Below are positions 1 to 64,000 of a stretch of DNA of 64,000 bases, in pieces. The notes under the pieces are model-generated. The model did not search any database and was not told the origin of the DNA. It saw nothing but the letters and a program-made list of their open reading frames with translations. Every line of letters begins with the position of its first letter. Position 1 is the stretch's first letter. This DNA comes from Arthrobacter sp. H16F315 (GTDB lineage: Bacteria > Actinomycetota > Actinomycetes > Actinomycetales > Micrococcaceae). Both the position numbers and the translations under genes were made by a program. Location of the stretch: positions 496,001 through 560,000 of the forward strand of contig NZ_JAMXSS010000002.1 in assembly GCF_024124825.1 (NCBI RefSeq). The letters run 5' to 3'.

Positions 1-2475
1 GGAGGTGACGACCGACTGCGGACGGACCGCGATCGGGGATGCCACGTTCTTGTTAGCGCCCTGCCAGGTCAGCGAGCCCATGGCGAACTTGCCCAGTGCT
101 GCGCTCTGATTCTCGAAGGAGACCTTGAAGTTCTTCTTCTCCCCCGCCGTTCCGAACGTCAGGATGGACGGGGTTACCGTGACCTTGACACCGGGGACGT
201 CGGCCTTGACCCGGTAGGTGCCGGGGGTCAGCGCGGTCAGGGTCCGGGTTACTTCGATCTTGCCGGTGAGGTTGCCCAGCGAGAACGACGGGACGTTCAT
301 GTCGCGGGCCTTTGTGGTGCCCAGCCCCGGGATGCCGAGGTCCACTCCGGTGCCCTGGATGAACTTCAGGTAGTCGTCTTCGTTGGCGTCGTACACCAGT
401 CCCGGGTCCAGCATGCGGGCCGGATCAACCTGGCCTGCGCCGGTGGCGAGGACATCGGTGTTCTTGCTGCCGTCTGCATTCTTGATGTCACCGGCGGTGG
501 TCATCATCGCGGACTTGACCGTGGCCGGGGACCACCTCGGGTTCTTGCCGAGGACCAGTGCGCCGAAGCCGGCGACGTGCGGAGCCGCCATGGAGGTACC
601 GGACAAAAAGCCAAAGTTGTCCCCGCCGGTGCCTATCGGCGAAACGCCCGCCAGGACTGCAACGCCGGGGGCAGTCACATCAGGCTTCAGCAGGTCGGAT
701 TCGGTTGCCAGCAGCGGGCCGCGGGACGAGAAACCGGCGATCTGCGGCTGGGCCTCAGGCGCCAGGCCGGTGGTGTCCTTGTTGACCAGGGAAACGGTTA
801 TGGCCGGGTTGGCCGTGACCTTGGCCTTGATGGTCTCGGTGGCCGGCGGGTTGACGTGGACGGTCGGGACGGCGTGCTTGTCCGTGTCCAGCGAGGAGTT
901 GCTCAGGTTGACGAGGATCATGCCGACACCGCCGCCGCGCTGGACTTCCTTGCTCTTGGCGACGCGGTCGAAGACGCCGCGGTCACAGACCACTACCTTG
1001 CCGGCGACTTTCGCCGGGTCCAGTGTGTCCGGGCCGCAAAGTGCTGCGTTGGGGTTTCCGGCCGTGGCGGCCGCGCTGGCAGCCAGCACGACGCCGGCAC
1101 CCTTGACTTCGCGGTTCATGATGCTGGCGCCGCGGAACTTGCTTCCGTCGGAGAATTCGACGGTGCCCTGCAGTTCCTGCGAGAAGCTGCTGGCAGCGAC
1201 CGTCGTGACCCACGGTTCACCGTGGTTCACTGTGCTCGCCGTCGGGCCGGAGTTACCGGCCGATGCTGCCACGAAGATTCCGGCAGAGGCGGCCGAGAGG
1301 AACGCCATGGAGACCGGATCGGTGGTGGTGGAGGTGGCGCCGGAAATCGAATAGTTCAGGACATCCACACCGTCGTAGATGGCCTGGTCGACTGCGGCGA
1401 TCGATGAGGAGCTGTAGCAGCCGCCGCTGTTCGGGTCGGTATCCTCCCAGCAGACCTTGTAAACAGAGAGCTTGGCCGCGGGGGCGATGCCGCTGGTCAG
1501 ACCGAAGCTGCGACCGTCAACGAAAGTCTCGACGTTCGCGTTGCCGGCAGCGGTACTGGCCGTATGCGTGCCGTGGCTGGCGACATCGACCGGGGAGATC
1601 TTCTCCAGCGGGGAACGCTCTTCCGCCGGAACGTACGTCAGGAAGTCATCGGCGAAGTAATGCGCCGCGAGGACTTTGGAGTTGCAGGCGGAGCCGTCAA
1701 AGTCTGCGCCGGTACCCTCGCCCTTCTGGCACTCGCCAATGAAGGTATCGCCGTCGGACTTGAGCATCGCAATCTTGCCGTCGTCGGTGCGGTACGGCAC
1801 GCCAACGACGGGATCGCCAACGAGCGGCATGACCTGGTCGCCGGCGAAAAAGGCGCTGGAGGGGGTGTAGCCGGTGTCGATGACACCCACGACAACGCCC
1901 TTGCCGGCGGCCGCCTGGCCGCCGAACTTCGTGTTCCAGGTGCCGTTGGGGCCGCTGAGCTTCAGGAAGTCAGTGCTCGAGTAGTCCGGGGCGTTTTCGG
2001 TATCCGGAGCAACCACCAGCACGCCGGGGTCCTTGGCCAGTTTGATGGCCTGGTCCCCCGTTAGGTTTGCGCTGAAACCGTTGACGGCCGCGGTGAACTG
2101 CCGCTTGATCCGGACGTTCTGCTGCCCGGCAACCTCGGCCTGCTTCGCTTCGAGGTGGGCCTCGTAACGCTGGACGTCGGTCTTCCCGGTGTCGAGCTTC
2201 TTGCCGGAGTCCGGCTTGGTTGCCGCGAGCCCGGGCGTCCCGCCATCGTAGGTGGCCGCCGGTTTCTCATTGAGGACGACAATGTAGCGTCCGTCCTGGT
2301 AGCTGTTCGGATCCAGATTCTTCTGCGCAACTCCGGCGACGGGCGAGCCCATCGCGGGAGCCGCCGTGGCGGGCGCGATTGCGGCTGTTGACAAGAGAAC
2401 CGGCAAGCCCAGGGTCAGTGCCGCGGCCCTCCGGAGTCCCCCGCTTCGAAGGAAGCTCTTTCCTGGTGATTTCAC
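1..2475 (-). CDS. S8 family subtilisin-like serine peptidase, secreted (3' end beyond window)
   Basis: Extracellular subtilase. The 825 visible residues start at a GTG (2473-2475) preceded by GAAAGG; an upstream ATG at 2494 is in another frame. Order: N-terminal signal peptide with a hydrophobic Leu/Ala core (about 1-38), I9-type propeptide (RYIVVL near 65, about 60-160), then the catalytic domain. The triad is visible: Asp200 in VIDTGYTP, His301 in SHGTHTAS and Ser628 in GTSMAAPHVAG. The roughly 300-residue gap between His and Ser contains a PA-like insert (VVCDRG, GVGMILVN), as in large cell-envelope or plant-type subtilases. A beta-sandwich, fibronectin-III-like region follows the Ser and continues off the window. 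Expected role is degradation of external protein. Family assignment is secure; substrate is unknown and the C-terminal anchor cannot be seen. Confidence 0.95.
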   Translation of the reverse strand, partial: MKSPGKSFLRSGGLRRAAALTLGLPVLLSTAAIAPATAAPAMGSPVAGVAQKNLDPNSYQDGRYIVVLNEKPAATYDGGTPGLAATKPDSGKKLDTGKTDVQRYEAHLEAKQAEVAGQQNVRIKRQFTAAVNGFSANLTGDQAIKLAKDPGVLVVAPDTENAPDYSSTDFLKLSGPNGTWNTKFGGQAAAGKGVVVGVIDTGYTPSSAFFAGDQVMPLVGDPVVGVPYRTDDGKIAMLKSDGDTFIGECQKGEGTGADFDGSACNSKVLAAHYFADDFLTYVPAEERSPLEKISPVDVASHGTHTASTAAGNANVETFVDGRSFGLTSGIAPAAKLSVYKVCWEDTDPNSGGCYSSSSIAAVDQAIYDGVDVLNYSISGATSTTTDPVSMAFLSAASAGIFVAASAGNSGPTASTVNHGEPWVTTVAASSFSQELQGTVEFSDGSKFRGASIMNREVKGAGVVLAASAAATAGNPNAALCGPDTLDPAKVAGKVVVCDRGVFDRVAKSKEVQRGGGVGMILVNLSNSSLDTDKHAVPTVHVNPPATETIKAKVTANPAITVSLVNKDTTGLAPEAQPQIAGFSSRGPLLATESDLLKPDVTAPGVAVLAGVSPIGTGGDNFGFLSGTSMAAPHVAGFGALVLGKNPRWSPATVKSAMMTTAGDIKNADGSKNTDVLATGAGQVDPARMLDPGLVYDANEDDYLKFIQGTGVDLGIPGLGTTKARDMNVPSFSLGNLTGKIEVTRTLTALTPGTYRVKADVPGVKVTVTPSILTFGTAGEKKNFKVSFENQSAALGKFAMGSLTWQGANKNVASPIAVRPQSVVTS

Positions 2476-2517
2476 GTCTAGTTGAACCTTTCATAAGGAA
2501 CGATACCGGCGGCGTTG

Positions 2518-2560
2518 CCGGGTCAGGGGACTGCGGCGGGACTACCGGGTCAGGGGACTG
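2518..2560. repeat. 16-bp direct repeat pair upstream of the S8 protease
   Basis: The sequence ccgggtcaggggactg occurs at 2518-2533 and again, exactly, at 2545-2560, so the copies start 27 bp apart. They lie 43-85 bp upstream of the protease GTG, which is a plausible position for a regulator-binding site, but no promoter element could be tied to them. The remaining intergenic sequence up to 2771 shows nothing else I recognise. Confidence 0.5.
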
Positions 2561-2771
2561 GCAGGACAGAAAGAGCTGAGAACCTCACGGCCCTGACGGA
2601 TACCAGCCGATTCATACAGTACAGACTGAGAGCCGGTTATGACATAGAACACAAACAGGAAATCGAAATTTGTCACACAATTCGACAAGATCCTTGGGCC
2701 GGGCCGCCCGGGAGTGCCCGGAGGCCGAATTGTGGCCCCGGAACAGAGCAACCGGGCGTCTCGCCCGCACA

Positions 2772-2957
2772 TTACTCCCGCGGCGTCCTCACCAGTTCAC
2801 TGATCCCGGCGCGGGTCTTCTCGTCAAGCGGGCCGGCCACATTGCTTTCCCTGGCCTTTCGGTCCCCCATGACCTTCTGCAGGACCATCCTCCCGAGGCC
2901 CGCAAAAACGGCAGCAGCAACAACGGGCAACAGCACGGACTTCGATTTCTCAGCCAT
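2772..2957 (-). CDS. small hypothetical membrane protein
   Basis: A 61-residue protein if it starts at the ATG at 2957; a GTG two codons earlier (2963) is an alternative start and neither has a good ribosome-binding site. It begins MAEKSKS, then has a hydrophobic segment of about 20 residues rich in Val and Ala (PVVAAAVFAGLG), then a charged C-terminus ending in TPRE. This fits a single-pass or membrane-associated small protein. It sits alone between the divergent protease and the purine operon. I do not recognise a family. Coding status is moderately likely from codon bias and from its position between clear genes, not from homology. Confidence 0.5.
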   Translation of the reverse strand: MAEKSKSVLLPVVAAAVFAGLGRMVLQKVMGDRKARESNVAGPLDEKTRAGISELVRTPRE

Positions 2958-3225
2958 AGGCACATGCTACTGACGGGGCACCGGGGTGACCAGAGCACTG
3001 CGGCGGCCCGGACCGGAGGCGAAGGGCGCACCAGCGCCTGAGCCGGCCGAGCTGCCAGTGTTCACACTGCCCGCGCGAATGCGGCCGGACGGACCGCGGC
3101 CGGTAGAATAGGGATGCAAGCTCGCGGAGCGCCCTTTTACGCTGTCCTCACCACACAGCAGACCGGCGTGAGACGGCACCACTCCGCTGCGCCCTTACCC
3201 AACGCTCACGCACAGGAGTTGCCGG

Positions 3226-3476
3226 ATGCCCCGGATCGTTGTCGACGTTATGCCCAAGCCCGAGATTCTCGACCCCCAGGGAAGGCCATCGTGGGTGCAC
3301 TCCCCCGTCTGGGCTTCACCGCGTTTAGCTCTGTCCGCCAGGGCAAGCGCTTTGAACTCACGGTCGATGGCGAGGTGACCGAAGAGATCCTGGCCCAGGC
3401 CCGGAACGCCGCGGAGACCCTGCTGTCCAACCCGGTGATCGAAGACGTCGTCAACGTCGAGGTCGTCGAGGCCTGA
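3226..3476 (+). CDS. purS: PurS, FGAM synthetase small subunit (apparent frameshift)
   Basis: PurS dimers bridge PurL and PurQ in the formylglycinamidine ribonucleotide synthetase complex (fourth step of purine synthesis). The ATG at 3226 follows AGGAG at 3214-3218 and opens with [19 protein letters not shown]; the remainder ([12 protein letters not shown] through VVNVEVVEA) lies in another frame. The frames meet at the GGG at 3279-3281, and one extra G gives an uninterrupted 83-residue PurS, the usual family length. As written the gene is broken. Because purines are essential and similar one-base G/C-run breaks occur elsewhere in this window, I read it as a sequence error and annotate the repaired gene. 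It ends one base before purQ, the first gene of purSQL. Confidence 0.88.
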
Positions 3477-3477
3477 G

Positions 3478-4236
3478 ATGACTGAACTTCCCCTGATCGG
3501 CGAAGCCATTGCCGTCGCCGCAGAGCCCCGGCTCGCCGGCGCGAAAATCGGCGTCGTGACCTTCCCCGGCACCTTGGACGACCGCGATGCCATCCGGGCG
3601 GTCCGGCTCGCAGGCGCCACCGCCGTGCCGCTCTGGCACGCCGACACCACTTTGGGGGACGTCGACGCCGTCGTCATTCCCGGTGGTTTCTCCTACGGCG
3701 ACTACCTCCGCGCCGGCGCCATCTCCCGGTTCGCGCCGCTGATGACCAAAATCATCGACGCCGCGACCTCGGACGCCAAGCTGCCCGTGCTGGGCATCTG
3801 CAACGGCTTCCAGATCCTGACCGAATCGCACCTTTTGCCCGGCTCGATGATCAAAAACGACCACTTGAAATTCATGTGCCGCGACCAGGTCCTGCGGGTG
3901 GAAAACAACACAACCGCCTGGACCGGCGACTACGCCGCCGGCCAGGAAATTACCGTGCCGCTGAAGAACCAGGACGGCCAGTACATCGCGGACGCGAAGA
4001 CCCTTGACGCGCTGGAAGCCGAGGGCCGTGTGGTGTTCCGCTACGTCGGCTTCAACCCGAACGGCTCCCGCCGCGACATCGCCGGCATCGCCAACGCCGC
4101 GGGAAACATTGTGGGCCTTATGCCGCACCCGGAACACGCCGTGGAAGCAGGATTCGGCCCCGAAAACGGCTCCGGCACCGAGGGCCTCGGCTTCTTCACC
4201 TCTGTCCTGAACAAGATCGTGGGAGACAACAAATGA
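3478..4236 (+). CDS. purQ: PurQ, FGAM synthetase glutaminase subunit
   Basis: Class I glutamine amidotransferase that releases ammonia from glutamine and passes it to PurL. The protein has 252 residues. The nucleophile Cys108 lies in GICNGFQ and the other catalytic residues are His217 and Glu219 in PHPEH; the PGGFSYGDY oxyanion region is near 68. About 20 residues precede the usual PurQ start (KIGVVTFPG), but the chosen ATG lies one base after the purS stop, which fits translational coupling. The 3' end overlaps purL by an ATGA. All catalytic residues are present. Confidence 0.97.
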
Positions 4237-6561
4237 CGGACACGTCGCGCCCCATCGGCACCGAGACCAAGAAGTTCAACATCGACACGGTCGAGAACGC
4301 GGCCAAGACACCGGACGTCGAGCTGCCGTGGGCCGAGCTGGGCCTGAAGCAGAACGAGTTCGAGGAAGTCGTCAAGGTCCTGGGCCGCCGCCCGACAGGC
4401 GCCGAGCTCGCCATGTATTCCGTGATGTGGAGCGAGCACTGCTCCTACAAGTCCTCCAAGAACCACCTGCGCCAGTTCGGCGAAAAGGTGACCGAGGAGA
4501 TGAAAAAGGACATGCTTGTGGGCATCGGCGAAAATGCCGGCGTCACGAATCTCGGTGACGGCTGGGCGGTGACGTTCAAGATCGAGTCGCACAACTCGCC
4601 GTCGTTCGTCGAGCCCTACCAGGGTGCCGCGACCGGCATCGGCGGGATCGTCCGCGACATCATCTCGATGGGTGCCCGACCCGTGGCCGTAATGGATCCG
4701 CTGCGGTTCGGCGCCATTGACCACCCCGATACCGCCCGCGTGATGCACGGCGCTGTCGCCGGCATCGGCGGCTACGGCAACTCCCTGGGACTGCCGAACA
4801 TCGGCGGCGAAATGGTCTTCGACTCCGTGTACCAGGGCAACCCGCTGGTCAACGCCCTGGCAGTCGGCGTGATGCGGCACGAGGACATCCGCCTCGCCAA
4901 CGCCTCCGGAAAGGGCAACAAGGTGGTGCTCTTCGGAGCCCGCACCGGCGGTGACGGCATCGGCGGCGCCTCCGTGCTGGCCTCGGAGTCCTTCGACGAC
5001 ACCAAACCCTCCAAGCGTCCCGCCGTCCAGGTCGGGGACCCCTTCGCCGAGAAGGTCCTGATCGAATGCTGCCTCGAACTGTTTAAGGGCTCCCTGGTTG
5101 AAGGCATCCAGGACCTCGGCGCCGCCGGCATCTCCTGCGCTACCTCCGAGCTCGCCTCCAACGGCGACGGCGGCATGGAAGTCGAGCTCACCTCCGTCCT
5201 GCTGCGCGACCCCACCCTGACGCCGGGCGAGATCCTGATGTCCGAGTCGCAGGAACGCATGATGGCCGTCGTCACCCCGGAAAACGTCGCAGCATTTGAA
5301 GCCGTGATGGACAAGTGGGCTGTCGAGTATTCCTGGCTGGGCGAGGTGACCGATACCGGGCGCCTCATCATCACGTGGGAAGGTGACGTGATTGTCGACG
5401 TCGACCCGCGCACAGTGGCCCACGACGGGCCGGTCTACGACCGACCGTTTGCCCGCCCCGCCTGGCAGGACGCCGTGCAGGCCGACTCCTTCACCGGGTC
5501 CGTGCAGGACGCCGGCCGCCCCTCCGCCCCCCGCGGACCTGGCCACCGCCATCACCGAGCTCGTTTCCTCGCCGAACATGTGCAGCAAGTCCTGGATCAC
5601 CAGCCAGTACGACCGCTATGTCGGCGGCAATACCTCGATGTCGTTCCCGGACGACGCCGGCGTGGTCCGGGTGGACGAGGAAACCGGGTTGGGCGTGGCT
5701 CTGGCCACCGACGCCAACGGCCGCTACACCTACCTTGATCCGTACCACGGCGCACAGTTGGCGCTGGCCGAGGCGTACCGCAACGTCGCCACCTCCGGCG
5801 CCGTGCCGATGGCCGTCAGCGACTGCCTGAACTTCGGCTCGCCCGAGGATCCCGACGTTATGTGGCAGCTGGCCGAAGCCATCCGCGGCCTGTCCGACGC
5901 GTGTATGGTCCTGGGCATCCCGGTCACCGGCGGAAACGTTTCGCTCTACAACCAGACCGGCACAGTGCCCATCCACCCCTCCCCCGTGGTGGCCGTGCTG
6001 GGCAAGTTCGATGACGTCGACCGGCGCACGCCGTCGGGCTGGCAAGAAGACGGCCAGGCCATCTATTTCCTCGGCACAACAGCTGCGGAGCTGGACGGTT
6101 CGGAGTGGTCCAATATGCGCGGGCACCTGGGTGGTTTGCCTCCCAAGGTTGACTTGGCCGCCGAGCGTGCGCTGGGAGAGATCCTGATTAACGCTTCCCG
6201 CGACGGCATGGTGGATTCCGCGCACGACCTCTCCGAGGGCGGCCTTGCCGCGGCCCTCGTGGAGTCCTCGCTGCGCTACGGCGTGGGTGCCCGGATTGCG
6301 CTGCAGGATATCCTGGACCGCGATGGCGTGGACCTGTTCACAGCGCTGTTCTCCGAGACCCAGGGCCGCGCCATCGTGGCGGTACCCCGCTCCGAGGAAA
6401 TCAGGTTCAAGGACATGTGCACCGCCCGCGGCTTCGCGCACCTCCGGATCGGCGTCGTGGACGCCGAGGGCGGCACGCTTGAGATCAACGGCGTCGACAC
6501 CCTGGACCTCGCCTCGCTCCGCGAAGCCCACGAGGCTACCTTGCCGAAGTACTTCGGCTAG
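4233..6561 (+). CDS. purL: PurL, FGAM synthetase large subunit (apparent frameshift)
   Basis: Small-type (Bacillus-like) FGAM synthetase catalytic subunit, which uses ATP and PurQ-derived ammonia to convert FGAR to FGAM. The start ATG overlaps the purQ stop. The N-terminal part contains EHCSYKSSK (His69) and the ATP/FGAR-binding [12 protein letters not shown] motif. The frame breaks in a run of six C at 5527-5532: upstream reads through [10 protein letters not shown], and with one C fewer it continues [19 protein letters not shown] in the downstream frame through to KYFG at 6561. The repaired product is about 775 residues, normal for this class. The C-terminal half carries [10 protein letters not shown] and [11 protein letters not shown]. 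The gene is essential for purine prototrophy, so an insertion error in the C run is the simplest reading. Confidence 0.93.
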
Positions 6562-6579
6562 TCCGCACCGCAATCCTGG

Positions 6580-6615
6580 CCTCACGGCGCGGGCTTAACC
6601 GACCGCGCCGTGAGG
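6580..6615 (+). terminator. hairpin downstream of purL
   Basis: A perfect 12-bp stem (cctcacggcgcg at 6580-6591 with its complement at 6604-6615) and a 12-nt loop, starting 19 bp after the purL stop. There is no T-tract, as is common for actinobacterial terminators. It also lies beyond the end of the convergent DUF503 gene and could act for both. The rest of the stretch to 6773 shows no gene. Confidence 0.6.
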
Positions 6616-6773
6616 TCACTTGCCGCCTGGAAACCCCGTTGGGATGGGCGCCAAGTCACCCCGCGTTGCCTGGACAGCACTGACCGCGGCGGTCCAGGGC
6701 GGAGACTCGTCCTGCCCGGGACCGCGGGCCTTGGCGGCACCTGCACCGCAGGGGCTGCATCGATCAGTTGACG

Positions 6774-7067
6774 TCAGTCATCGCTGCGCAACTCCCGTTG
6801 GCGGACGCTGAGCAGCTCGATGTCGGGCCGGGCCGCGACAAAGCGTTCGACGGCGGCAAGAACTTCGATAAGATGGGCCCGGTCCGCTGCGACCAGACCA
6901 GCGCCGATTACGGTCCGCCGGTGCTGGTCCTGGAGGTCAGCCTCGGTCACGGAGACATCAAAACGCCGCTTCAGCTCGGCCAGCACCGGCCGCACCACGG
7001 ACCGCTTTTCCTTCAGGCTGTGGACGTCGCCAAGGAGCAGGTCACATTCAATCCAGCCGATCCACAT
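6774..7067 (-). CDS. DUF503 domain protein (YlxP-like)
   Basis: A 97-residue protein of the DUF503 family, small ferredoxin-fold-like proteins often encoded near ribosome maturation genes; the biochemical role is not established. I chose the ATG at 7067 because AGGAGG lies at 7077-7082, about 9 nt upstream; an upstream in-frame start at 7112 would place that site inside the gene. The characteristic family segment is HSLKEKRSVVRPVL near the N-terminus, followed by VTEADLQDQHRR. It is convergent with purL, with the hairpin at 6580-6615 between them, and stands alone on the minus strand. Confidence 0.85.
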   Translation of the reverse strand: MWIGWIECDLLLGDVHSLKEKRSVVRPVLAELKRRFDVSVTEADLQDQHRRTVIGAGLVAADRAHLIEVLAAVERFVAARPDIELLSVRQRELRSDD

Positions 7068-7199
7068 TGCACTGTCCCTCCTGAGGTTCCAGGCGATGGT
7101 GAGCTCCACCATCGCCCGAGCGCAGCGGCGTCCGCCAGGCGGCGTTCGGTCGAGGCCCTGGTTGGTAGACGGTCAGTGGATTCAGCATTGTTGCTGCTC

Positions 7200-7745
7200 T
7201 CAGTCCACCCCTGCGGCGAGTTCCCGTGCACTCCGGATGTAGCGTGACGTGATGTGGCCCCGCGCCCGCTTCGCCAGCACGTCGCCCGCCGCGTAGAACC
7301 AGTTGGACGGCACCCCAAACGCCGTGATCCGGATAGCTACCCGGCCCCCTGAATCGATGGAAATCTCGAACGCCTCCTCGCCCCGGACGGGGTGCCCGGG
7401 GAGGGTCCCGTAGCCGAACCCGGCGGACTGCGGGCCCTCACCGGGTACCGGGCGGCGGACCCAGACCACCTCGCACGGTGCGTCGATCCGGAACGGCCCG
7501 ACGCCGAACCCGCTTACCACGCGGGTGCCGGGGGCCACCACGGCCGATTCCGCGCGGACACGCAGTCCTGCCCGTTTCTGCAGTTGCCAGTTCAGCGTCC
7601 CCTGGACCACGCGCCGGTAGCTGGCCAGGCCCTCGCCCACGTAGGCGTGCGTGACCAGGCATTCGGAGCCCGCAGGCGCCGGCCCATGCTCCGTGGAGCC
7701 GATGCCCGGATAGTTCAGCTCTCCGGCCGCGATCCGCGCGCTCAT
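7200..7745 (-). CDS. DUF1990 family protein
   Basis: A 181-residue protein matching the DUF1990 family, whose members have a conserved YPGIG-type N-terminus (here NYPGIGSTEHG) and a C-terminal AFGVPSNWFYAAGDV region close to helical RhaT/SRPBCC-like shapes. No enzymatic function is established. It overlaps the upstream MmcQ gene by four bases (ATGA), so the two are almost certainly cotranscribed and translationally coupled. There is no signal peptide or membrane segment, so it is expected to be cytosolic. Confidence 0.8.
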   Translation of the reverse strand: MSARIAAGELNYPGIGSTEHGPAPAGSECLVTHAYVGEGLASYRRVVQGTLNWQLQKRAGLRVRAESAVVAPGTRVVSGFGVGPFRIDAPCEVVWVRRPVPGEGPQSAGFGYGTLPGHPVRGEEAFEISIDSGGRVAIRITAFGVPSNWFYAAGDVLAKRARGHITSRYIRSARELAAGVD

Positions 7746-8149
7746 GCCCGGCCTCCTGCCAGCCGCGCCCAGCCCAGCTGTTCCTGCTGCCGGCGATTCA
7801 GCGAAGCCACCACGAGGTCGTAGGAATCTTCAACCATGTCGCGCACCATCGCATCGGGAAGGGAACCATCCAGGCGCACACCATTCCAGTGCTTCTTGTT
7901 CAGGTGCCAGGCGCCGGTGATCTCGGGGTGCGCCGCACGCAGCTGCTCTGCCAGGGCCGGCTCGCATTTCAGGCTGACGGAGAAGTCAGTCGCCTGCAGG
8001 GCAGAGAGGGCGAAAATTTTTGCTTCGTGGCGGACGCCGCCGGACACTGCGGCCCGCACCTTAAAGACAGAGGTCTCCGGGCCGAACGGAAAGTCTTCGA
8101 AAGCACCGGTCAAGGCAAGGCAGATTCCACGAAGTCCAGCTGCGTCCAT
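7742..8149 (-). CDS. MmcQ/YjbR family protein
   Basis: A 135-residue protein of the MmcQ/YjbR group, which has a double-wing fold and is described as DNA-binding-like without a firm function. Family features are the FPFGPETSVFKV segment near residue 20, FSVSLKCEPALAEQLR in the middle and HLNKKHWNGVRLDG followed by a C-terminal helix. It is the first gene of a two-gene unit, overlapping the DUF1990 gene at ATGA. Confidence 0.85.
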   Translation of the reverse strand: MDAAGLRGICLALTGAFEDFPFGPETSVFKVRAAVSGGVRHEAKIFALSALQATDFSVSLKCEPALAEQLRAAHPEITGAWHLNKKHWNGVRLDGSLPDAMVRDMVEDSYDLVVASLNRRQQEQLGWARLAGGRA

Positions 8150-8202
8150 GAACTCAGCCTACTTGCCTCCGCCGACTTTCTTGGGCGCCCGCCGGGAGCG
8201 CC

Positions 8203-9102
8203 TCAAACGACGCCGAGAAAGTCCTCCAGCAGCACCACTTCAAGGCCGGCGGCCAGCTGCGCGGCCCGGAAAGCAGCCAGATCGGCGGCGAACTCGGGGC
8301 GGAAATGCATCAGCACAATATCCCCCGGGCGCAGGGTATTGCCGTACTGGTAGTCCATCCGGCCGGCGTTGGCTTTAGCCTCCCAGGTGACGATCGCCTT
8401 AATCCCCGCCGCCGCGGCTGCCTGCCGCATGCTGATCGAGTAGGCGCCACCGGGCGGGCGGAACAGCGCGGGACGCCGCCCGAACACCCGCTGGGCATAA
8501 TCCTGCATACCGGTGATTTCTGCGAGCTGCTGTTGGTACCCCATCTGAGTGACCATGTTGATGTTGTGGCTCAGTGTGTGGTTCTCCACCAGGCTCCCCT
8601 GGGCGGCGAAGGGTTTGAAAAAATCGGGGTTGTCCTTAACGAAGTTCCGGGTCAGGAACATCGACGCCGGATAATCGTACGCGGCCATCAGCCGGATCAT
8701 TTCGGGAGATTTGGCCACCCCGTCGTCGATGGTGAGGAAAACCACCGGCTGCTTCGTCTCAATCTTGGTCAACACCGGCGCCAGCCCGTTCTGAACCGGG
8801 GGCAGCGTGAAATCCCGGATAACCGGTGCGCGCGGACGTCGGGTGGGTCCGTCGTCGGGCAAAAGCGGCAGGCGCAGACGCCCGGGCCGGGCGGACGCGG
8901 CAGGGTCGGACACGGCAGGGCCGGACACGGCGGGGCCGGACACGGCAGGGACGGCGGGGCCGGGCGCTTGCGGCGGCGCCGTGGACGGGCCAACCGGATC
9001 CGCGCAGGCCACCAAGGCCGTCGCCAGCGAGGCGCCCAGGAGCCCCAGCGCCGTCCGGCGCCCAAGGGGCCGCGGGGGCTCTGTTACGTGGTGCTCACAC
9101 AA
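8203..9102 (-). CDS. polysaccharide deacetylase family lipoprotein
   Basis: NodB-homology (carbohydrate esterase 4) protein, 299 residues, likely removing N-acetyl or O-acetyl groups from cell-wall glycans or an exopolysaccharide. It opens with a twin-Arg-containing leader (GRRTALGLLG) and a lipobox LVAC giving lipidated Cys33, so it should be anchored on the outer face of the membrane. A low-complexity Pro/Ala linker (about 40-85) includes tandem AVSGP units. The NodB domain begins near residue 115 with TIDDG (metal-binding Asp pair), then HTLSHN (His metal ligands), then RPPGG. The start is taken as the TTG at 9102, since no ATG or GTG is available before the signal sequence; ribosome-binding evidence is weak. 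The gene is monocistronic. Confidence 0.88.
   Translation of the reverse strand: MCEHHVTEPPRPLGRRTALGLLGASLATALVACADPVGPSTAPPQAPGPAVPAVSGPAVSGPAVSDPAASARPGRLRLPLLPDDGPTRRPRAPVIRDFTLPPVQNGLAPVLTKIETKQPVVFLTIDDGVAKSPEMIRLMAAYDYPASMFLTRNFVKDNPDFFKPFAAQGSLVENHTLSHNINMVTQMGYQQQLAEITGMQDYAQRVFGRRPALFRPPGGAYSISMRQAAAAAGIKAIVTWEAKANAGRMDYQYGNTLRPGDIVLMHFRPEFAADLAAFRAAQLAAGLEVVLLEDFLGVV
8893..8952. repeat. 15-bp tandem repeat (4 units) inside the deacetylase gene
   Basis: Four near-identical 15-bp units of the form ggacacggcagggcc (8893-8907, 8908-8922, 8923-8937, 8938-8952), differing by one or two bases. On the minus strand they encode the five-residue AVSGP/AVSDP repeats of the lipoprotein linker. 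Because the unit is a multiple of three, changes in copy number would change linker length and leave the frame intact. Confidence 0.8.
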
Positions 9103-9179
9103 GTCTGGTCCCAGCTGTCTGCGAAGTAGGTCCGGCGCAGAATAGCAGGTCCAAGTGACCGGCAGCCTGCGGCCGTTAT

Positions 9180-9605
9180 TCAGTGACCGAACCGCGGCGC
9201 TTCCTGCGCCGGGCAGGCGTTCATCACCACGTCCAGTCCTGCCGCTTTGGCACGGGCGGCGGCGGCCTCGTCGATCACGCCCAGCTGCAGCCAGACGGCC
9301 CTCGCGCCGGCGGCGATCGCTTCGTCCACTACGGCTCCGACCCGCTGCGAATTCACAAAGCAGTCCACAACGTCAAGGGCCTGGCCGGACGTCGGGATGT
9401 CCGCCAGCCTGGCGTAGCCGGTCTCACCGTGGACGGCCTCCCCGGGCAGGTTTACCGGGACGATCTCCATCCCGAGACTGTCACGGATAAACAGGGACGT
9501 CTGATATGCCGCCCGCCATTGATTCGTCGACAGTCCGACGATGGCCCAGCGCCCCTTCTCGCGCAGGAGCCGTTCGATGACTGCGGGGTCGTTCACATGG
9601 GTCAT
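9180..9605 (-). CDS. CoA-binding domain protein (CoA_binding_2)
   Basis: A 141-residue Rossmann-like CoA-binding domain protein. The nucleotide-binding segment WAIVGLSTNQWRAAY is near the N-terminus, VPVNLPGE follows, and the C-terminal signature is AVWLQLGVIDEAAAARAKAAGLDVVMNA (residues about 103-130) with the family Cys in NACP. Function is uncharacterised beyond CoA or nucleotide binding. It is divergent from the S-box operon, and a paralogue ends that operon at 17.4 kb. The start ATG at 9605 has no strong ribosome-binding site. Confidence 0.85.
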   Translation of the reverse strand: MTHVNDPAVIERLLREKGRWAIVGLSTNQWRAAYQTSLFIRDSLGMEIVPVNLPGEAVHGETGYARLADIPTSGQALDVVDCFVNSQRVGAVVDEAIAAGARAVWLQLGVIDEAAAARAKAAGLDVVMNACPAQEAPRFGH

Positions 9606-9729
9606 CTACCCAGCCTAGGCCCGCGCGCGGCCACCCCGCGCGGGGCTACGGCACCCCGGCGCAGCGTTTCGAATAATCTACGGAAGCACCCGCCCAAGCC
9701 ATCAGGTTTCCGAATATTACGTTGCTGAT

Positions 9730-9758
9730 TTGGGCAAAACCGGCAATTCCGTTTTAGT
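9730..9758 (+). promoter_or_regulatory. candidate sigma-70 promoter of the first S-box operon
   Basis: TTGGGC (9730-9735), a 17-bp spacer, then TTTAGT (9753-9758), with the riboswitch RNA beginning a few bases later at about 9762. The second S-box at 21.7 kb is preceded at the same distance by TTGCGC-N17-TTAAGT. That shared layout is the main support; the individual hexamers are weak. Confidence 0.4.
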
Positions 9759-9761
9759 AGA

Positions 9762-9936
9762 AGGTGACCATCCCGAGCGGCCGAGAGACCTGGATCGATG
9801 AAGCCGCAGCAACCCTGGTCGCCGGAGTTCCTCCCTTGGCTCCGGCGATAACAAGGTAAGAGCCGCGGGAACGGCCGGATTGACCATCCGGCCGAGCGGC
9901 TCCTTCCGTAGGGTGCTACTGCCAGGACCGATGGAG
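9762..9936 (+). promoter_or_regulatory. SAM-I (S-box) riboswitch upstream of the organosulfur operon
   Basis: Conserved S-box elements appear in order: ccatc (9768-9772) forming P1 with gatgg (9930-9934), gagcggccgagagacctgg, then gatgaagccgcagcaacc and, near the 3' end, ggtgctactgccaggacc. These match the SAM-I junction (CGCAGCAACC...GGTGCTA). Binding of S-adenosylmethionine should lower expression of the genes that follow. The P1 3' strand runs into the ribosome-binding GGAG (9933-9936) of the ABC ATPase, so translational masking is a plausible mechanism. The middle region is long and contains an extra perfect 9-bp hairpin (9873-9895) with a ttgac-type loop. Confidence 0.9.
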
Positions 9937-9942
9937 TGCCCC

Positions 9943-10800
9943 ATGACTACTGCCCTGTCCGCCCCCGCCCCGGCGACGTCCTACGACGCCGCCCGAGCCG
10001 CCCGCCGCACCCCGGCATTGCCGGTTGCCTTCCGATCACTGCGCCGCACCTTCGGAGCCGGCGCCGCGGCGCACACCGTCCTGCGCGACGTCAACTTCGA
10101 AATCCGGGCCGGCGAAGTCCTCGCGATCCTCGGCACCTCCGGGTGCGGAAAGTCCACGCTGCTCCGGGCCGCCGCCGGGCTCGACTCCCCCACCGCCGGC
10201 AGTGTTGAGATCGACGGCACACCCGTCCAGGGCATCGACTCCCGCTGCGCTTTCGCCTTTCAGGAACCGCGCCTCCTGCCGTGGCATACCCTGCAAGCCA
10301 ACATCGCGATCGGCCTGCCCGCAGGCATCAGCGCCAGGGACGGAAAGGCTAAGGTGGCCCGGCTGCTTGAACTTGTGGGCCTCAAGGAGTTCGCCAAGCA
10401 CCGGCCCCGCGAAGTATCCGGCGGCATGGCCCAGCGCGCATCCCTGGCCCGCGCGCTCGCCCGCAACCCCGGTGTCCTGCTGCTGGATGAACCGTTCGGG
10501 GCACTCGACGCGCTCACCCGGATCAAGATGCAGGACCTGCTGCTGGAGATCCACCGAGTCGAGCCCACCACTGTGCTGCTTGTGACCCATGACGTCGACG
10601 AGGCCCTCCAGCTTGCCGACCGCATCATCGTCCTGGGCAAAGAAAGCGGGCCTGGTTCCGGATCCGCCGCGGCCGTGACCGGCGCGACGATCGTTCGCAG
10701 CGCTGTGGTGCCCGGCGCGCGGCCCCGGGGCCGCGGTTCCGTGGAACTGGCCAGCCTGCGGACCTCGCTCCTTCAGTCCCTCGGCGTCGGCGGCCATTAG
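9943..10800 (+). CDS. ABC transporter ATP-binding protein, sulfonate/nitrate/taurine type
   Basis: ATPase of an SsuB/TauB-like importer, 285 residues. The ATG at 9943 is chosen because GGAG lies at 9933-9936; upstream in-frame starts (9931 and a TTG at 9880) fall inside the riboswitch. Walker A is GTSGCGKST (64-72), the signature is SGGMAQRAS and Walker B is LLLDEPFGALDA, followed by VTHDVDEAL with the switch His. The C-terminal tail of about 50 residues is Gly/Ala-rich. It is the first gene under the S-box and is followed by the binding protein and permease. Substrate is inferred from the neighbouring sfnG-like gene as an organosulfur compound (alkanesulfonate or similar), not proven. Confidence 0.93.
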   Translation: MTTALSAPAPATSYDAARAARRTPALPVAFRSLRRTFGAGAAAHTVLRDVNFEIRAGEVLAILGTSGCGKSTLLRAAAGLDSPTAGSVEIDGTPVQGIDSRCAFAFQEPRLLPWHTLQANIAIGLPAGISARDGKAKVARLLELVGLKEFAKHRPREVSGGMAQRASLARALARNPGVLLLDEPFGALDALTRIKMQDLLLEIHRVEPTTVLLVTHDVDEALQLADRIIVLGKESGPGSGSAAAVTGATIVRSAVVPGARPRGRGSVELASLRTSLLQSLGVGGH

Positions 10801-10939
10801 CAGCCCGCCGGCGCCCGAACGCCGGCCCGAATGCCGCTGACCGGCCCGCGCCGCCTCCTGTTACACCGCGAGTTTTTGCTCCGGCACTTCCCATCCACGT
10901 TGCTTCACTTCCGCATTTTTCACTTCCCAGAGGATCGCC

Positions 10940-11977
10940 ATGTCATTCGCCCGCACAACCACCCGCCGTTCAGTAGTGGCGGCCCTCGCCGCCTCCGCCG
11001 CCCTTGCTCTTACCGGCTGCGTTGCGGGCGAAGGATCCTCCGTGGCCCCCGCCGCCGCAGTCTCGGGCGGCACGCTTAATATCGACTTCGCCACCTACAA
11101 CCCGCTGAGCCTGGTCATCAAAAAGAAGGGCTGGCTCGAGGCCGCACTCAAGGACCAGGGTGTCACCGTGAACTGGGTCCAGTCCGCGGGCTCCAATAAG
11201 GCGAACGAGGCGCTGCGTTCCGGCGCGATCGACGTCGGTTCCACGGCCGGATCTGCCGCGCTGCTGGCCCGTGCCAACGGTTCCCCGATCAAGACGATCG
11301 ACATCTACTCGCAGCCCGAATGGTCCGCGCTCGTCACGGGGCCCTCCTCCGGGATCGCCACGGTGGCCGACCTCAGGGGCAAGTCCGTTGCCGCGACCAA
11401 GGGTACCGACCCGTACTTCTTCCTCCTGCAGTCCCTCGCCGAAGCCGGACTTTCGGCCAAGGACGTCACCGTGCAGAACCTGCAGCACGCGGACGGACGC
11501 ACCGCACTGGAGAACGGCGCCGTGGATGCCTGGGCCGGCCTCGATCCGATTATGGCCGGCGCCGAGAAGAACGGTGCAAAGCTGTTCTACCGAAACGTGT
11601 CCTTCAACAGCTACGGCTTCCTGAACGCGAACGAGTCGTTCCTGGCCGCTAAGCCGAAGCAGGCGCAGGCCGTCGTTAATGCCTACGAGAAGGCCCGGGC
11701 CTGGGCCGCGGCGAATCCGGACGAGACCGCGCAGATCCTCGCCGACGTCGCGGGCCTCGACGTCGCCATCGCCAAAACCGTGATCCTGGAGCGCAGCAAC
11801 CTCGCCGTCGACCCCGCGCCGGGTGAGGCCCAGCGCAAGGTCCTGGCCAAGATCGGCCCCACTTTCGTTGAGACCGGGGATGTCACCGGCCAGGACAAAA
11901 TCGACACGGCATTGTCGACTCTTCTTGATGACTCGCTGGTGAAGAAGGCGGATGCATCCGCGATCAGGGATTCCTGA
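10940..11977 (+). CDS. ABC transporter substrate-binding lipoprotein, SsuA-like
   Basis: Periplasmic-binding-protein-like lipoprotein, 345 residues, with a signal peptide and lipobox LTGC (lipidated Cys27), so it is tethered outside the membrane. The mature domain begins GGTLNIDFATYNPLS and carries the SsuA/TauA-like pattern EALRSGAIDVGSTAGSAALLA and VADLRGKSVAATKGTDPYFFL. Such proteins bind aliphatic sulfonates, taurine or related small anions. A 139-bp gap separates it from the ATPase gene and holds no recognisable gene. It shares one base with the permease start (TGATG). Ligand is inferred. Confidence 0.92.
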   Translation: MSFARTTTRRSVVAALAASAALALTGCVAGEGSSVAPAAAVSGGTLNIDFATYNPLSLVIKKKGWLEAALKDQGVTVNWVQSAGSNKANEALRSGAIDVGSTAGSAALLARANGSPIKTIDIYSQPEWSALVTGPSSGIATVADLRGKSVAATKGTDPYFFLLQSLAEAGLSAKDVTVQNLQHADGRTALENGAVDAWAGLDPIMAGAEKNGAKLFYRNVSFNSYGFLNANESFLAAKPKQAQAVVNAYEKARAWAAANPDETAQILADVAGLDVAIAKTVILERSNLAVDPAPGEAQRKVLAKIGPTFVETGDVTGQDKIDTALSTLLDDSLVKKADASAIRDS

Positions 11978-12888
11978 TGACAAACCACCGGAATTCGCCG
12001 GGCACCGGCACCAGCGTTGTCGACGGGCGCACTGCAGCCGTCCCCGCACCTCCAGCAGACGCTGCCCGGCCGGCCTCCCCTGGTTCGCGTGCTGGCGGCT
12101 CCCCGGCGAACGGATGGTTCCCCGCCGGGATCCTGGCCAGCCGTTGGGCGCGTCTGCTCCTTGGATTGGTCTTTCCCGCGGCGGTTCTGGCCGCCTGGCA
12201 GGTCTCCACGGCTGCCGGGGTCTTCAGCGTTGTCCAGCTCCCGCCGCCGGAGATGGTGCTGGAGGCAGGCCTTGACCTGCTCCAGCGCGGGCAACTCGGC
12301 CAGCACATCGCGATCTCCACCCAGCGCGTGCTGATCGGCTTTGCTGCCGGCGCGGCCCTTGGCCTGGTGTTCGGGTCACTGGTAGGACTGTCCAAAGTCG
12401 CCGACTCCCTACTGGCGCCGACCATCGGGGCCCTCCGCGCCGTCCCCTCCCTCGCGTGGGTACCGCTGCTTATCCTCTGGATGAAAATCGGCGAGGATTC
12501 CAAGATCACCCTGATCCTGATCGGCGCCTTTTTCCCCGTCTTTACGACCGTCTCCCTGGCGCTGCGGCACGTGGACCGCAACCTGGTGGAAGCCGCGCGC
12601 GCCTTCGGCCTCAACGGGGTGAAGCTGCTGACCACCGTCCAGCTTCCGGCAGTGGTTCCGGCAGTGTTCTCCGGACTCCGGCTCGCGCTGGCCCAAGCCT
12701 GGCTGTTCCTGGTGGCCGCCGAACTCATCGCGTCCTCGATGGGGCTTGGCTTCCTGCTCACGGATTCGCAGAACAACGGCCGCACGGACCGGCTCCTGCT
12801 CGCCATCGTGCTGCTGGCCGTGATCGGCAAGATCACCGACGCCCTGCTGGGCCTGGCCGAGAAATGGGCGGTGAACCGTTGGGCATAA
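11977..12888 (+). CDS. ABC transporter permease, SsuC/TauC-like
   Basis: Inner-membrane permease, 303 residues. An unusual Pro/Ala-rich cytoplasmic N-terminus of about 50 residues precedes the first membrane helix (LLLGLVFPAAVLAAW). A set of about six helices follows, and the conserved ATPase-contacting EAA loop is RNLVEAARAFGLNGVKLL near residue 190-207. Start overlaps the binding-protein stop; the end overlaps the ligase gene by about 25 bases, indicating a tightly packed operon. Confidence 0.92.
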   Translation: MTNHRNSPGTGTSVVDGRTAAVPAPPADAARPASPGSRAGGSPANGWFPAGILASRWARLLLGLVFPAAVLAAWQVSTAAGVFSVVQLPPPEMVLEAGLDLLQRGQLGQHIAISTQRVLIGFAAGAALGLVFGSLVGLSKVADSLLAPTIGALRAVPSLAWVPLLILWMKIGEDSKITLILIGAFFPVFTTVSLALRHVDRNLVEAARAFGLNGVKLLTTVQLPAVVPAVFSGLRLALAQAWLFLVAAELIASSMGLGFLLTDSQNNGRTDRLLLAIVLLAVIGKITDALLGLAEKWAVNRWA

Positions 12889-14858
12889 CCACCGAAACGG
12901 CACCGGCGGGTTTCCCGGTCACAGAACAAGAGCGCCTCTCCTTCTGGGAGGCAGCTGCCCTCCGGCTCGACTGGGAGGAGGTGCCTGGGCAGGCCAGGCC
13001 CTGGCACACCACCCACCGCTGGATCCCGGCAGACGGAGCTGCCGGCACCGGCCCGGGAATCACCTGGTTTGAGGGCGGAAGGCTCAACGTCGCATCCAAC
13101 TGCGTCGACCGCCATGTAGCGGCGGGACGCGGGGACAAGGTGGCGTTGCACTTCGAGGGCGAACGCGGGGACCGGCGCACCATCAGCTACGCCGAACTGC
13201 AGCGCGAGGTCTGCCGGGCTGCCAACGCCCTGCTTGCCCTGGGTATCGGCAAGGGCGACCGCGTGGTCATCTATCTCCCGGTCATCCCCGAAACCATCAT
13301 CATCACCTTGGCCGTGGCACGCATCGGCGCCGTCCACTCGCTGGTTTTTGGCGGTTTCTCCGCCGAAGCACTCAAATTCCGGGTAGAGGACACCGGTGCG
13401 AAGCTGCTGGTCACCACCGACGGCCAGTTCCGCCGCGGCGAGGCCGTGCCGGTCAAGGGCAATGCGGACGCCGCCGTGGCCGGCAACAATGCGATCGAGC
13501 ATGTCCTGGTAGTCAACCGAACCACCACGCCGGAGCTTCTGGCGACCGTCCCGATGACCGAGGGCCGCGACGTGTGGTGGCATAACGCCGTCGGGCGGGC
13601 CTCCGAGGTCCACGAAGCCGAAGTGTTCGACGCCGAAACGCCGTTGTTTATTATGTACACCTCCGGGACCACGGGAAAGCCCAAGGGCCTGGTGCACACC
13701 TCCGGCGGCTACCTGACACAGGCGTCCTGGAGCTTCGAGCACCTCTTTAGCAATCCGGACCCCGCAGTCCGCGACCGGGACGTTCACTGGTGCACGGCTG
13801 ACCTCGCCTGGGTCACCGCCCACACCTATGAGCTTTACGGTCCGCTCTCCAACGGAGTCACCCAGGTCATTTTCGAGGGCACCCCCAACACTCCGCATCC
13901 GGGCCGGCACTTGGAAATCATTGAGCGCTACGGCGTGACGCAGTACTACACCGCTCCCACCCTGGTCCGTTCGCTGATGGGCTGGTTCCCCGACGGCGTC
14001 CCGGCCAGCTACGACCTGTCCTCCATCCGCCTGCTCGGCACCGTCGGTGAGGCCGTCAACCCGGAAGCATGGCGTTGGTTCCGGCAGAACATCGGTGCCG
14101 GAACCGCACCGGTCGTTGACACCTGGTGGCAGTCCGAAACCGGCGCCACCATTCTCTCCCCCGCCCCAACCGACGCCGGCTTTAAGCCCGGCTGTGCCGC
14201 CCGGCCCCTGCCCGGCGTCAGCACCCGGATCGTGGACGACGCCGGCGACACTGTGCCGCCCGGCGTCCAGGGCTTCATTGTGGTGGACGCTCCGGGTCCC
14301 GCCATCGCCCGGACCGTCTGGGGGAACCCGCAGCGCTACTACGATTCGTACTGGCGCCAGTACGCGGCGCAGGGGTGGTTCCTCGCGGGGGACGGTGCCA
14401 AATACGACGACGACGGCGACATCTGGATCCTCGGACGGGTGGACGACACCCTCAACGTCTCCGGACACCTGCTCTCCACGATCGAGATCGAATCAGCCCT
14501 CGTCGCACACCCGGACGTGATGGAAGCCGGCGTCTGCCCCGTCGCGGATCCGAAGACCGGCCACGCAATCGTCGCGTTCGTCGTTCTGAGGGAAGCGGCG
14601 GCTGCCGAGTACATCGCGTCCGAACTGAAGGCGCACGTTGCGACTCAGATCGGGCCGATCGCTAAGCCGCGCGACGTCGTTGTGGTTGCCGATGTGCCCA
14701 AGACCCGCAGCGGCAAGATCATGCGCCGGCTCCTGACCCAGCTATTCGAAGGCACCACGCTCGGCGACACCACGTCCTTGCAGAACGAACCGTCGATCGC
14801 CGGCATCCAGACCGTCTTGCGCGAACGCACAACCACCCCTGAAATACCCCAGAAGTAA
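12864..14858 (+). CDS. acetyl-CoA synthetase-like AMP-forming acyl-CoA ligase
   Basis: ANL-superfamily ligase, 664 residues, which activates a carboxylate with ATP and CoA. I take the ATG at 12864, inside the end of the permease gene; a TTG at 12879 is the alternative. Seen: N-terminal ACAS-type region (WFEGGRLNVASNCVDRH), P-loop-like YTSGTTGKPKGL, DTWWQSETG and the C-terminal catalytic Lys in TRSGKIMRR. The Trp pair in DTWWQSETG is typical of acetyl/propionyl-CoA synthetases and implies a short acyl substrate. Its place between a sulfonate-type transporter and sfnG is unusual; perhaps it activates a short-chain acid released from the sulfur compound, but this is inference. Confidence 0.85.
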   Translation: MGGEPLGITTETAPAGFPVTEQERLSFWEAAALRLDWEEVPGQARPWHTTHRWIPADGAAGTGPGITWFEGGRLNVASNCVDRHVAAGRGDKVALHFEGERGDRRTISYAELQREVCRAANALLALGIGKGDRVVIYLPVIPETIIITLAVARIGAVHSLVFGGFSAEALKFRVEDTGAKLLVTTDGQFRRGEAVPVKGNADAAVAGNNAIEHVLVVNRTTTPELLATVPMTEGRDVWWHNAVGRASEVHEAEVFDAETPLFIMYTSGTTGKPKGLVHTSGGYLTQASWSFEHLFSNPDPAVRDRDVHWCTADLAWVTAHTYELYGPLSNGVTQVIFEGTPNTPHPGRHLEIIERYGVTQYYTAPTLVRSLMGWFPDGVPASYDLSSIRLLGTVGEAVNPEAWRWFRQNIGAGTAPVVDTWWQSETGATILSPAPTDAGFKPGCAARPLPGVSTRIVDDAGDTVPPGVQGFIVVDAPGPAIARTVWGNPQRYYDSYWRQYAAQGWFLAGDGAKYDDDGDIWILGRVDDTLNVSGHLLSTIEIESALVAHPDVMEAGVCPVADPKTGHAIVAFVVLREAAAAEYIASELKAHVATQIGPIAKPRDVVVVADVPKTRSGKIMRRLLTQLFEGTTLGDTTSLQNEPSIAGIQTVLRERTTTPEIPQK

Positions 14859-14866
14859 GGAACACC

Positions 14867-16096
14867 ATGACTGACATCAGCAATGTGGCCCGTCTATCCG
14901 AACCGCTCAAGTTCGCCTACTGGGTTCCGAATGTCTCCGGCGGCCTCGTCGTTTCCACTATCGAACAGCGCACCGGCTGGGACTTCGAGTACAACAAGAA
15001 GCTGGCCCGGATCGCGGAGAATTCCGGCTTCGAATACGCCCTGACCCAGACGCGCTATGCCGCCTCCTACGGCGCGGACAAACAGCACGAGGCCACCTCC
15101 TTCAGCCTCGCGCTGCTGGCGGCCACCGAGCGGCTCAAGGTAATCTCTGCCGTCCACCCGGGCATGTGGCACCCCGGCGTACTCGCCAAATTCATCATCA
15201 CCGCGGACCATATCTCCAACGGCCGGGCCGCCGTGAACATCGTTTCCGGCTGGCTTAAGGCGGAGTTCGAGAACTTCGGCCTGGACTGGCTAGAACACGA
15301 CGAACGCTACGTCCGCACCGAGGAGTTCATCCGCGTCCTCCGCGGACTCTGGACCGAGCAGGAGTACAGCCAGTCCGGAAAGTATTACAACATCAACGGC
15401 TTCACCCTGAATCCGGCCCCGGTGGACGTGCCAGGCCGGGCACACCCGGAGATCTTCTTCGGCGGAAACTCCACTGCTGCGCAGGCCACGGCAGGCCGGG
15501 TCGCCGACTGGTACTTCTCCAACGGCAAGGACCTGGAAGGCTTCAAGGAGAACATCGCCGGCGTCGTGGCTTCCGCGGCAGAAAGCGGACGCGGGACCGC
15601 ACCCAAGACCGGCGCCACCCAGCCCGCGCTCGCCGCCCCGCGCTTTGGCCTGAACGGATTCGTGATCGCCCGCGATTCCGAACGGGAAGCCCGCGACACC
15701 CTCCGCGAGATCGTCGAGAAGGCGCACAAGCCCGCCGTCGAAGGTTTCCGCGACGCTGTCCAGGAGGCCGGCGCGTCCACAAAGGACGGCAAAGGCATGT
15801 GGGCCGACTCGAGCTTCGAGGACCTGGTCCAATACAACGACGGCTTCAAAACCCAGCTGATCGGCACACCGGAGCAGATCGCCGAGCGGATCGTGGAGTA
15901 CAAAAAGATCGGCGTGAACCTGTTCCTCACCGGCTACCTGCACTTCCAGGAGGAAGTCGCCGCCTTCGGCCAGGACATCCTGCCGATCGTCCGTGAACTC
16001 GAGGCAGACCTCGCCCGCAGGAACGGCAGCGAACTGGATCTCTCCGGCACACCGGCGGCCTCGGCCACCCCCACCCCCGGGCTGGTGAACGCGTAA
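14867..16096 (+). CDS. sfnG: SfnG-like FMNH2-dependent dimethylsulfone monooxygenase (LLM family)
   Basis: Luciferase-like flavin monooxygenase of 409 residues. The N-terminal block KFAYWVPNVSGGLVVSTIEQ, then AVNIVSGWLKAEF, WLEHDERYVRTEEF, GNSTAAQATAGRVADWYF and FEDLVQYNDGFKTQLIGTP are, from memory of Pseudomonas SfnG, closely similar to dimethylsulfone monooxygenase, which converts dimethylsulfone to methanesulfinate using reduced FMN. The family also contains SsuD alkanesulfonate monooxygenases; the VPNVSGGLV block favours SfnG. A 25-residue Ala/Pro-rich C-terminal extension is extra. RBS AAGGAA precedes the ATG. No flavin reductase gene is seen in the operon. The stop shares one base with metY (TAATG). 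Confidence 0.85.
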   Translation: MTDISNVARLSEPLKFAYWVPNVSGGLVVSTIEQRTGWDFEYNKKLARIAENSGFEYALTQTRYAASYGADKQHEATSFSLALLAATERLKVISAVHPGMWHPGVLAKFIITADHISNGRAAVNIVSGWLKAEFENFGLDWLEHDERYVRTEEFIRVLRGLWTEQEYSQSGKYYNINGFTLNPAPVDVPGRAHPEIFFGGNSTAAQATAGRVADWYFSNGKDLEGFKENIAGVVASAAESGRGTAPKTGATQPALAAPRFGLNGFVIARDSEREARDTLREIVEKAHKPAVEGFRDAVQEAGASTKDGKGMWADSSFEDLVQYNDGFKTQLIGTPEQIAERIVEYKKIGVNLFLTGYLHFQEEVAAFGQDILPIVRELEADLARRNGSELDLSGTPAASATPTPGLVNA

Positions 16097-17420
16097 TGTC
16101 TGACCGCAAATTTGGTTTCCGCACCCGCGCCCTGCATGCCGGGGGCACCCCGATGCCGAGCACGGCGCCCGCGCCGTGCCGATCTACCAGACGACGTCCT
16201 TCGTCTTCAAAGACACCCAGGACGCCGCCAGCCTCTTCGCACTGCAGAAGTACGGCAACATCTACTCCCGGATCGGCAACCCCACCGTCGCCGCGTTCGA
16301 AGAGCGCATCGCCTCCCTCGAGGGCGGTATCGGCGCTGTGGCCACGTCATCGGGTATGGCCGCGGAATTCATCACCTTCGCCGCGCTCACCCAGGCCGGG
16401 GATCACATCGTCGCCGCCGCCCAGCTCTACGGCGGCACGGTGACCCAGCTGGACGTCACCATGCGCCGCTTCGGGGTCGACACCACCTTCGTCCCGGGGA
16501 CCAACCCGGCCGACTACGCCGCGGCAATCCGGGAGAACACAAAAGCGATCTTCGTCGAGGTGGTCGCCAACCCGTCCTCGGAGATCCAGGACCTTGAAGG
16601 GCTGGCAAAGGTCGCGCACGACGCCGGAATCCCGCTCGTCGTCGACGCCACCTTGAGCACGCCGTACCTCGTGCGGCCAATCGAGCACGGGGCTGACATC
16701 GTGATCCATTCCGCCACGAAGTTCCTTGGCGGGCACGGGACCACCCTCGGCGGTGTTGTTGTGGAAAGCGGCCGCTTTAATTGGGGCAACGGCAAGTTCC
16801 CCATGATGACCGAGCCCGTCGCGTCCTACGGCAACGTCTCCTGGTGGGGGAACTTCGGCGAATACGGGTTCCTCACCAAACTGCGCTGCGAGCACCTCCG
16901 CGACATCGGCCCGGCGCTGTCTCCGATGTCGGCCTTCCAGCTGCTGCAGGGGGTGGAAACGCTCCCCCAGCGCCTCGACGAGCATCTGAAGAACGCCCAG
17001 GCCGTGGCGGAATGGCTCGAGGCGGACGAACGGGTGGCCTACGTGAACTTCTCCGGCCTGCCCTCGCACCCGCACTTCGAACGGGCCAGGAAATACTTGC
17101 CGCTGGGGCCGGGCTCGGTGTTTTCCTTCGGCGTCAAGGGCGGCCGGGCCGCGGGGCAGAAGTTCATCGAGTCCCTGCAGCTGGCCTCGCACCTGGCCAA
17201 CGTAGGAGACTCCCGGACCCTGGTCATCCACCCGGGCTCCACCACCCACCAGCAGCTCAGCCCGGAACAGCTCGAATCCGCCGGAGTCCCGGAGGACCTG
17301 GTCCGGATTTCGATCGGCCTCGAGGACCTTGAGGACATCCTGTGGGACCTCGACCAGGCCTTGGATGCGGCCTCGGAAGAGTCCGCACCCGAAGCGCGCA
17401 CGATCGGAGCGCTGCTATGA
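16096..17420 (+). CDS. metY: O-acetylhomoserine sulfhydrylase-like PLP enzyme (apparent frameshift)
   Basis: Cys/Met-metabolism PLP enzyme of the MetY (O-acetylhomoserine aminocarboxypropyltransferase) type, which makes homocysteine from O-acetylhomoserine and sulfide, or methionine from methanethiol. The ATG at 16096 opens MSDRKFGFRTRALHAGGTP; the frame is lost at the CCCC of 16148-16151, and one extra C restores DAEHGARAVPIYQTTSFVF and a 441-residue protein of normal size. PLP Lys209 is in SATKFLGGHG; SRIGNPTVAAFE and WWGNFGEYGFLTKLR are typical of the long MetY class. It lies directly after sfnG and under the same S-box, which fits sulfur assimilation into methionine. I treat the break as a probable sequencing error. 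Confidence 0.88.
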
Positions 17421-17914
17421 GCCGGGAAGAAAGCCGTACCTGGACCGGGCCGTCCGCACCGGAACGGTTCAACCTGCTGCGCAGCGCCAGGTCCATCGCG
17501 ATTGTGGGTGCCTCGGACAAGCCGTCCCGGGCAAGCTATTTTGTGGCCACCTACCTGCAGTCCTCCACCCCGTACAGGCTGTACTTCGTGAACCCGGTGG
17601 TGAAGGAGATCCTGGGCCAGCCGACGTATAGTTCACTCGCGGACCTGCCGGAGAGCCCGGACATCGTGGACGTCTTCCGCAAGCACGATGACCTGCCGGG
17701 AGTCCTGGAGGAGGCCATCGCGGCCGGAGCCGGAACGCTCTGGCTGCAGCTTGGGTCCTGGCACGAGGAAGTCGCGAAGGAAGCCGAAGCCGCCGGGCTC
17801 GACGTCGTGATGGACCGCTGCGTGAAGATTGAGCATGCCCGGTTCCACGGCGGTCTGCATCTGGCCGGCTTCGATACGGGGGTCATTTCCGCCAAGCGGC
17901 AGGTCCTGGCCTAG
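17417..17914 (+). CDS. CoA-binding domain protein (CoA_binding_2), operon paralogue
   Basis: A 165-residue Rossmann-like CoA-binding protein whose ATG overlaps the metY stop (ATGA). Key segments: SIAIVGASDKPSRASYF for nucleotide binding, YFVNPVVKEILG, and the C-terminal signature TLWLQLGSWHEEVAKEAEAAG followed by LDVVMDRCVKIEH. It is a clear paralogue of the protein at 9180-9605 on the other side of the riboswitch. Frequent association of this domain with MetY-type genes is familiar, but the function is unknown. It is the last gene of the S-box operon. Confidence 0.85.
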   Translation: MSREESRTWTGPSAPERFNLLRSARSIAIVGASDKPSRASYFVATYLQSSTPYRLYFVNPVVKEILGQPTYSSLADLPESPDIVDVFRKHDDLPGVLEEAIAAGAGTLWLQLGSWHEEVAKEAEAAGLDVVMDRCVKIEHARFHGGLHLAGFDTGVISAKRQVLA

Positions 17915-17940
17915 CGCTTCCGGCGCGTTCGAATGCCGAA

Positions 17941-18000
17941 CTCGCCGGTAACGTGCGAGCTCGCTGTTGCCCTACGGCGAGCCCGCACGTTACCGGCGAA
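17941..18000 (+). terminator. long-stem terminator hairpin after the S-box operon
   Basis: Left arm 17941-17964 and right arm 17977-18000 pair over 24 positions with two mismatches (22/24), around a 12-nt loop. It lies 27 bp past the last operon gene and just beyond the end of the convergent sigma-partner gene, so it can terminate both. No T-tract is present. Confidence 0.75.
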
Positions 18001-18024
18001 CTGGGCGGATCGGGAGCGCGTGGC

Positions 18025-18802
18025 CTAGGGCTGGCCCGGGAGCGAAGGGAGCACCCGGGGAATGACCCGCCCCGGCAGCTGAGCCTTGGGGAGGGTCGGG
18101 CTCTCGCCCGTGCCGGGAAGTCCCGGTACGGCCGGTGTGACAGGGCGATGGGGCGGCAGCGGGAGGAGTCCACCCCGGCCTTCAGCCGCCGGAGTGCCCG
18201 CGCCGCCGGGCTTCGCAGGCTCCGCGGCGGGGGGTTTCCGGTGCCTCGGGAGCGTCCACTGACGGCGGCAGCGCAGGGTTGCCGGCTGGGTTGGCGGGCA
18301 CAGCCGGGGCCGGAATATCCGCCGGCGACGGGGCGGCGGGCTCCGGAGCAACGTCGGGAGTCGGGCCGGCGGGCTGGAAAATGCCGCCTACAGTGTGGCT
18401 GACATTTTTGCGGAAGTCCTCGCTGGAGGCGGCAACCGCGCCGGCACCGAGCGTCATTGCACCCACAACGGCGCCGCCCAGGATCGCCAGCCCGCGCTTG
18501 CGGCCGCGGCGTTCGCCGAGGCTGACCACCCCGCACGGCCGGACCCCAGCAATGGCACCTTGCGCCGGCGTCACAGCGGGTACGGCCGACGTCGGGTGTG
18601 CAGCAGAACCTGCAGCGGCGGAACTGCTGCCGCCGGCGGTGAGCATTGCCGCGAGGTCGGCCCGGGGAGCAGGGGCCCGGTCCGGGACCATGGCCTGGAG
18701 CTGCGCCAGGGTGCTGCCGAGTTCGGCGGCGCCTTCGAGACCGGAATCACGGAGCATCGCCTGAATGCCGCCATCCTGCAGGGGTTCGCGTGTGCCGGTC
18801 AT
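18025..18802 (-). CDS. putative membrane-anchored sigma-factor partner, Pro-rich (apparent frameshift)
   Basis: Encoded immediately after and overlapping (ATGA) the ECF sigma factor, so probably its anti-sigma or regulatory partner, although no canonical zinc anti-sigma motif is seen. Order: cytoplasmic N-terminal helix region (MTGTREPLQ, GGIQAMLRDSGLEG, LAQLQAMV), basic stretch GERRGRKRG (97-105), one membrane helix (about 104-126, LAILGGAVVGAMTLGAG), then a Pro/Ala-rich external tail. The frame breaks in the six-G run at 18229-18234; with one base fewer the tail continues AAEPAKPGGAGTPAAEG to PSLPGQP and a stop at 18025, giving about 258 residues. As written it would stop at 18182. Function is inferred from position and topology only. 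Confidence 0.6.
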
Positions 18803-19347
18803 AATGCTGCGTGGTCCTTTTCGGTGACGAGTTCGCGCAGGGCGCTGAGCCCGCGTCGCTGAAGCTGTTTGATGGCACCCGGGCTCTTGCCCATGATGCC
18901 GGCCACCTGGTCGATGGAGAGGTCCGCGACGATCCGCAGGACCAGGACTTCCCGTTGCTCGCCGTTGAGCCGGGAGAGTGTGTAGGACAGGCCGCCGAGG
19001 GAACCGAGGGCCTCGTCCTCGGCGGACGCGGAATACCGCGCGTCGTTCAATGGGTTATATTCAGCCAGATACGGTGTCCGTTCGGAGCGCCGGTGGTGGT
19101 CTACAAGCCTGGCGTGGGCGACCGAAAAAATGAAGGTTCGCAGGCCCTTGTGGCCACCGGTGACATTCGCCAGTTTCGGCAGAACGTCCACAAAAACGTC
19201 CTGGGTCAGGGCCTCCGCGTCATCGACGCCCTTGGCCCGGAAGTAACCCAGCACTGCGGGGGAAATCAAGGTATAGACGGCGCTGAATCCTGACGGGTCG
19301 CCAGCCAAGGCTGCTGACAGATCGTCATCGCTCAGCTGGTCTGCCAA
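18799..19347 (-). CDS. RNA polymerase sigma-70 family (ECF) factor
   Basis: A 182-residue sigma factor with region 2 (about 20-90, including GYFRAKGVDDAEALTQDVFVDV and FIFSVAHARLVDHHR for -10 recognition) and region 4 (about 125-175: LNGEQREVLVLRIVADLS, then the helix-turn-helix VAGIMGKSPGAIKQLQRRGL). The TTG at 19345-19347 is chosen because AAGGAAA sits about 7 nt upstream. It is cotranscribed with the membrane protein that follows. The target promoter is not identifiable here. Confidence 0.93.
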   Translation of the reverse strand: MADQLSDDDLSAALAGDPSGFSAVYTLISPAVLGYFRAKGVDDAEALTQDVFVDVLPKLANVTGGHKGLRTFIFSVAHARLVDHHRRSERTPYLAEYNPLNDARYSASAEDEALGSLGGLSYTLSRLNGEQREVLVLRIVADLSIDQVAGIMGKSPGAIKQLQRRGLSALRELVTEKDHAAL

Positions 19348-19435
19348 GTGGCTTTCCTTCCGTTACTGCTGGCGGTGCGGCCCCCGATAGTCTAGCGACC
19401 GCACCCCGTTACCTCCGAAGGGAGGCGTGCAGTGC

Positions 19436-19921
19436 TTACTTGTCGAGCTTGGGCAGCTCGGCCGACGGCAGTGCCGGAACAGCCGGGACAGCGGGGACGT
19501 TCCGGGCGCCGGGAACTGCCGGGGTAGCCACTGTCACGCCGGCGTGGGCCTTGGCCTCGGCAGCGCCCCTGGCGTTGGCTGCACCCTGGACGGAGACGCC
19601 GTCCTTCCCAGCGGAAACGGAACCCTCGGCGGCACTGTCGGTGTCCTCAACGCCGGCGCCGGCCTTCGCGGAGCCGTCACTGTCCGGGGTGGTGGGCACA
19701 GCCGGGGTGGACGGAACGGCCGGGGTGGCGGGCATAGCGGGCAGATTCGGAGTTGCCGGAACGGACGGAACTGCCGGGGTGGCGGGCGTAGCGTGGTTCA
19801 CTTCAGCCTGCTGGGTGCTCGATACCTGGGCCGCGTTGGCCAGGCCGATTCCGGAGAAGCCTCCGACCGCGAGAACAGCGGCGCCGACAGCAATCTTGGT
19901 GCTCGTGCTAACACTCTTCAT
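19436..19921 (-). CDS. secreted Ala/Pro-rich protein with TPAVP repeats
   Basis: A 161-residue exported protein starting at the ATG at 19921 (MKSVSTST), chosen over the ATG at 19933 because an AAAGGA lies about 11 nt upstream of it. Signal peptide: IAVGAAVLAVGGFSGIGLANA with an A-N-A cleavage-like end. The mature part is low-complexity: ATPAVP, VPATPNLP and TPAVPSTPAVPTTP units, then an Ala/Gly/Ser stretch, then PAVPAVPALP. There is no catalytic motif. The composition resembles the external tail of the sigma-partner protein downstream, and the gene ends 88 bp before the sigma gene. Between the two is only a weak 7-bp inverted repeat (19374-19405). Confidence 0.75.
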   Translation of the reverse strand: MKSVSTSTKIAVGAAVLAVGGFSGIGLANAAQVSSTQQAEVNHATPATPAVPSVPATPNLPAMPATPAVPSTPAVPTTPDSDGSAKAGAGVEDTDSAAEGSVSAGKDGVSVQGAANARGAAEAKAHAGVTVATPAVPGARNVPAVPAVPALPSAELPKLDK

Positions 19922-20123
19922 AAAAACGTGCATCCTTTGGTTGGTTGAAGGCTGGCCGGCGCCGCCCGATGGGGGCAGGCGCCGGCAGCACTTACAGTGG
20001 AAGGCCCCGGATACCTGATGGGGGTCCAGGTTCCGGCGGCGCTAACAAAGGAGTAATCGCTGAGGCACCCCAAAAGGTTACGCGCGAATCGGAAGTTCTT
20101 TTTTAGGTCCGGGACAGTTAACG

Positions 20124-20168
20124 ACGACGGCGGCGGGCCACCTTATCCAGGTGACCCGCCGCCGTCGT
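20124..20168 (-). terminator. terminator hairpin after purA
   Basis: A 19-bp stem (20124-20142 with 20150-20168, one mismatch) with a 7-nt loop, GC-rich, starting 15 bp beyond the purA stop on the minus strand. The stretch 19922-20123 upstream of the secreted-protein gene contains no gene I can see. Confidence 0.75.
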
Positions 20169-20183
20169 GCGTCAGTTGTTGCG

Positions 20184-21473
20184 TCAGTCGTTGATCAAGT
20201 CATTGATAACAATGGTCTGGTCTCGGTCCGGGCCGACGCCGATCGCGGAGAAACGGGTGCCGGAGAGCTTCTCGAGCGCCAGCACGTAGTTCTTGGCGTT
20301 CTCGGGCAGGTCCGCCAGGGTGCGGGCCCCGGTGATGTCCTCGGTCCAGCCTTCGAAGTACTCGAAAATGGGCTTGGCGTGGTGGAACTCGGTCTGGGTC
20401 ATCGGCATTTCATCGTGCCGGACCCCATCCACGTCGTACGCCACACAGACCGGGATCTGCTCGATGCCCGTGAGGACGTCCAGCTTGGTGACGAAGTAGT
20501 CCGTGAAGCCGTTGACGCGGGATGCGTGGCGGGCCAGCACGGCGTCATACCAGCCGCAACGGCGCGGGCGTCCGGTGTTGACGCCAAACTCGCCGCCGGT
20601 CTTCTGCAGGTACATGCCCATGTCGTCGAAGAGTTCGGTGGGGAACGGCCCGGCGCCCACTCGGGTGGTGTAGGCCTTGATAATGCCGATGGAGCGCGAG
20701 ATGCGGGTCGGGCCGATGCCCGAACCCACGGAGGCGCCGCCCGCCGTCGGGTTCGAGGAGGTCACAAAGGGGTAGGTGCCGTGGTCGACGTCCAGGAAGG
20801 TGGCCTGGCCGCCTTCCATCAGGACGACTTTGCCCTCGTCCAATGCGGTGTTCAGGACGTAGGTGCTGTCGATGACCAGCGGGCGCAGGCGTTCGGCGAA
20901 AGACAGGAAGTACTCCACAATCTCCTCCACCTCGATGTCGCGGCGGTTGTAGACCTTGACCAGGAGTTCGTTCTTTTGGCGCAGCGAGCCTTCGACCTTT
21001 TGGCGCAGGATGGAGGCGTCGAAAACGTCCTGGACGCGGATGCCAAGCCGGGCGACTTTGTCCATGTAGGCCGGGCCGATGCCGCGGCCGGTGGTTCCGA
21101 TGGCGCGGCTGCCGAGGAACCGCTCGGTGACCTTGTCCAGGACCTGGTGGTAAGGCGCGACGAGATGGGCATTGGCGGAGACGCGCAGCTTGGAAGTGTC
21201 GGCGCCGCGGGCTTCGAGGCCGTCGATCTCCTCAAACAGCGCCTCCAGGTTCACCACACAGCCGTTGCCGATGATCGGAACCGCGTTGGGGCTCAGGATG
21301 CCGGCCGGAAGGAGCTTGAGCTCGTACTTCTCACCGCCTACGACGACGGTGTGCCCGGCATTGTTGCCGCCGTTGGGCTTGACGACGTAGTCGACTCGGC
21401 CACCAAGCAGGTCAGTGGCCTTACCTTTGCCTTCGTCGCCCCACTGGGCTCCGACGATCACGATTGCTGGCAT
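20184..21473 (-). CDS. purA: adenylosuccinate synthetase
   Basis: Converts IMP, aspartate and GTP to adenylosuccinate in AMP synthesis; cytosolic dimer. 429 residues, typical length. Start is the ATG at 21473 ([10 protein letters not shown]), with GGGGAGGA 5-10 nt upstream; an in-frame codon at 21488 would place that site in the gene. GTP-binding P-loop WGDEGKGK (about 11-18), [11 protein letters not shown] (catalytic His), [13 protein letters not shown] for IMP and [10 protein letters not shown] are all present. It is monocistronic with its own terminator. Confidence 0.98.
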
Positions 21474-21719
21474 GGGATCCTCCCCCATTCGTTCGGGCCG
21501 AAATCCGGGTGATCCACGGGTGGTCGCGGATCTCAGCGCCGTTCATGAGAATGCCCCGAATCTACCGCTGTGCTCTTGTCATCAACGCCAGAGTCCGGGG
21601 CTCTTACCACCCAAGTTTAGCCGATCGCGGTAGCTGCGGCTCATTTGACCATCCAATGGACTTCCCGCCGATGGTGCACGCACCCCGCTGTCCAGCCTGC
21701 GGAACGCGGGCGGAAGGAC

Positions 21720-21748
21720 TTGCGCAGGCCCGCCCGGTGGAATTAAGT
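21720..21748 (+). promoter_or_regulatory. candidate sigma-70 promoter of the second S-box
   Basis: TTGCGC (21720-21725), 17-bp spacer, TTAAGT (21743-21748), a few bases upstream of the riboswitch start. Same spacing and same distance to the riboswitch as the element at 9730-9758. The stretch from the purA start (21473) to here has no other feature that I can identify. Confidence 0.4.
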
Positions 21749-21751
21749 GAG

Positions 21752-21856
21752 AGGTGACCATCCCGAGCGGCCGAGGGACCTGGACCATTGACGCCGCAGC
21801 AACCCCTCCGTTCGCAGCTTGTGGCGGTTCAGGGTGCTACCGCCAGGACCGATGGA
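21752..21856 (+). promoter_or_regulatory. SAM-I (S-box) riboswitch upstream of metE-like gene
   Basis: P1 strands ccatc (21758-21762) and gatgg (21851-21855) enclose the S-box core: gagcggccgagggacctgg, then gacgccgcagcaacc and ggtgctaccgccaggacc. This is a compact, standard-length aptamer, unlike the extended one at 9.8 kb. The RBS AAAGGAA begins at the end of P1 (21855), so ligand binding could block ribosome access. Expected outcome is repression by S-adenosylmethionine. Confidence 0.9.
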
Positions 21857-21869
21857 AAGGAAGCGCCCC

Positions 21870-23078
21870 ATGCACCAGAACACAGACCACATCCGGGCCA
21901 CCCATGCAGGCTCCCTGCCCCGCACCCCTGAGCTCATCGCCGCGAATGAGGCCAAGGACGCAGACGGCATCAGCCCGGAATTCCTGGACCTGCTGGCAAC
22001 CTCCGTGGTGGATGTAGTGCAGCGCCAGAAGGACCTCGGCATCGATATCCCCAACGACGGCGAATACGGACACACGATGTCCAGCTCTGTGGACTACGGT
22101 GCGTGGTGGAACTATTCCTTCAGCCGGCTGGGCGGCCTTGAACCGACCGACGTGGACCGCTGGGCCGACTCCGCGGTGCACCGCTCAAGCCCCGGAAACA
22201 TCGTGCTGACCTCGTTCCCGGACCGGCGCGACAGGCAGAAGTTCAACGAGGCCTACAACGATCCGTCCGCGGGGATCCTCGCGCACCGCAAGAGTGTCAC
22301 GCAACCGAAAATTGCGGGACCGCTGAGCTATACCGGGCAGGCCCTCGTCGGCTCGGATACCGCCAACTTGAGGGCGGGGCTGGCCGCCGCCGGACTCACC
22401 GAGGGCTTCGTGGCTTCCCTCTCCCCCGGATCCTGCGCCCGCGTCGCCAACGAGTACTACAGCAGCGATGAGGAACTCCTCTATGCCTGCGCCGACGCCA
22501 TGCGCGAGGAATACATGGCCATCATCGACGCCGGGCTCACGGTCCAGCTCGACGACCCGTCACTGGCCGAAAGCTGGGACCAGATTAACCCGGAACCGAG
22601 CCTGGCCGACTACCTCAAATTCATCCAGCTCCGGGTCGAAGCCACAAACTGGGCACTGCGCGGGCTTCCACAGGAGAAGATCCGGCTGCACGTCTGCTGG
22701 GGCTCCTGGCATGGGCCGCACACCACGGACATTCCCTTCGCGGACATTATCGGCTCCGTCCTGCAGATTAAGGCAGGCGGTTACTCCTTCGAGGCAGCCA
22801 ACGTCCGCCACGAGCATGAATGGCGGATCTGGGAAGACACCCGGCTTCCGGACGGAAAGGTGATCATCCCCGGCGTCGTCTCCCACGCCACAAACGTCGT
22901 CGAGCACCCGGATCTGGTAGCTGACCGGATCGTACGTTTCGCCCAATTGGTGGGCCGCGAAAATGTGATTGCCTCCACAGACTGCGGTCTCGGCGGCCGC
23001 GTGCACCCGCAAATCGCTTACGCCAAGCTGGAAGCCCTGGGCGAGGGTGCGCGCCGCGCCAGCGCACGGCTCTGGTAG
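21870..23078 (+). CDS. MetE-core cobalamin-independent methionine synthase II family protein
   Basis: A 402-residue protein equivalent to the C-terminal catalytic barrel of MetE, without the N-terminal half; such proteins transfer methyl groups to thiols. The ATG at 21870 follows AAAGGAAG (21855-21862). The zinc-ligand pattern is present: His274 and Cys276 in HVCWGSWHG, Glu308 in SFEAAN and Cys372 in STDCGLGG. The N-terminus RATHAGSLPR is typical of the group that includes epoxyalkane:CoM transferase homologues. The S-box upstream argues for a role in methionine synthesis, methylating homocysteine, perhaps with a donor other than polyglutamyl methyl-THF. The gene is monocistronic. Confidence 0.88.
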   Translation: MHQNTDHIRATHAGSLPRTPELIAANEAKDADGISPEFLDLLATSVVDVVQRQKDLGIDIPNDGEYGHTMSSSVDYGAWWNYSFSRLGGLEPTDVDRWADSAVHRSSPGNIVLTSFPDRRDRQKFNEAYNDPSAGILAHRKSVTQPKIAGPLSYTGQALVGSDTANLRAGLAAAGLTEGFVASLSPGSCARVANEYYSSDEELLYACADAMREEYMAIIDAGLTVQLDDPSLAESWDQINPEPSLADYLKFIQLRVEATNWALRGLPQEKIRLHVCWGSWHGPHTTDIPFADIIGSVLQIKAGGYSFEAANVRHEHEWRIWEDTRLPDGKVIIPGVVSHATNVVEHPDLVADRIVRFAQLVGRENVIASTDCGLGGRVHPQIAYAKLEALGEGARRASARLW

Positions 23079-23251
23079 ATCGGCGGCGGCAGGTCCGCCA
23101 TTTCGCAGGGCTTGATAGACTAATAAGGATCGACTAGGAAATCGGTCCACACCACCTTTTCAAACCGCACCATATTGGGCGTGCCCCGGTGTTAGGCGTG
23201 CCCGCGTACGGTCCGGCAGCTTTACCAATCCCGCAGGAGACTCAGCAATAT

Positions 23252-23884
23252 ATGACAGCCTTGGCCACTGAAAATTCCCGCGAACAGCTTCTGAGCCGCC
23301 GCTATGAAACTAGCGTCGCGGCCGTCAACGAGCTGTGCGACACGCTGCAGGCAACCAAAGCTGGCACGAACGTCCCCTACGTTGACCCGATTCACGACGT
23401 CGATGAGTGCCGCATCATCAGCCTCTTCTCCAACATCGGGACGGAGGACGAGTCTGGTTTTATCACCGCCGGTGATGATGAAGCCGCCACCCGCCTGCTC
23501 GGTGTCCAGTGGAAGCTGGGCCTGCGCCCCGAGTACGTGATGCCGTGGAACGTGCACCCCTGGTACGTCCCGGGCGAGCCGAACGGCAAGTTCACCCCGG
23601 ATCAGATTTCCGCGGGCCTGAAGCCGTTGCTGAAATTCCTCGCTGTGGTGCCCCGCGCCTCGGTTATTGTGGCGCACGGCACCGAAGCCAACCGCCTCGC
23701 GAACCTGCTCCTCAAAACCGAGGTACCCATGATCTGGCGCCGCGGCCTCAAGACCTACAAGGTCCGCTCACTCAGCGGCCGCGCCTTCGCCGGCACCCCC
23801 GCCCGGCAGGAACAGTACCTCGACGAGATGGGCACGGTTTACGCCGACGCCATGGCCCGCACCGGTCTGGCCAAGACCAGCTAG
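23252..23884 (+). CDS. uracil-DNA glycosylase-like protein
   Basis: A 210-residue protein starting at the ATG at 23252 (MTALATEN), with AGGAGA at 23235-23240; the 11-nt spacing is long but no nearer start exists. The sequence matches my recollection of proteins annotated as uracil-DNA glycosylase in Arthrobacter. Candidate active-site segments are YVMPWNVHPWYV near the middle and VIVAHGTEANRLANLLL near residue 150, which resemble superfamily motifs 1 and 2. The canonical GQDPYH of family 1 is absent, so activity is not certain. It would act in base-excision repair. Confidence 0.6.
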   Translation: MTALATENSREQLLSRRYETSVAAVNELCDTLQATKAGTNVPYVDPIHDVDECRIISLFSNIGTEDESGFITAGDDEAATRLLGVQWKLGLRPEYVMPWNVHPWYVPGEPNGKFTPDQISAGLKPLLKFLAVVPRASVIVAHGTEANRLANLLLKTEVPMIWRRGLKTYKVRSLSGRAFAGTPARQEQYLDEMGTVYADAMARTGLAKTS

Positions 23885-23900
23885 TCCCCAGCCAACGCAC

Positions 23901-23938
23901 GACGGCGGGCGCCCACCATGAGGTGGGCGCCCGCCGTC
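23901..23938. terminator. bidirectional terminator hairpin
   Basis: A perfect 17-bp stem (23901-23917 with 23922-23938) around a 4-nt atga loop, between the convergent UDG-like and DUF3151 genes. Confidence 0.85.
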
Positions 23939-23970
23939 ATCATTTAAGCGCGGGTCGGTTTAGGCGCGAA

Positions 23971-24399
23971 TTAGCGCTTCTCGGCTTCGATGGCCGCCTT
24001 GGCGCTGGGGTCCGAATCCTTAAGGAACTTCTCGATCCGCTCGGGCTCCTCGGCTTCCCCGATGGCCGCCGAGGCCCGGCCCAGCGAGTACAGGGCGCGC
24101 AGGAAGCCGCGGTTCGGTTCGTGCTCCCACGGGATGGGTCCGACGCCGCGCCAGCCGTTACGGCGCAGCGAATCCAGGCCGCGGTGGTAGCCAACACGGG
24201 AGTAGGCGTACGAGTCGATGGTCCGGCCCTCGGCCCACGCTTCTTCGGCCAGCACGGCCCACAGCAGCGACGAGGTCGGGTGCTTTTCCACCAGGTCGAG
24301 AGCTTCCTGACCGGCATCCAGCTCCCTGTGGATGTCAGTCTCGGCCGGCAGGAGCGTCGGCTCCGGGCCCATCAGATTCCTGCGGAACTCCTCCGACAT
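23971..24399 (-). CDS. DUF3151 family protein
   Basis: A 142-residue actinobacterial DUF3151 protein. Features: PEPTLLPAE near the N-terminus, LLWAVLAEEAWAEG, YAYSRVGYHRGLDSLRRNGW and a conserved WEHEPNRGFLRALYSLGRA block. It probably forms a helical, TPR-like cytosolic domain. It starts two bases after the stop of the aldolase gene, so the two are cotranscribed, an order that I know as conserved in actinobacteria. The function is unknown. Confidence 0.88.
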   Translation of the reverse strand: MSEEFRRNLMGPEPTLLPAETDIHRELDAGQEALDLVEKHPTSSLLWAVLAEEAWAEGRTIDSYAYSRVGYHRGLDSLRRNGWRGVGPIPWEHEPNRGFLRALYSLGRASAAIGEAEEPERIEKFLKDSDPSAKAAIEAEKR

Positions 24400-24401
24400 C
24401 C

Positions 24402-25421
<1,020 letters not shown>

Positions 25422-25658
25422 GCTGACTCCTAAAGTGAATTTCGTCTGCGGGCTGGTTGACCCTGGAGTAAACCTCGTCGGCTACGAACCATCCTAGCCA
25501 CTCCTGCGCCGGGGCAGTGTCTGCGGTCACTCGGGTCCGTCATAGTCGCGGCCGTTGCTGTTCCCCTTCGCCGAGTGTGCACTTCGCGGCGGTGTTTCGC
25601 GACAGACTGCGGCGGGCTGTCAACCCGCGGAGTCCCGGGCGCCGCCCATTCGCGCGGC

Positions 25659-26350
25659 TCACCCCGGGAGCTGGTTGAACACGTGCCTGCGGATCCAGGC
25701 GTGCATCGCAATGGCAGCCGCCGAGGCGGCATTGATTGAGCGGGTGGAGCCGAACTGCTCGATCGACAAGGTGTCCACCGCCGCCTGGTGGACCTCGGCG
25801 GACAGCCCCGGGCCCTCCTGGCCAAACACCAGTACGCAGTTTTTGGGCAGTTCGTAGGTCTCCAGCGGGACGGAGTCCGGGAAGATGTCGATGCCGATGA
25901 TGGCCAGCCCCTCCCCCTGCGCCCACGCAACGAAGTCCGCCACGGTGGGGTGGTGGCGGATGTGCTGGTACCGGTCGGTGACCATAGCCCCGCGGCGGTT
26001 CCATCTTCGTCGTCCGATGATGTGCACTTCCTTGGCCAGGAACGCGTTGGCGCTCCGCACGACGGTGCCTATGTTCATATCGTGCTGCCAGTTTTCGATC
26101 GCGATGTGGAAATTGTGCCGCTTGGCGTCCAGGTCCGACACGATCGACTCGTGCTTCCAGTAGCGGTACTTGTCCACCACGTTGCGGCGGTCCCCGTCTG
26201 TCAGGAGGTCCGGGTCCCAGTGATCGCCGTCCGGCAGTTCGCCTTCCCAAGGGCCGACGCCGACCTCCGCCTTGGCCTCTGCCCCGGCGGCCGCCTCCCC
26301 GCTTCCGCCGTAACGGGAAGGGATTCGCTGGTTATCTCGGGTTCAGTCAC
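25659..26350 (-). CDS. TrmH-family (SpoU/SPOUT) RNA methyltransferase (apparent frameshift near N-terminus)
   Basis: SAM-dependent 2'-O-ribose methyltransferase of tRNA or rRNA. The SPOUT core is intact: NFHIAIENWQHDMNIGTVVRSANAF (motif 1 Asn/Arg), LVFGQEGPGLS (motif 2) and FGSTRSINAASAAAIAMHAW (motif 3 knot). The conserved N-terminus continues upstream of 26180 as GPWEGELPDGDHWDPD, then loses frame at the CCCC of 26297-26300 (minus-strand G run). One added base joins it to a GTG start at 26350 (VTEPEITSESLP), giving about 231 residues. Without the repair only a GTG at 26180 would start, dropping conserved sequence. The GTG has a weak RBS, so the exact N-terminus is less certain. Confidence 0.82.
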
Positions 26351-26402
26351 CACTCAACATTAGACTGGGACTGGCATCGGCACATTATCGGCGGAGGACA
26401 GC

Positions 26403-27257
26403 ATGGCGGATCAGCAGGCAGACCACAGGGACGACGCGGACGACGTGTACTCATCAAAATCGGTGTACCGCAGCGGCCAGGAGATTGAGTGCTGGCTGAC
26501 GGACATGGACGGTGTCCTGGTCCACGAAAACCAGCCCATTCCCGGCGCCGCAGAACTCATCCAACGCTGGGTGGACACCTCCAAACGCTTCCTGGTCCTG
26601 ACCAATAACTCCATCTTCACACCCCGTGACCTCGCAGCCCGGCTGAAGAGCTCGGGCCTGGAAATCCCCGAGGAGAACATCTGGACCTCGGCCCTGGCCA
26701 CGGCCCAGTTCCTCAAGGATCAGGTGCGCGGCTCGGATTCCGGCAACCGCGCTTACACGATCGGCGAGGCGGGCCTCACTACCGCGCTGCACGAAGCCGG
26801 TTTTATCCTCACCGACCAGGACCCGGACTTCGTGGTGCTGGGCGAAACCCGCACCTACTCGTTTGAGGCCATCACCATGGCCATCCGGCTGATCCTGGGC
26901 GGCGCGAGGTTCATCGCCACCAACCCTGATGCCACCGGGCCCTCGAAGGATGGTCCGATGCCTGCCACCGGCGCCATCGCTGCGCTTATAACCAAGGCGA
27001 CCGGCCGGGAGCCCTACATCGTCGGCAAGCCGAACCCGATGATGTTCCGCTCAGCCATGAACCAGATCGACGCGCATTCGGAAACCACCGCCATGATCGG
27101 TGACCGGATGGACACCGACATCATCGCGGGCATGGAAGCGGGTCTGCACACGGTGCTGGTGCTTAGCGGCATCACCCACAAGGACGATATCGCCGCGTAC
27201 CCGTTCCGGCCCAACCAGATCCTGAACTCCGTGGCCGACCTGAAAAGCCAGATCTAG
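26403..27257 (+). CDS. HAD-IIA family hydrolase (NagD-like phosphatase)
   Basis: A 284-residue HAD phosphatase with a type IIA cap. Motif I is WLTDMDGVLV (nucleophile Asp34, Asp36), motif II is VLTNNS, the lysine is in IVGKPNPMMF and motif III is GDRMDTDI. Members dephosphorylate sugar or nucleotide phosphates; the substrate here is unknown. A hydrophilic N-terminal extension (about 27 residues, Asp/Gln-rich) precedes the domain. RBS GGAGGA lies close before the ATG. It stands alone and converges on the next gene. Confidence 0.9.
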   Translation: MADQQADHRDDADDVYSSKSVYRSGQEIECWLTDMDGVLVHENQPIPGAAELIQRWVDTSKRFLVLTNNSIFTPRDLAARLKSSGLEIPEENIWTSALATAQFLKDQVRGSDSGNRAYTIGEAGLTTALHEAGFILTDQDPDFVVLGETRTYSFEAITMAIRLILGGARFIATNPDATGPSKDGPMPATGAIAALITKATGREPYIVGKPNPMMFRSAMNQIDAHSETTAMIGDRMDTDIIAGMEAGLHTVLVLSGITHKDDIAAYPFRPNQILNSVADLKSQI

Positions 27258-27263
27258 GCAGCC

Positions 27264-28247
27264 CTAGAAGGCGGTCTTTTTCCCTCCGCCGGACGGCAAC
27301 GGCAGGAGTTCGTTCTGAAGTTCGTCGATGATGGGCCGGTAAACGAACGGGTTCCAGCCGGGGCTGGCGTGCGCCGGCCGGGCGCCGTCGGTCGTGAACG
27401 AGTCCGAGGCCATGTTTTCCTTAAAGATCAAGGACCAGGAGTCCCGTGCCGATTCGTAGTCCACGGTCTGGTCGCGTGGATTGCCGACAAATGCCATCCG
27501 CGTTCCGCCGAGCTTTCCCGCGAACCTGGTGGGATCAAAGTGGTAGATGTAGGCCGACTCGGTCTGGATCAGCACGCTGGACGGGGCAATTGGAGAGAGC
27601 TGTTCCAGCGTCTGGTCCAGGATCTGTCCCCAGCTGCGCTCGTCCTTGTGCAGCATCCGCTCGCCGAGTTCGTAGCCGCCGCGCAGCACCGTGGGGAAGC
27701 GGAAGCCGCTCTCGTAGAGAAACACAACACCCTCAAACCAGCTCTGGTCCAGAACGTCGTGCCGGCTGCTGGGACTGGAATCCAACAGAATGAGGGCCAC
27801 TTCAATGCCATGAAGCTCACGGAGCCGGGCGGCCACTTGGGTCGCCACCATACCGCCGAAGCTGTGGCCGTAGAAGTAGTAGGTGGTCAGCTGATGGGCC
27901 CGCGCATACTCCACCACGGCTATGACAATCTCGTCGATGTCAATGCCCACGTTGGAGTATCCGACGGCGGCCAGCTGGCCCCGTTTGGTCAGCGTCCCGC
28001 GAAGCGCCGTCAGGATCCACTGGGCTTCTTCCCAGCTCGTTTTGTAGCCTGGAAAAAGGAACCAGCTGGTGTGCGGGAAGTACTTCTCCGCAGTCTCGTC
28101 CGGCACCGGGAGGATCTTGTGGACGCGGCGCTCGGCCTGCACACGCCGGGTAAAGAGCATGTCGGCAGCCAGCACGGAAGCCGCGCTTGTCCCGGCCAGG
28201 AAACCCCGCCGGGAGAACCGTTTCAGTTCCGCGGCGTGGCGAAGCAT
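27264..28247 (-). CDS. exported alpha/beta hydrolase with twin-arginine signal
   Basis: A 327-residue protein with a Tat-type leader (FSRRGFLAG, followed by a short hydrophobic stretch and AERR). The nucleophile elbow is YGHSFGG with Ser129. A likely acid is in AFVGNPRDQTVD; no His is as clear, with DSFTTDGARPAHASPGW a candidate region. The PGYKTSWEEAQW segment near residue 66 replaces the usual HG oxyanion motif. Substrate unknown. It ends 7 bp after the HAD stop (convergent), with no room for a terminator. Confidence 0.75.
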   Translation of the reverse strand: MLRHAAELKRFSRRGFLAGTSAASVLAADMLFTRRVQAERRVHKILPVPDETAEKYFPHTSWFLFPGYKTSWEEAQWILTALRGTLTKRGQLAAVGYSNVGIDIDEIVIAVVEYARAHQLTTYYFYGHSFGGMVATQVAARLRELHGIEVALILLDSSPSSRHDVLDQSWFEGVVFLYESGFRFPTVLRGGYELGERMLHKDERSWGQILDQTLEQLSPIAPSSVLIQTESAYIYHFDPTRFAGKLGGTRMAFVGNPRDQTVDYESARDSWSLIFKENMASDSFTTDGARPAHASPGWNPFVYRPIIDELQNELLPLPSGGGKKTAF

Positions 28248-28381
28248 CCGGGGGCATTGGCGTCCCGGCCCACATCCTCAACTTCCGGCTCACGCGGCAC
28301 CCCTCTACCGTAGCCATCAAGGAACGCGGAGCAGAAACCGCCCCCGGTAACAGCTCAGCCGCAGCCGGACGGAAGTGCAGC

Positions 28382-28960
28382 CTAGGCCGGCTCGGGTTCG
28401 CGGGCGGGGGCCGGCCGGCCGGGTTCGAGATAGATTTCGCGCCGGCTGATTTCGAGGCCGATTTCGTCATAGGTGGCAAGCAGCTGTGAACGGGCCATAT
28501 TAGCCGGGTTGTCCAGCAACCCGAACACTGAGTCACTCGCAGCGAACAGTTCATCATCGGAGTAACCGTTTAATGGCCTGGGCCCCGTTGCGTGACCGGC
28601 CGATGTGAGGTCCGCCGAAACATCGATGGACGGCAACGCGGCGACGGCGCCGTCCGGGTGGGGGTTCAGCTCGAGCGAGACTCCTGCCGAGCCCGGCAAT
28701 GCGCCCGCCGCGTCGACCACTGCGGCGGCACCGTCAATGACGTTGAGATCATTTCGCAGACCCGCCAGCGCTGCGGATTCCACAAACTGGGCCCGGCCGA
28801 GGCACACCCGGATGTGCGAGGTGATGCCCATCCGCCGGATGCGCTGAATCAGCTGCATCAGCTCGGGGCGAGAGTCTTGGGAGAGGCTTCCCCGGACGTC
28901 GATCCGGAAGATATCCGCGGCAATGTCCAGTGCGGCTTGAGCGTTCAGCGAGGTGTCCAT
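28382..28960 (-). CDS. STAS-like domain protein
   Basis: A 192-residue cytosolic protein with an N-terminal half resembling a STAS domain: DIFRIDVRGSLSQDS, RPELMQLIQRIRRMG, HIRVCLGRAQFVESAALAGL. A Gly/Ala linker and a charged C-terminal region (NGYSDDELFAASDSVFGLLD, then SRREIYLEPG) follow. STAS proteins act as partner-switch components in stress signalling, so this may regulate a response together with the adjacent GAF-ANTAR gene 96 bp upstream. RBS GGAG precedes the ATG. The assignment is by pattern only. Confidence 0.55.
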   Translation of the reverse strand: MDTSLNAQAALDIAADIFRIDVRGSLSQDSRPELMQLIQRIRRMGITSHIRVCLGRAQFVESAALAGLRNDLNVIDGAAAVVDAAGALPGSAGVSLELNPHPDGAVAALPSIDVSADLTSAGHATGPRPLNGYSDDELFAASDSVFGLLDNPANMARSQLLATYDEIGLEISRREIYLEPGRPAPAREPEPA

Positions 28961-29055
28961 AGGTACTCCAAAAGAGGGTTGCTATGGCCGACGGCTCAAC
29001 CTCACCCAGAATATAGGCCCCCCGAGGGGCGCACAAGTCACAGCGTGCTGCCAGT

Positions 29056-29868
29056 TCAGCCAGCCGCTCTCCCGCCAGGCTCTTCAAAATGTGTCCGGGA
29101 CGCGGCGCCGCCCACAGACGTCACCAGGGACGCTGCGATATCGCGCAGCTTGACGTTGCCGTTGCTGGAAGCGTCCGTGAGGATCCTGACGGCTGCCTCT
29201 TGGCTGCACCGGTTCTGCGCCATCACAATTCCGATAGCCATGTCGATCACCGTGCGGGATTTGAGCGTTGCCCGAAGGTTGGTGGCACCGTCGGCGTGCA
29301 TGGAAAAGCGGACCGCGAGCCGCAGCGCCTGTGAGATTTGCCGGGTATACCCACGAGCCCGGGCGGCGACGTCACCGTCGAATTTGCGCGGGACATCAGA
29401 GTAGAGGTTCAGCGCCGCCTGAGCTTCCCCCTGGAGATGGAACGGCACGGAGAGAACGGAACGCAGGCCATGTGAAGCCACGGCGCTGGCGTAGTCAGGG
29501 CCCCACCGGTCCTCATCCAGAAGGTCCGGCACATAGACTTCGCGCTCTTCCTTCGCCGCCGTCAGGCACGGGCCCTGCGAGAGGCTGTACTGGATTTCGT
29601 CCACTTCACGGGCGGTATCGCTGCTCCAGCCAATCGTGGCGGCCTTCCGGTCGCGCAACAGTGTGATGCCGCACAGCGCGTCGTCGCCGGAACCGGCTAC
29701 CTGGTGGGCGGAAAAGCGGGCGAGTTCATTGAGGAATTCCTCGAAATCCGCACTTTCCAGGATGAGGTTCTGAATCTGGTCGAGGGTACTGAGGGGCTCA
29801 GTGCCGAGGATTTCTTCGGGGAGCAGCATGGCCGTGGCCTCCGGAGGCGCTTGATGGATATTCGACAT
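29056..29868 (-). CDS. GAF and ANTAR domain RNA-binding regulator
   Basis: A 270-residue transcription antitermination-type regulator. GAF domain at about 30-180 (SGDDALCGITLLRDRKAATIGW, PCLTAAKEEREVYVPDL, SVLSVPFHLQGEAQAALNLY) and C-terminal ANTAR domain at about 200-255 (LKSRTVIDMAIGIVMAQNRC, then AAVRILTDASSNGNVKLRDIA). ANTAR proteins bind paired RNA hexaloops near terminators; the GAF domain senses a ligand or redox state. Common as several copies in Arthrobacter. Same strand as the STAS-like gene. No dual-hexaloop RNA was identified nearby. Confidence 0.9.
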   Translation of the reverse strand: MSNIHQAPPEATAMLLPEEILGTEPLSTLDQIQNLILESADFEEFLNELARFSAHQVAGSGDDALCGITLLRDRKAATIGWSSDTAREVDEIQYSLSQGPCLTAAKEEREVYVPDLLDEDRWGPDYASAVASHGLRSVLSVPFHLQGEAQAALNLYSDVPRKFDGDVAARARGYTRQISQALRLAVRFSMHADGATNLRATLKSRTVIDMAIGIVMAQNRCSQEAAVRILTDASSNGNVKLRDIAASLVTSVGGAASRTHFEEPGGRAAG

Positions 29869-29922
29869 AATAATTCACCGCCACCCTCCGGACCATGCGT
29901 GCCGGCTAAAGGAACCAGCGCA

Positions 29923-30507
29923 CTAGCTCAGCCCGAGCTCGTCCTTGCCGAAGGCGAAGAGGTAGGGAACACCCGCATCAGCTTCGATTTTTTCCTTCGC
30001 ACCGGTGTCACGGTCCACGATCACCGCGACGGCGACCACGTTGCCGCCGGCCTTTCGGACGCCCTCGACAGCAGTCAGCGCGGAACCGCCGGTGGTGGAC
30101 GTGTCCTCCAGGACGAGCACCTTGCGGCCCTCGACGGCGGGACCTTCCACCTGGCGGCCCATGCCGTAGGACTTCTGCGCCTTGCGGACCACAAAGGCAT
30201 CCACCGGACGTCCGGCGTCGACGGCGGCGTGCATCACGGCGGTTCCCACAGGGTCGGCACCCATGGTGAGCCCGCCCGCGCACTCGAAGTCGATACCGGC
30301 GTCGGCCAGCATCGCGAGCATCACCTGGCCCACCAGTTTGGACGCCTCATGGTGCAGCGTGATCCGGCGCAGGTCAATATAGTAATCCGCTTCGGCGCCG
30401 CTGGAGAGGATGACCTTGCCGCGGACGACGGCCAGCTCCTTGATCAGTTCAAGAAGGCGGGCACGGGCGGCAGCGGTGTCAGCTGCGGGGGCACTGTTGG
30501 CAGTCAT
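29923..30507 (-). CDS. pyrE: orotate phosphoribosyltransferase
   Basis: Makes orotidine 5'-phosphate from orotate and PRPP in pyrimidine synthesis. 194 residues. The PRPP loop [14 protein letters not shown] (130-143) and [20 protein letters not shown], the flexible catalytic loop, are present. Monocistronic, divergent from the acetate-CoA ligase operon. The 135 bp between the two starts is an AT-poor promoter region where I see no clear element. Confidence 0.95.
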
Positions 30508-30643
30508 GGGACCCAGTTTAGTGGCTGGCCGGCGCCGGATTCCCAGCCGCCCCGTTGATGTCGGGCCGCCTCCCGGTTGCTCCCGGCACGCGCCGGGTCT
30601 TTATCCTCTAGGAACCCTTGCCGGGCAGGAGTGCGATGGAACC

Positions 30644-32506
30644 ATGACGGCAGGCACGGAACCCTCGACCCGCTGGCCCACCATTGCCAAAGACGTCGGC
30701 GGCCTCCGGGTCCGGCCGAACCTGGTGGACTATAACGCTGCGTGTGCCGCGTTCTCCTGGGACGAAGCCCGCCATCAACTGTCCGGACTGCCAGGGGGCC
30801 GCGGCGTCAACATCGCCTACGAAGCAGTGGACCGGCACGCCGCCGGGGGACTCGCCGGGCACGAGGCGCTGCGGTTCGTCCGGGCCGACGGCAGCAGCCA
30901 CTCACTCACGTTCGCCGAACTTGCAGAGCAGACCACCCGCTTTGCGGGGTGCCTGCGCGCCCTCGGCATCGGGCGCGGTGAGCGCGTCTTCTCGCTCACC
31001 GGCCGCGGCCCGGCGCTGTACATCGCGGTGCTGGGAACCCTGAAGAACGCCAGCGTCTTCTGCCCGCTGTTCTCCGCGTTCGGCCCCGAACCCGTCCGCC
31101 AGCGGCTGCAGCTGGGCTCCGGCCGTGCCCTGGTCACCACCCGGGCCCTCTACCGCAAGAAGATTGCCCAGCTCCGCGACTCACTGCCGGAACTCCGGCA
31201 CGTCCTGCTGACCGACGCCGACGGCAGCCCGGAGCCGGGAACGCTGGACCTCGCCGCGCTGATGTCCGCAGCGCCGGCCGACGGCGGGATCGCCGCGACG
31301 CAGGCCGAGGACATGGCCCTGCTGCATTTCACGTCCGGCACCACCGGAACCCCGAAGGGCGCCATCCACGTACACGACGCCGTCACCGCCCACCATGCGA
31401 CCGGCACCTCCGCGCTGGACCTGCACCCGGAGGATGTCTACTGGTGCACGGCCGACCCCGGCTGGGTCACCGGCACCTCTTATGGTGTGATCGCGCCGTT
31501 GACCCACGGGGTGACAACGATCGTGGACGAAGAGGAGATGGACGCGGACCGCTGGTACCGGATCCTCGCCGAACAGCGCGTCACGGTCTGGTACACCGCC
31601 CCGACGGCGCTGCGGATGCTGATGAAAGCCGGCGCGGACCGCACCAAGGGCCATGACCTGTCCGCGCTGCGCTTCGTCGCCAGCGTCGGGGAACCGCTCA
31701 ATCCGGAGGTCGTCGTCTGGGGCCAGGAGGCGTTCGGCCAGCCCGTGCATGACAACTGGTGGCAGACCGAAACGGGCGGCATCATGATCTCCAACTTCGC
31801 TGCCACCGAGATCCGCCCCGGCTCGATGGGCCGGCCGCTGCCCGGCGTCGAGGCGGCCATCGTGGCCCGGGACGCCCAGGACAAGCCCATTGTCCGCAAC
31901 GGCAAGGCGGTCCTCGTGACGGCGCCGGACGCCGTCGGCGAACTGGCCCTGCGGCCGGGCTGGCCCTCGATGTTCCGCGGCTACCTGCATGAGGAGGAAC
32001 GCTACCGCCGGTGCTTCGTGGGCGGCTGGTACCTCACCGGCGACCTCGCCCGGCGCGACGCCGACGGATACTACTGGTTCGTCGGACGCGGCGACGACGT
32101 CATCAAGTCCTCGGGTCACCTGATCGGCCCGTTCGAAGTGGAGAGCTTGCTGATGGAACACGAGGCCGTGGCCGAAGCCGGGGTGATCGGGGTCCCCGAT
32201 CCGGTGGCCGGCGAGGTGGTCAAGGCGTTCGTGGAACTGCGGCCCGGCTGGGAACCCTCCGAGGAACTGCAGCTGGCGATCATCGGCTTCGCCCGCAAGA
32301 GACTCGGCCCGGCGGTGGCGCCCCGGCTGTTGGACTTCACCACGGCCCTGCCGCGGACCCGCAGCGGCAAGATCCTCCGGCGGCTGCTCAAGGCCCGTGA
32401 ACTCGGCCTGCCGGAGGGCGACACCTCGACCATCGAGACCCCGGCCGGGGCGCCGGAGCCGGACGCTGCCGCACCCGGGCCCCAAGCACCGGAGGCCCGG
32501 ACATGA
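30644..32506 (+). CDS. acsA: acetate-CoA ligase (AcsA-type, AMP-forming)
   Basis: ANL ligase of 620 residues, shorter than classical Acs in its N-terminal part as in Bacillus AcsA, with an extra Pro/Ala-rich tail of about 35 residues. The ATG at 30644 ([11 protein letters not shown]) is chosen; upstream in-frame sequence overlaps the divergent pyrE gene. Motifs: [40 protein letters not shown] and the C-terminal Lys in [12 protein letters not shown]. The WWQTETGG Trp fits acetate or propionate. It overlaps the E1alpha gene by ATGA, so it is the first cistron of a five-gene operon that includes 2-oxoacid dehydrogenase subunits and an acyl carrier protein. Confidence 0.9.
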
Positions 32507-33537
32507 CCGGGTCCGCGGACGTGCCCAGCAGCCACCCGGATCCGGCCCACGGCCGGCACCTGCTGCTGCAGATGCTCCGGGTCCGCCGTCTTGAGGAGAA
32601 ATGCGTCGAGCTCTACAGCGCCGCCAAGATCCGCGGCTTCCTGCACGTTTACATCGGCGAGGAAGCCGTCGCGACCGGGGTGCTGGAAACCCTGGCCCCG
32701 GAGGACGCCGTCGTCGCCACCTACCGGGAGCACGGCCACGCCCTCCTCCGCGGGGTCTCCGCCGGTGCGATCCTGGCGGAGATGTACGGCTTCGTGGAGG
32801 GCTGCTGCCGCGGCCGCGGCGGGTCCATGCACTTGTTCGACGCCGCCACCCGCTTCTTCGGCGGCAACGCGATCGTCGCCGGGGGCCTGCCGCTCGCCGT
32901 CGGACTGGCTCTCGCGGACAAGATGGCCGGGCGCTCCCGCGTGACCGTGTGCTTCTTCGGCGAGGGCGCCGTCGCGGAGGGCGAATTCCACGAAAGCCTC
33001 AATCTCGCCGCGCTGTGGCAACTGCCGGTGCTGTTCTGCTGCGAGAACAACCTCTATGCCATGGGGACGGCGCTGGGGCGTTCGGAATCGCAGACGGACA
33101 TCGCCCTCAAGGCCGCCGCCTATGAGATCGCCGCGTGGGCCGTTGACGGCATGGACGTCCTGGCTGTCGAGGAAACGGCCCGGCGCGCCGTGGACGCCGT
33201 CCGTTCCGGCGGCGGACCGCACTTCCTGGAGCTGCGCACCTACCGGTTCCGGGCGCACTCGATGTTCGACCCGGAACGGTACCGCGAGAAAGCCGAAGTC
33301 GCCCGCTGGCTCGAACGTGACCCCATCGTCCTGCTGCGCGCCGCGCTGGAGGACGCGGGCCAGCTCTCCGCGCAGGACTGGGAGCAGCTGGAGGCGGACG
33401 CCGACGCGGAGGTGGCCGCCGCCGTCGAGTTCGCCGAAGCCGGCAGCCCCGAACCGCTCGAGGACCTCACCCGGTTCGTCTACAGCGAGCGCGGCGCCGG
33501 CCCGGAAACCAGTATCGGCGGGCGGAGCGGGCCATGA
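32503..33537 (+). CDS. 2-oxoacid (pyruvate/acetoin-type) dehydrogenase E1 alpha
   Basis: Thiamine diphosphate-dependent dehydrogenase subunit, 344 residues. Visible: [17 protein letters not shown] near the N-terminus, [23 protein letters not shown] (pyruvate-type), the ThDP motif beginning [15 protein letters not shown] and ending CCENN, then [16 protein letters not shown], the phosphorylation-loop region of E1alpha. These features suit pyruvate or acetoin dehydrogenase rather than branched-chain enzymes. ATGA overlaps join it to the genes on both sides. Substrate not determined. Confidence 0.92.
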
Positions 33538-34514
33538 AATCAAGCTACCGCGAGGCTCTTCGGGCCGGCATCCGCGACGCGATGCTCCGGGACGAGCGGG
33601 TTTTCCTGATGGGCGAGGACGTGGGAGCCTACGGCGGCTCCTTCGCGGTCAGCCTGGGGCTGCTGGAGGAATTCGGTCCCGACCGGATCCGCGACACCCC
33701 GCTGTCGGAGTCGGGCTTCGTCGGGGCAGGGATCGGCGCGGCGCTCGGCGGGATGCGGCCGATCGTGGAGATCATGACCGTCAACTTCAGCCTCCTCGCG
33801 CTGGACCAGATCGTGAACAACGCCGCTTCCCTGCTGCACATGTCCGGCGGCCAGTTCAATGTCCCGGTCGTGATCCGGATGAACACCGGCGCCGGCCGCC
33901 AGCTCGGGGCGCAGCATTCCCACAGCCTTGAGGGCTGGTACGCCCACATCCCCGGGCTGCGCATCCTCGCCCCCGCCACGCTCGCCGACGCCCGTGGCAT
34001 GTTGTGGACCGCTCTCCAGGACCCCGACCCGGTCCTGATCTTCGAGCACGGCTCGCTGTACAACGTCACCGGGGAGCTCGACGACGACGCTGGCCCGGTG
34101 GACATCGACACCGCCGCGGTCCGGCGCCCCGGGAACGATGTTTCCCTCATCACCTACGGCGGAACCCTCCCGGCAGTGCTGGACGCCGCCGGGCAGCTGG
34201 CAAATGAAGGCATCGACGCCGAAGTGCTGGACTTGCGCACTCTGCGGCCGCTCGACGACGAAGCCATCCTCACCTCTGTGCGGCGGACCCACCGGGCCGT
34301 GGTGGTGGATGAGGGATGGCGCAGCGGAAGCATTTCCGCGGAGATCAGCGCCCGGATCACCGAGCAGGCGTTTTATGACCTGGATGCCCCGGTGGGCCGG
34401 GTCTGCAGCGCCGAAGTGCCGATCCCCTATTCCAAGCAGCTGGAACTGGCGGCACTGCCGTCCGTCGAGCGGATTGTCGCTGCAGCCCGGGAGGCGGTCG
34501 GCGCGCGTGGCTGA
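33534..34514 (+). CDS. 2-oxoacid dehydrogenase E1 beta
   Basis: A 326-residue transketolase-like E1beta that completes the E1 active site with the preceding subunit. Features: [35 protein letters not shown] with the conserved Glu, [14 protein letters not shown], then [15 protein letters not shown] and the C-terminal domain [13 protein letters not shown]. It overlaps the E1alpha stop (ATGA), and its own last codons contain the E2 GTG start. Confidence 0.93.
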
Positions 34515-35892
34515 CTTCCTAATGCCGTCACTCGGTGCTGACATGGAGCACGGCAAGATCGTCGAATGGCTGGTCAAGCCCGGAGACTACGTGCGCCGCG
34601 GGGACCTCGTGGCGGTGGTAGATACCGACAAGACCGTCATGGATGTGGAGTCCTTCCAGGAGGGAGTGGTCGCCGAGCTCCTCGTGGACCTCGGCGAAAC
34701 AGTGCCGGTGGGCACTCCGCTGGCCAGGATCACGCAGACCCCGGCTGAGGTCGGGGCCCCCCGCCATGAGGCGCCGCCGCCCCGGGCTGGGGCCGCCGCC
34801 GTTGCTGTCACTGCCAAGGAAGTTCCCCCGATCGCCCCTCCCGTGCGCCACCTGGCACACCGGCTGGGGGTGGACACCGCCAGGATCCACGGCACCGGCA
34901 AGGGCGGCGCCGTCACGAGGGCGGATGTGGAGCACGCCGTGGTGGCAAGGCCGTCCGCCGCCGGACGCGTGCGCTCCTCGCCCCGGGCCCGGAGGCTGGC
35001 CGCCGAACTCGGCGTCGAGCTTTCCGCCGTGAGCGGCACCGGACCGGAGGGTACCGTCAGCGTGGCGGACGTGCAGCGCGCCGCGGCCCTCCACCCGGCG
35101 GCGGGCACCGCGGGGGCAGGTGCCCCGGGGGCCGGTCTCCCGGCGCCGGCCCCGGAGGCACCGGCCGCGGGGCCACCCGCCGCGGGGCCACCCGTTTCCC
35201 TCGAAGAACCCTCGGAGGCCCGCGAGCGCGTGGCCAGCCTGCGCCGGGCCATCGGGTCGCTGATGTCGCGCTCGAAGAAGACCATCCCGCACTACTACCT
35301 CAGCACCACCCTGGACCTGCGGGCCGCCGTCGACTGGATGCAGTCTGTCAACGCCCAGCGGCCGGTTGCGTCCCGGCTGGTCCCCTCCGCGCTGCTGCTC
35401 AAGGCAGCGGCGCTCGCGGCCAAGGAGGTCCCGGAGGTGAACGGCTTCTACGACGACGGCGGGTTCCTGCCCAGCGCGTCCGTGCACCTGGGTGTCGCCG
35501 TGGCCCTGCGCCAGGGCGGCCTCGTGGCCCCTGCCATCCACGACGCGGACACCCTGCCGGTAGATGTGCTGATGGAGCAGCTCCGGGACCTCGTCAGCCG
35601 CGCCCGCGCCGGGCGGCTGCAGCGCGCCGAAATGGCCGACCCCACGATCACCGTGACGAACCTCGGGGATCTCGGGGTGGAGAGCGTCTTCGGCGTCATC
35701 TATCCCCCGCAGGTCGCGATGGTCGGCTTCGGCCGGGTGCTGGAGCAGCCGTGGGCGCAGAACGGGATGCTCGGAGTCCGGCCCGCCGTCGTCGCCACCC
35801 TCTCCGCTGACCACCGGGTCAGCGACGGGCTGCGCGGCGGCCGCTACCTGGCGCGGATCGACGAGCTGCTGCAGAAGCCGGAAGACCTGTGA
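34507..35892 (+). CDS. dihydrolipoamide acyltransferase (E2) with two peripheral subunit-binding domains
   Basis: E2 core of a 2-oxoacid dehydrogenase, 461 residues from a GTG at 34507 inside the E1beta end. Order: one lipoyl domain (1-78, lipoyl Lys42 in DTDKTVMD), a PSBD at about 111-146 ([20 protein letters not shown]), a second PSBD at about 158-193 ([20 protein letters not shown]), a Pro/Ala linker (about 194-240), then the catalytic domain (about 245-461) with DHRVSDG containing the catalytic His and Asp. Two PSBDs in tandem are unusual; one is normal. No E3 gene accompanies it, so the cell's general dihydrolipoamide dehydrogenase is presumably used. Confidence 0.92.
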
Positions 35893-35933
35893 ACCGGGTG
35901 GGTCCGGGTGGGTAATGTGAAACGGGAGGAACC

Positions 35934-36176
35934 ATGAACGAACAGGACGCCCGGGCGGCGGTACAGTCGGCGATCGGCAAGGTCGCACCGGACGTGGACC
36001 TCGCCGGCGTGAACGAAGACGCCCGGCTGCGGCAGGACCTCGAACTCGATTCGCTGGACTTCCTCCGGCTGGTCGAAACGATCGACACGGCCACCGGCGT
36101 CGACATCCCGGAGCGGGACTACCCGGAGGTGGCCACGGTCAAGGGACTGATTGGCTACCTCGCAGCCCACGGCTGA
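35934..36176 (+). CDS. acyl carrier protein
   Basis: An 80-residue acidic carrier protein with the phosphopantetheine site Ser40 in LELDSLDFLRLVE. A GGGAGGAA ribosome-binding site lies just before the ATG and the gene begins 41 bp after the E2 stop, on the same strand, so it is probably the last gene of the operon. It lies outside any fatty-acid synthesis cluster; its acyl partner is unknown. Confidence 0.9.
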   Translation: MNEQDARAAVQSAIGKVAPDVDLAGVNEDARLRQDLELDSLDFLRLVETIDTATGVDIPERDYPEVATVKGLIGYLAAHG

Positions 36177-36225
36177 TCCCGGCCCGGTCGCCGGGCCCCG
36201 GCTAGGGGTGCGGCTGGGGCCGGGC

Positions 36226-37461
36226 TTAGGCGCGCCGGGCGAACGCCGGCGCGTGTTCCGGGCGCGGCCCGAAGGCGATAAATCGGGGCAGCAGGTGTCT
36301 GATGGCCGGGCTATGGCGTGCCACGGACAGCAGGGCCGCCGGCGCCCCGGACCGTTTCCCGATCATGATCGGCTCGAACAGGAGCTTGTGCATCACCCGT
36401 TGGCCGGTTTGCACTACGACAGTGGGCAGCCGCCGCCGTCGTTGGACTTTCGCCAGTTCCGTGCGTGGCACATTGCCCCGAAGCAGTGCCGGGGCAAGGA
36501 TCGCTGCGGCTGCGGCGGCGTCCTGGATGGCGAGGTTTATCCCCACGCCGCCGGCCGGCGACATGGCGTGCGCGGCGTCGCCGATACAGAGGAGTCCGTT
36601 GATGTGCCACTGGCGCAGCCGGTTAAGACGCACCTCCAGCCAGTGCAGTTCCGCCAGCGAGGCGATGGCCCCCACCCGGTCCGCGAGGTCTGGGCGCAGG
36701 GCGGCAACCCGGTGCCGGATCCCCTCGACTCCCTCGGCCCGGATCCTGGCATCCGCGCCCTTGGGCGCCAAGTACCCCAGCTGGTAGTAGTCGCTGCGGT
36801 TTAGAGTCACCAAGGCCTCGCCCCGGCCGAATGCGGGAACGATTCCCGCCACGGCACCCGATTCGGAGGCATAGCGGGGCAACCGGAACCACCAGGTATC
36901 AAAGGGCACGGGGTATTCTTTCGGCGCGAGCCCGGCCGCGCGGCGCAGCGTGGAATGCCGCCCGTCGGTGGCAACCACCAGATCCGCCCGGAGCTCTCCC
37001 CCGGCACCGTCGGCGTTTGTGTACTTCACGCCGGCGACCCGGCCCCCGTTTCGCACCAGCGCCGTGGCTGTATGGCTCATCCGCAGCTCAAAGGACGGTT
37101 CCTGGGCGGCGGCGCCGGCCAGGAAGTCCAAGAAGTCCCACTGCGGCATCATGGCAATGTAGTTGTAGGGCGCAGGCATCGAATCGAAGTTCCCCACCGT
37201 CACCGGCGGACCTCCGGGCACCGGGAACGCGATGCTGCTGAGCCGGCTTTGGGGCAACCGGCGGAACTCGTCACCCAGCCCCAGCTCGTCGATCAGCCGG
37301 ATTGTGGACGCATGGACGGTGTCGCCGCGGAAGTCCCGGAAGAAGTCGGCATGCTTCTCCAGTACCGTAACGCGCACTCCGGCACGGGACAGCAGCAACC
37401 CAAGCATCATGCCTGCCGGACCCCCGCCGACCACCACGCACCCGGTCGTCTCCATGGCCAT
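36226..37461 (-). CDS. FAD-dependent monooxygenase (PHBH-fold)
   Basis: A 411-residue flavoprotein hydroxylase. FAD-binding GxGxxG variant VVVGGGPAGMMLGLLL (about 8-24), the DG motif LVVATDGRHSTLRRAAG, and the second FAD motif CIGDAAHAMSPAGGVGINLAIQDA. Typical of aromatic hydroxylases and polyketide-type oxygenases using NAD(P)H and O2; substrate unknown. Convergent with the ACP gene, 49 bp away, and divergent from nadE. It may be unrelated to either operon. Confidence 0.88.
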   Translation of the reverse strand: MAMETTGCVVVGGGPAGMMLGLLLSRAGVRVTVLEKHADFFRDFRGDTVHASTIRLIDELGLGDEFRRLPQSRLSSIAFPVPGGPPVTVGNFDSMPAPYNYIAMMPQWDFLDFLAGAAAQEPSFELRMSHTATALVRNGGRVAGVKYTNADGAGGELRADLVVATDGRHSTLRRAAGLAPKEYPVPFDTWWFRLPRYASESGAVAGIVPAFGRGEALVTLNRSDYYQLGYLAPKGADARIRAEGVEGIRHRVAALRPDLADRVGAIASLAELHWLEVRLNRLRQWHINGLLCIGDAAHAMSPAGGVGINLAIQDAAAAAAILAPALLRGNVPRTELAKVQRRRRLPTVVVQTGQRVMHKLLFEPIMIGKRSGAPAALLSVARHSPAIRHLLPRFIAFGPRPEHAPAFARRA

Positions 37462-37594
37462 ACGCTACTCCTGCCGGGGGTGCCGCGGCAGGGGCCAACG
37501 CGCCGGGTATTTGCTCCCTGCAAAGCCTCATCCGCGGGTTCGGGCGGAGCGACACAGTTGAGTCCGGTTGACACCGCTGGCTAGGCTTTGGTTC

Positions 37595-38416
37595 ATGCGT
37601 GACATCCAGGCGAAAATCATCGAAGAAATGGGCGTGCAGCCCCGGATCGATCCGGCCGGGGAGGTGCGCAAACGCGTCACGTTCCTCAAGGACTACCTGA
37701 AGGCGACCCACACCAAGGGATTCGTCCTCGGCATTTCCGGCGGACTGGATTCGTCCCTCGCCGGCCGGCTGGCCCAGCTCGCCGTCGAGGAGTTGGCGAC
37801 CGAAGGTGTGGATGCGAACTTCGTTGCCGTCCGCTTGCCCTACGGCGTGCAGCACGATGAAGACGACGCCCAGGCCGCCCTGGACTTCATCCAGGCCAAG
37901 ACCGAGTGGACATTTAATATCTCGGCCGCCGTGGATGGCTTCGAGGACGAATTCGAGAAGACCGTGGGCAACGGGATTTCCGACTTTCACAAGGGCAACA
38001 CGAAGGCGCGGACCCGCATGATCGCGCAATACGCCCTCGCCGGTGAGCACAACTACCTGGTGATCGGCACCGACCACGGCGCGGAGTCCGTGACCGGCTT
38101 CTTCACGAAGTACGGCGACGGCGGCGCCGACATCCTGCCGCTGTTCGGGCTGAACAAGCGCCAGAACAGGGCGCTCCTTGCCGAGCTCGGCGCCCCGGCG
38201 CGGATCTGGGAGAAGGTCCCCACGGCCGACCTCCTCGACGGCCAGCCCGGCCGCACCGACGAGGACGAGCTGGGCCTGAGCTACGACACGATCGACGACT
38301 ACCTCGAAGGCCGCGACATCCCGGTGGCAGCAGCCGAGCTGATCGAGCAGAAATACCTCCGCACCCGGCACAAACGAACCGTCCCGGTCACCATCTTCGA
38401 CACTTGGTGGAAATAG
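37595..38416 (+). CDS. nadE: ammonia-dependent NAD+ synthetase
   Basis: Last step of NAD synthesis, amidating deamido-NAD with ATP and ammonia. 273 residues, like E. coli NadE, without a glutaminase domain. ATP P-loop GISGGLDSS (46-54), [35 protein letters not shown], and [14 protein letters not shown] near the C-terminus. The ATG at 37595 (MRDIQAKI) is taken; the earlier in-frame start at 37568 would add nine residues with no family support. Confidence 0.96.
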
Positions 38417-38449
38417 CCGCCCCAAGAACCCCTCCGCCCGGGCGCCGGC

Positions 38450-39226
38450 CTATTTGGCGCCCTGCAGCAGGGTGGAGATCCGGTGCGCCTCGTCCATCAG
38501 GAGGCGGCCCAGCATCCCCTGCCGCTCGGCACGGAAGCGCGGCTCGATGCCGGTAAGCGACAGCGCCCAGGCGGGCCGTCCGCGCTGGTCGAAGACCGCT
38601 GCCCCCATCCCCCAGCTGCCCTCCAGCACCAGCCCGGGGTTGACCGAATAACCGGCCTGCCGCGTCGTCGCGAGGTTCTCCCGGACCAGGGACCGGGTGT
38701 GGGCGGCCGCAAAGCTGCCGGCGTGCGCTGTCCAGTTGGCCAGCAGCTCTTCCTGCTCCGCCTCCGGCAGGAATGCCATGATGGCGGTCCCGGCGGAGGC
38801 GACCCCGATCGGGAAGCGGACGCCCTCGTGCAGCACAAAGGACCGAACCGGGAAGCTGCCCTCCTCCCGGAGCAGGCACACCGTCTCGGCACCGCGCCGG
38901 ATGGAGAAGAACGCGCTTTCGCCGGTCTCCTCTGCGAGCCGGCGCAGGCTGGGCCGGGCGATCTCCTCGAGCGGGAAGCGCGCCGACGCCACAGAGCCCA
39001 TCAGCAGGATCTCCGGACCCAGCACCCAGTTGCCGCTGACCGGGTCCTGGTCCAGCAAGCCCTCGGAGGCCAGAGAGGAGAGCAGCCGGTGCACGGTGGG
39101 GCGGGTGAGCCCGGATTCCCTGACGAGTTCAACGAGCGGGGATCCTTCCGGTTTCCGCCCGACAATACGCAGCAGGGAGGCGACGCGGCTGACGACTTGT
39201 GCGCCCTGGACCGGTAATGAAGTCAT
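38450..39226 (-). CDS. IclR-family transcriptional regulator
   Basis: A 258-residue regulator with an N-terminal winged helix (SPLVELVRESGLTRPTVHRLLSSLASEGLL) and a C-terminal effector-binding domain (ETVCLLREEGSFPVRSF, GTAIMAFLPEAEQEEL, GYSVNPGLVLEGSWGMGAAVFD). Divergent from the CoA-transferase operon, so the likely target is the 201-bp shared region, which contains repeated TCCA-N5-TGGA elements. PcaR/PcaU-type regulators of 3-oxoadipate genes belong to this family, so the effector could be a beta-ketoacid or aromatic acid. Confidence 0.92.
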   Translation of the reverse strand: MTSLPVQGAQVVSRVASLLRIVGRKPEGSPLVELVRESGLTRPTVHRLLSSLASEGLLDQDPVSGNWVLGPEILLMGSVASARFPLEEIARPSLRRLAEETGESAFFSIRRGAETVCLLREEGSFPVRSFVLHEGVRFPIGVASAGTAIMAFLPEAEQEELLANWTAHAGSFAAAHTRSLVRENLATTRQAGYSVNPGLVLEGSWGMGAAVFDQRGRPAWALSLTGIEPRFRAERQGMLGRLLMDEAHRISTLLQGAK

Positions 39227-39264
39227 CTTCTTCCTCAGGTTTTGTGTTCAATCGTCCTAAAGTA

Positions 39265-39397
39265 TCCATATTGTGGACAGTCATTAGCCTACCGTCCACA
39301 CTGTAAAAATGGCACTATGGAGGGCAAAATCATCCATTGACAGCCCCCTTTTTGGCACCGTAGGCTCCAACAGCAGAGGAACAGTCCACAAAGTGGA
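39265..39397. promoter_or_regulatory. candidate IclR operators: three TCCA-N5-TGGA elements
   Basis: TCCAtattgTGGA at 39265-39277, TCCAcactgTAAA at 39295-39307 (right half degenerate) and TCCAcaaagTGGA at 39385-39397, all in the region between the IclR start (39226) and the CoA-transferase start (39428). The first two are 30 bp apart. Repeats of one dyad in a divergent regulator-operon interval are the typical arrangement of an autoregulated control site. Confidence 0.5.
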
Positions 39398-39427
39398 TTG
39401 CGTCAACAGCTCAATGAGGAGATGCAA

Positions 39428-40159
39428 ATGTCAAAGCTGAAATCCGGCGCGGCAGCCGCGCTGCAGGACGTGCTGCGGGACGGCATGACGCTCGCCGTCG
39501 GAGGCTTTGGCCTCAGCGGCATCCCGGCCGACCTGATCGAGGCCGTACGCGATTCCGGTGTCAAGGGCCTCACAGTGGTCTCCAACAACATGGGCGTGGA
39601 CGGCAAGGGCCTCGGCATCCTGATTGAAGCCGGCCAGGTCCGCAAGGTCATCGCCTCCTACGTGGGCGAGAACAAGCTCTTCGCCGAGCAGTACCTCGCG
39701 GGCAAGCTGGAGGTCGAGTTCACCCCGCAGGGAACCCTCGCCGAGCGCCTCCGCGCCGGCGGCGCCGGCATCCCTGCCTTCTACACCAAGACCGGGGTCG
39801 GCACCCTCGTCGCCGAAGGCAAGCCGCTCGCCGAATTCGACGGCGAAACGTTCGTCCAGGAACGCGCCATCAAGGCCGACGTCGCCCTGGTCCACGCCCA
39901 CACCGCCGACACCGACGGCAACCTGATCTACCGCTACACCGCCCAGAACTTCAACCCGGTGGTCGCGACGGCGGGTGCCGTGACCGTCGCGGAGGCCGAG
40001 GTAATCGTTGAACCCGGCGCGCTCGACCCCAACCACATCGTGACGCCCGGCGTTTTTGTCCAGCGCCTCGTCCGGGCCAACGCCCGGGTCAAGGACATCG
40101 AACAGCGCACGGTCCGTCCCCGTGCTGAAGCGGCCGACGCCGCATCCGTGCCGGCCTAA
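39428..40159 (+). CDS. 3-oxoacid CoA-transferase subunit A
   Basis: Alpha subunit of a succinyl-CoA:3-oxoacid (SCOT) or 3-oxoadipate (PcaI) CoA-transferase, 243 residues from the ATG at 39428 with GAGGAG at 39416-39421; an ATG at 39422 is also in frame. Family motifs: [51 protein letters not shown] and [21 protein letters not shown]. It transfers CoA from succinyl-CoA to a beta-ketoacid. The PcaI and ScoA types cannot be told apart by eye. First gene of the operon, controlled presumably by the divergent IclR. Confidence 0.9.
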
Positions 40160-40191
40160 GCGCCGCCCCTACTTTCTTCAGGAGAATCATC

Positions 40192-40878
40192 ATGGCTTGG
40201 ACCCGGAATGAAATGGCTGCCATCGCGGCCGAAGAACTCAACGACGGCGACTACGTCAACCTTGGCATCGGCATCCCCACGCTGGTCGCCAACAACCTGC
40301 GTGAGGGCGTCCGCGTTGTCCTGCAGAGCGAGAACGGCCTGCTTGGCATGGGCCCGTTCCCCTACGAAGGCGAGGAGGACGCGGACCTCATCAACGCCGG
40401 CAAGCAGACCGTCACGGTCCAGCCGGGCGGCAGCATCTTCGACTCCGCAGCATCCTTCGGCATGATCCGCGGCGGGCACGTCAAGGTCGCGATCCTCGGC
40501 GCCATGCAGGTTTCCGGCGGCGGCGACCTCGCCAACTGGACCATCCCCGGCAAAATGGTCAAGGGCATGGGCGGCGCCATGGACCTCGTTGCCGGCACCC
40601 CGCGCGTTGTGGTCCTCACCGAGCACAACGCCAAGGACGGCACCGCCAAGATTGTCAGGGAATGCACCCTGCCGCTGACCGGCCTGAGCTGCGTTGACCG
40701 CATCATCAGCGACCTCGCCGTGTTTGACCTTGAAAAGGTCGACGGCGGACGGAAGCTCACGCTCACCCGCCTCGCCCCGGGCGTCACTGTCGAGGAAATC
40801 CGCGAAAAGACGGAAGCCGATTTCGACGTCGCGCCCTCCGTCGACACAACCCCCACCCTTGAAGGAGCCACAGCATGA
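40192..40878 (+). CDS. 3-oxoacid CoA-transferase subunit B
   Basis: Beta subunit, 228 residues, carrying the catalytic Glu47 in [10 protein letters not shown] that forms the CoA thioester intermediate. The N-terminus [16 protein letters not shown] and the [29 protein letters not shown] block are family signatures. 32 bp after the A subunit; its stop overlaps the thiolase start (ATGA). Confidence 0.93.
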
Positions 40879-42059
40879 GCCTGCGCGAACAGTTCGGCAA
40901 AGATGTCCTGCTGACCGGCTGGGGACACAGCCGCTTCGGCAAGCTCACGGACGAGACCCTCGAGTCCCTGATCGTGCAGGTCGCCACGGAGGCGATCGCC
41001 AACGCCGGGATCGAGCCGGGCCAGATCGACGAGATCTACCTCGGACAGTTCAACTCCGGCATGATGCCGCTGGCCTTCCCGTCCTCGCTGGCGCTGCAGG
41101 TCTCGGAGCAGCTGGCCAACGTCCCGTCCACCCGGGTCGAGAACGCCTGTGCCTCCGGGTCGGCCGCGTTCCAGCAGGGCACCAAATCGCTGCTGGCCGG
41201 CACCGCGAAAACCGTCCTGGTGATCGGCGCCGAGAAGATGACCCACGCCGGGGCCGACGTGGTCGGTGCCGCCCTGCTCGGCGCAGACTACGACATGGCC
41301 GGTAAAGCCTCCAGCACCGGCTTCACCGGGCTGTTTGCCGAGGTGGCCAAGCATTACGAGAAGCGCTACGGACCGATCTCGGACGTGCTGGGCACCATCG
41401 CCGCGAAGAACCACCGCAATGGCGTCGACAACCCCTACGCCCAGCTCCGCAAGGACCTCGGCGAGGAGTTCTGCCGGACCGTTTCGGACAAGAACCCGAT
41501 GGTCGCCGACCCGCTGCGCCGCACCGACTGCTCGCCCGTGTCCGACGGCGCCGCCGCCGTCGTGCTGAGCGTCGCCCCCACCGGCGGGGCCACTGCCCCG
41601 GTCCGGCTCGCCGGGTTCGGCCAGGCCAACGATTTCTTCCCGGCCGAGCGCCGCGATCCCACCGCCTTCGCCGCGACGCGGGTCTCCTGGCAGCGCGCGC
41701 TGGGGATGGCCGGCGTCGGGCTGGAGGATCTGGACTTCGCTGAGGTGCATGACTGCTTCACCATCGCCGAGCTGCTGATGTACGAGGCCATGGGACTGAC
41801 CGAACCGGGCCAGGGCTCGCGCGCTATTGAGGAAGGCTGGGTCTTCAAGGACGGCAAGCTGCCCATCAACGTCTCCGGCGGCCTCAAGGCCAAGGGCCAC
41901 CCTGTGGGCGCCACCGGCGTCTCGCAGCACGTCATCGCGGCGATGCAGCTCACCGGCACCGCCGGCGGCATGCAGCTGCCCATCGCCCGCCGCGCCGCCG
42001 TGCAGAACATGGGCGGCGTCGGCATCGCCAACTACGTCAGCGTGCTTGAAGCGCTCTGA
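40875..42059 (+). CDS. SCP2-type thiolase (acetyl-CoA C-acyltransferase-like)
   Basis: A 394-residue thiolase-fold enzyme. The nucleophile Cys92 is in [20 protein letters not shown] replaces the classical thiolase His region, and GHPVGATG is the C-terminal His motif; the second Cys of classical thiolases (CxGGG) is replaced by NMGGVG, as in SCP2-type thiolases. It should cleave a beta-ketoacyl-CoA to acetyl-CoA and an acyl-CoA. With the CoA-transferase it makes a two-step conversion of a free beta-ketoacid (acetoacetate, 3-oxoadipate or another). It is not of the PcaF subtype. Confidence 0.9.
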
Positions 42060-42060
42060 C

Positions 42061-42125
42061 GCCAACGCGGGTCAGATACAGCCGATGCCGGGCGTCGGAA
42101 TGGGCCGTATCTGACCCGCGTTGGC
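42061..42125 (+). terminator. very long terminator hairpin after thiolase gene
   Basis: A 23-bp stem (42061-42083 with 42103-42125, one G-T wobble) begins two bases after the thiolase stop. The loop can itself form a short stem (ccgatgcc with ggcgtcgg). No T-tract. It ends about 140 bp before the next gene start. Confidence 0.8.
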
Positions 42126-42266
42126 AGAGCTGCCGGCGCTCGGGAGCCTGGGACCCGCACGGAGGAGTTGCCAAGGGTCACACCTGTCTTAGGCGCCGCC
42201 GTTCCCATAGAATCTCAGAGGGCCAAATGCATTCCCGGCGACCGCCGGACCACAAGGAGGTGGCGG

Positions 42267-45069
42267 ATGCCGACAGGACCACCCAGTGCGTCAAGCAAGT
42301 TCCGCGCGCCCGAGCCGGTTGGCCAGTGGGTCCACCGCACGAGACTGACTGAGATGCTCCACTCGGACCGGAAACGGCGGCTCGCGTTGATCCATGCCCC
42401 GGCCGGATTTGGCAAGTCAACCCTTGCCGCCCAATGGATGGAATTCCTCGCGGCCCAGGACCTCGTCACCGTCTGGCTGTCCCTGGACCGCGATGACAAC
42501 AACACCATCTGGTTCCTGTCACATCTGCTTCAGGCAATCCGCAAAGCCCGTCCCGGACTTGACGAGGAATTGCAGCAATTACTGGAGGAGCGGCCCGACG
42601 ACGCCGAGCACTATGTGGTTCCCGCGCTCATCAACGCCATCGATGAGGGCGGCCAGGACATCGTCATAACCCTGGATGACTGGCACCTGGTCACGGAGCC
42701 CAGGACCAGGGCGGTAGTGGAACGGCTGCTCGAAGCCGGCGGCTCGCATCTGTCCTTCATCATCACCAGCCGCAACCGCTCGGGCCTGCCACTGGGGCGG
42801 CTGATGGTGCGGGACCAGCTGATCGAGGTGGACGCCGTCGCCTTGAGGTTTGATGAAAACGAGTCCCAGGACTTCCTGGTCGGGATCAACCGGCTCGATC
42901 TGGATGCGGGAGACCTGGCTAGCCTCCACCGGACGACTGAGGGCTGGATCGCCGCGCTGCAACTGGTTTCCCTGTCCCTCAGGGACCACCGCGGGGCCTC
43001 AGACCTGATTGAACGGCTCTCCGGCAGGCACGCGTCCATTGGTGAGTATCTCGCCGAAAACGTCCTCGACACCTTGGACCCCGAAACACTGGATTTCCTC
43101 CTGATGACCTCGGTTCCGGAACGCCTCTGCGCGGGGCTGGCGTCCGCGCTCTCAGGGGTGGAACTGGGCCAGGCCATGCTGGAGAAGATCCAGGCGCAGG
43201 ATCTTTTCCTGCAGCCGCTCGACGACGACGGCACGTGGTACCGCTATCACCACCTGTTTGAGGACTACCTGCGCCGCCGCCTGGAGCGCGACTACCCGGG
43301 CCGGACCGGGGAACTGAACCTGGTCGCTGCCCGCTGGTATTCGGAAAACGGATTCCCCAGCGACGCTGTGGACCATGCCCTCGCCGCCGGGGACGTTGAG
43401 CTCGCCGTGGAAATCGTCGAACTCCGCGCGATGTGGCTGGTGGAGCACTCGAGCATGTCGACCCTGCTGGCACTCGTCAGCAAGATCCCGGCCGACCATG
43501 CGGCCGGCCAGGCCCGGCTCCAGACGGCAATAGCCTGGGCCCATACACTGCTGAACCAATCCGGGGCGGCGCAGAGGGCCTTGAACCTGGCCGAAAGCGT
43601 GATGCCCGCGGATGCGACGCTGACCGAACACGACCGTTTTGAACTGGGCGTCGAAGGGCTCGTGGTTCAAAGCTGCATCGACATGTACGGCGACAGAGTA
43701 AACCACGTGGATGAACTGGACGGGAAGTGCTTCGCCCAGGCCAACCTGCTCAGGCCCTGGATCGTCTCGGTGGCAGCGAACGTGTCAACGTTCAAGAAGA
43801 TCCACGACGGCGATTACCGTCTCGCCCTGGAGCAACAGCGCTGGGCCGCGAAGTTCCACGGCCTCACCTCGGGCCCCTTCAGCGGAGTGTATGGACACTG
43901 TTTTTCCGGTCTTGCCGCCTACGCCCTGCTTGATCTGGACCGCGTGGACCAGCACTTCACAGCGGCCGTGGAGCTCGGCCGGCGCAAGGCTGGACGATAC
44001 TCACATGCAGCGCGGCTGGCGGGAGCGATGATGGGCCAGCTCCTTTATGAACGCGGCGAACTCGACAAAGCGGAGAAGTTGCTGGAAGAAACCCGCGAGC
44101 TGGGTTCCGAAGGCGGGGTGGTGGACTTTATGGTGTCCACATACGCCACGCTGGCAAGAATAAAGGCACTCCGGGGGACACCCCACGGGCCCGGGAAATA
44201 CTCGACGAAGGCGATCTGGTGGCCGACAGCCTCGGCCTTGACCGGCTTAGGCTGGTCATGAATCTGGAACGCGTGCAGTTGGGAATCGGCCCCCGGGCGA
44301 TCGACGCCGAACCATACCGTGCCCTACCGGGCGCGGCAGCTGTCCGGGAACCGGCGGACATCACCGGACCACGGCTGGAAGGGCTGGCCGAGGCCAAGGC
44401 CCAGATCCAGCTGGCCACGCAGTTGCGATCCGCCATGGCTGACGCCGGTCACGGGAGCCAGGATTCCCCGGGAAAATCGGACACGGTGACCGGCGCCCGC
44501 CGCCTGCTGGCGCGGGCCGCCGCCTACTTGGGGCCGCGGGCAGAACTTAATGCCCGTATCCTACTGGCGGCCGCGCTTGAACAGGCGGGGAACCGAAAGG
44601 AAGCGGAATCGACGCTATGGCCTGCCCTGGAGACGTGTTCCCGGCTGAGCCTCGTCCGGCCCGTCCTCGATGGCGGCCCAAGCTGCCTGGAACTGGTGCG
44701 GGCCACTTCGGCCAGGCTGCGACGCGAGCCCGCCCCGGAGGTGGGCAGCCCCGAACTGCCGCGTTTCCTCAGCATCCTCATCCGGTTGGAAGCCCAGGCC
44801 AGGACCAACCGGGATGCAGGGTGGTCAGCGGAGCCGGTCCCTCCCCCGGCACGGGCACCACTGTTCCGGAACCGGGCTTGTCACAACGCGAACAGATGAT
44901 CCTGCGCCTCGTCGAGAAGGAACGGTCCAACCGCGAAATCGCCCAGGAGCTGCATCTGGGCATCAACACCGTCAAGTGGTATCTCAAGAGCCTGTTCAAC
45001 GCTCTGGGCGTCAGTGACCGAAGGGCCTGCGTCACAGAGGCCCGACGGCGGCACCTGCTGCCCAAGTAA
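42267..45069 (+). CDS. LuxR-family large ATP-binding regulator, MalT-like (two apparent frameshifts)
   Basis: MalT/LAL-type regulator, about 934 residues when two one-base losses are repaired. The ATG at 42267 follows AAGGAGG; earlier in-frame TTG starts are unlikely. Walker A is APAGFGKST (Lys50), Walker B is ITLDDWHLV, then a winged-helix and TPR-like middle (VDHALAAGDVELAVEIVE, YRLALEQQRWAAKFHG) and a C-terminal LuxR HTH (LSQREQMILRLVEKERSNRE, HLGINTVKWYLKSLF). The frame is lost at the GGGGG of 44173-44177 and again at the CCCCC of 44843-44847; adding one base at each gives continuous sequence to LLPK. Placed tail to tail with the carboxylase operon and downstream of the CoA-transferase operon, it could regulate either; inferred from position. 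Confidence 0.82.
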
Positions 45070-45080
45070 CCAGGGGGCCA

Positions 45081-45902
45081 TTACCCCAGGGTTTCCAGCC
45101 TGGCCAGAACGCCCTCCGGAGAAGCCGCGCTGGGGATGTCGCCCAGGTAGAAGTCCCCGGCCGGGAGTTCCACGTCCGTCTCCAGCCAGAACCCGGCAGG
45201 AATATAGGCGCCAACCGCGGTGTCCCCGTGCAGTCGCGCCTGGTCGTCGTCGAGCTGCCCCAGCGTCCACCGGTAGTTGCTGGCCAGATTGGCAATCGGA
45301 GTGTAGGCCTCCAGCGGAACGTGCACGCCGCGGGACGCGCCTGCAGCCGTTCGGTTATCCAGCAGAAGTCCCGCGACGGGCAGCGCCGCGAACGCCCGGA
45401 GCCAGTCACTCACATACATGGAGGCATTCTCGGCGTTGTCGGCGTCGAGGTCGGTGGTGCCGTCCGCGCCCGAGAAGTGGTGCGTTCCGGTGAGCCAGGC
45501 CATCGGCGACGGGATGCGCAGCACCACAGGCTGGCGGGCTGTCTTGGTGAACACAGTAACGAAGTCCAGCACCGCGCGGTTGAGGTCGTCGTCGCCCAGC
45601 AACGTCCGCAGCGCGAAACCTGTCCGGGATCTGGCCGCCATGCCGGACTCGAGCCCGGTGTTGCCGGTGGTCAAATGACCGTACAGCCGGTTCAGGTCCA
45701 GGAGCGCGACGTCCGGCCGGAGCAGCCCCTGTGCCTGGGCAAAGAATGCCGCGTAGGCAGTGGCGTTGTCCCAGGGGACAGGCCGGCCACGAAGAATGAC
45801 GGAGGCTGCGTACTCGTGGTGGTCAAAGACCACGGCTTTCGGCCGCCCCGACGGAGGGCAGGCAACAACGTTGGCGAGGGTGGTGGCAGTGGAAGTAGTC
45901 AT
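45081..45902 (-). CDS. hypothetical protein, candidate extra subunit of the ketone carboxylase operon
   Basis: A 273-residue (about 29 kDa) cytosolic protein with no recognised domain. Start is the ATG at 45902 with GGAG about 9 nt upstream; an ATG at 45917 is in frame. Contents include AVVFDHHEYAASVIL, LRPDVALLDLNRLYGHL, PVVLRIPSPMAWLTGTHHFSG, ALPVAGLLLDNRTAAGASRG and SNYRWTLGQLDDDQ. It is the fifth gene after two HyuA-like, one gamma-like and one HyuB-like gene. Acetophenone carboxylase (Apc) of Aromatoleum has a fifth, roughly 34-kDa subunit needed for activity, and this gene holds the same position; I did not compare sequences. A hairpin separates it from the fourth gene. Confidence 0.5.
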   Translation of the reverse strand: MTTSTATTLANVVACPPSGRPKAVVFDHHEYAASVILRGRPVPWDNATAYAAFFAQAQGLLRPDVALLDLNRLYGHLTTGNTGLESGMAARSRTGFALRTLLGDDDLNRAVLDFVTVFTKTARQPVVLRIPSPMAWLTGTHHFSGADGTTDLDADNAENASMYVSDWLRAFAALPVAGLLLDNRTAAGASRGVHVPLEAYTPIANLASNYRWTLGQLDDDQARLHGDTAVGAYIPAGFWLETDVELPAGDFYLGDIPSAASPEGVLARLETLG

Positions 45903-45934
45903 GACGTCTTTCTCCATACTTTGGCGAATAAAGG

Positions 45935-45981
45935 CCTTCAGCGCCGCACCGTCCTGGCTGGGGAGGATGCGGCGCTGAAGG
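45935..45981 (-). terminator. intercistronic hairpin before the last carboxylase-operon gene
   Basis: A perfect 14-bp stem (45935-45948 with 45968-45981) and a 19-nt loop in the 123-bp gap between the HyuB-like gene (ends 46026) and the 273-residue gene. It could partly terminate, or stabilise the upstream message and set subunit ratios. Confidence 0.55.
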
Positions 45982-46025
45982 GTTCGTGAATTGCTGCGTC
46001 CCGGGCCGGGACGTGCCGTAGCGGG

Positions 46026-48368
46026 CTAGGACTTACGGTGGACAACTTCCCCGTGCTTCAGTTCGAGCTCACGGATCCGGTCCTCCAGGGCGCTGATCTT
46101 GACTTCCCTGCGGTCTGGAAGCATGATCAGCGGCAGCTTGTCGATGGTCGCCTTGACCCGCTCCGGTCCGTTGTTGGTGAAGTGGGTGGCGGTGAGTTCC
46201 TCCGTGTCGTCGCCCCAGGACCCGTAGTAGAGCAGGTCCTTCGGGGGCTCGGCCTTCACGTATCCTTCGAGGAATTCCTTGTACGGCTTGCCACGGGCGA
46301 TCCGGGCCTGCCGTGAGTCGTGGCGCAACTGGGTGGTTGCCTCTTGGTCCACCACGAAAGTCTCAGGGTCCCAGACGACGCCGTAGATGCTGGTGGCGAC
46401 CTTCGGTGAAATGCGGCCGAGTTCCAGATCCTTGGCCACCGCCTCCGGATCACGTTCCAGAACGTCGCCATACCCTCCGCCGGAGCCCTGGGCAATCATG
46501 TACATCTCGCCATCCTTGGCGACGTCGAACTGCAGGCCCATATGGGAAGTGGTGTACTTGCCGCCCTCGTAGGGCTGCTCGTTCATGATCCGCTCCATGG
46601 ACAAATCGAACTTGCTGGAGTCCTTGCGGATCACGTCGTAGATGTTAATGCCCTTGACCATGGCCAGCGGCGTCGTGCTGCAGCCGTAGCCGCCGAACAT
46701 TCCCGTCACGGACGAGAACTTGGATCCCGAGGTTACGGTCATGAAGCCCCACATCGGCGTTCCCTCGGCGGCAACGATCATCTCGTAGCCCATGCCGCCG
46801 CTGTTCTTGCCGAAGCCCTGGTTGTCGCGGACGATCCGCTTGCTGACCAGCTGCATAAAAGGAACTTCCTCCTCCATGACTTCCTGTTCAGCGGTGTCAG
46901 CCATGGCACAGAACAACGGTGAGACGGCGTCCTCACCGTCGCGGAAGGCCTTGGCACCGCCGCCCATGCCGTTGAGGTCGGCACACAGGTTGCCCACCTG
47001 GTCGCCGTGCTGGGTCAGGCCTCCCCACAGGAAGGTGTTGATCTGGTTGAACCACGGAGCGAGGACGTTGGAGAACTTCTCCGGATTGGAGAACTGCATC
47101 TTGGCAAAGGCAGTCTGCAGGGCAGAGAATCCCCGGAACGACGCCTGCAGCGACTGCCCCATCGGAGCGTCGTAACCAGCGTCGGCCCACGTGTGTTCAT
47201 CCGAGATGATGTCGATGGGTGACATCGCCGAGGTACAGCGGGGCAGGTCAGGCCACCAGAACGCCAGGATCGCCTGCATCATCATCGACTTGACCGAGCA
47301 CAGCGGGGAGTTGATGGCCCGGTTGAGGATTTCGGGACCCGTCCCCCTTAGATCCACGGTCATTTTGTCTCCCTTGACCGTCACCTTGCAGGCGAACTTG
47401 ATCAGGATGTTCTCCTTGAGGGTGGAGTCCATGAACTGGTTGAAGGACACGGTCCCGTCCGGCAGTTCACTGATGCGGCGCTTGACTTCCTGCTCCACGT
47501 CTTCAACGGTGACGCGCAGGGCAGCGACGAAGGTCTCCACTCCCACTTCGTCGATGATGCTGTCGACGCGTTCCTGGATGCGCTGGACGGCACCGATCTT
47601 GACCTTGAGGTCAGCCAGCTGCAGCTTGGGATCGCGAACCGAGTGCTGCAGGAACGTCAGCAGGTCCCGGCGCAGATCGCCCTTTTCAACGATCTTGAAC
47701 GGGGACATCCGGAGTCCGTCGTCGAACGGGGTCTCGGAGCCCGAGGGCATTCCGCCGGGCTCGCAGGCCCCGTTTTCGCCCTCGTGAATGGTCGCGGCGA
47801 CCCAGGCGATGATCTTTCCCTCGCGGAAGATCGGCATGATCATGGACTGGTCTGTATTGTGGACGTTTCCGTACCGGGCATCGTTGTGGATGAATCCATC
47901 GCCGGGGTTGATCCCCACCGTCGGCTCGTCCTTCCAGTACTTCATGATGTAGCGGATCGGGTGATGCAGGATCGCCGAGAACGCGATCACACCGTGGCAG
48001 GACAGGTAGGTGACGTCCCCTTCGGCGGTGTAAATCGCCGTCGTCAGGTCCCCCCATTTGGCACCGGGAGCGGCACCCATGGCCTCGCACATTTCGTAGC
48101 CCTCATCCAGGGCGCCGGCGAGGCGCTTGCGGATGCGGTCCACTTTGATCGGGTCCACGCCCTTGGAGATGCACTCCTCCTCGTAAGCGGAGCGGGACGT
48201 GATCTGGTGGCTTCGCATGATGGCCGGGTCCGGGCCGAGGAACAGGGTTGTTTCGTCCATAAATTGGGCCACCCACTGCTGCTCCTGGGCAGTCAGCGGC
48301 TGGGAAGCGTCATCGGCTGTATCTCCGGCTTTGCCGGCAGTGCTGCGTTCATTTGCTGTAAGCGTCAT
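46026..48368 (-). CDS. HyuB-like subunit of an ATP-dependent ketone carboxylase (acetone/acetophenone carboxylase type)
   Basis: Hydantoinase B/oxoprolinase-family subunit of 780 residues, the size of the acetone carboxylase alpha (about 85 kDa) and the acetophenone carboxylase HyuB-like subunit. The segments GINPGDGFIHNDARYGNVHNTDQ, GKIIAWVAATIHEGENG and EPGGMPSGSETPF with its metal-binding surroundings are characteristic, as is the C-terminal region QGSGGGYGDVLERDPEAVAKDLELG. The fourth gene of the operon. RBS AAGGAG lies about 10 nt before the ATG. The substrate, acetone, acetophenone or another ketone, cannot be read from the sequence. Confidence 0.88.
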   Translation of the reverse strand: MTLTANERSTAGKAGDTADDASQPLTAQEQQWVAQFMDETTLFLGPDPAIMRSHQITSRSAYEEECISKGVDPIKVDRIRKRLAGALDEGYEMCEAMGAAPGAKWGDLTTAIYTAEGDVTYLSCHGVIAFSAILHHPIRYIMKYWKDEPTVGINPGDGFIHNDARYGNVHNTDQSMIMPIFREGKIIAWVAATIHEGENGACEPGGMPSGSETPFDDGLRMSPFKIVEKGDLRRDLLTFLQHSVRDPKLQLADLKVKIGAVQRIQERVDSIIDEVGVETFVAALRVTVEDVEQEVKRRISELPDGTVSFNQFMDSTLKENILIKFACKVTVKGDKMTVDLRGTGPEILNRAINSPLCSVKSMMMQAILAFWWPDLPRCTSAMSPIDIISDEHTWADAGYDAPMGQSLQASFRGFSALQTAFAKMQFSNPEKFSNVLAPWFNQINTFLWGGLTQHGDQVGNLCADLNGMGGGAKAFRDGEDAVSPLFCAMADTAEQEVMEEEVPFMQLVSKRIVRDNQGFGKNSGGMGYEMIVAAEGTPMWGFMTVTSGSKFSSVTGMFGGYGCSTTPLAMVKGINIYDVIRKDSSKFDLSMERIMNEQPYEGGKYTTSHMGLQFDVAKDGEMYMIAQGSGGGYGDVLERDPEAVAKDLELGRISPKVATSIYGVVWDPETFVVDQEATTQLRHDSRQARIARGKPYKEFLEGYVKAEPPKDLLYYGSWGDDTEELTATHFTNNGPERVKATIDKLPLIMLPDRREVKISALEDRIRELELKHGEVVHRKS

Positions 48369-48431
48369 TGCTGTCGAGCTCCTTCAATGGGATGAGCTGG
48401 AAGGTCTGGATGGGATCCGTGCGGCACGGGA

Positions 48432-50558
48432 TCAGTCTTTGAGGAACCACACGGCTCCCTGGGATGTCGGTTCCAGGCGCCATCCCGGTTCCACCAGATA
48501 CGTCGTGTTTTCGGTGGTGACGATGGCCGGGCCGTGGATGACGTGTTGGTGGTGGAGGGCCTCGGCGTCGTACACCGGAGTGTCGACGGCCCCGTCGATC
48601 TTCACGAAGTGGACCTGCCTGGTGCCGACCGGTCTGGGCATGGTCCTGTCGTGTCCGGAGTCGATCGAATCGAACTTGACCACGTCCCCGTCCACATAGG
48701 ACGACACCCGCACGGTCTGGGCCCGGATACCGGCCTCGGGAGCCTGGCTGCCGGCACCGTAGCGTTTGCCATAGATATCCGAGAACGTCCGGATCAGGTG
48801 AAGGACGTCGGCGACGCCGTTCACGCGGTTGATGTCGAAAACGACGGCCGTGGTCACCAGCTGGTTCCCGTAGCGCATGTCCATCTCGAGGCTGTAGCGG
48901 ATGTCGGCGGGGTCGTACCCCTGGCGGATCAGGTCTTCCTTGCCCTTCGCTTCCAGCTCCTGGATGACATTGTTCAGCTCGTCGTAGCTTTGGTAGAGGC
49001 TGCGGTCAGTGGGGTTGTAAAGCACAACATGGGAGCCGCGCTCGTGGATGTGGAGTGGCTTCATGTTGCCGGCGCCGCAGGCCGAGAATACCGAGGAAAA
49101 CGGCGGCGCGAGGATCCTGCGAATGCCGGCGTGGTCGGCAATGCCACAGGCGTGCAGGGGGCCGTTGCCGCCGTAGGCCAGCATGGTGAAGTCTTCCGGA
49201 AGGTATCCCCGGACCCGCAGCTCTTTGGCCATTCCGATCGCCATCTGCTCGTCGACAGCATTCTTGATGATCTTGGCAACTTGGATGGTATCCATGTTTA
49301 GGTCATCAGCGAGGACCTCGTCGATTGCGTAGGCGGAACGCTTTTTGTTCAGCTTGATGTAGCCGTTGGCGTAGTTGTCCGGGTCCAGGTACCCCAGGAC
49401 CAGGTCAGCGTCCGTGACTGTGGGGCGGAGGCCGCCGCGGTCGTAGCACGCGGGGCCCGGATCCGAACCTGCCGATTCCGGCCCGATCTGTACCGCGTGG
49501 TGGATGCGGTCATAGCTGGCAATCGAACCTCCTCCCGCACCCAGCGTCAGCAGGTGGATCATGGGAACCGATACCAGCCAGCGGCCTATGGTCGGCTGGA
49601 AGTCGTAGTGCTTGACGCCGCCTTCCGGGACCAGGCCAATGTCGAAGGACGTGCCGCCCATATCCGTCGAGATTACGTTTCCCAGACCAGTGCTGTTAGC
49701 CAGGTGCTGGGCAGCGCCCACTCCGGCGATGGGCCCGGAATGGATGGTCTGCAGGGCATCCGTCGAGTTGGACTGCGCCATGCCGCCCGAGTTGTGTATC
49801 ACCAGCATGGGCTTGTCATAACCGGACGTACGCAGGTTGTTGGACAGCTGCCCCAGCGCGTGGAACATGATCTCGTGCAGGAACGCGTCCACGATCGTCG
49901 ACGTCGCACGGACGTACTCGCCTTTTCGTCCCGAAACCTGGCTTCCCAACAGGACCGGGATGGCTCCGAGCTCGTGGGCAGGGTACTCGTCCAGGATGAT
50001 CTCCAGGATCTGCTGCTCATGGACCGGGTTCTCGGTCGAGTTGACCAGGGAGACCACGATCGCTTCCGCTCCGGCGTCCACGAGTTCGCGCACCTGGCTG
50101 CGGACATCGTCTTCCATCAGCGAAACGACCACCTTGCCTGCCGAGTTGATCCGCTCCTTCACCGACCGGATCAAGGCGCGGGGCACAAGCGGGTCCGGTC
50201 GGGTGGCATCGGGCATGTTCTGCTGCTTGGAAGGGTCCAGTCCTTCGCCGTAGCCACGGCCGCGGGAGAGCGGGATGGTGTCCTCGAAGCCGTGGGTGAC
50301 CAGCGCCCCCACACGTGGGCCTTTACCTTCGATCAGGGCGTTGGTGCCGAGGGTGGTGGCATAGCGGACGGAGTCGACTTCCTTCAGGACGAGGTCCCGG
50401 TCCAGTCCGGCGCGTGAGCACGCGAGGTCGAGTGCTTCATTAAAGCCTTGGGCCAGGTTGTGGTGCGTGGTGAGCGCCTTTGCTTCAACGTACTGGTCTT
50501 CCCAGGCAAAAAAGCAGTCGGTAAATGTGCCGCCGATGTCGACGGAGATTCGTTTCAT
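48432..50558 (-). CDS. HyuA-like ATP-binding subunit of ketone carboxylase
   Basis: Hydantoinase A/oxoprolinase-family subunit, 708 residues, with an ASKHA-type phosphate motif ISVDIGGTFTDCFF at the N-terminus, STDMGGTSFDIGLV and GPESAGSDPGPACY in the middle, and MLAYGGNGPLHACGIADHAG. Together with the HyuB subunit it activates carbonate or ketone with ATP. It is paralogous to the 642-residue gene further upstream in the operon (same fold and motifs, low identity by eye). AAAGGAG lies 11 nt before the ATG. Confidence 0.9.
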   Translation of the reverse strand: MKRISVDIGGTFTDCFFAWEDQYVEAKALTTHHNLAQGFNEALDLACSRAGLDRDLVLKEVDSVRYATTLGTNALIEGKGPRVGALVTHGFEDTIPLSRGRGYGEGLDPSKQQNMPDATRPDPLVPRALIRSVKERINSAGKVVVSLMEDDVRSQVRELVDAGAEAIVVSLVNSTENPVHEQQILEIILDEYPAHELGAIPVLLGSQVSGRKGEYVRATSTIVDAFLHEIMFHALGQLSNNLRTSGYDKPMLVIHNSGGMAQSNSTDALQTIHSGPIAGVGAAQHLANSTGLGNVISTDMGGTSFDIGLVPEGGVKHYDFQPTIGRWLVSVPMIHLLTLGAGGGSIASYDRIHHAVQIGPESAGSDPGPACYDRGGLRPTVTDADLVLGYLDPDNYANGYIKLNKKRSAYAIDEVLADDLNMDTIQVAKIIKNAVDEQMAIGMAKELRVRGYLPEDFTMLAYGGNGPLHACGIADHAGIRRILAPPFSSVFSACGAGNMKPLHIHERGSHVVLYNPTDRSLYQSYDELNNVIQELEAKGKEDLIRQGYDPADIRYSLEMDMRYGNQLVTTAVVFDINRVNGVADVLHLIRTFSDIYGKRYGAGSQAPEAGIRAQTVRVSSYVDGDVVKFDSIDSGHDRTMPRPVGTRQVHFVKIDGAVDTPVYDAEALHHQHVIHGPAIVTTENTTYLVEPGWRLEPTSQGAVWFLKD

Positions 50559-50585
50559 GACCAGTGGTCTCCTTTATTCCAAGTA

Positions 50586-51038
50586 CTAGCTGAACGAATG
50601 GGGGAAATGGTTGTGGGTGTTGTAGGAGCCGAGTGGCGGGCTGAAATCGGCGACCGCCTCTTCGCCGGGTCCGTAGTTGATGACGGTCTCAGGCTTGGTG
50701 CCCCGCTTGATCCAGGTTTCGCGGAGCGAGTCGATGTCCCACAGCATGTCCACCGTGGGCGGGTGTCCCGGCGGTACGTACTCCGTCTCCAGCTGTGTCC
50801 CGCAACCCGGGCAGTAGAACTCAAGAATCCGGCAGAATGTGGGGTCCGGAGCGAAGGTGAATTCGTACTTCTCCGGGTCCAGGATCGACTGGTGGATTTC
50901 CGTGGGGTCCCGGTCGTAGACCAGTGTCCCCTCCTTGTAGTTGCCTCTGGCCTCGCCGAGGTCCTGGTTGCAGACCTTGCAGTTCCACCGTTCAGTGTCG
51001 AGATCGATGATCAGATATTCCGTCATTGGAATTCGCAT
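50586..51038 (-). CDS. acetone/acetophenone carboxylase gamma-like zinc-ribbon subunit
   Basis: A 150-residue protein with two CxxC pairs (CKVCNQDL near residue 20 and CPGCGTQLE near residue 83) that make a zinc ribbon. This matches the small gamma subunits of acetone carboxylase and the Zn-finger subunit of acetophenone carboxylase in size and layout. Start: ATG at 51038 (MRIPMTEY), with AGGTGA about 8 nt upstream; a GTG at 51050 overlaps that RBS and is less likely. It sits between the two HyuA-like genes, with a 27-bp gap to the next. Confidence 0.85.
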   Translation of the reverse strand: MRIPMTEYLIIDLDTERWNCKVCNQDLGEARGNYKEGTLVYDRDPTEIHQSILDPEKYEFTFAPDPTFCRILEFYCPGCGTQLETEYVPPGHPPTVDMLWDIDSLRETWIKRGTKPETVINYGPGEEAVADFSPPLGSYNTHNHFPHSFS

Positions 51039-51075
51039 AGCGTGTCTCACCTGTTTTCTTGCTGGTAGTTTGGGG

Positions 51076-53004
51076 TCACTTCTGGAGGGTGTCTGTGAGC
51101 ATTAGGTCTCCGGAGACCGTCACGTCGAAGACCCAGCCATGCGGCACCCTGGCCGTGAAGTAGGGGCCTTCGACGATTGCGGGGCCAGCCGCCGAAGCCC
51201 CGGCCGTTTGGCTGTCCAGGTCGAAGACCTGAACATCGTCGACCTTGTCCACGGCGGAGCGGACCTTCCGGGTGGAGGCGGCGACGGCGGGCGTCTTCGC
51301 CACCGATTCGGCCCGCCTGATCGATGCGTGCGGCAGTTCATACCGGGCCGTCAGGGTCAGCATGGTGTTGTGGTTGCTGGTGCCGGGCTGTGGGTCGGAA
51401 GCCAGGTACGGCAGCTCGGAAACCAGCTGGCCGTCGGCGTCTTCCAGCACCACATTCCATTCGAGCCGGCATTCGTCAATTTCGTGGCCCTCCTGGAACA
51501 TGTCCCGCGCCGCCCGGGCCAGCAGCGTCGCCTTGGTTGCGCCGAAGTTTTCCGCGTCCATTCCCGCGACGTTGGCCTCGTAGGTCTGAGCAATGTCGGA
51601 AAAGCCGATTCCGAAGGCTGAGAAGACGGCGGCCATCTTGGGCACCAGGACACGGCGGACGCCGGCGATCCGCGCGGCACCACACGCGCTCATCGGTCCG
51701 GCACCTCCGAACGCAGCAACTGTTGTGGCGTCCGCAGCCTCGACGTCGGCGGCAAAGGACTGCGACATACGTTCGAAGTAGGCGGCCTCCATCCGGATCA
51801 GGGCGTCATTCAGGGTGATCCCCAAAGGTTCCGCGATGACTTCGGTGATGACTGCGCGGGAGCGTTCCGCGTCCAGACTGAAGCCTCCATCGAGGTAGGT
51901 GTCCGGATCGAGCACGCCGAGCAGTAGGTTTACGTCCGTGATCGTGGCCTGCTTGCCCCCAAAACCAAAACAAGCGGGACCCGGTGCAGCTCCGACGCTC
52001 TCGGGGCCGACGGTAATGACGCCGTGGCGAAGGGCAATGACGGAACTGCCCCCCACGCCGCTGGAATGGACGTTGCTCATCTCGAATGACACCGGGACTC
52101 CCTGAATGGCGCCCCTGCGGTCCGTCGAGATGGTCGAGTTTTTGACCGAGCCGACGTCAGTGGTGGTACCGCCGACGTCGATCATCAGAACGTGCGCGAG
52201 TCCATAGGCCTCCGAGAGGGCCTTGGTCCCTTCCAGCCCGCCGCGCGGACCGGAAGAGTAGGTCTTCAACGCGACAGACTTGGCCACCCGCGACGAAGCT
52301 CCGTCATTGCGGTAAATGAGGAGCGGGTTCTTGACCTTATGGTCCCGCAGCCGGTGCTCGGTGCTGTAGAGAAACCGCTCCATGGTGGGGTGCAGGAAGG
52401 AGTTGATGATTCCGGACCACACCCGGCGGGCCTGGACGGTGTCGGGCGTGAATTCCCAGGAGAACAACATGGGTACCGAGCCCAGCAGGTGGCGGGGGAA
52501 CTTCCGGAGCAGAACGCCTTTGACGGCCTTCTCCTTGTTGCGGTCGGCCATGGCGATGACCAGCCGGGCGGCGCCGTCGGTCGTCAGCCGGTTGACGTGC
52601 TTCACAATTTCCTGGGCGAGCTCTTCCACGTCCTGGTCGGCATGGATGACTGCCACCCGCGTCCCGACAAGGTCTTCAAACAGCTCAGCGGCCGCCCCGC
52701 CCTTGCGGAGCTCACCGGCCAGCGCCGGGCTGTCTGTGAGGATACCAATCCGGGGACCCTTGCGCTCCACGAGGGCATTTGTCCCCTGGGTGGTGGAGTA
52801 CCGGATGTGACGGGTTGAGTGCAGAAGCCCGGGGAGATCCTCTTCGCCAAAGATTTCCTTGGAAGCTTTGGCCATGCCGTCGAAGAGACACTGGGAGAGG
52901 TCAAAGGGCGTGGTGAGAGTCTTCGTGAACGAGAAATTCTCACCGTCCCAGACGCAGATATCGGTCAGCGTCCCACCGTTGTCGATGTTAATGAGCCGTT
53001 CCAT
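51076..53004 (-). CDS. second HyuA-like ATP-binding subunit of ketone carboxylase
   Basis: First gene of the five-gene operon, 642 residues from the ATG at 53004 (MERLINIDNGG), with AAAGGAGT 5-6 nt upstream. ASKHA motifs: INIDNGGTLTDICVWD, MIDVGGTTTDVGSV, GPESVGAAPGPACFGFGG and AAFGGAGPMSACGAARIAG. Two distinct HyuA-like subunits with one HyuB and one small zinc subunit is the composition reported for acetophenone carboxylase core (alpha, alpha-prime, beta, gamma); acetone carboxylase has one HyuA. That is the main reason for favouring an Apc-type enzyme. Confidence 0.88.
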   Translation of the reverse strand: MERLINIDNGGTLTDICVWDGENFSFTKTLTTPFDLSQCLFDGMAKASKEIFGEEDLPGLLHSTRHIRYSTTQGTNALVERKGPRIGILTDSPALAGELRKGGAAAELFEDLVGTRVAVIHADQDVEELAQEIVKHVNRLTTDGAARLVIAMADRNKEKAVKGVLLRKFPRHLLGSVPMLFSWEFTPDTVQARRVWSGIINSFLHPTMERFLYSTEHRLRDHKVKNPLLIYRNDGASSRVAKSVALKTYSSGPRGGLEGTKALSEAYGLAHVLMIDVGGTTTDVGSVKNSTISTDRRGAIQGVPVSFEMSNVHSSGVGGSSVIALRHGVITVGPESVGAAPGPACFGFGGKQATITDVNLLLGVLDPDTYLDGGFSLDAERSRAVITEVIAEPLGITLNDALIRMEAAYFERMSQSFAADVEAADATTVAAFGGAGPMSACGAARIAGVRRVLVPKMAAVFSAFGIGFSDIAQTYEANVAGMDAENFGATKATLLARAARDMFQEGHEIDECRLEWNVVLEDADGQLVSELPYLASDPQPGTSNHNTMLTLTARYELPHASIRRAESVAKTPAVAASTRKVRSAVDKVDDVQVFDLDSQTAGASAAGPAIVEGPYFTARVPHGWVFDVTVSGDLMLTDTLQK

Positions 53005-53064
53005 TGATACTCCTTTGTATGTTGAGGCGCGGTGACACCAGCGGCGAATTCCCCAACTTTCGAC

Positions 53065-53104
53065 TGTGATCCAAGCCACATTGAGGACTGGTCTCAGTGT
53101 GGCT
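53065..53104. promoter_or_regulatory. dyad and CRP-like site upstream of the carboxylase operon
   Basis: A 12-bp inverted repeat, AGCCACATTGAG (53074-53085) with CTCAGTGTGGCT (53093-53104, one mismatch), 70-100 bp before the operon start. Overlapping it, TGTGATCCAAGCCACA (53065-53080) is one base from the TGTGA-N6-TCACA consensus of CRP-type regulators. Both could control the operon: one by a pathway regulator, one by carbon status. The remaining 240 bp to the next gene show no other clear feature. Confidence 0.45.
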
Positions 53105-53348
53105 CAGCAGCCGGAGTGGCCCGCAACCACCTGACCGGGTGGACTCTTCAAGGACTGGACGACTACCCGGGTGGGTGGCGGAGGGGGCATAAAGCAACGC
53201 GGGGTCGCGTTGGGGTCAGGCCTAGTTGTAAAAGCCGCGGCAAGCACAAGGGCTGAACCGCAGATCAGGGAAGTGATCCCCCGGCGCCCCGCGGGCCGGG
53301 AGGACTAAACTCGGTCCAAGCCTGCCCACCCCCACGCAAGGAGCCTTC

Positions 53349-54404
53349 GTGCGCGCCACCATCATCCATGGCCCCGGTGACATCCGGGTCGAAGACCGCG
53401 ACTACCCCACCATCCAGCTGCCCACCGACGCCGTTGTGAAAGTCACCGCGTCCTGCGTCTGTGGCTCCGATCTGTGGCCCTACCGGGGCGTAAAGCCCAC
53501 CCACAGGCCGTCCGCCATCGGGCACGAATTTATCGGCACGGTGGAGAGCGTCGGCGAGGCAATTACCAGCCTTGCCATCGGGGACCTGGTGATTGCACCT
53601 TTTGTGGTCAGCTGCGGGGCCTGCCCGCAGTGCCTCAACGGTGTCACAGTGGCGTGTGACCGTCTGGCCGGCTGGGGCGGCACCGACGATAGCGGCTTGA
53701 GCGTGGACGGCGGCCAGGGCCAGGCGGTCCGCGTCCCGCTGGCCGATTCGACCCTGGTCAAGGTTCCCGGAATCAGCGAACCGGACGACGCCCTCCGGAA
53801 GAGCCTGCTCACGCTCTCCGATGTGATGGCCACCGGCCACCACGCTGCCCTCGCCGCGAAGGCCGGTCCGGGCCGGACCGTCGTGGTGGTAGGCGACGGC
53901 GCCGTCGGGCTCTGCGGGGTGCTGGCCGCCAAGCGGCTTGGGGCCGAACGGATCATCGCGATGTCCCGCCACGCCGACCGGCAAGTGATCGCCCGGGAGT
54001 TCGGCGCCACCGACATTGTGGAAGAACGCGGAGACGACGGCGTCGCCAGGGTCCGCGAACTCCTCGGCGGGGTACTGGCCGATTCCGTCCTTGAGTGCGT
54101 CGGAACCAAGGAATCCATGGACCAGGCGCTGCGCAGCACCCGCCCGGGCGGCGCGCTGGGCTTTGTCGGTGTCCCCACCGGCGGCAGCGAGGTCCCGCTG
54201 CGCTACCTGTTCGACACGAATATTTCCATCGGCGGGGGAATGGCCCCGGCCCGGACCTACATCCCGGAGCTGCTGGCGGACGTCCTCGACGGCACGATCA
54301 ATCCGGGCCGGGTCTTCGACGTGGTGATGCCGCTGGAGGAAGCCCCGGAAGCCTACCGGGCCATGGATGAACGGCGTGCCATCAAGGTCCTGCTGACCCC
54401 CTGA
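53349..54404 (+). CDS. zinc-dependent alcohol dehydrogenase family protein
   Basis: A 351-residue MDR-family dehydrogenase. Catalytic zinc ligands are in SCVCGSDLW and the GHEFIG motif; the structural-zinc Cys cluster appears as SCGACPQCLNGVTVACD. The NAD(P) motif is VVVGDGAVGLCGVLAAK. Divergent from the carboxylase operon, so oxidation of a secondary alcohol to the ketone substrate is possible; it may equally be a general detoxifying dehydrogenase. RBS AAGGAG lies shortly before the ATG. Confidence 0.9.
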   Translation: MRATIIHGPGDIRVEDRDYPTIQLPTDAVVKVTASCVCGSDLWPYRGVKPTHRPSAIGHEFIGTVESVGEAITSLAIGDLVIAPFVVSCGACPQCLNGVTVACDRLAGWGGTDDSGLSVDGGQGQAVRVPLADSTLVKVPGISEPDDALRKSLLTLSDVMATGHHAALAAKAGPGRTVVVVGDGAVGLCGVLAAKRLGAERIIAMSRHADRQVIAREFGATDIVEERGDDGVARVRELLGGVLADSVLECVGTKESMDQALRSTRPGGALGFVGVPTGGSEVPLRYLFDTNISIGGGMAPARTYIPELLADVLDGTINPGRVFDVVMPLEEAPEAYRAMDERRAIKVLLTP

Positions 54405-54447
54405 GGCCGCACAGCCGTAGCACAGTTGTGCCAGATAGAATGGGGTC

Positions 54448-55503
54448 ATGACAACGCCGGCGTGCCAGCCCGTCCACCGACCCCAACAGCCCGGTGGCAC
54501 GTTCGCCTTGGCCCGCCGGGCCCGGAACGTGCTGCGGCGGGTTCCAGTGTGGACGTGGCGGGTGCTGATGCACTCGGTGCGGGCCAGCGAGAATTCCCGC
54601 TTCAACACCGACCCGATTACCGGCGTCAGATATTTCCACGACATCGATTTTGTCGGCGACGGCATCCGGGCGCACCGCCTAGACGTCATCACCCCCCACC
54701 CCGAAGTCACCGCACCGGCCGGGTCCGCTGCGGCGGTATCGCTGCCCGTCTACGTGTATTTCCACGGCGGCGGCTGGACCTCCGGAGATAAGGCCTCACT
54801 GACCAAGTACTGCGCGAGCCAGGCCGAGGGCGGCATGGTGGTGGTCAATGTCAACTACCGGATGGCGCCGCGGTTCCATATGGGCCACGTCCTGGCGGAC
54901 GCCAACGCCGCGCTCGCCTGGGTCCGGCGCAACATCGACGGTTACGGCGGCGATGGATCCCGGATCGTGCTTGGCGGCGACTCAGCCGGCGGCCAGATTG
55001 CTGCCCTCCTGACCGCAGCCAGCTTCCGGCCGGAGCTCGCACGGCATCACGGGCTGACGCCGGCCGTGCCCGCGGCAGATTTCAAAGGCCTGGTCCAGCA
55101 CTGCAGCGTGGTGGACTTCTCCGTCTTTTTCGACAAGGGCTTCGTGCTGAGCCTGGACTTCATCAGGATGCTGATGCCGGGCCTCCGCTTCGGCAGCAGG
55201 TTCCGCGGCTCCGGTTCCGGCCGGCTCGAGGCGCTGCGCAACGGCGCAATCTTTCTCTCACCCATCGAATGGCTGGATTCCCGTTTCCCGCCTGTCTTTG
55301 TGACCACATCCGAACGGGATTTCTTCTACGCCGCCAACATGAACTTCATTGCCCGCCTGCACGAACATTCCGTTCCCGTGGACAGCCTTGTCTATGCCTG
55401 GGACAGCGCCAATACCGAACACACCTGGCAGCAGAACTACCGCTACCCGGAATCGCAGGAAGTGTACCGCCGTCTCCGCGCCTTCGTGGGCAAGGTGGCC
55501 TGA
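54448..55503 (+). CDS. alpha/beta hydrolase, hormone-sensitive-lipase type
   Basis: A 351-residue carboxylesterase. Oxyanion motif YFHGGGWTSGD (near 105-114), nucleophile Ser179 in GGDSAGGQ, likely acid Asp in TTSERDFFYAAN and His in NTEHTWQQNY. A basic, hydrophobic N-terminal segment (ARRARNVLRRVPVWTW) may dock to the membrane. Substrate probably a short-chain ester. 43 bp after the dehydrogenase and possibly cotranscribed with it. Confidence 0.85.
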   Translation: MTTPACQPVHRPQQPGGTFALARRARNVLRRVPVWTWRVLMHSVRASENSRFNTDPITGVRYFHDIDFVGDGIRAHRLDVITPHPEVTAPAGSAAAVSLPVYVYFHGGGWTSGDKASLTKYCASQAEGGMVVVNVNYRMAPRFHMGHVLADANAALAWVRRNIDGYGGDGSRIVLGGDSAGGQIAALLTAASFRPELARHHGLTPAVPAADFKGLVQHCSVVDFSVFFDKGFVLSLDFIRMLMPGLRFGSRFRGSGSGRLEALRNGAIFLSPIEWLDSRFPPVFVTTSERDFFYAANMNFIARLHEHSVPVDSLVYAWDSANTEHTWQQNYRYPESQEVYRRLRAFVGKVA

Positions 55504-55561
55504 TCGCGGTCAGCCCAGCCGGGCAGCCCCGGCCGGATCCGTACGGGGCTATGTTTAGTCC

Positions 55562-56500
55562 ATGGCGTCCGCTGACAGCACTGCGCACAACGGTCCGGAA
55601 CCCGAGGGGTTCGGATCGGCGCTGGTTGACGAAGCCGCCCGCCGGGACGCCGCCCTGGGCGACGTGGACTGGGCCGCCGTGCCCGAGGGCGCTGTCCGGG
55701 GCACCTTCGACGCCCCCAGCGGCCCCCTCGCCACACTCTCCATGGGTACACCGGGTAACCCTCGAGTGCTGATGATTCCCGGGGCCACGGGCTCCAAGGA
55801 AGACTTTGTCCTGATGCTTCCGGAGCTCGCCGCTGCTGGCTATTTCGCCGTGAGCTATGACATTGCCGGCCAGTACGACTCCGCGGCGGCCGGCCCTGAA
55901 CACCTCGTGCCTGAACGCACGCACTACGATTACGACTTGTTCACTCGTGATCTGGTCGCGATGCTGGACGCCGAAGAAGGGGCCGCCCACGTCGTCGGGT
56001 ATTCCTTCGCCGCGATAGTTGCCCAGTTGGCCTGCATCCGGCGTCCGGAGAAGTTCCGGAGCCTCACGCTGCTGAGCTGCCCGCCCGAACCGGGCCAGGG
56101 CTTTCGTGGGGTTAAGCGCATCGGCCGCTTCAGCGGCCGGGCCAGCCCGCGAATCGGTGCCGCCCTGATGGTCTGGGGCATCCGCGCCAATGTGATCCAC
56201 GTCCCGCCCCAGCGTCTACGGTTTGTGAAGCACCGGTTCCGCTTCACCCGCCGGAGCTCCGTGAGTGACATCTTCGCCCTGATGCAGCGTGCGCCGGACC
56301 TTCGGGCGGCGCTGGCCGCGGCGGCGCTGCCAAAACTTGTCGCCGTCGGCGAGCATGACCTCTGGCCGCTGGCGTTGCACCGCCGTTTCGCCCAGTCGAT
56401 CGGTGCCCGCATTGTGGTTTACCGGGGCGGCCACAGCCCAAACGAGACCTCGCCGTACCAACTGAGCCGCGATCTGATCGCGCTTTACGAGTCCGCCTAG
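55562..56500 (+). CDS. alpha/beta hydrolase
   Basis: A 312-residue alpha/beta hydrolase. MIPGATGSKEDF is the oxyanion-side loop, Ser148 is the nucleophile in VGYSFAAIV, AVGEHDLWPL supplies the likely acid and GGHSPNETSP the His. No signal peptide. Substrate unknown. The end overlaps the convergent glycosyltransferase gene by four bases. Confidence 0.85.
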   Translation: MASADSTAHNGPEPEGFGSALVDEAARRDAALGDVDWAAVPEGAVRGTFDAPSGPLATLSMGTPGNPRVLMIPGATGSKEDFVLMLPELAAAGYFAVSYDIAGQYDSAAAGPEHLVPERTHYDYDLFTRDLVAMLDAEEGAAHVVGYSFAAIVAQLACIRRPEKFRSLTLLSCPPEPGQGFRGVKRIGRFSGRASPRIGAALMVWGIRANVIHVPPQRLRFVKHRFRFTRRSSVSDIFALMQRAPDLRAALAAAALPKLVAVGEHDLWPLALHRRFAQSIGARIVVYRGGHSPNETSPYQLSRDLIALYESA

Positions 56501-57240
56501 CGCCGGTGGTCCCGTTCCCACTGCCGACGGCGGCGACGCCGCCGGAACGGTGGCTCGTCCGCGAACTCGACGCCGAAGGTGGTCCAGGTCATCGACAGCT
56601 TGCGCCCGACGGAGCGCCAGCTGGCCAGCGGCCGTGCCGAGACCTGCACCCGCAGCGACGTGGCGGCGATCACCGTCACTTCGGGCGGGATCTGGTAGGA
56701 AATGTCCAGATCGTCGTGGACGAGCGGGAAGCCCCGGTGGACGGAGCCGCGGACGCGGTCCCAGACATCGGACCACATCGCGAAGTTCGAGCCGAACAGC
56801 GGCGGATGCCCCAGCAGCCAGCCGACGGCCCAGAAATATCCCGCAATATAGATGCGCCGGCCCACCCATCGGGCGAAGCGGCCTTCGCCATAAAAATCTG
56901 CGGGGCCGGAAACGGCGGATAGCGGGCCCGCCTCCTGCAGTATCGCCGCTACTCGCTCGAGCCAGTCGGCGGCCGGGATCGAGTCCGTGTCCAGCCGGGC
57001 GATCAGCTCGAAACGGGCTTCATCGAAGCCACACGCCGTGGAGGCGGCGATTCCCGGCAGTTCGACAGCGATCCGCCGGGCGCCAGCGGCGGCGCAAACC
57101 TCTGCGGTGTCGTCAGTGCTGGCATTGTCCACCACTACGATTTCGTCGGCCCGACGGGTCTGGCGGGCGAGTGCGGCCAGGCACACGGCGAGCATGTCAG
57201 CATCGTTCCGGGTAGGGATAACCACCGAGATTGTTGTCAT
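56497..57240 (-). CDS. family 2 glycosyltransferase
   Basis: A 247-residue GT2 enzyme. N-terminal ISVVIPTRNDADMLAVCL, VVDNASTDDTAEV for the nucleotide sugar, a DxD-like LDTDS (manganese site) and a short hydrophobic segment (IYIAGYFWAVGWLLG) that may associate with the membrane. The C-terminus is very Arg-rich (PPFRRRRRRRQW). Acceptor unknown; it may act on a cell-envelope polymer. Monocistronic. Confidence 0.85.
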   Translation of the reverse strand: MTTISVVIPTRNDADMLAVCLAALARQTRRADEIVVVDNASTDDTAEVCAAAGARRIAVELPGIAASTACGFDEARFELIARLDTDSIPAADWLERVAAILQEAGPLSAVSGPADFYGEGRFARWVGRRIYIAGYFWAVGWLLGHPPLFGSNFAMWSDVWDRVRGSVHRGFPLVHDDLDISYQIPPEVTVIAATSLRVQVSARPLASWRSVGRKLSMTWTTFGVEFADEPPFRRRRRRRQWERDHRR

Positions 57241-57398
57241 AGTGCCCCGACTATAGACCCGCGGCGTGGGGAAATGCCCCCGTTAGCCTCTTGCACCATG
57301 GCCCTCGGCCCCGTAGGTTGGGCAACAGCGGACGAATGTCTCCGCAGCCGTTGGCCTCCGGGCCGCCGGAGATCAGCAGCATTTCAGAAGGATATGGC

Positions 57399-57602
57399 AT
57401 GGCTACAGGCACAGTTAAATGGTTCAACGCCGAAAAGGGTTTTGGCTTCATCGCCCCGGATGACGGGTCGGCCGACGTTTTCGCCCACTACTCGGCAATC
57501 GCCAGCAGCGGCTACCGCTCCCTGGACGAGAACCAGAAGGTCGAGTTCGACGTCACCCAGGGTCCGAAGGGCCCGCAGGCTGAGAACATCCGCCCGCTCT
57601 AA
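57399..57602 (+). CDS. cold shock domain protein (CspA family)
   Basis: A 67-residue single cold-shock domain with RNP1 KGFGFIAP and RNP2 VFAHYSAI; starts [14 protein letters not shown]. Binds single-stranded RNA or DNA and acts as an RNA chaperone. The ATG at 57399 has AAGGA about 9 nt upstream. The 158-bp 5' region after the divergent glycosyltransferase start holds the promoter and an untranslated leader, in which I could not assign a structure. Confidence 0.95.
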
Positions 57603-57654
57603 ATACCCCGGATAGCAGCATCGGCCAGCCGGCCGCCATGCTTTCCCCAAGACC

Positions 57655-57695
57655 ACAAACGCCCCCCTCGAGGATTTCTCGGGAGGGGCGTTTGT
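57655..57695 (+). terminator. Rho-independent terminator after cspA
   Basis: An 18-bp stem (57655-57672 with 57678-57695, one or two mismatches), 5-nt loop, with a short T-containing tail; 53 bp after the cspA stop. Confidence 0.85.
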
Positions 57696-57797
57696 CGTCC
57701 GGGACGCCTCCAGTACGCGGCCCGGTGCGGAGCGTGTGGTTCCTCCGATGTCCGTGACAGTTCTTCCCTGCGGGGCCATGGCGTGGATACTAGGAAA

Positions 57798-59612
57798 ATG
57801 ACTACTCGCAGTCCTCTGAACCGGGATGCACCAATCCCGCCGCCAATGCCGGAACTGCCGGAACTGATCCGGGCAGTCCTGAACGGGATTCCCGCAATGA
57901 TTGGCTACTGGGACAAGGATCTGCGCAACTGCCTCGCCAACGACGCCTACGGTGAGTGGTTCAAGGTCGATCCCCGGCAGATGCAGGGACTCCATATCAA
58001 GGACCTGCTCGGCGAGAAGCTCTTCGCCGTGAACCGGCAGTACATCGAGAAAGTGCTCACCGGTGAACCGCAGCTCTTTGACCGGACCCTGGTGGACGCC
58101 GCGGGCACAACCCGATACGCCCAGGCATCCTACGTTCCGGACGTCAGGGATGGCGCTGTCCAGGGCTTTTTTGTGCTGGTCACCGACATCACCGAGCGGG
58201 TCCTGGCCGAGCGCCGCCAGCAGCGCGACATGGACCGGTACCGGACACTGGCCCGCAGCATTCCCGGGGTCTTTGTACTTCTGTTCGATGCGGACCTGCG
58301 CTACCTGGTGGCGGAGGGGCAGGAGCTGGAAGCATTCGGCTACAGCCCTGAAGCCATGGAAGGCCGGCTGCTCCACGACGCCCTTAACGCAGGCTTGGCC
58401 CACGAACTGGAGCCGCGGTACCGGGCCGCCCTCGCCGGTAAGGAAGTCACCTGGAAACGGACCATCGGCGAGCGCCATTACCTTCTGACCGCCCGCCCGG
58501 TCTTCTCCGACGACGACGCCGCCGGCATGGTGGTCGCCGTGGACGTGACCGCCCGCCGGCAGCAGGAAAAGACCTGGGCGGCGCTGCATGAAATCGCCAC
58601 CGCGGTGGCCCGCAGCGAGGCCCCGGCGGAGATCGCAGGCCAGGTCGCCACCATTGTCAGGACACTTTTCGACGTCGATTCGGCCGCCGTGGCGCGCCTG
58701 ACCGGCCCCACGTCCGCCGAAATCGTAGCGATGGCACCCGTACTTCCACCCACGCTGAGCCGAACACACATCTTCACGGCCAACGATTCTTCCGCCACTG
58801 TCCGGGTCGCTGTCACCGGCAAGCCCGCCTTGGTCACTTACGGCCCCGACGGCGGCTTCACCTCTGAGCAGATGCTTGCCGGCGGATTCCGGTCCAGCGC
58901 CGCAGCACCCATTCGGGTCAACGGTTCGCTGTGGGGCGTGCTCGCCCTGACGTCGAAGTCCACCACGGCCCTGACGGAGGCGGTACTGGCCCGGCTCGCG
59001 CAATTTGCCGAGCTTGTGGAGATTGCCATCGCCAACGCCGAGGCCCGGGCGAGCCTGGAACGGCAAGCAAGCACCGACATGCTCAGCGGGCTGCCAAACC
59101 GCCGGGCCCTGGAAGAAACCCTCGACAGGGAGGTGGAGCTCGCGCAGACCAGCGGGAGCGCGCTCAGCGCCGTTGTCCTGGACATCGATCTCTTCAAGCG
59201 AGTCAATGACACCTTTGGCCACCTCACCGGCGACACAGTTCTTTCCGAAGTCGCCGAACGACTGCGCCGGGTAGCCCGCCAGGGCGAGACCGTCGCCAGG
59301 TTCGGCGGCGAGGAGTTCGTCTGGCTATTGCCCGGCCGCGACGCAGGCGAGGCGCTGGAGGCCGCCGAACGAGCCCGCGAAGCCATCGCGTCCCAGCCCT
59401 TTGACGGCGTCGGGTCCATCACGATCTCCGCTGGAGTCTGCGAACTGCAGGAAGCCGGCACGCATAGCCTGCTCTCCTGCGCGGACCGTGCGCTGTACGC
59501 CGCCAAGCATGGCGGCCGGAACCGCTGCCAGCGGTACCACGTCCCTTCAGCGGACGACGCCGGGATGGCCGACCTTGAGGCCGCGGCTGCGCAGGACAGA
59601 CGAAGCGCCTAA
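57798..59612 (+). CDS. PAS-PAS-GAF diguanylate cyclase (GGDEF)
   Basis: A 604-residue c-di-GMP-signalling protein with no membrane segment. PAS 1 at about 20-130 (VLNGIPAMIGYWDKDLRNCL), PAS 2 at about 150-260 (RSIPGVFVLLFDADLRYL), GAF at about 270-425, and GGDEF at about 440-590 with the active-site variant GGEEF in ARFGGEEFVWLL, which normally retains cyclase activity; DIDLFKRVNDTFGH is the metal site. No RxxD inhibitory site is evident five residues upstream. The ATG at 57798 is chosen, with AGGAAA close before it; a GTG at 57783 is in frame. Confidence 0.92.
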   Translation: MTTRSPLNRDAPIPPPMPELPELIRAVLNGIPAMIGYWDKDLRNCLANDAYGEWFKVDPRQMQGLHIKDLLGEKLFAVNRQYIEKVLTGEPQLFDRTLVDAAGTTRYAQASYVPDVRDGAVQGFFVLVTDITERVLAERRQQRDMDRYRTLARSIPGVFVLLFDADLRYLVAEGQELEAFGYSPEAMEGRLLHDALNAGLAHELEPRYRAALAGKEVTWKRTIGERHYLLTARPVFSDDDAAGMVVAVDVTARRQQEKTWAALHEIATAVARSEAPAEIAGQVATIVRTLFDVDSAAVARLTGPTSAEIVAMAPVLPPTLSRTHIFTANDSSATVRVAVTGKPALVTYGPDGGFTSEQMLAGGFRSSAAAPIRVNGSLWGVLALTSKSTTALTEAVLARLAQFAELVEIAIANAEARASLERQASTDMLSGLPNRRALEETLDREVELAQTSGSALSAVVLDIDLFKRVNDTFGHLTGDTVLSEVAERLRRVARQGETVARFGGEEFVWLLPGRDAGEALEAAERAREAIASQPFDGVGSITISAGVCELQEAGTHSLLSCADRALYAAKHGGRNRCQRYHVPSADDAGMADLEAAAAQDRRSA

Positions 59613-59768
59613 AGCGGCGGCGAACCCGGCGCCACCGCCCTACGCTGACCGGGGCCCCGCCTAAGACAGGAAGCAGCTCAGGATGGCGTCCGGCAGCTTG
59701 ATTCCGGGGCGGCCGCTGGAACGAAAAATCGCTCAAGCTAAAACGCTCGATCTGCCCGCTTCCACGGA

Positions 59769-61004
59769 CTAAACGAAAGCTGACTTCCCGGTCACGGCCC
59801 TGGCGACGATCAGCGAGTTAATCTCGTAGCTGCCCTCGTACGTGTACAGGATTTCGGCGTCGCCAAAGAGCTTGCCCATCTCGTAGTCGCTGCTGATCCC
59901 GTTGCCGCCCATCAGCGAGCGCCCCATCGCCACCGACGCCCGGGCCAGCCGGGTGGTGGTGGACTTGGCCATCGCGGCCTGCACCATCTCAAGCTTTCCG
60001 TCTTCCTGGATCCTGGCCAGTTGCGCCATCAGCGACAGCGAGGCCGAGGCGTTGCCCAGGATCTCGGCCAACTGCTGCTGGATCAACTGGAAACGGGCCA
60101 GTTCCTTGCCGAACTGTTTGCGTTCCAGCGAATAGGAACGCGCGACGTCGAACGCGGCCAGTTGGATGCCGGCGGCCTGCCAGCCCACCCAGGCGCGCGA
60201 ATCGCGCAGCAGCTCGTTGGCCTTGGAGAAGTCGGTAGCCCCGGGGAGGAGGTTGGATTCCGGGATGCGGACCGCGTCGAGCACGATGTCCGCGTTCTGC
60301 ATGATCCGCAGCCCGATCTTGTTCGCGATTTTTGTGGCAGTGTATCCGGGGCGGTCCGTCTCCACGATAAAGCCCTTGATCTGCTGGTCAGCGACATCCC
60401 GGGCCCAGACCAGCGCGAAGTCCGCGATGGTGCCGGCGCCGATCCAGCGCTTGGCGCCGCTGATGACCCACTCGCCGTCTTCCAGCCGGGCCGTGGTGGC
60501 CAGCCCGCCGGCAATATCCGAGCCGTGCTCCGGCTCCGTCAGGGCGAAGGCGCCGATCTGCGTGAAGGCGGTAAGCCCGGGCAGCCAGCGTGCCTTCTGC
60601 GCCTCGGAGCCGAGCTGGTCGATCATGCCGACAATCAGCTCGTTGTGGATCCCGACGAGCGCCGAGAGCGACACATCGGCGCGGGCCACCTCCACATACA
60701 TCAGGCCCTTGAACAGCTTGGAGGTGCCGTCCGTCTGGAGGCCGCCGAGGCCGTATTTTCCGAGCTCGGCGAGCAGACCGAAGGGGAACTCCTCACGGTT
60801 CCAGTAGTCGATCGAGGCCGCCCGGATCCGGGACTGGAGGAAATCGCGGATTTCCTGGTAACGGTTCTGTTCCGCCGGGGGAAGCAAATCCACGATGTAC
60901 ATCAGATCGGCGTCCGGGAAGGGCGGCGGCGCTGCACCGTCCACGGCTGCTCTACCCTCAGTGGCCTGCTGTCCGCTGACACGTCCTTGTGGCTGCACGG
61001 GCAT
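59769..61004 (-). CDS. acyl-CoA dehydrogenase (glutaryl-CoA dehydrogenase-like)
   Basis: A 411-residue FAD-dependent dehydrogenase. FALTEPEHGSDIAGGL is the FAD/substrate motif, GAKRWIGAGTIADFALVWARD follows, FGKELARFQLIQQQLAEI is the FAD-binding helix, and the catalytic Glu is in YTYEGSYEIN near the C-terminus. The SLSALVGIHNELI and RWIGAG segments resemble the glutaryl-CoA dehydrogenase subgroup. A 30-residue Pro/Gln-rich N-terminus is extra. Divergent from the acyl-CoA synthetase and probably cofunctional with it. Confidence 0.9.
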   Translation of the reverse strand: MPVQPQGRVSGQQATEGRAAVDGAAPPPFPDADLMYIVDLLPPAEQNRYQEIRDFLQSRIRAASIDYWNREEFPFGLLAELGKYGLGGLQTDGTSKLFKGLMYVEVARADVSLSALVGIHNELIVGMIDQLGSEAQKARWLPGLTAFTQIGAFALTEPEHGSDIAGGLATTARLEDGEWVISGAKRWIGAGTIADFALVWARDVADQQIKGFIVETDRPGYTATKIANKIGLRIMQNADIVLDAVRIPESNLLPGATDFSKANELLRDSRAWVGWQAAGIQLAAFDVARSYSLERKQFGKELARFQLIQQQLAEILGNASASLSLMAQLARIQEDGKLEMVQAAMAKSTTTRLARASVAMGRSLMGGNGISSDYEMGKLFGDAEILYTYEGSYEINSLIVARAVTGKSAFV

Positions 61005-61083
61005 GTATCCCTTCGTTGTGATCCATTCGTGAACCGAGCCGGCTCTTCCAAACCCTTGGATGTCCTAGTATATTGCACAGTGA

Positions 61084-61113
61084 CGGCGATCACTAGGGAA
61101 CGGGTGATCGCCG
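61084..61113. promoter_or_regulatory. perfect 10-bp inverted repeat in the ACAD-synthetase divergent region
   Basis: CGGCGATCAC (61084-61093), a 10-bp spacer, GTGATCGCCG (61104-61113), between the divergent dehydrogenase and synthetase starts. It could be an operator for the MarR protein encoded downstream, or a leader hairpin of the synthetase transcript. Confidence 0.5.
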
Positions 61114-61166
61114 GGCAACGGCGCCGGGCTGAAACGGCTGCGCCACCAGACGTCGAAAGGTGCACC

Positions 61167-62911
61167 ATGACAGTCACTGAGGAATTCCGCGCGGCACGCG
61201 ACCGCATGCTCGATCTCCGCAATAACTATGAAGCGGCGCGCAGCGAATTCCAGTGGCCGCGCTTTGAGTATTTCAACTTTGCCCTGGATTGGTTCGACCA
61301 GATCGCGGCGGACCCGGCCAAGGCGGGCAAGCCCGCCCTCGTGATCGTCGAACAGGACGGCACGGCCACTCGGCGCAGCTACGCGGACCTGTCCCGTCGC
61401 TCGGCCCAGGTGGCCAACTGGCTGCGCAGCCAGGGTGTGCGGCGCGGTGACCGGATGATCATTATGCTCGGCAACCAGGTTGAACTCTGGGAACTGATGC
61501 TCGCCGGGATCAAGCTGGGCATCGTTATGATCCCCACAACCACCTTGATGGGACCGGCGGACCTCAAGGACCGGGTGGAGCGCGGCGGCGCTAACTGGGC
61601 CGCCGTCGGAAGCGCCAATATCAAGAAGTTCGACGAGGTTCCGGGCGGCTACAGACTAATCGAAATCGGCGACGGCGACGGCGACGAAACGGACACGGCC
61701 GCCCTGCAGTACACCGAAGCCGCCGGTGCAGCGGAAGAATTCACTGCGGACGTGCCGACCCTGGCCGACGAAACTATGCTGCTCTACTTCACCTCAGGCA
61801 CCACGTCCAAGGCCAAACTCGTGGAGCACACGCACACGTCCTACCCGGTGGGCCACTTATCCACCATGTTCTGGATTGGAATGGAACCCGGCGATGTGCA
61901 CCTAAACGTGGCCTCCCCGGATGGGCCAAGCACGCTTGGTCCAACGTATTCACGCCCTGGATCGCCGAAGCCTGCGTGTTCATCTACAACTACGAACGCT
62001 TCGATGCCAAGGCGCTGATGGAGCAGATGGACCGCGAATCGGTGACAAGCTTTTGCGCCCCGCCGACGGTCTGGCGGATGCTCATCCAGGCTGACCTGAC
62101 CCTGCTCAAGAACCCGCCCAGCAAGGTGGTCTCCGCCGGTGAACCCCTCAACGCGGAGGTCATTGACCAGGTCCACCGCGCCTGGGGACAGACCATCCGC
62201 GACGGCTTCGGCCAGACCGAATCCACCGTGCAGATCGCGAACACGCCCGGCCAGCCAATCAAGATCGGAGCCATGGGCAAACCGCTTCCCGGCTACGACG
62301 TCGTCCTCGTGGACCCCGCGACGGGGGCCGAGGGCGACGACGGTGAGCTCTGCCTCCGTCTGGAGCCCCGCCCTGTAGGGCTGATGAAGGCATACTACGG
62401 CGACCCTGAAAAGACCGCGGAGGCCTTCCGTGGCGGCTACTACCACACCGGCGACATGGCAAGCCGGGACGAGCGCGGCATCATCACCTACGTGGGCCGA
62501 GGCGACGACGTTTTCAAATCCTCGGACTACCGGCTGTCTCCCTTCGAGCTCGAAAGTGTGCTGATCGAGCACCCGGCAGTGGCGGAAGCCGCCGTCGTAC
62601 CCTCCCCCGACCCGCTCAAGCTCTCGGTGCCCAAAGCGTTTGTGGTCCTGGCCGCCGGGCACGAGCCGGGCCCCGAACTGGCCGAGGACATCCTGCGTTA
62701 CTGCCGCGACCACCTCGCCCCGTTCAAACGAATCCGCCGGCTGGAATTCGCCGAACTGCCCAAAACCATCTCGGGCAAGATCCGGCGGGTCGAGCTGCGT
62801 CGCAGCGAGGAACTTCGCCATGGCGGCGGAACGGTTCCGGCCGGACTGGGCACTGAGTACTCGGAAGCCGACTTCCCCGGGTTGAAGAGCACTTCCAAGA
62901 AGCTAGGCTGA
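61167..62911 (+). CDS. acyl-CoA synthetase, MACS-like (apparent frameshift)
   Basis: AMP-forming ligase, about 581 residues after one repair. The ATG at 61167 (MTVTEEFRAARDRML) is followed by FNFALDWFDQIAAD, LYFTSGTTSKAKLVEHTH, then VHLNVASP. The frame is lost at the GG of 61919-61920; one more G gives WAKHAWSNVFTPWIAEACVF and continues in the downstream frame with DGFGQTESTVQIANT, YHTGDMASRDERG and the Lys in PKTISGKIRRVEL. Medium-chain/aromatic acyl-CoA synthetases have this pattern. Divergent from the acyl-CoA dehydrogenase and followed by a MarR gene, suggesting a small acid-degradation unit. Confidence 0.86.
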
Positions 62912-62947
62912 GCCCGATGGGATTCAGCACCGAAAGCAGGGAGCATC

Positions 62948-63454
62948 GTGGCAACGCCGCTGCCGCGTGACCCGATCGCCGACGCCCGGCTGAACTGGGA
63001 GCGGCACGGCTGGTCCGACGTCGCCGCACCGATGGCTGCCATCACCGCCATCATGCGGACCCAGCAGATCCTGCTGGCCCGGATCGAAGGGGTCCTTAAG
63101 CCGTTCGGGCTGACGTTCGCCCGGTACGAACTGCTCGCCTTGCTGAGCTTCGCCCGCGGCGGTGCGTTGCCGATGAATAAGGCGAGCGCGCTGCTGCAGG
63201 TCCATCCCACCTCGGTGACGAACGCCGTCGACCGGTTACAGGGCGCCGGGCTGGTTTTCCGCTCCCCGCACCCCACGGACGGGCGCACCACCCTGATCGA
63301 GCTCACCACGGAGGGGCGGACGTTGGCCCAGCGGGCCACGGCGGAGCTCAACTCCGAGGTGTTCGCCCAGCCAGGCTTTCCGGCGCAGGACGTCGACCAA
63401 CTGATCCGGATCCTGGGCACCTTCCGCCGCGACGCTGGCGACTTCAGCGGCTGA
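62948..63454 (+). CDS. MarR-family transcriptional regulator
   Basis: A 168-residue winged-helix regulator starting at a GTG at 62948 with GGGAG about 6 nt upstream. HTH region: LPMNKASALLQVHPTSVTNAVDRLQGAGLV, wing FRSPHPTDGRTTLIELTTEG. N- and C-terminal helices form the dimer interface. 36 bp after the synthetase gene; likely controls that operon by binding the divergent region, perhaps the dyad at 61084-61113. Confidence 0.9.
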   Translation: MATPLPRDPIADARLNWERHGWSDVAAPMAAITAIMRTQQILLARIEGVLKPFGLTFARYELLALLSFARGGALPMNKASALLQVHPTSVTNAVDRLQGAGLVFRSPHPTDGRTTLIELTTEGRTLAQRATAELNSEVFAQPGFPAQDVDQLIRILGTFRRDAGDFSG

Positions 63455-63542
63455 CCCCGGCGGACGCTGGAGCAGACGAAGCACACGGCCGGTGGCCAAA
63501 TAGGATTCGTGAAATACCCATCCTGGACTTGAGGAGAGACCG

Positions 63543-63971
63543 ATGATTCCGGAAATTAACATCTGGGCGGTGCTGCTGGCCACCCTGTCAAGCATGGTGG
63601 TCGGCTCCGTCTGGTACACGCCAAAGGTGTTCGGCAACTACTGGATGCGGGTCGCCAAAGTCAATCCAAGCGGGGACGCCAAGGATGCCGTCAAGCCGAT
63701 CCTGGTCACCTTGGTGGTCAGCTTCGTCAGCGCCTGGGTGCTGGCCGGGTCCGCCGCGATCTCGCAGCACTTTTACGGCGGCAATTTCCTGCTCAACACC
63801 CTGGTCACCAGCCTGATACTTTGGGCCGGCTTCACGGCCGCGCGGTTCATCACCCACGATGCCTTCGAGCGCCGTCCGGCCGGACTCACCGTGCTGAACT
63901 GCGTCCACGAACTCGTGACCCTGATGGTGATGGCCCTGATCATCGGCCTGTTCGGGATCAGCGCTACCTGA
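63543..63971 (+). CDS. DUF1761 membrane protein
   Basis: A 142-residue integral membrane protein with four predicted helices: INIWAVLLATLSSMVVGSVWY (1), PILVTLVVSFVSAWVLAGS (2), NTLVTSLILWAGFTAARF (3) and ELVTLMVMALIIGLFGI (4). The VGSVWYTPKVFGNYWM motif after helix 1 is typical of DUF1761. RBS GGAGAG is about 5 nt before the ATG. Function unknown. The last 29 bp of the window hold no feature. Confidence 0.85.
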   Translation: MIPEINIWAVLLATLSSMVVGSVWYTPKVFGNYWMRVAKVNPSGDAKDAVKPILVTLVVSFVSAWVLAGSAAISQHFYGGNFLLNTLVTSLILWAGFTAARFITHDAFERRPAGLTVLNCVHELVTLMVMALIIGLFGISAT

Positions 63972-64000
63972 GCCGCGGACCGGGCCGGTGACACGCAAAA

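Follow-up and report, generated by a model that had tools for sequence, protein, structure and literature searches.

Is the organosulfur operon of Arthrobacter sp. H16F315 governed by a SAM riboswitch, and by what kind of riboswitch? The operon lies in a 64,000-nucleotide stretch of DNA, which was analysed at its full length and is called here the window. It comprises the following genes:

9943-10800, + strand: ssuB, sulfonate-type ABC ATPase (best match PRK11247, below its cut-off)
10940-11977, + strand: ssuA, SsuA-family substrate-binding protein (TIGR01728, 211.7 bits, cut-off 163.5)
11977-12888, + strand: ssuC, permease (best match PRK11365, below its cut-off)
~12885-14858, + strand: acs, acetate--CoA ligase type, start codon uncertain (TIGR02188, 766 bits, cut-off 725)
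14867-16096, + strand: sfnG, dimethylsulfone monooxygenase (TIGR04021, 618.3 bits, cut-off 382.95)
16096-17420, + strand: metY, O-acetylhomoserine sulfhydrylase, its reading frame apparently changing near 16150 (TIGR01326)
17414-17914, + strand: CoA-binding protein (PF13380)

Among the importer proteins, the binding protein scored over its cut-off, and the ATPase and the permease matched sulfonate-type families below theirs. SfnG was identified by its equivalog score above the TIGR04021 cut-off and is predicted to oxidise dimethylsulfone; its closest solved chain was 8t0u (E 5e-129). Over profile positions 22-417, the metY frame from 16176 reached 565 bits (TIGR01326 cut-off 495). In this assembly the start of the MetY protein lies in another frame, and in a genome of the same species (L032) metY is in a single frame. 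The genes are probably transcribed together; their junctions overlap or are no more than 8 nt apart, except that 139 nt separate ssuB from ssuA. This gap could contain signals of its own, and we counted it, as well as the metY frame change, against riboswitch control of the operon.

The initial annotation had placed an S-box ahead of these importer, ligase, SfnG, MetY and CoA-binding protein genes, and the S-box proved to be real. R1, a model made from relatives, matched the leader with 98.1 bits (E 1.5e-24). The best match of the leader within the clan was RF00162, with 38.5 bits (E 3.4e-7 for 601 bases and 3.7e-5 for the whole window). The expected RF00162 match was thus found at E 3.4e-7, but its score stayed under the gathering score of 44.4. 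A default Rfam search at the gathering cut-off gave no match anywhere in the window, and both S-boxes of the window were seen only after lowering the threshold. The features of the leader are as follows:

9730-9758, + strand: promoter-like pair, TTGGGC (9730-9735) and TTTAGT (9753-9758), 17 nt apart (sequence)
9765-9937, + strand: SAM-I (S-box) aptamer, lacking P4 and with P3 extended by a long insert (RF00162, R1)
9768-9772, + strand: P1 5' strand CCATC, which pairs with GATGG at 9930-9934
9777-9807, + strand: P2 with a kink-turn-like internal loop (RF00162 alignment, invariant columns)
9808-9917, + strand: P3, which encloses a nested domain (RF00162 alignment, insert alignment)
9933-9945, + strand: Shine-Dalgarno GGAG (9933-9936) and ssuB ATG (9943-9945) (sequence)

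Every P1 pair is standard in 59-60 of the 60 full S-boxes from other genera. The strand CCTGG in the P2 loop (9789-9793) can pair with CCAGG (9922-9926) to form the PK-1 pseudoknot, and both PK-1 and the kink-turn in P2 are predicted from the leader of the window. The SAM-pocket residues G11, A45, A46 and U57, as well as the A-U, U-A and C-G pairs of P1, are present by sequence; A45 and A46 of the T. tengcongensis numbering we take to be 9811-9812, and U57 to be 9914. The columns of these four residues are invariant in all 60 full other-genus S-boxes. Three leaders of the genus that otherwise match strongly (L043, L044, L049) have U at the position of A46. These data support the assignment of the leader as a SAM-I type aptamer, with apparently intact SAM contacts, that overlaps the Shine-Dalgarno sequence of ssuB.

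The score below gathering would also be compatible with a decayed S-box which lost SAM binding, and whose conserved sequence reflects only ancestry. Moreover, at the equivalent place some relatives have eroded S-boxes (L048, L050) and others a small element in place of an S-box (L055, L058, L064, L069, L071). However, the window has all the pocket residues, and these hardly vary between genera even though the P3 insert has diverged, with compensatory changes. We consider decay very improbable. Among ten S-boxes with the nested domain that were tested against RF00162, one was clearly over the gathering score (46.2) and two were at 44.4.

The P4 helix of the SAM-I consensus is absent from the leader, and a 3-nt linker joins PK-1 to P1. 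P4 is missing in all 120 distinct S-boxes caught by pattern, and the spacing of PK-1 and P1 is like that of the window in 118 of them and one base shorter in 2. Linkers of at least 12 nt, obtained for R1 S-boxes in one count, apparently arose because the pattern caught an earlier GCCA. The lack of P4 was considered as a novelty and rejected. P4-less S-boxes occur in 112 of the 248 genomes of the order (R1), and the RF00162 gathering score is passed by all 25 full ones (20 loci), which come from relatives with shorter P3. The form is thus common within the order and already covered by Rfam. The initial annotation was silent on the missing P4, on the nested domain and on the second S-box of the window.

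The GG of the Shine-Dalgarno sequence sits inside the P1 3' strand, and the AUG of ssuB is 8 nt past P1. The first ATG is 6-7 nt past GATGGAG in all 42 leaders of the genus, and AG or AA directly follows GATGG in 58 of 61 rows. Upstream, T[T/G/C]TAGT ends 7-10 nt ahead of ACCATC in 41 of the 42 genus leaders. A generic consensus promoter scan did not pick up the TTGGGC/TTTAGT pair; judged by the position of this pair, transcription would start at approximately the first base of the riboswitch.

Taken together, these observations led us to the view, to which we assign a probability of about 85%, that the leader is a core-only riboswitch of the SAM-I type which senses SAM and acts as a translational OFF switch for the organosulfur operon. 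When SAM is plentiful, it would bind between P1 and P3 and stabilise P1. Since the GG of GGAG is part of the P1 3' strand (GAUGG), ribosomes would be kept from starting on ssuB for as long as P1 is stable. Through tight coupling, the importer, the acetate-CoA ligase, SfnG, MetY and the CoA-binding protein would all be kept low. When SAM is low, P1 would open and the operon would be translated, so that sulfur of sulfones or sulfonates could be channelled to homocysteine. A ribosome site within the P1 3' side, as in the leader, is a mechanism already known for SAM-I (PMC2258182). The leader also shares with RF00162 P1, P2 with its kink-turn-like loop, PK-1, P3 and the SAM contacts, and differs from it in lacking P4 and in carrying a conserved domain of ~93 nt in P3.

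Alternatively, the switch could act mainly on transcription or mRNA stability rather than on ribosome access; in its favour, several other-genus S-boxes have no nearby start codon in the frames picked. Such control seems improbable in the window, where the AUG is only 8 nt from P1 and a pattern scan of the leader revealed no terminator-like site.

The link between the S-box and sfnG is conserved. An S-box is upstream of sfnG at 42 of the 49 loci of the genus, and upstream on the same strand at 65 of the 80 named sfnG loci, immediately before sfnG in 26 of the 80; the immediate arrangement occurs in other genera. The survey of relatives suggested by the initial annotation thus confirmed the S-box/sfnG order. 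As to the remark that direct riboswitch control of an sfnG-type gene was not known to be described, no publication on SAM-riboswitch control of an sfnG operon was found in a search that covered few subscription journals. Gene-order counts used ssuA and ssuC. At 7 of the 49 genus loci the operon is kept without a sound S-box, so that some lineages can do without SAM control.

The sfn/msu dimethylsulfone route of Pseudomonas is under protein regulators. It shares SfnG with the operon studied here (TIGR04021; 8t0u). In contrast to that route, this Arthrobacter has a SAM riboswitch and has MetY in the operon, and no MsuC or MsuD was found in the genome. The claim that the operon makes up a complete organosulfur-to-homocysteine pathway found no support: recognisable enzymes of the MsuC/SfnB and MsuD/SsuD types, which act further along the known route, were not found in the genome. 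The best SfnB/MsuC-type match in this genome had 72 bits, the cut-off being 431. A search of the genome with SfnG as the query gave no second SsuD/MsuD-like protein, and the same query does find relatives with 26-34% identity in other genomes. The operon genes included no recognisable flavin reductase. The product of SfnG is methanesulfinate (PMC13352529). If our reading of the switch is true, scavenging of sulfones and sulfonates by a large group of soil bacteria is under direct SAM control, with no protein regulator.

What is new in this riboswitch is a conserved domain within the P3 of SAM-I. Its parts are the following:

9817-9909, + strand: nested conserved RNA domain in P3, ~93 nt (model R2)
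9819-9848, + strand: nested helix A, 9819-9825 with 9842-9848 (covariation)
9848-9856, + strand: conserved linker AUAACAAGG, consensus AYA.CRAGG (insert alignment)
9860-9902, + strand: nested helix B, 9860-9864 with 9898-9902 (covariation)
9872-9894, + strand: hairpin C, loop UUGACCA (recurrence of GACCA in genus inserts)

Thirty-one inserts were aligned, and an alignment of 20 rows was obtained by removing 11 by hand, four that are shifted in helix B (L056, L061, L075, L078) and seven near-duplicates of kept ones. Both-sided changes were found at 5 of the 7 pairs of helix A in the 20 rows and at 6 of the 7 in all 31. For helix B, 4 of the 5 pairs changed on both sides in the 20 rows, with 98.0% of cells paired; the values for all 31 rows, some of which are shifted there, were 3 of 5 and 74.8%. 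The covariation score was 0.258 versus 0.099 in shuffled alignments for the 20 rows, and 0.202 versus 0.108 for all 31, and in neither case did any of 500 shuffles score as high. RNAalifold, run with all 31 inserts, predicted helix A and not helix B, in place of which it gave a barely varying GGR/UCC pairing. The insert alignment spans 4 genera, and the linker, the first A of which is paired in helix A, is near-invariant in it, independently of the search pattern that uses the linker motif. That the nested P3 domain is under selection is well supported.

Three candidate elements were rejected. GACCA occurs in 33 of the 42 genus inserts, in loops on differing stems, and is absent from all 8 aligned copies of other genera, so it looks genus-specific rather than part of the nested domain. 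A pseudoknot of the helix A loop (invariant CC) with the linker (invariant GG) could form two invariant pairs, and longer pairing is inconsistent. Reading the UGG of P3 as a T-box-like feature found no support, and UGG lies partly within the stem.

The nested domain was found in 40 of the 245 genomes of the family and in 5 of its 32 genera, and it was seen only ahead of organosulfur operons. Among 68 distinct copies, caught by a pattern that requires the linker motif, so that linker conservation among them is partly by construction, 64 precede this operon and 4 precede another transporter operon. Two of these four were scanned and contain DmoA- and SfnB-like genes. An ssuB-like frame lies downstream of 58 of the 68 copies. 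Among the other ten, L073 and L206 look like wrong-frame picks, and L041, L060, L066 and L221 lead operons that apparently lack ssuBAC; these six were assigned to this operon by gene context, which for L221 was the distance to sfnG only.

What could such a domain do? Our guesses place a structural brace first and a second sensor second. A brace would pack on other helices and stabilise P3 where P4 is missing, with no signal of its own, and we give it an even chance. It would fit with the absence of P4 from all the pattern-caught S-boxes, and with SAM-IV, which likewise has no P4 and makes other peripheral contacts (PMC6890682). However, many P4-less S-boxes do without the nested domain, the P3 stretch being at most 30 nt in 71 of the 120 distinct ones (fetched loci), and a brace would leave the restriction to organosulfur operons unaccounted for. 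The same short P3 stretches and the same restriction, which extends to two kinds of operons with unrelated transporters, point to a second sensor, as do the two covarying helices and the near-invariant linker across the 4 aligned genera. Such a sensor would respond to another signal, be it a sulfur metabolite, a protein or RNA, and would alter P3 and the SAM pocket, making a two-input switch.

A precedent for two signals at a SAM-I riboswitch exists in Xanthomonas, whose expression platform is a binding site for uncharged initiator tRNA (PMC7270179). Were the nested domain to act as a second sensor, the two would be alike in having a second input and translational control. They would differ in that the second sensor of Xanthomonas is the expression platform, whereas the extra domain of Arthrobacter is inside the aptamer. 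Against a sensor, a brace would be conserved too, and the domain matched no Rfam family: only RF00162 was found inside the P3 insert of the window (E up to 10) and in the P3 inserts of 8 loci (E up to 1). Nor was a stand-alone copy seen with R2, which spans the P3 flanks and was used with strict filters in the large searches, so that such a copy could be missed. We regard the sensor as possible and rather doubtful. It is likewise a tentative idea, on the unlikely side, that the P3 of a P4-less SAM-I riboswitch took in a second sensor and that the operon opens only when low SAM coincides with a second sulfur-related signal. The nested domain is a small and clear target for asking whether a riboswitch aptamer can house a second sensor.

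Two further features of the window concern SAM riboswitches:

21755-21858, + strand: second P4-less S-box, with a short P3 (RF00162, 44.0 bits)
21867-23078: MetE-like gene after the second S-box (PF01717)

The same genome contains four SAM-IV riboswitches (RF00634), and riboswitches of this class precede metX and a second metY. SAM-IV shares with the leader of the window the absence of P4 and the presence of PK-1; it differs in having PK-2 and P5 on the 3' side of P1, and also a 4-nt turn (all PMC6890682). P5 and PK-2 were not found 3' of P1 in the leader, where the AUG follows 8 nt past P1. If our reading of the leader is true, this genome uses two SAM riboswitch classes, with SAM-IV serving the core methionine genes and SAM-I the organosulfur genes.

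The initial annotation placed a SAM riboswitch ahead of the operon that runs from ssuB through ssuA, ssuC, acs, sfnG and metY to a CoA-binding protein gene, and covariance model searches bore this out. The S-boxes of the window, which belongs to a 4.2-Mb genome assembled in 5 contigs, are as follows:

9765-9937, + strand, S-box before ssuB, RF00162 38.5 bits, E 3.4e-7
21755-21858, + strand, second S-box without P4, 44.0 bits

The score of the S-box before ssuB is below the RF00162 gathering score of 44.4, and therefore no S-box was listed by the default Rfam search of the window. All 25 full S-boxes in 20 other loci examined passed that cut-off. With R1, a model of P4-less S-boxes trained on six relatives with a short P3 and on the second S-box of the window, the operon leader reached 98.1 bits.

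SfnG of at least 88% identity was found in 51 of 101 genus genomes, and 49 of their loci, excluding the window's own and one fragment, formed the genus set. The link of an S-box with sfnG, for which the initial annotation had proposed a survey of relatives, recurred there: an R1 match with E < 1e-20 preceded the operon in 42/49 genus loci, in L050 the match was weak (43.5 bits), and in six (L048, L055, L058, L064, L069, L071) it was absent or a remnant. In 21/49, ssuA and ssuC sit between the leader and acs. Among 80 sfnG loci of named genomes, examined up to 7 kb upstream with intervening genes not all checked one by one, 65 had a same-strand S-box upstream of sfnG, two of them weak (L222, L280). 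The other 15 were genus members (L216, L229, L234), loci on short contigs (L232, L239) and ten loci of Brachybacterium (7), Brevibacterium, Georgenia and Cellulomonas, among which L271 is on a short contig too. Because the S-box directly precedes the SfnG match in 26/80 loci (ending about 125 nt or less from it, L280 included), the link is independent of how the operon is read. R1 S-boxes were present in 205/245 family genomes (27/32 genera) and in 112/248 order genomes (51/85 genera, own family counted in). In 40 regions of other genera, they stood close to, or ahead of, ssuBAC, acs, sfnG, metY or metE-like genes in many different combinations; for some, no query gene was nearby.

In five genus loci (L055, L058, L064, L069, L071) the S-box before acs-sfnG is lost, and a leader of 80-87 nt, bounded by the same promoter-like site and Shine-Dalgarno sequence, stands instead. 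CGACCAU occurs in four of these leaders (L071 differs), and forms the loop of a predicted hairpin in L058, L064 and L069. The L048 and L050 leaders look like eroded S-boxes.

As initially annotated, direct riboswitch control of an sfnG-type gene was not known as described. In the literature searched, with most subscription journals outside it, there was no relevant link of sfnG with a riboswitch (the two terms shared a single paper, at unconnected places), 'SAM riboswitch' and 'alkanesulfonate' were not found together, and nothing combined riboswitch, sulfonate and Micrococcaceae, or riboswitch, Arthrobacter, methionine and SAM-IV. Within that literature, a direct link between SAM sensing and sfnG appears to be unreported. 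The nearest idea in print is a Xanthomonas SAM-I riboswitch with an expression platform that binds uncharged initiator tRNA as well (PMC7270179). The original observation is right, and the central inference from it, that organosulfur is scavenged for methionine only when SAM is low, is likely right.

The RF00162 alignment and the sequence showed a P1 of CCATC/GATGG, a P2 whose loop resembles a kink-turn, a PK-1 of CCUGG/CCAGG, and P3. Only three bases separate PK-1 from P1, at the P4 position of SAM-I. Since this spacing was the same in 118 of the 120 distinct S-boxes that a pattern search picked out of the loci analysed, and one base shorter in 2, P4 is missing from all 120. Residues matching G11, A45, A46 and U57 of the SAM pocket were invariant in 60/60 full S-boxes of other genera, and all four were present in 47/54 matches of the genus set; the exceptions were L043, L044 and L049, with U at A46, and four weak matches (L048, L050, L069 and L075, at 1816). 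The Shine-Dalgarno GGAG is continuous with the P1 3' strand, an overlap that is not new for SAM-I, and the AUG of ssuB is at 9943. In the 42 of 49 genus leaders parsed by the search pattern, the first ATG was always 6-7 nt downstream of GATGGAG, and in 41 the hexamer T[T/G/C]TAGT ended 7-10 nt upstream of ACCATC; the promoter-like site of the window leader was not listed by a generic promoter scan. With hexamer and ATG flanking the S-box in this way, the whole leader seems to be the riboswitch alone.

More surprising than the link of SAM with sfnG is a conserved RNA domain within the aptamer, nested in P3 (9817-9909). The P3 stretch is at most 30 nt in 71/120 distinct S-boxes and at least 59 nt in 43/120; ahead of ssuB it is about 86-98 nt. 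Thirty-one inserts from four genera could be aligned, with GG after the P3 stem, a loop CC, the linker AYA.CRAGG, GG and CCGU invariant or nearly so outside the helices. On 20 inserts, compensatory changes were seen in 5/7 pairs of helix A (9819-9825/9842-9848) and 4/5 of helix B (9860-9864/9898-9902), with a covariation score of 0.258 versus 0.099 shuffled (0/500 as high; slid controls at most 0.093). On all 31, they were seen in 6/7 and 3/5 pairs (some rows shifted in helix B), and the score was 0.202 versus 0.108 (0/500 as high; slid controls at most 0.108), although the number of pair types was equalled by 36/500 shuffles. RNAalifold, given all 31 inserts, predicted helix A, not helix B. 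The 26 matches in named genomes gave 0.289 versus 0.122, and, being aligned by the model, are biased toward it. Taken together, these comparisons showed conservation of the domain.

R2, a model of the nested domain, matched in 40/245 family genomes (5/32 genera) and in 7/297 order genomes, all seven of which belong to this family. The 14 R2 matches in nine loci and the 26 in named loci were all within an R1 match. No stand-alone copy was seen, though one could be missed because R2 spans the P3 stem and large searches were strictly filtered. No Rfam family except RF00162 matched over the domain. A ssuB-like frame is downstream of 58/68 distinct copies, and 6 more lead the same operon by gene context. 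The remaining 4 belong to one genus (g8), in operons starting with an MFS or peptide-type ABC transporter; in the two that were scanned, the genes further downstream encode an NtaA/DmoA-family monooxygenase (495 and 492 bits; cut-off 280) and an SfnB-like protein, which at 301 and 305 bits stays below its cut-off of 431. Occurring in both operon types, the domain thus follows organosulfur scavenging rather than a single gene.

GACCA is present in 33/42 genus P3 inserts, mostly as a hairpin loop YGACCAY on varying stems and insert architectures (9872-9894 in the window); 7 of the 9 inserts without it are at most 32 nt, and it is absent from the 8 aligned copies of other genera. The P1 5' strand UGACCAU recurs in this loop, and that the loop could compete for the Shine-Dalgarno strand is an idea only.

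The pathway had also been called complete, which was not supported. SfnG scored above its equivalog cut-off, with a dimethylsulfone monooxygenase as its nearest solved relative. The known route past SfnG proceeds through MsuC and then MsuD or SsuD (PMC13352529). In this genome, the best SfnB-family score was 72 bits against a cut-off of 431, and a search with SfnG matched only SfnG itself, although the genome has six luciferase-like stretches, five of them unassigned. As no steps from methanesulfinate to sulfide for MetY were found in the genome, the word 'complete' claims too much. The acetate-CoA ligase may recycle acetate released by MetY into acetyl-CoA for MetX. In this assembly metY appears to change frame close to its start (about 16150), which could be a sequencing error; the gene is intact in a same-species genome. 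A divergent CoA-binding protein gene (PF13380; 9180-9605, - strand), similar to that closing the operon, lies upstream of the leader in 47/49 genus loci.

The second S-box precedes a MetE-like protein (PF01717) that stays below the cut-off of each of its five NCBIfam matches, followed in the stretch 21755-23884 by a protein of 231 aa to which no Pfam or NCBIfam family was assigned. SAM-I and SAM-IV occur together in this genome: four SAM-IV riboswitches, all above cut-off, precede metX, a second MetY gene, a small gene cluster that includes a metZ-like gene (O-succinylhomoserine sulfhydrylase type), and the gene of a SufS-family protein (L295-L298). Judged from these positions, SAM-IV would govern these methionine genes, and SAM-I the organosulfur operon and the MetE-like gene. 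At 57230-57645 (+ strand), the cspA thermoregulator family matched weakly (38.8 bits, cut-off 78).
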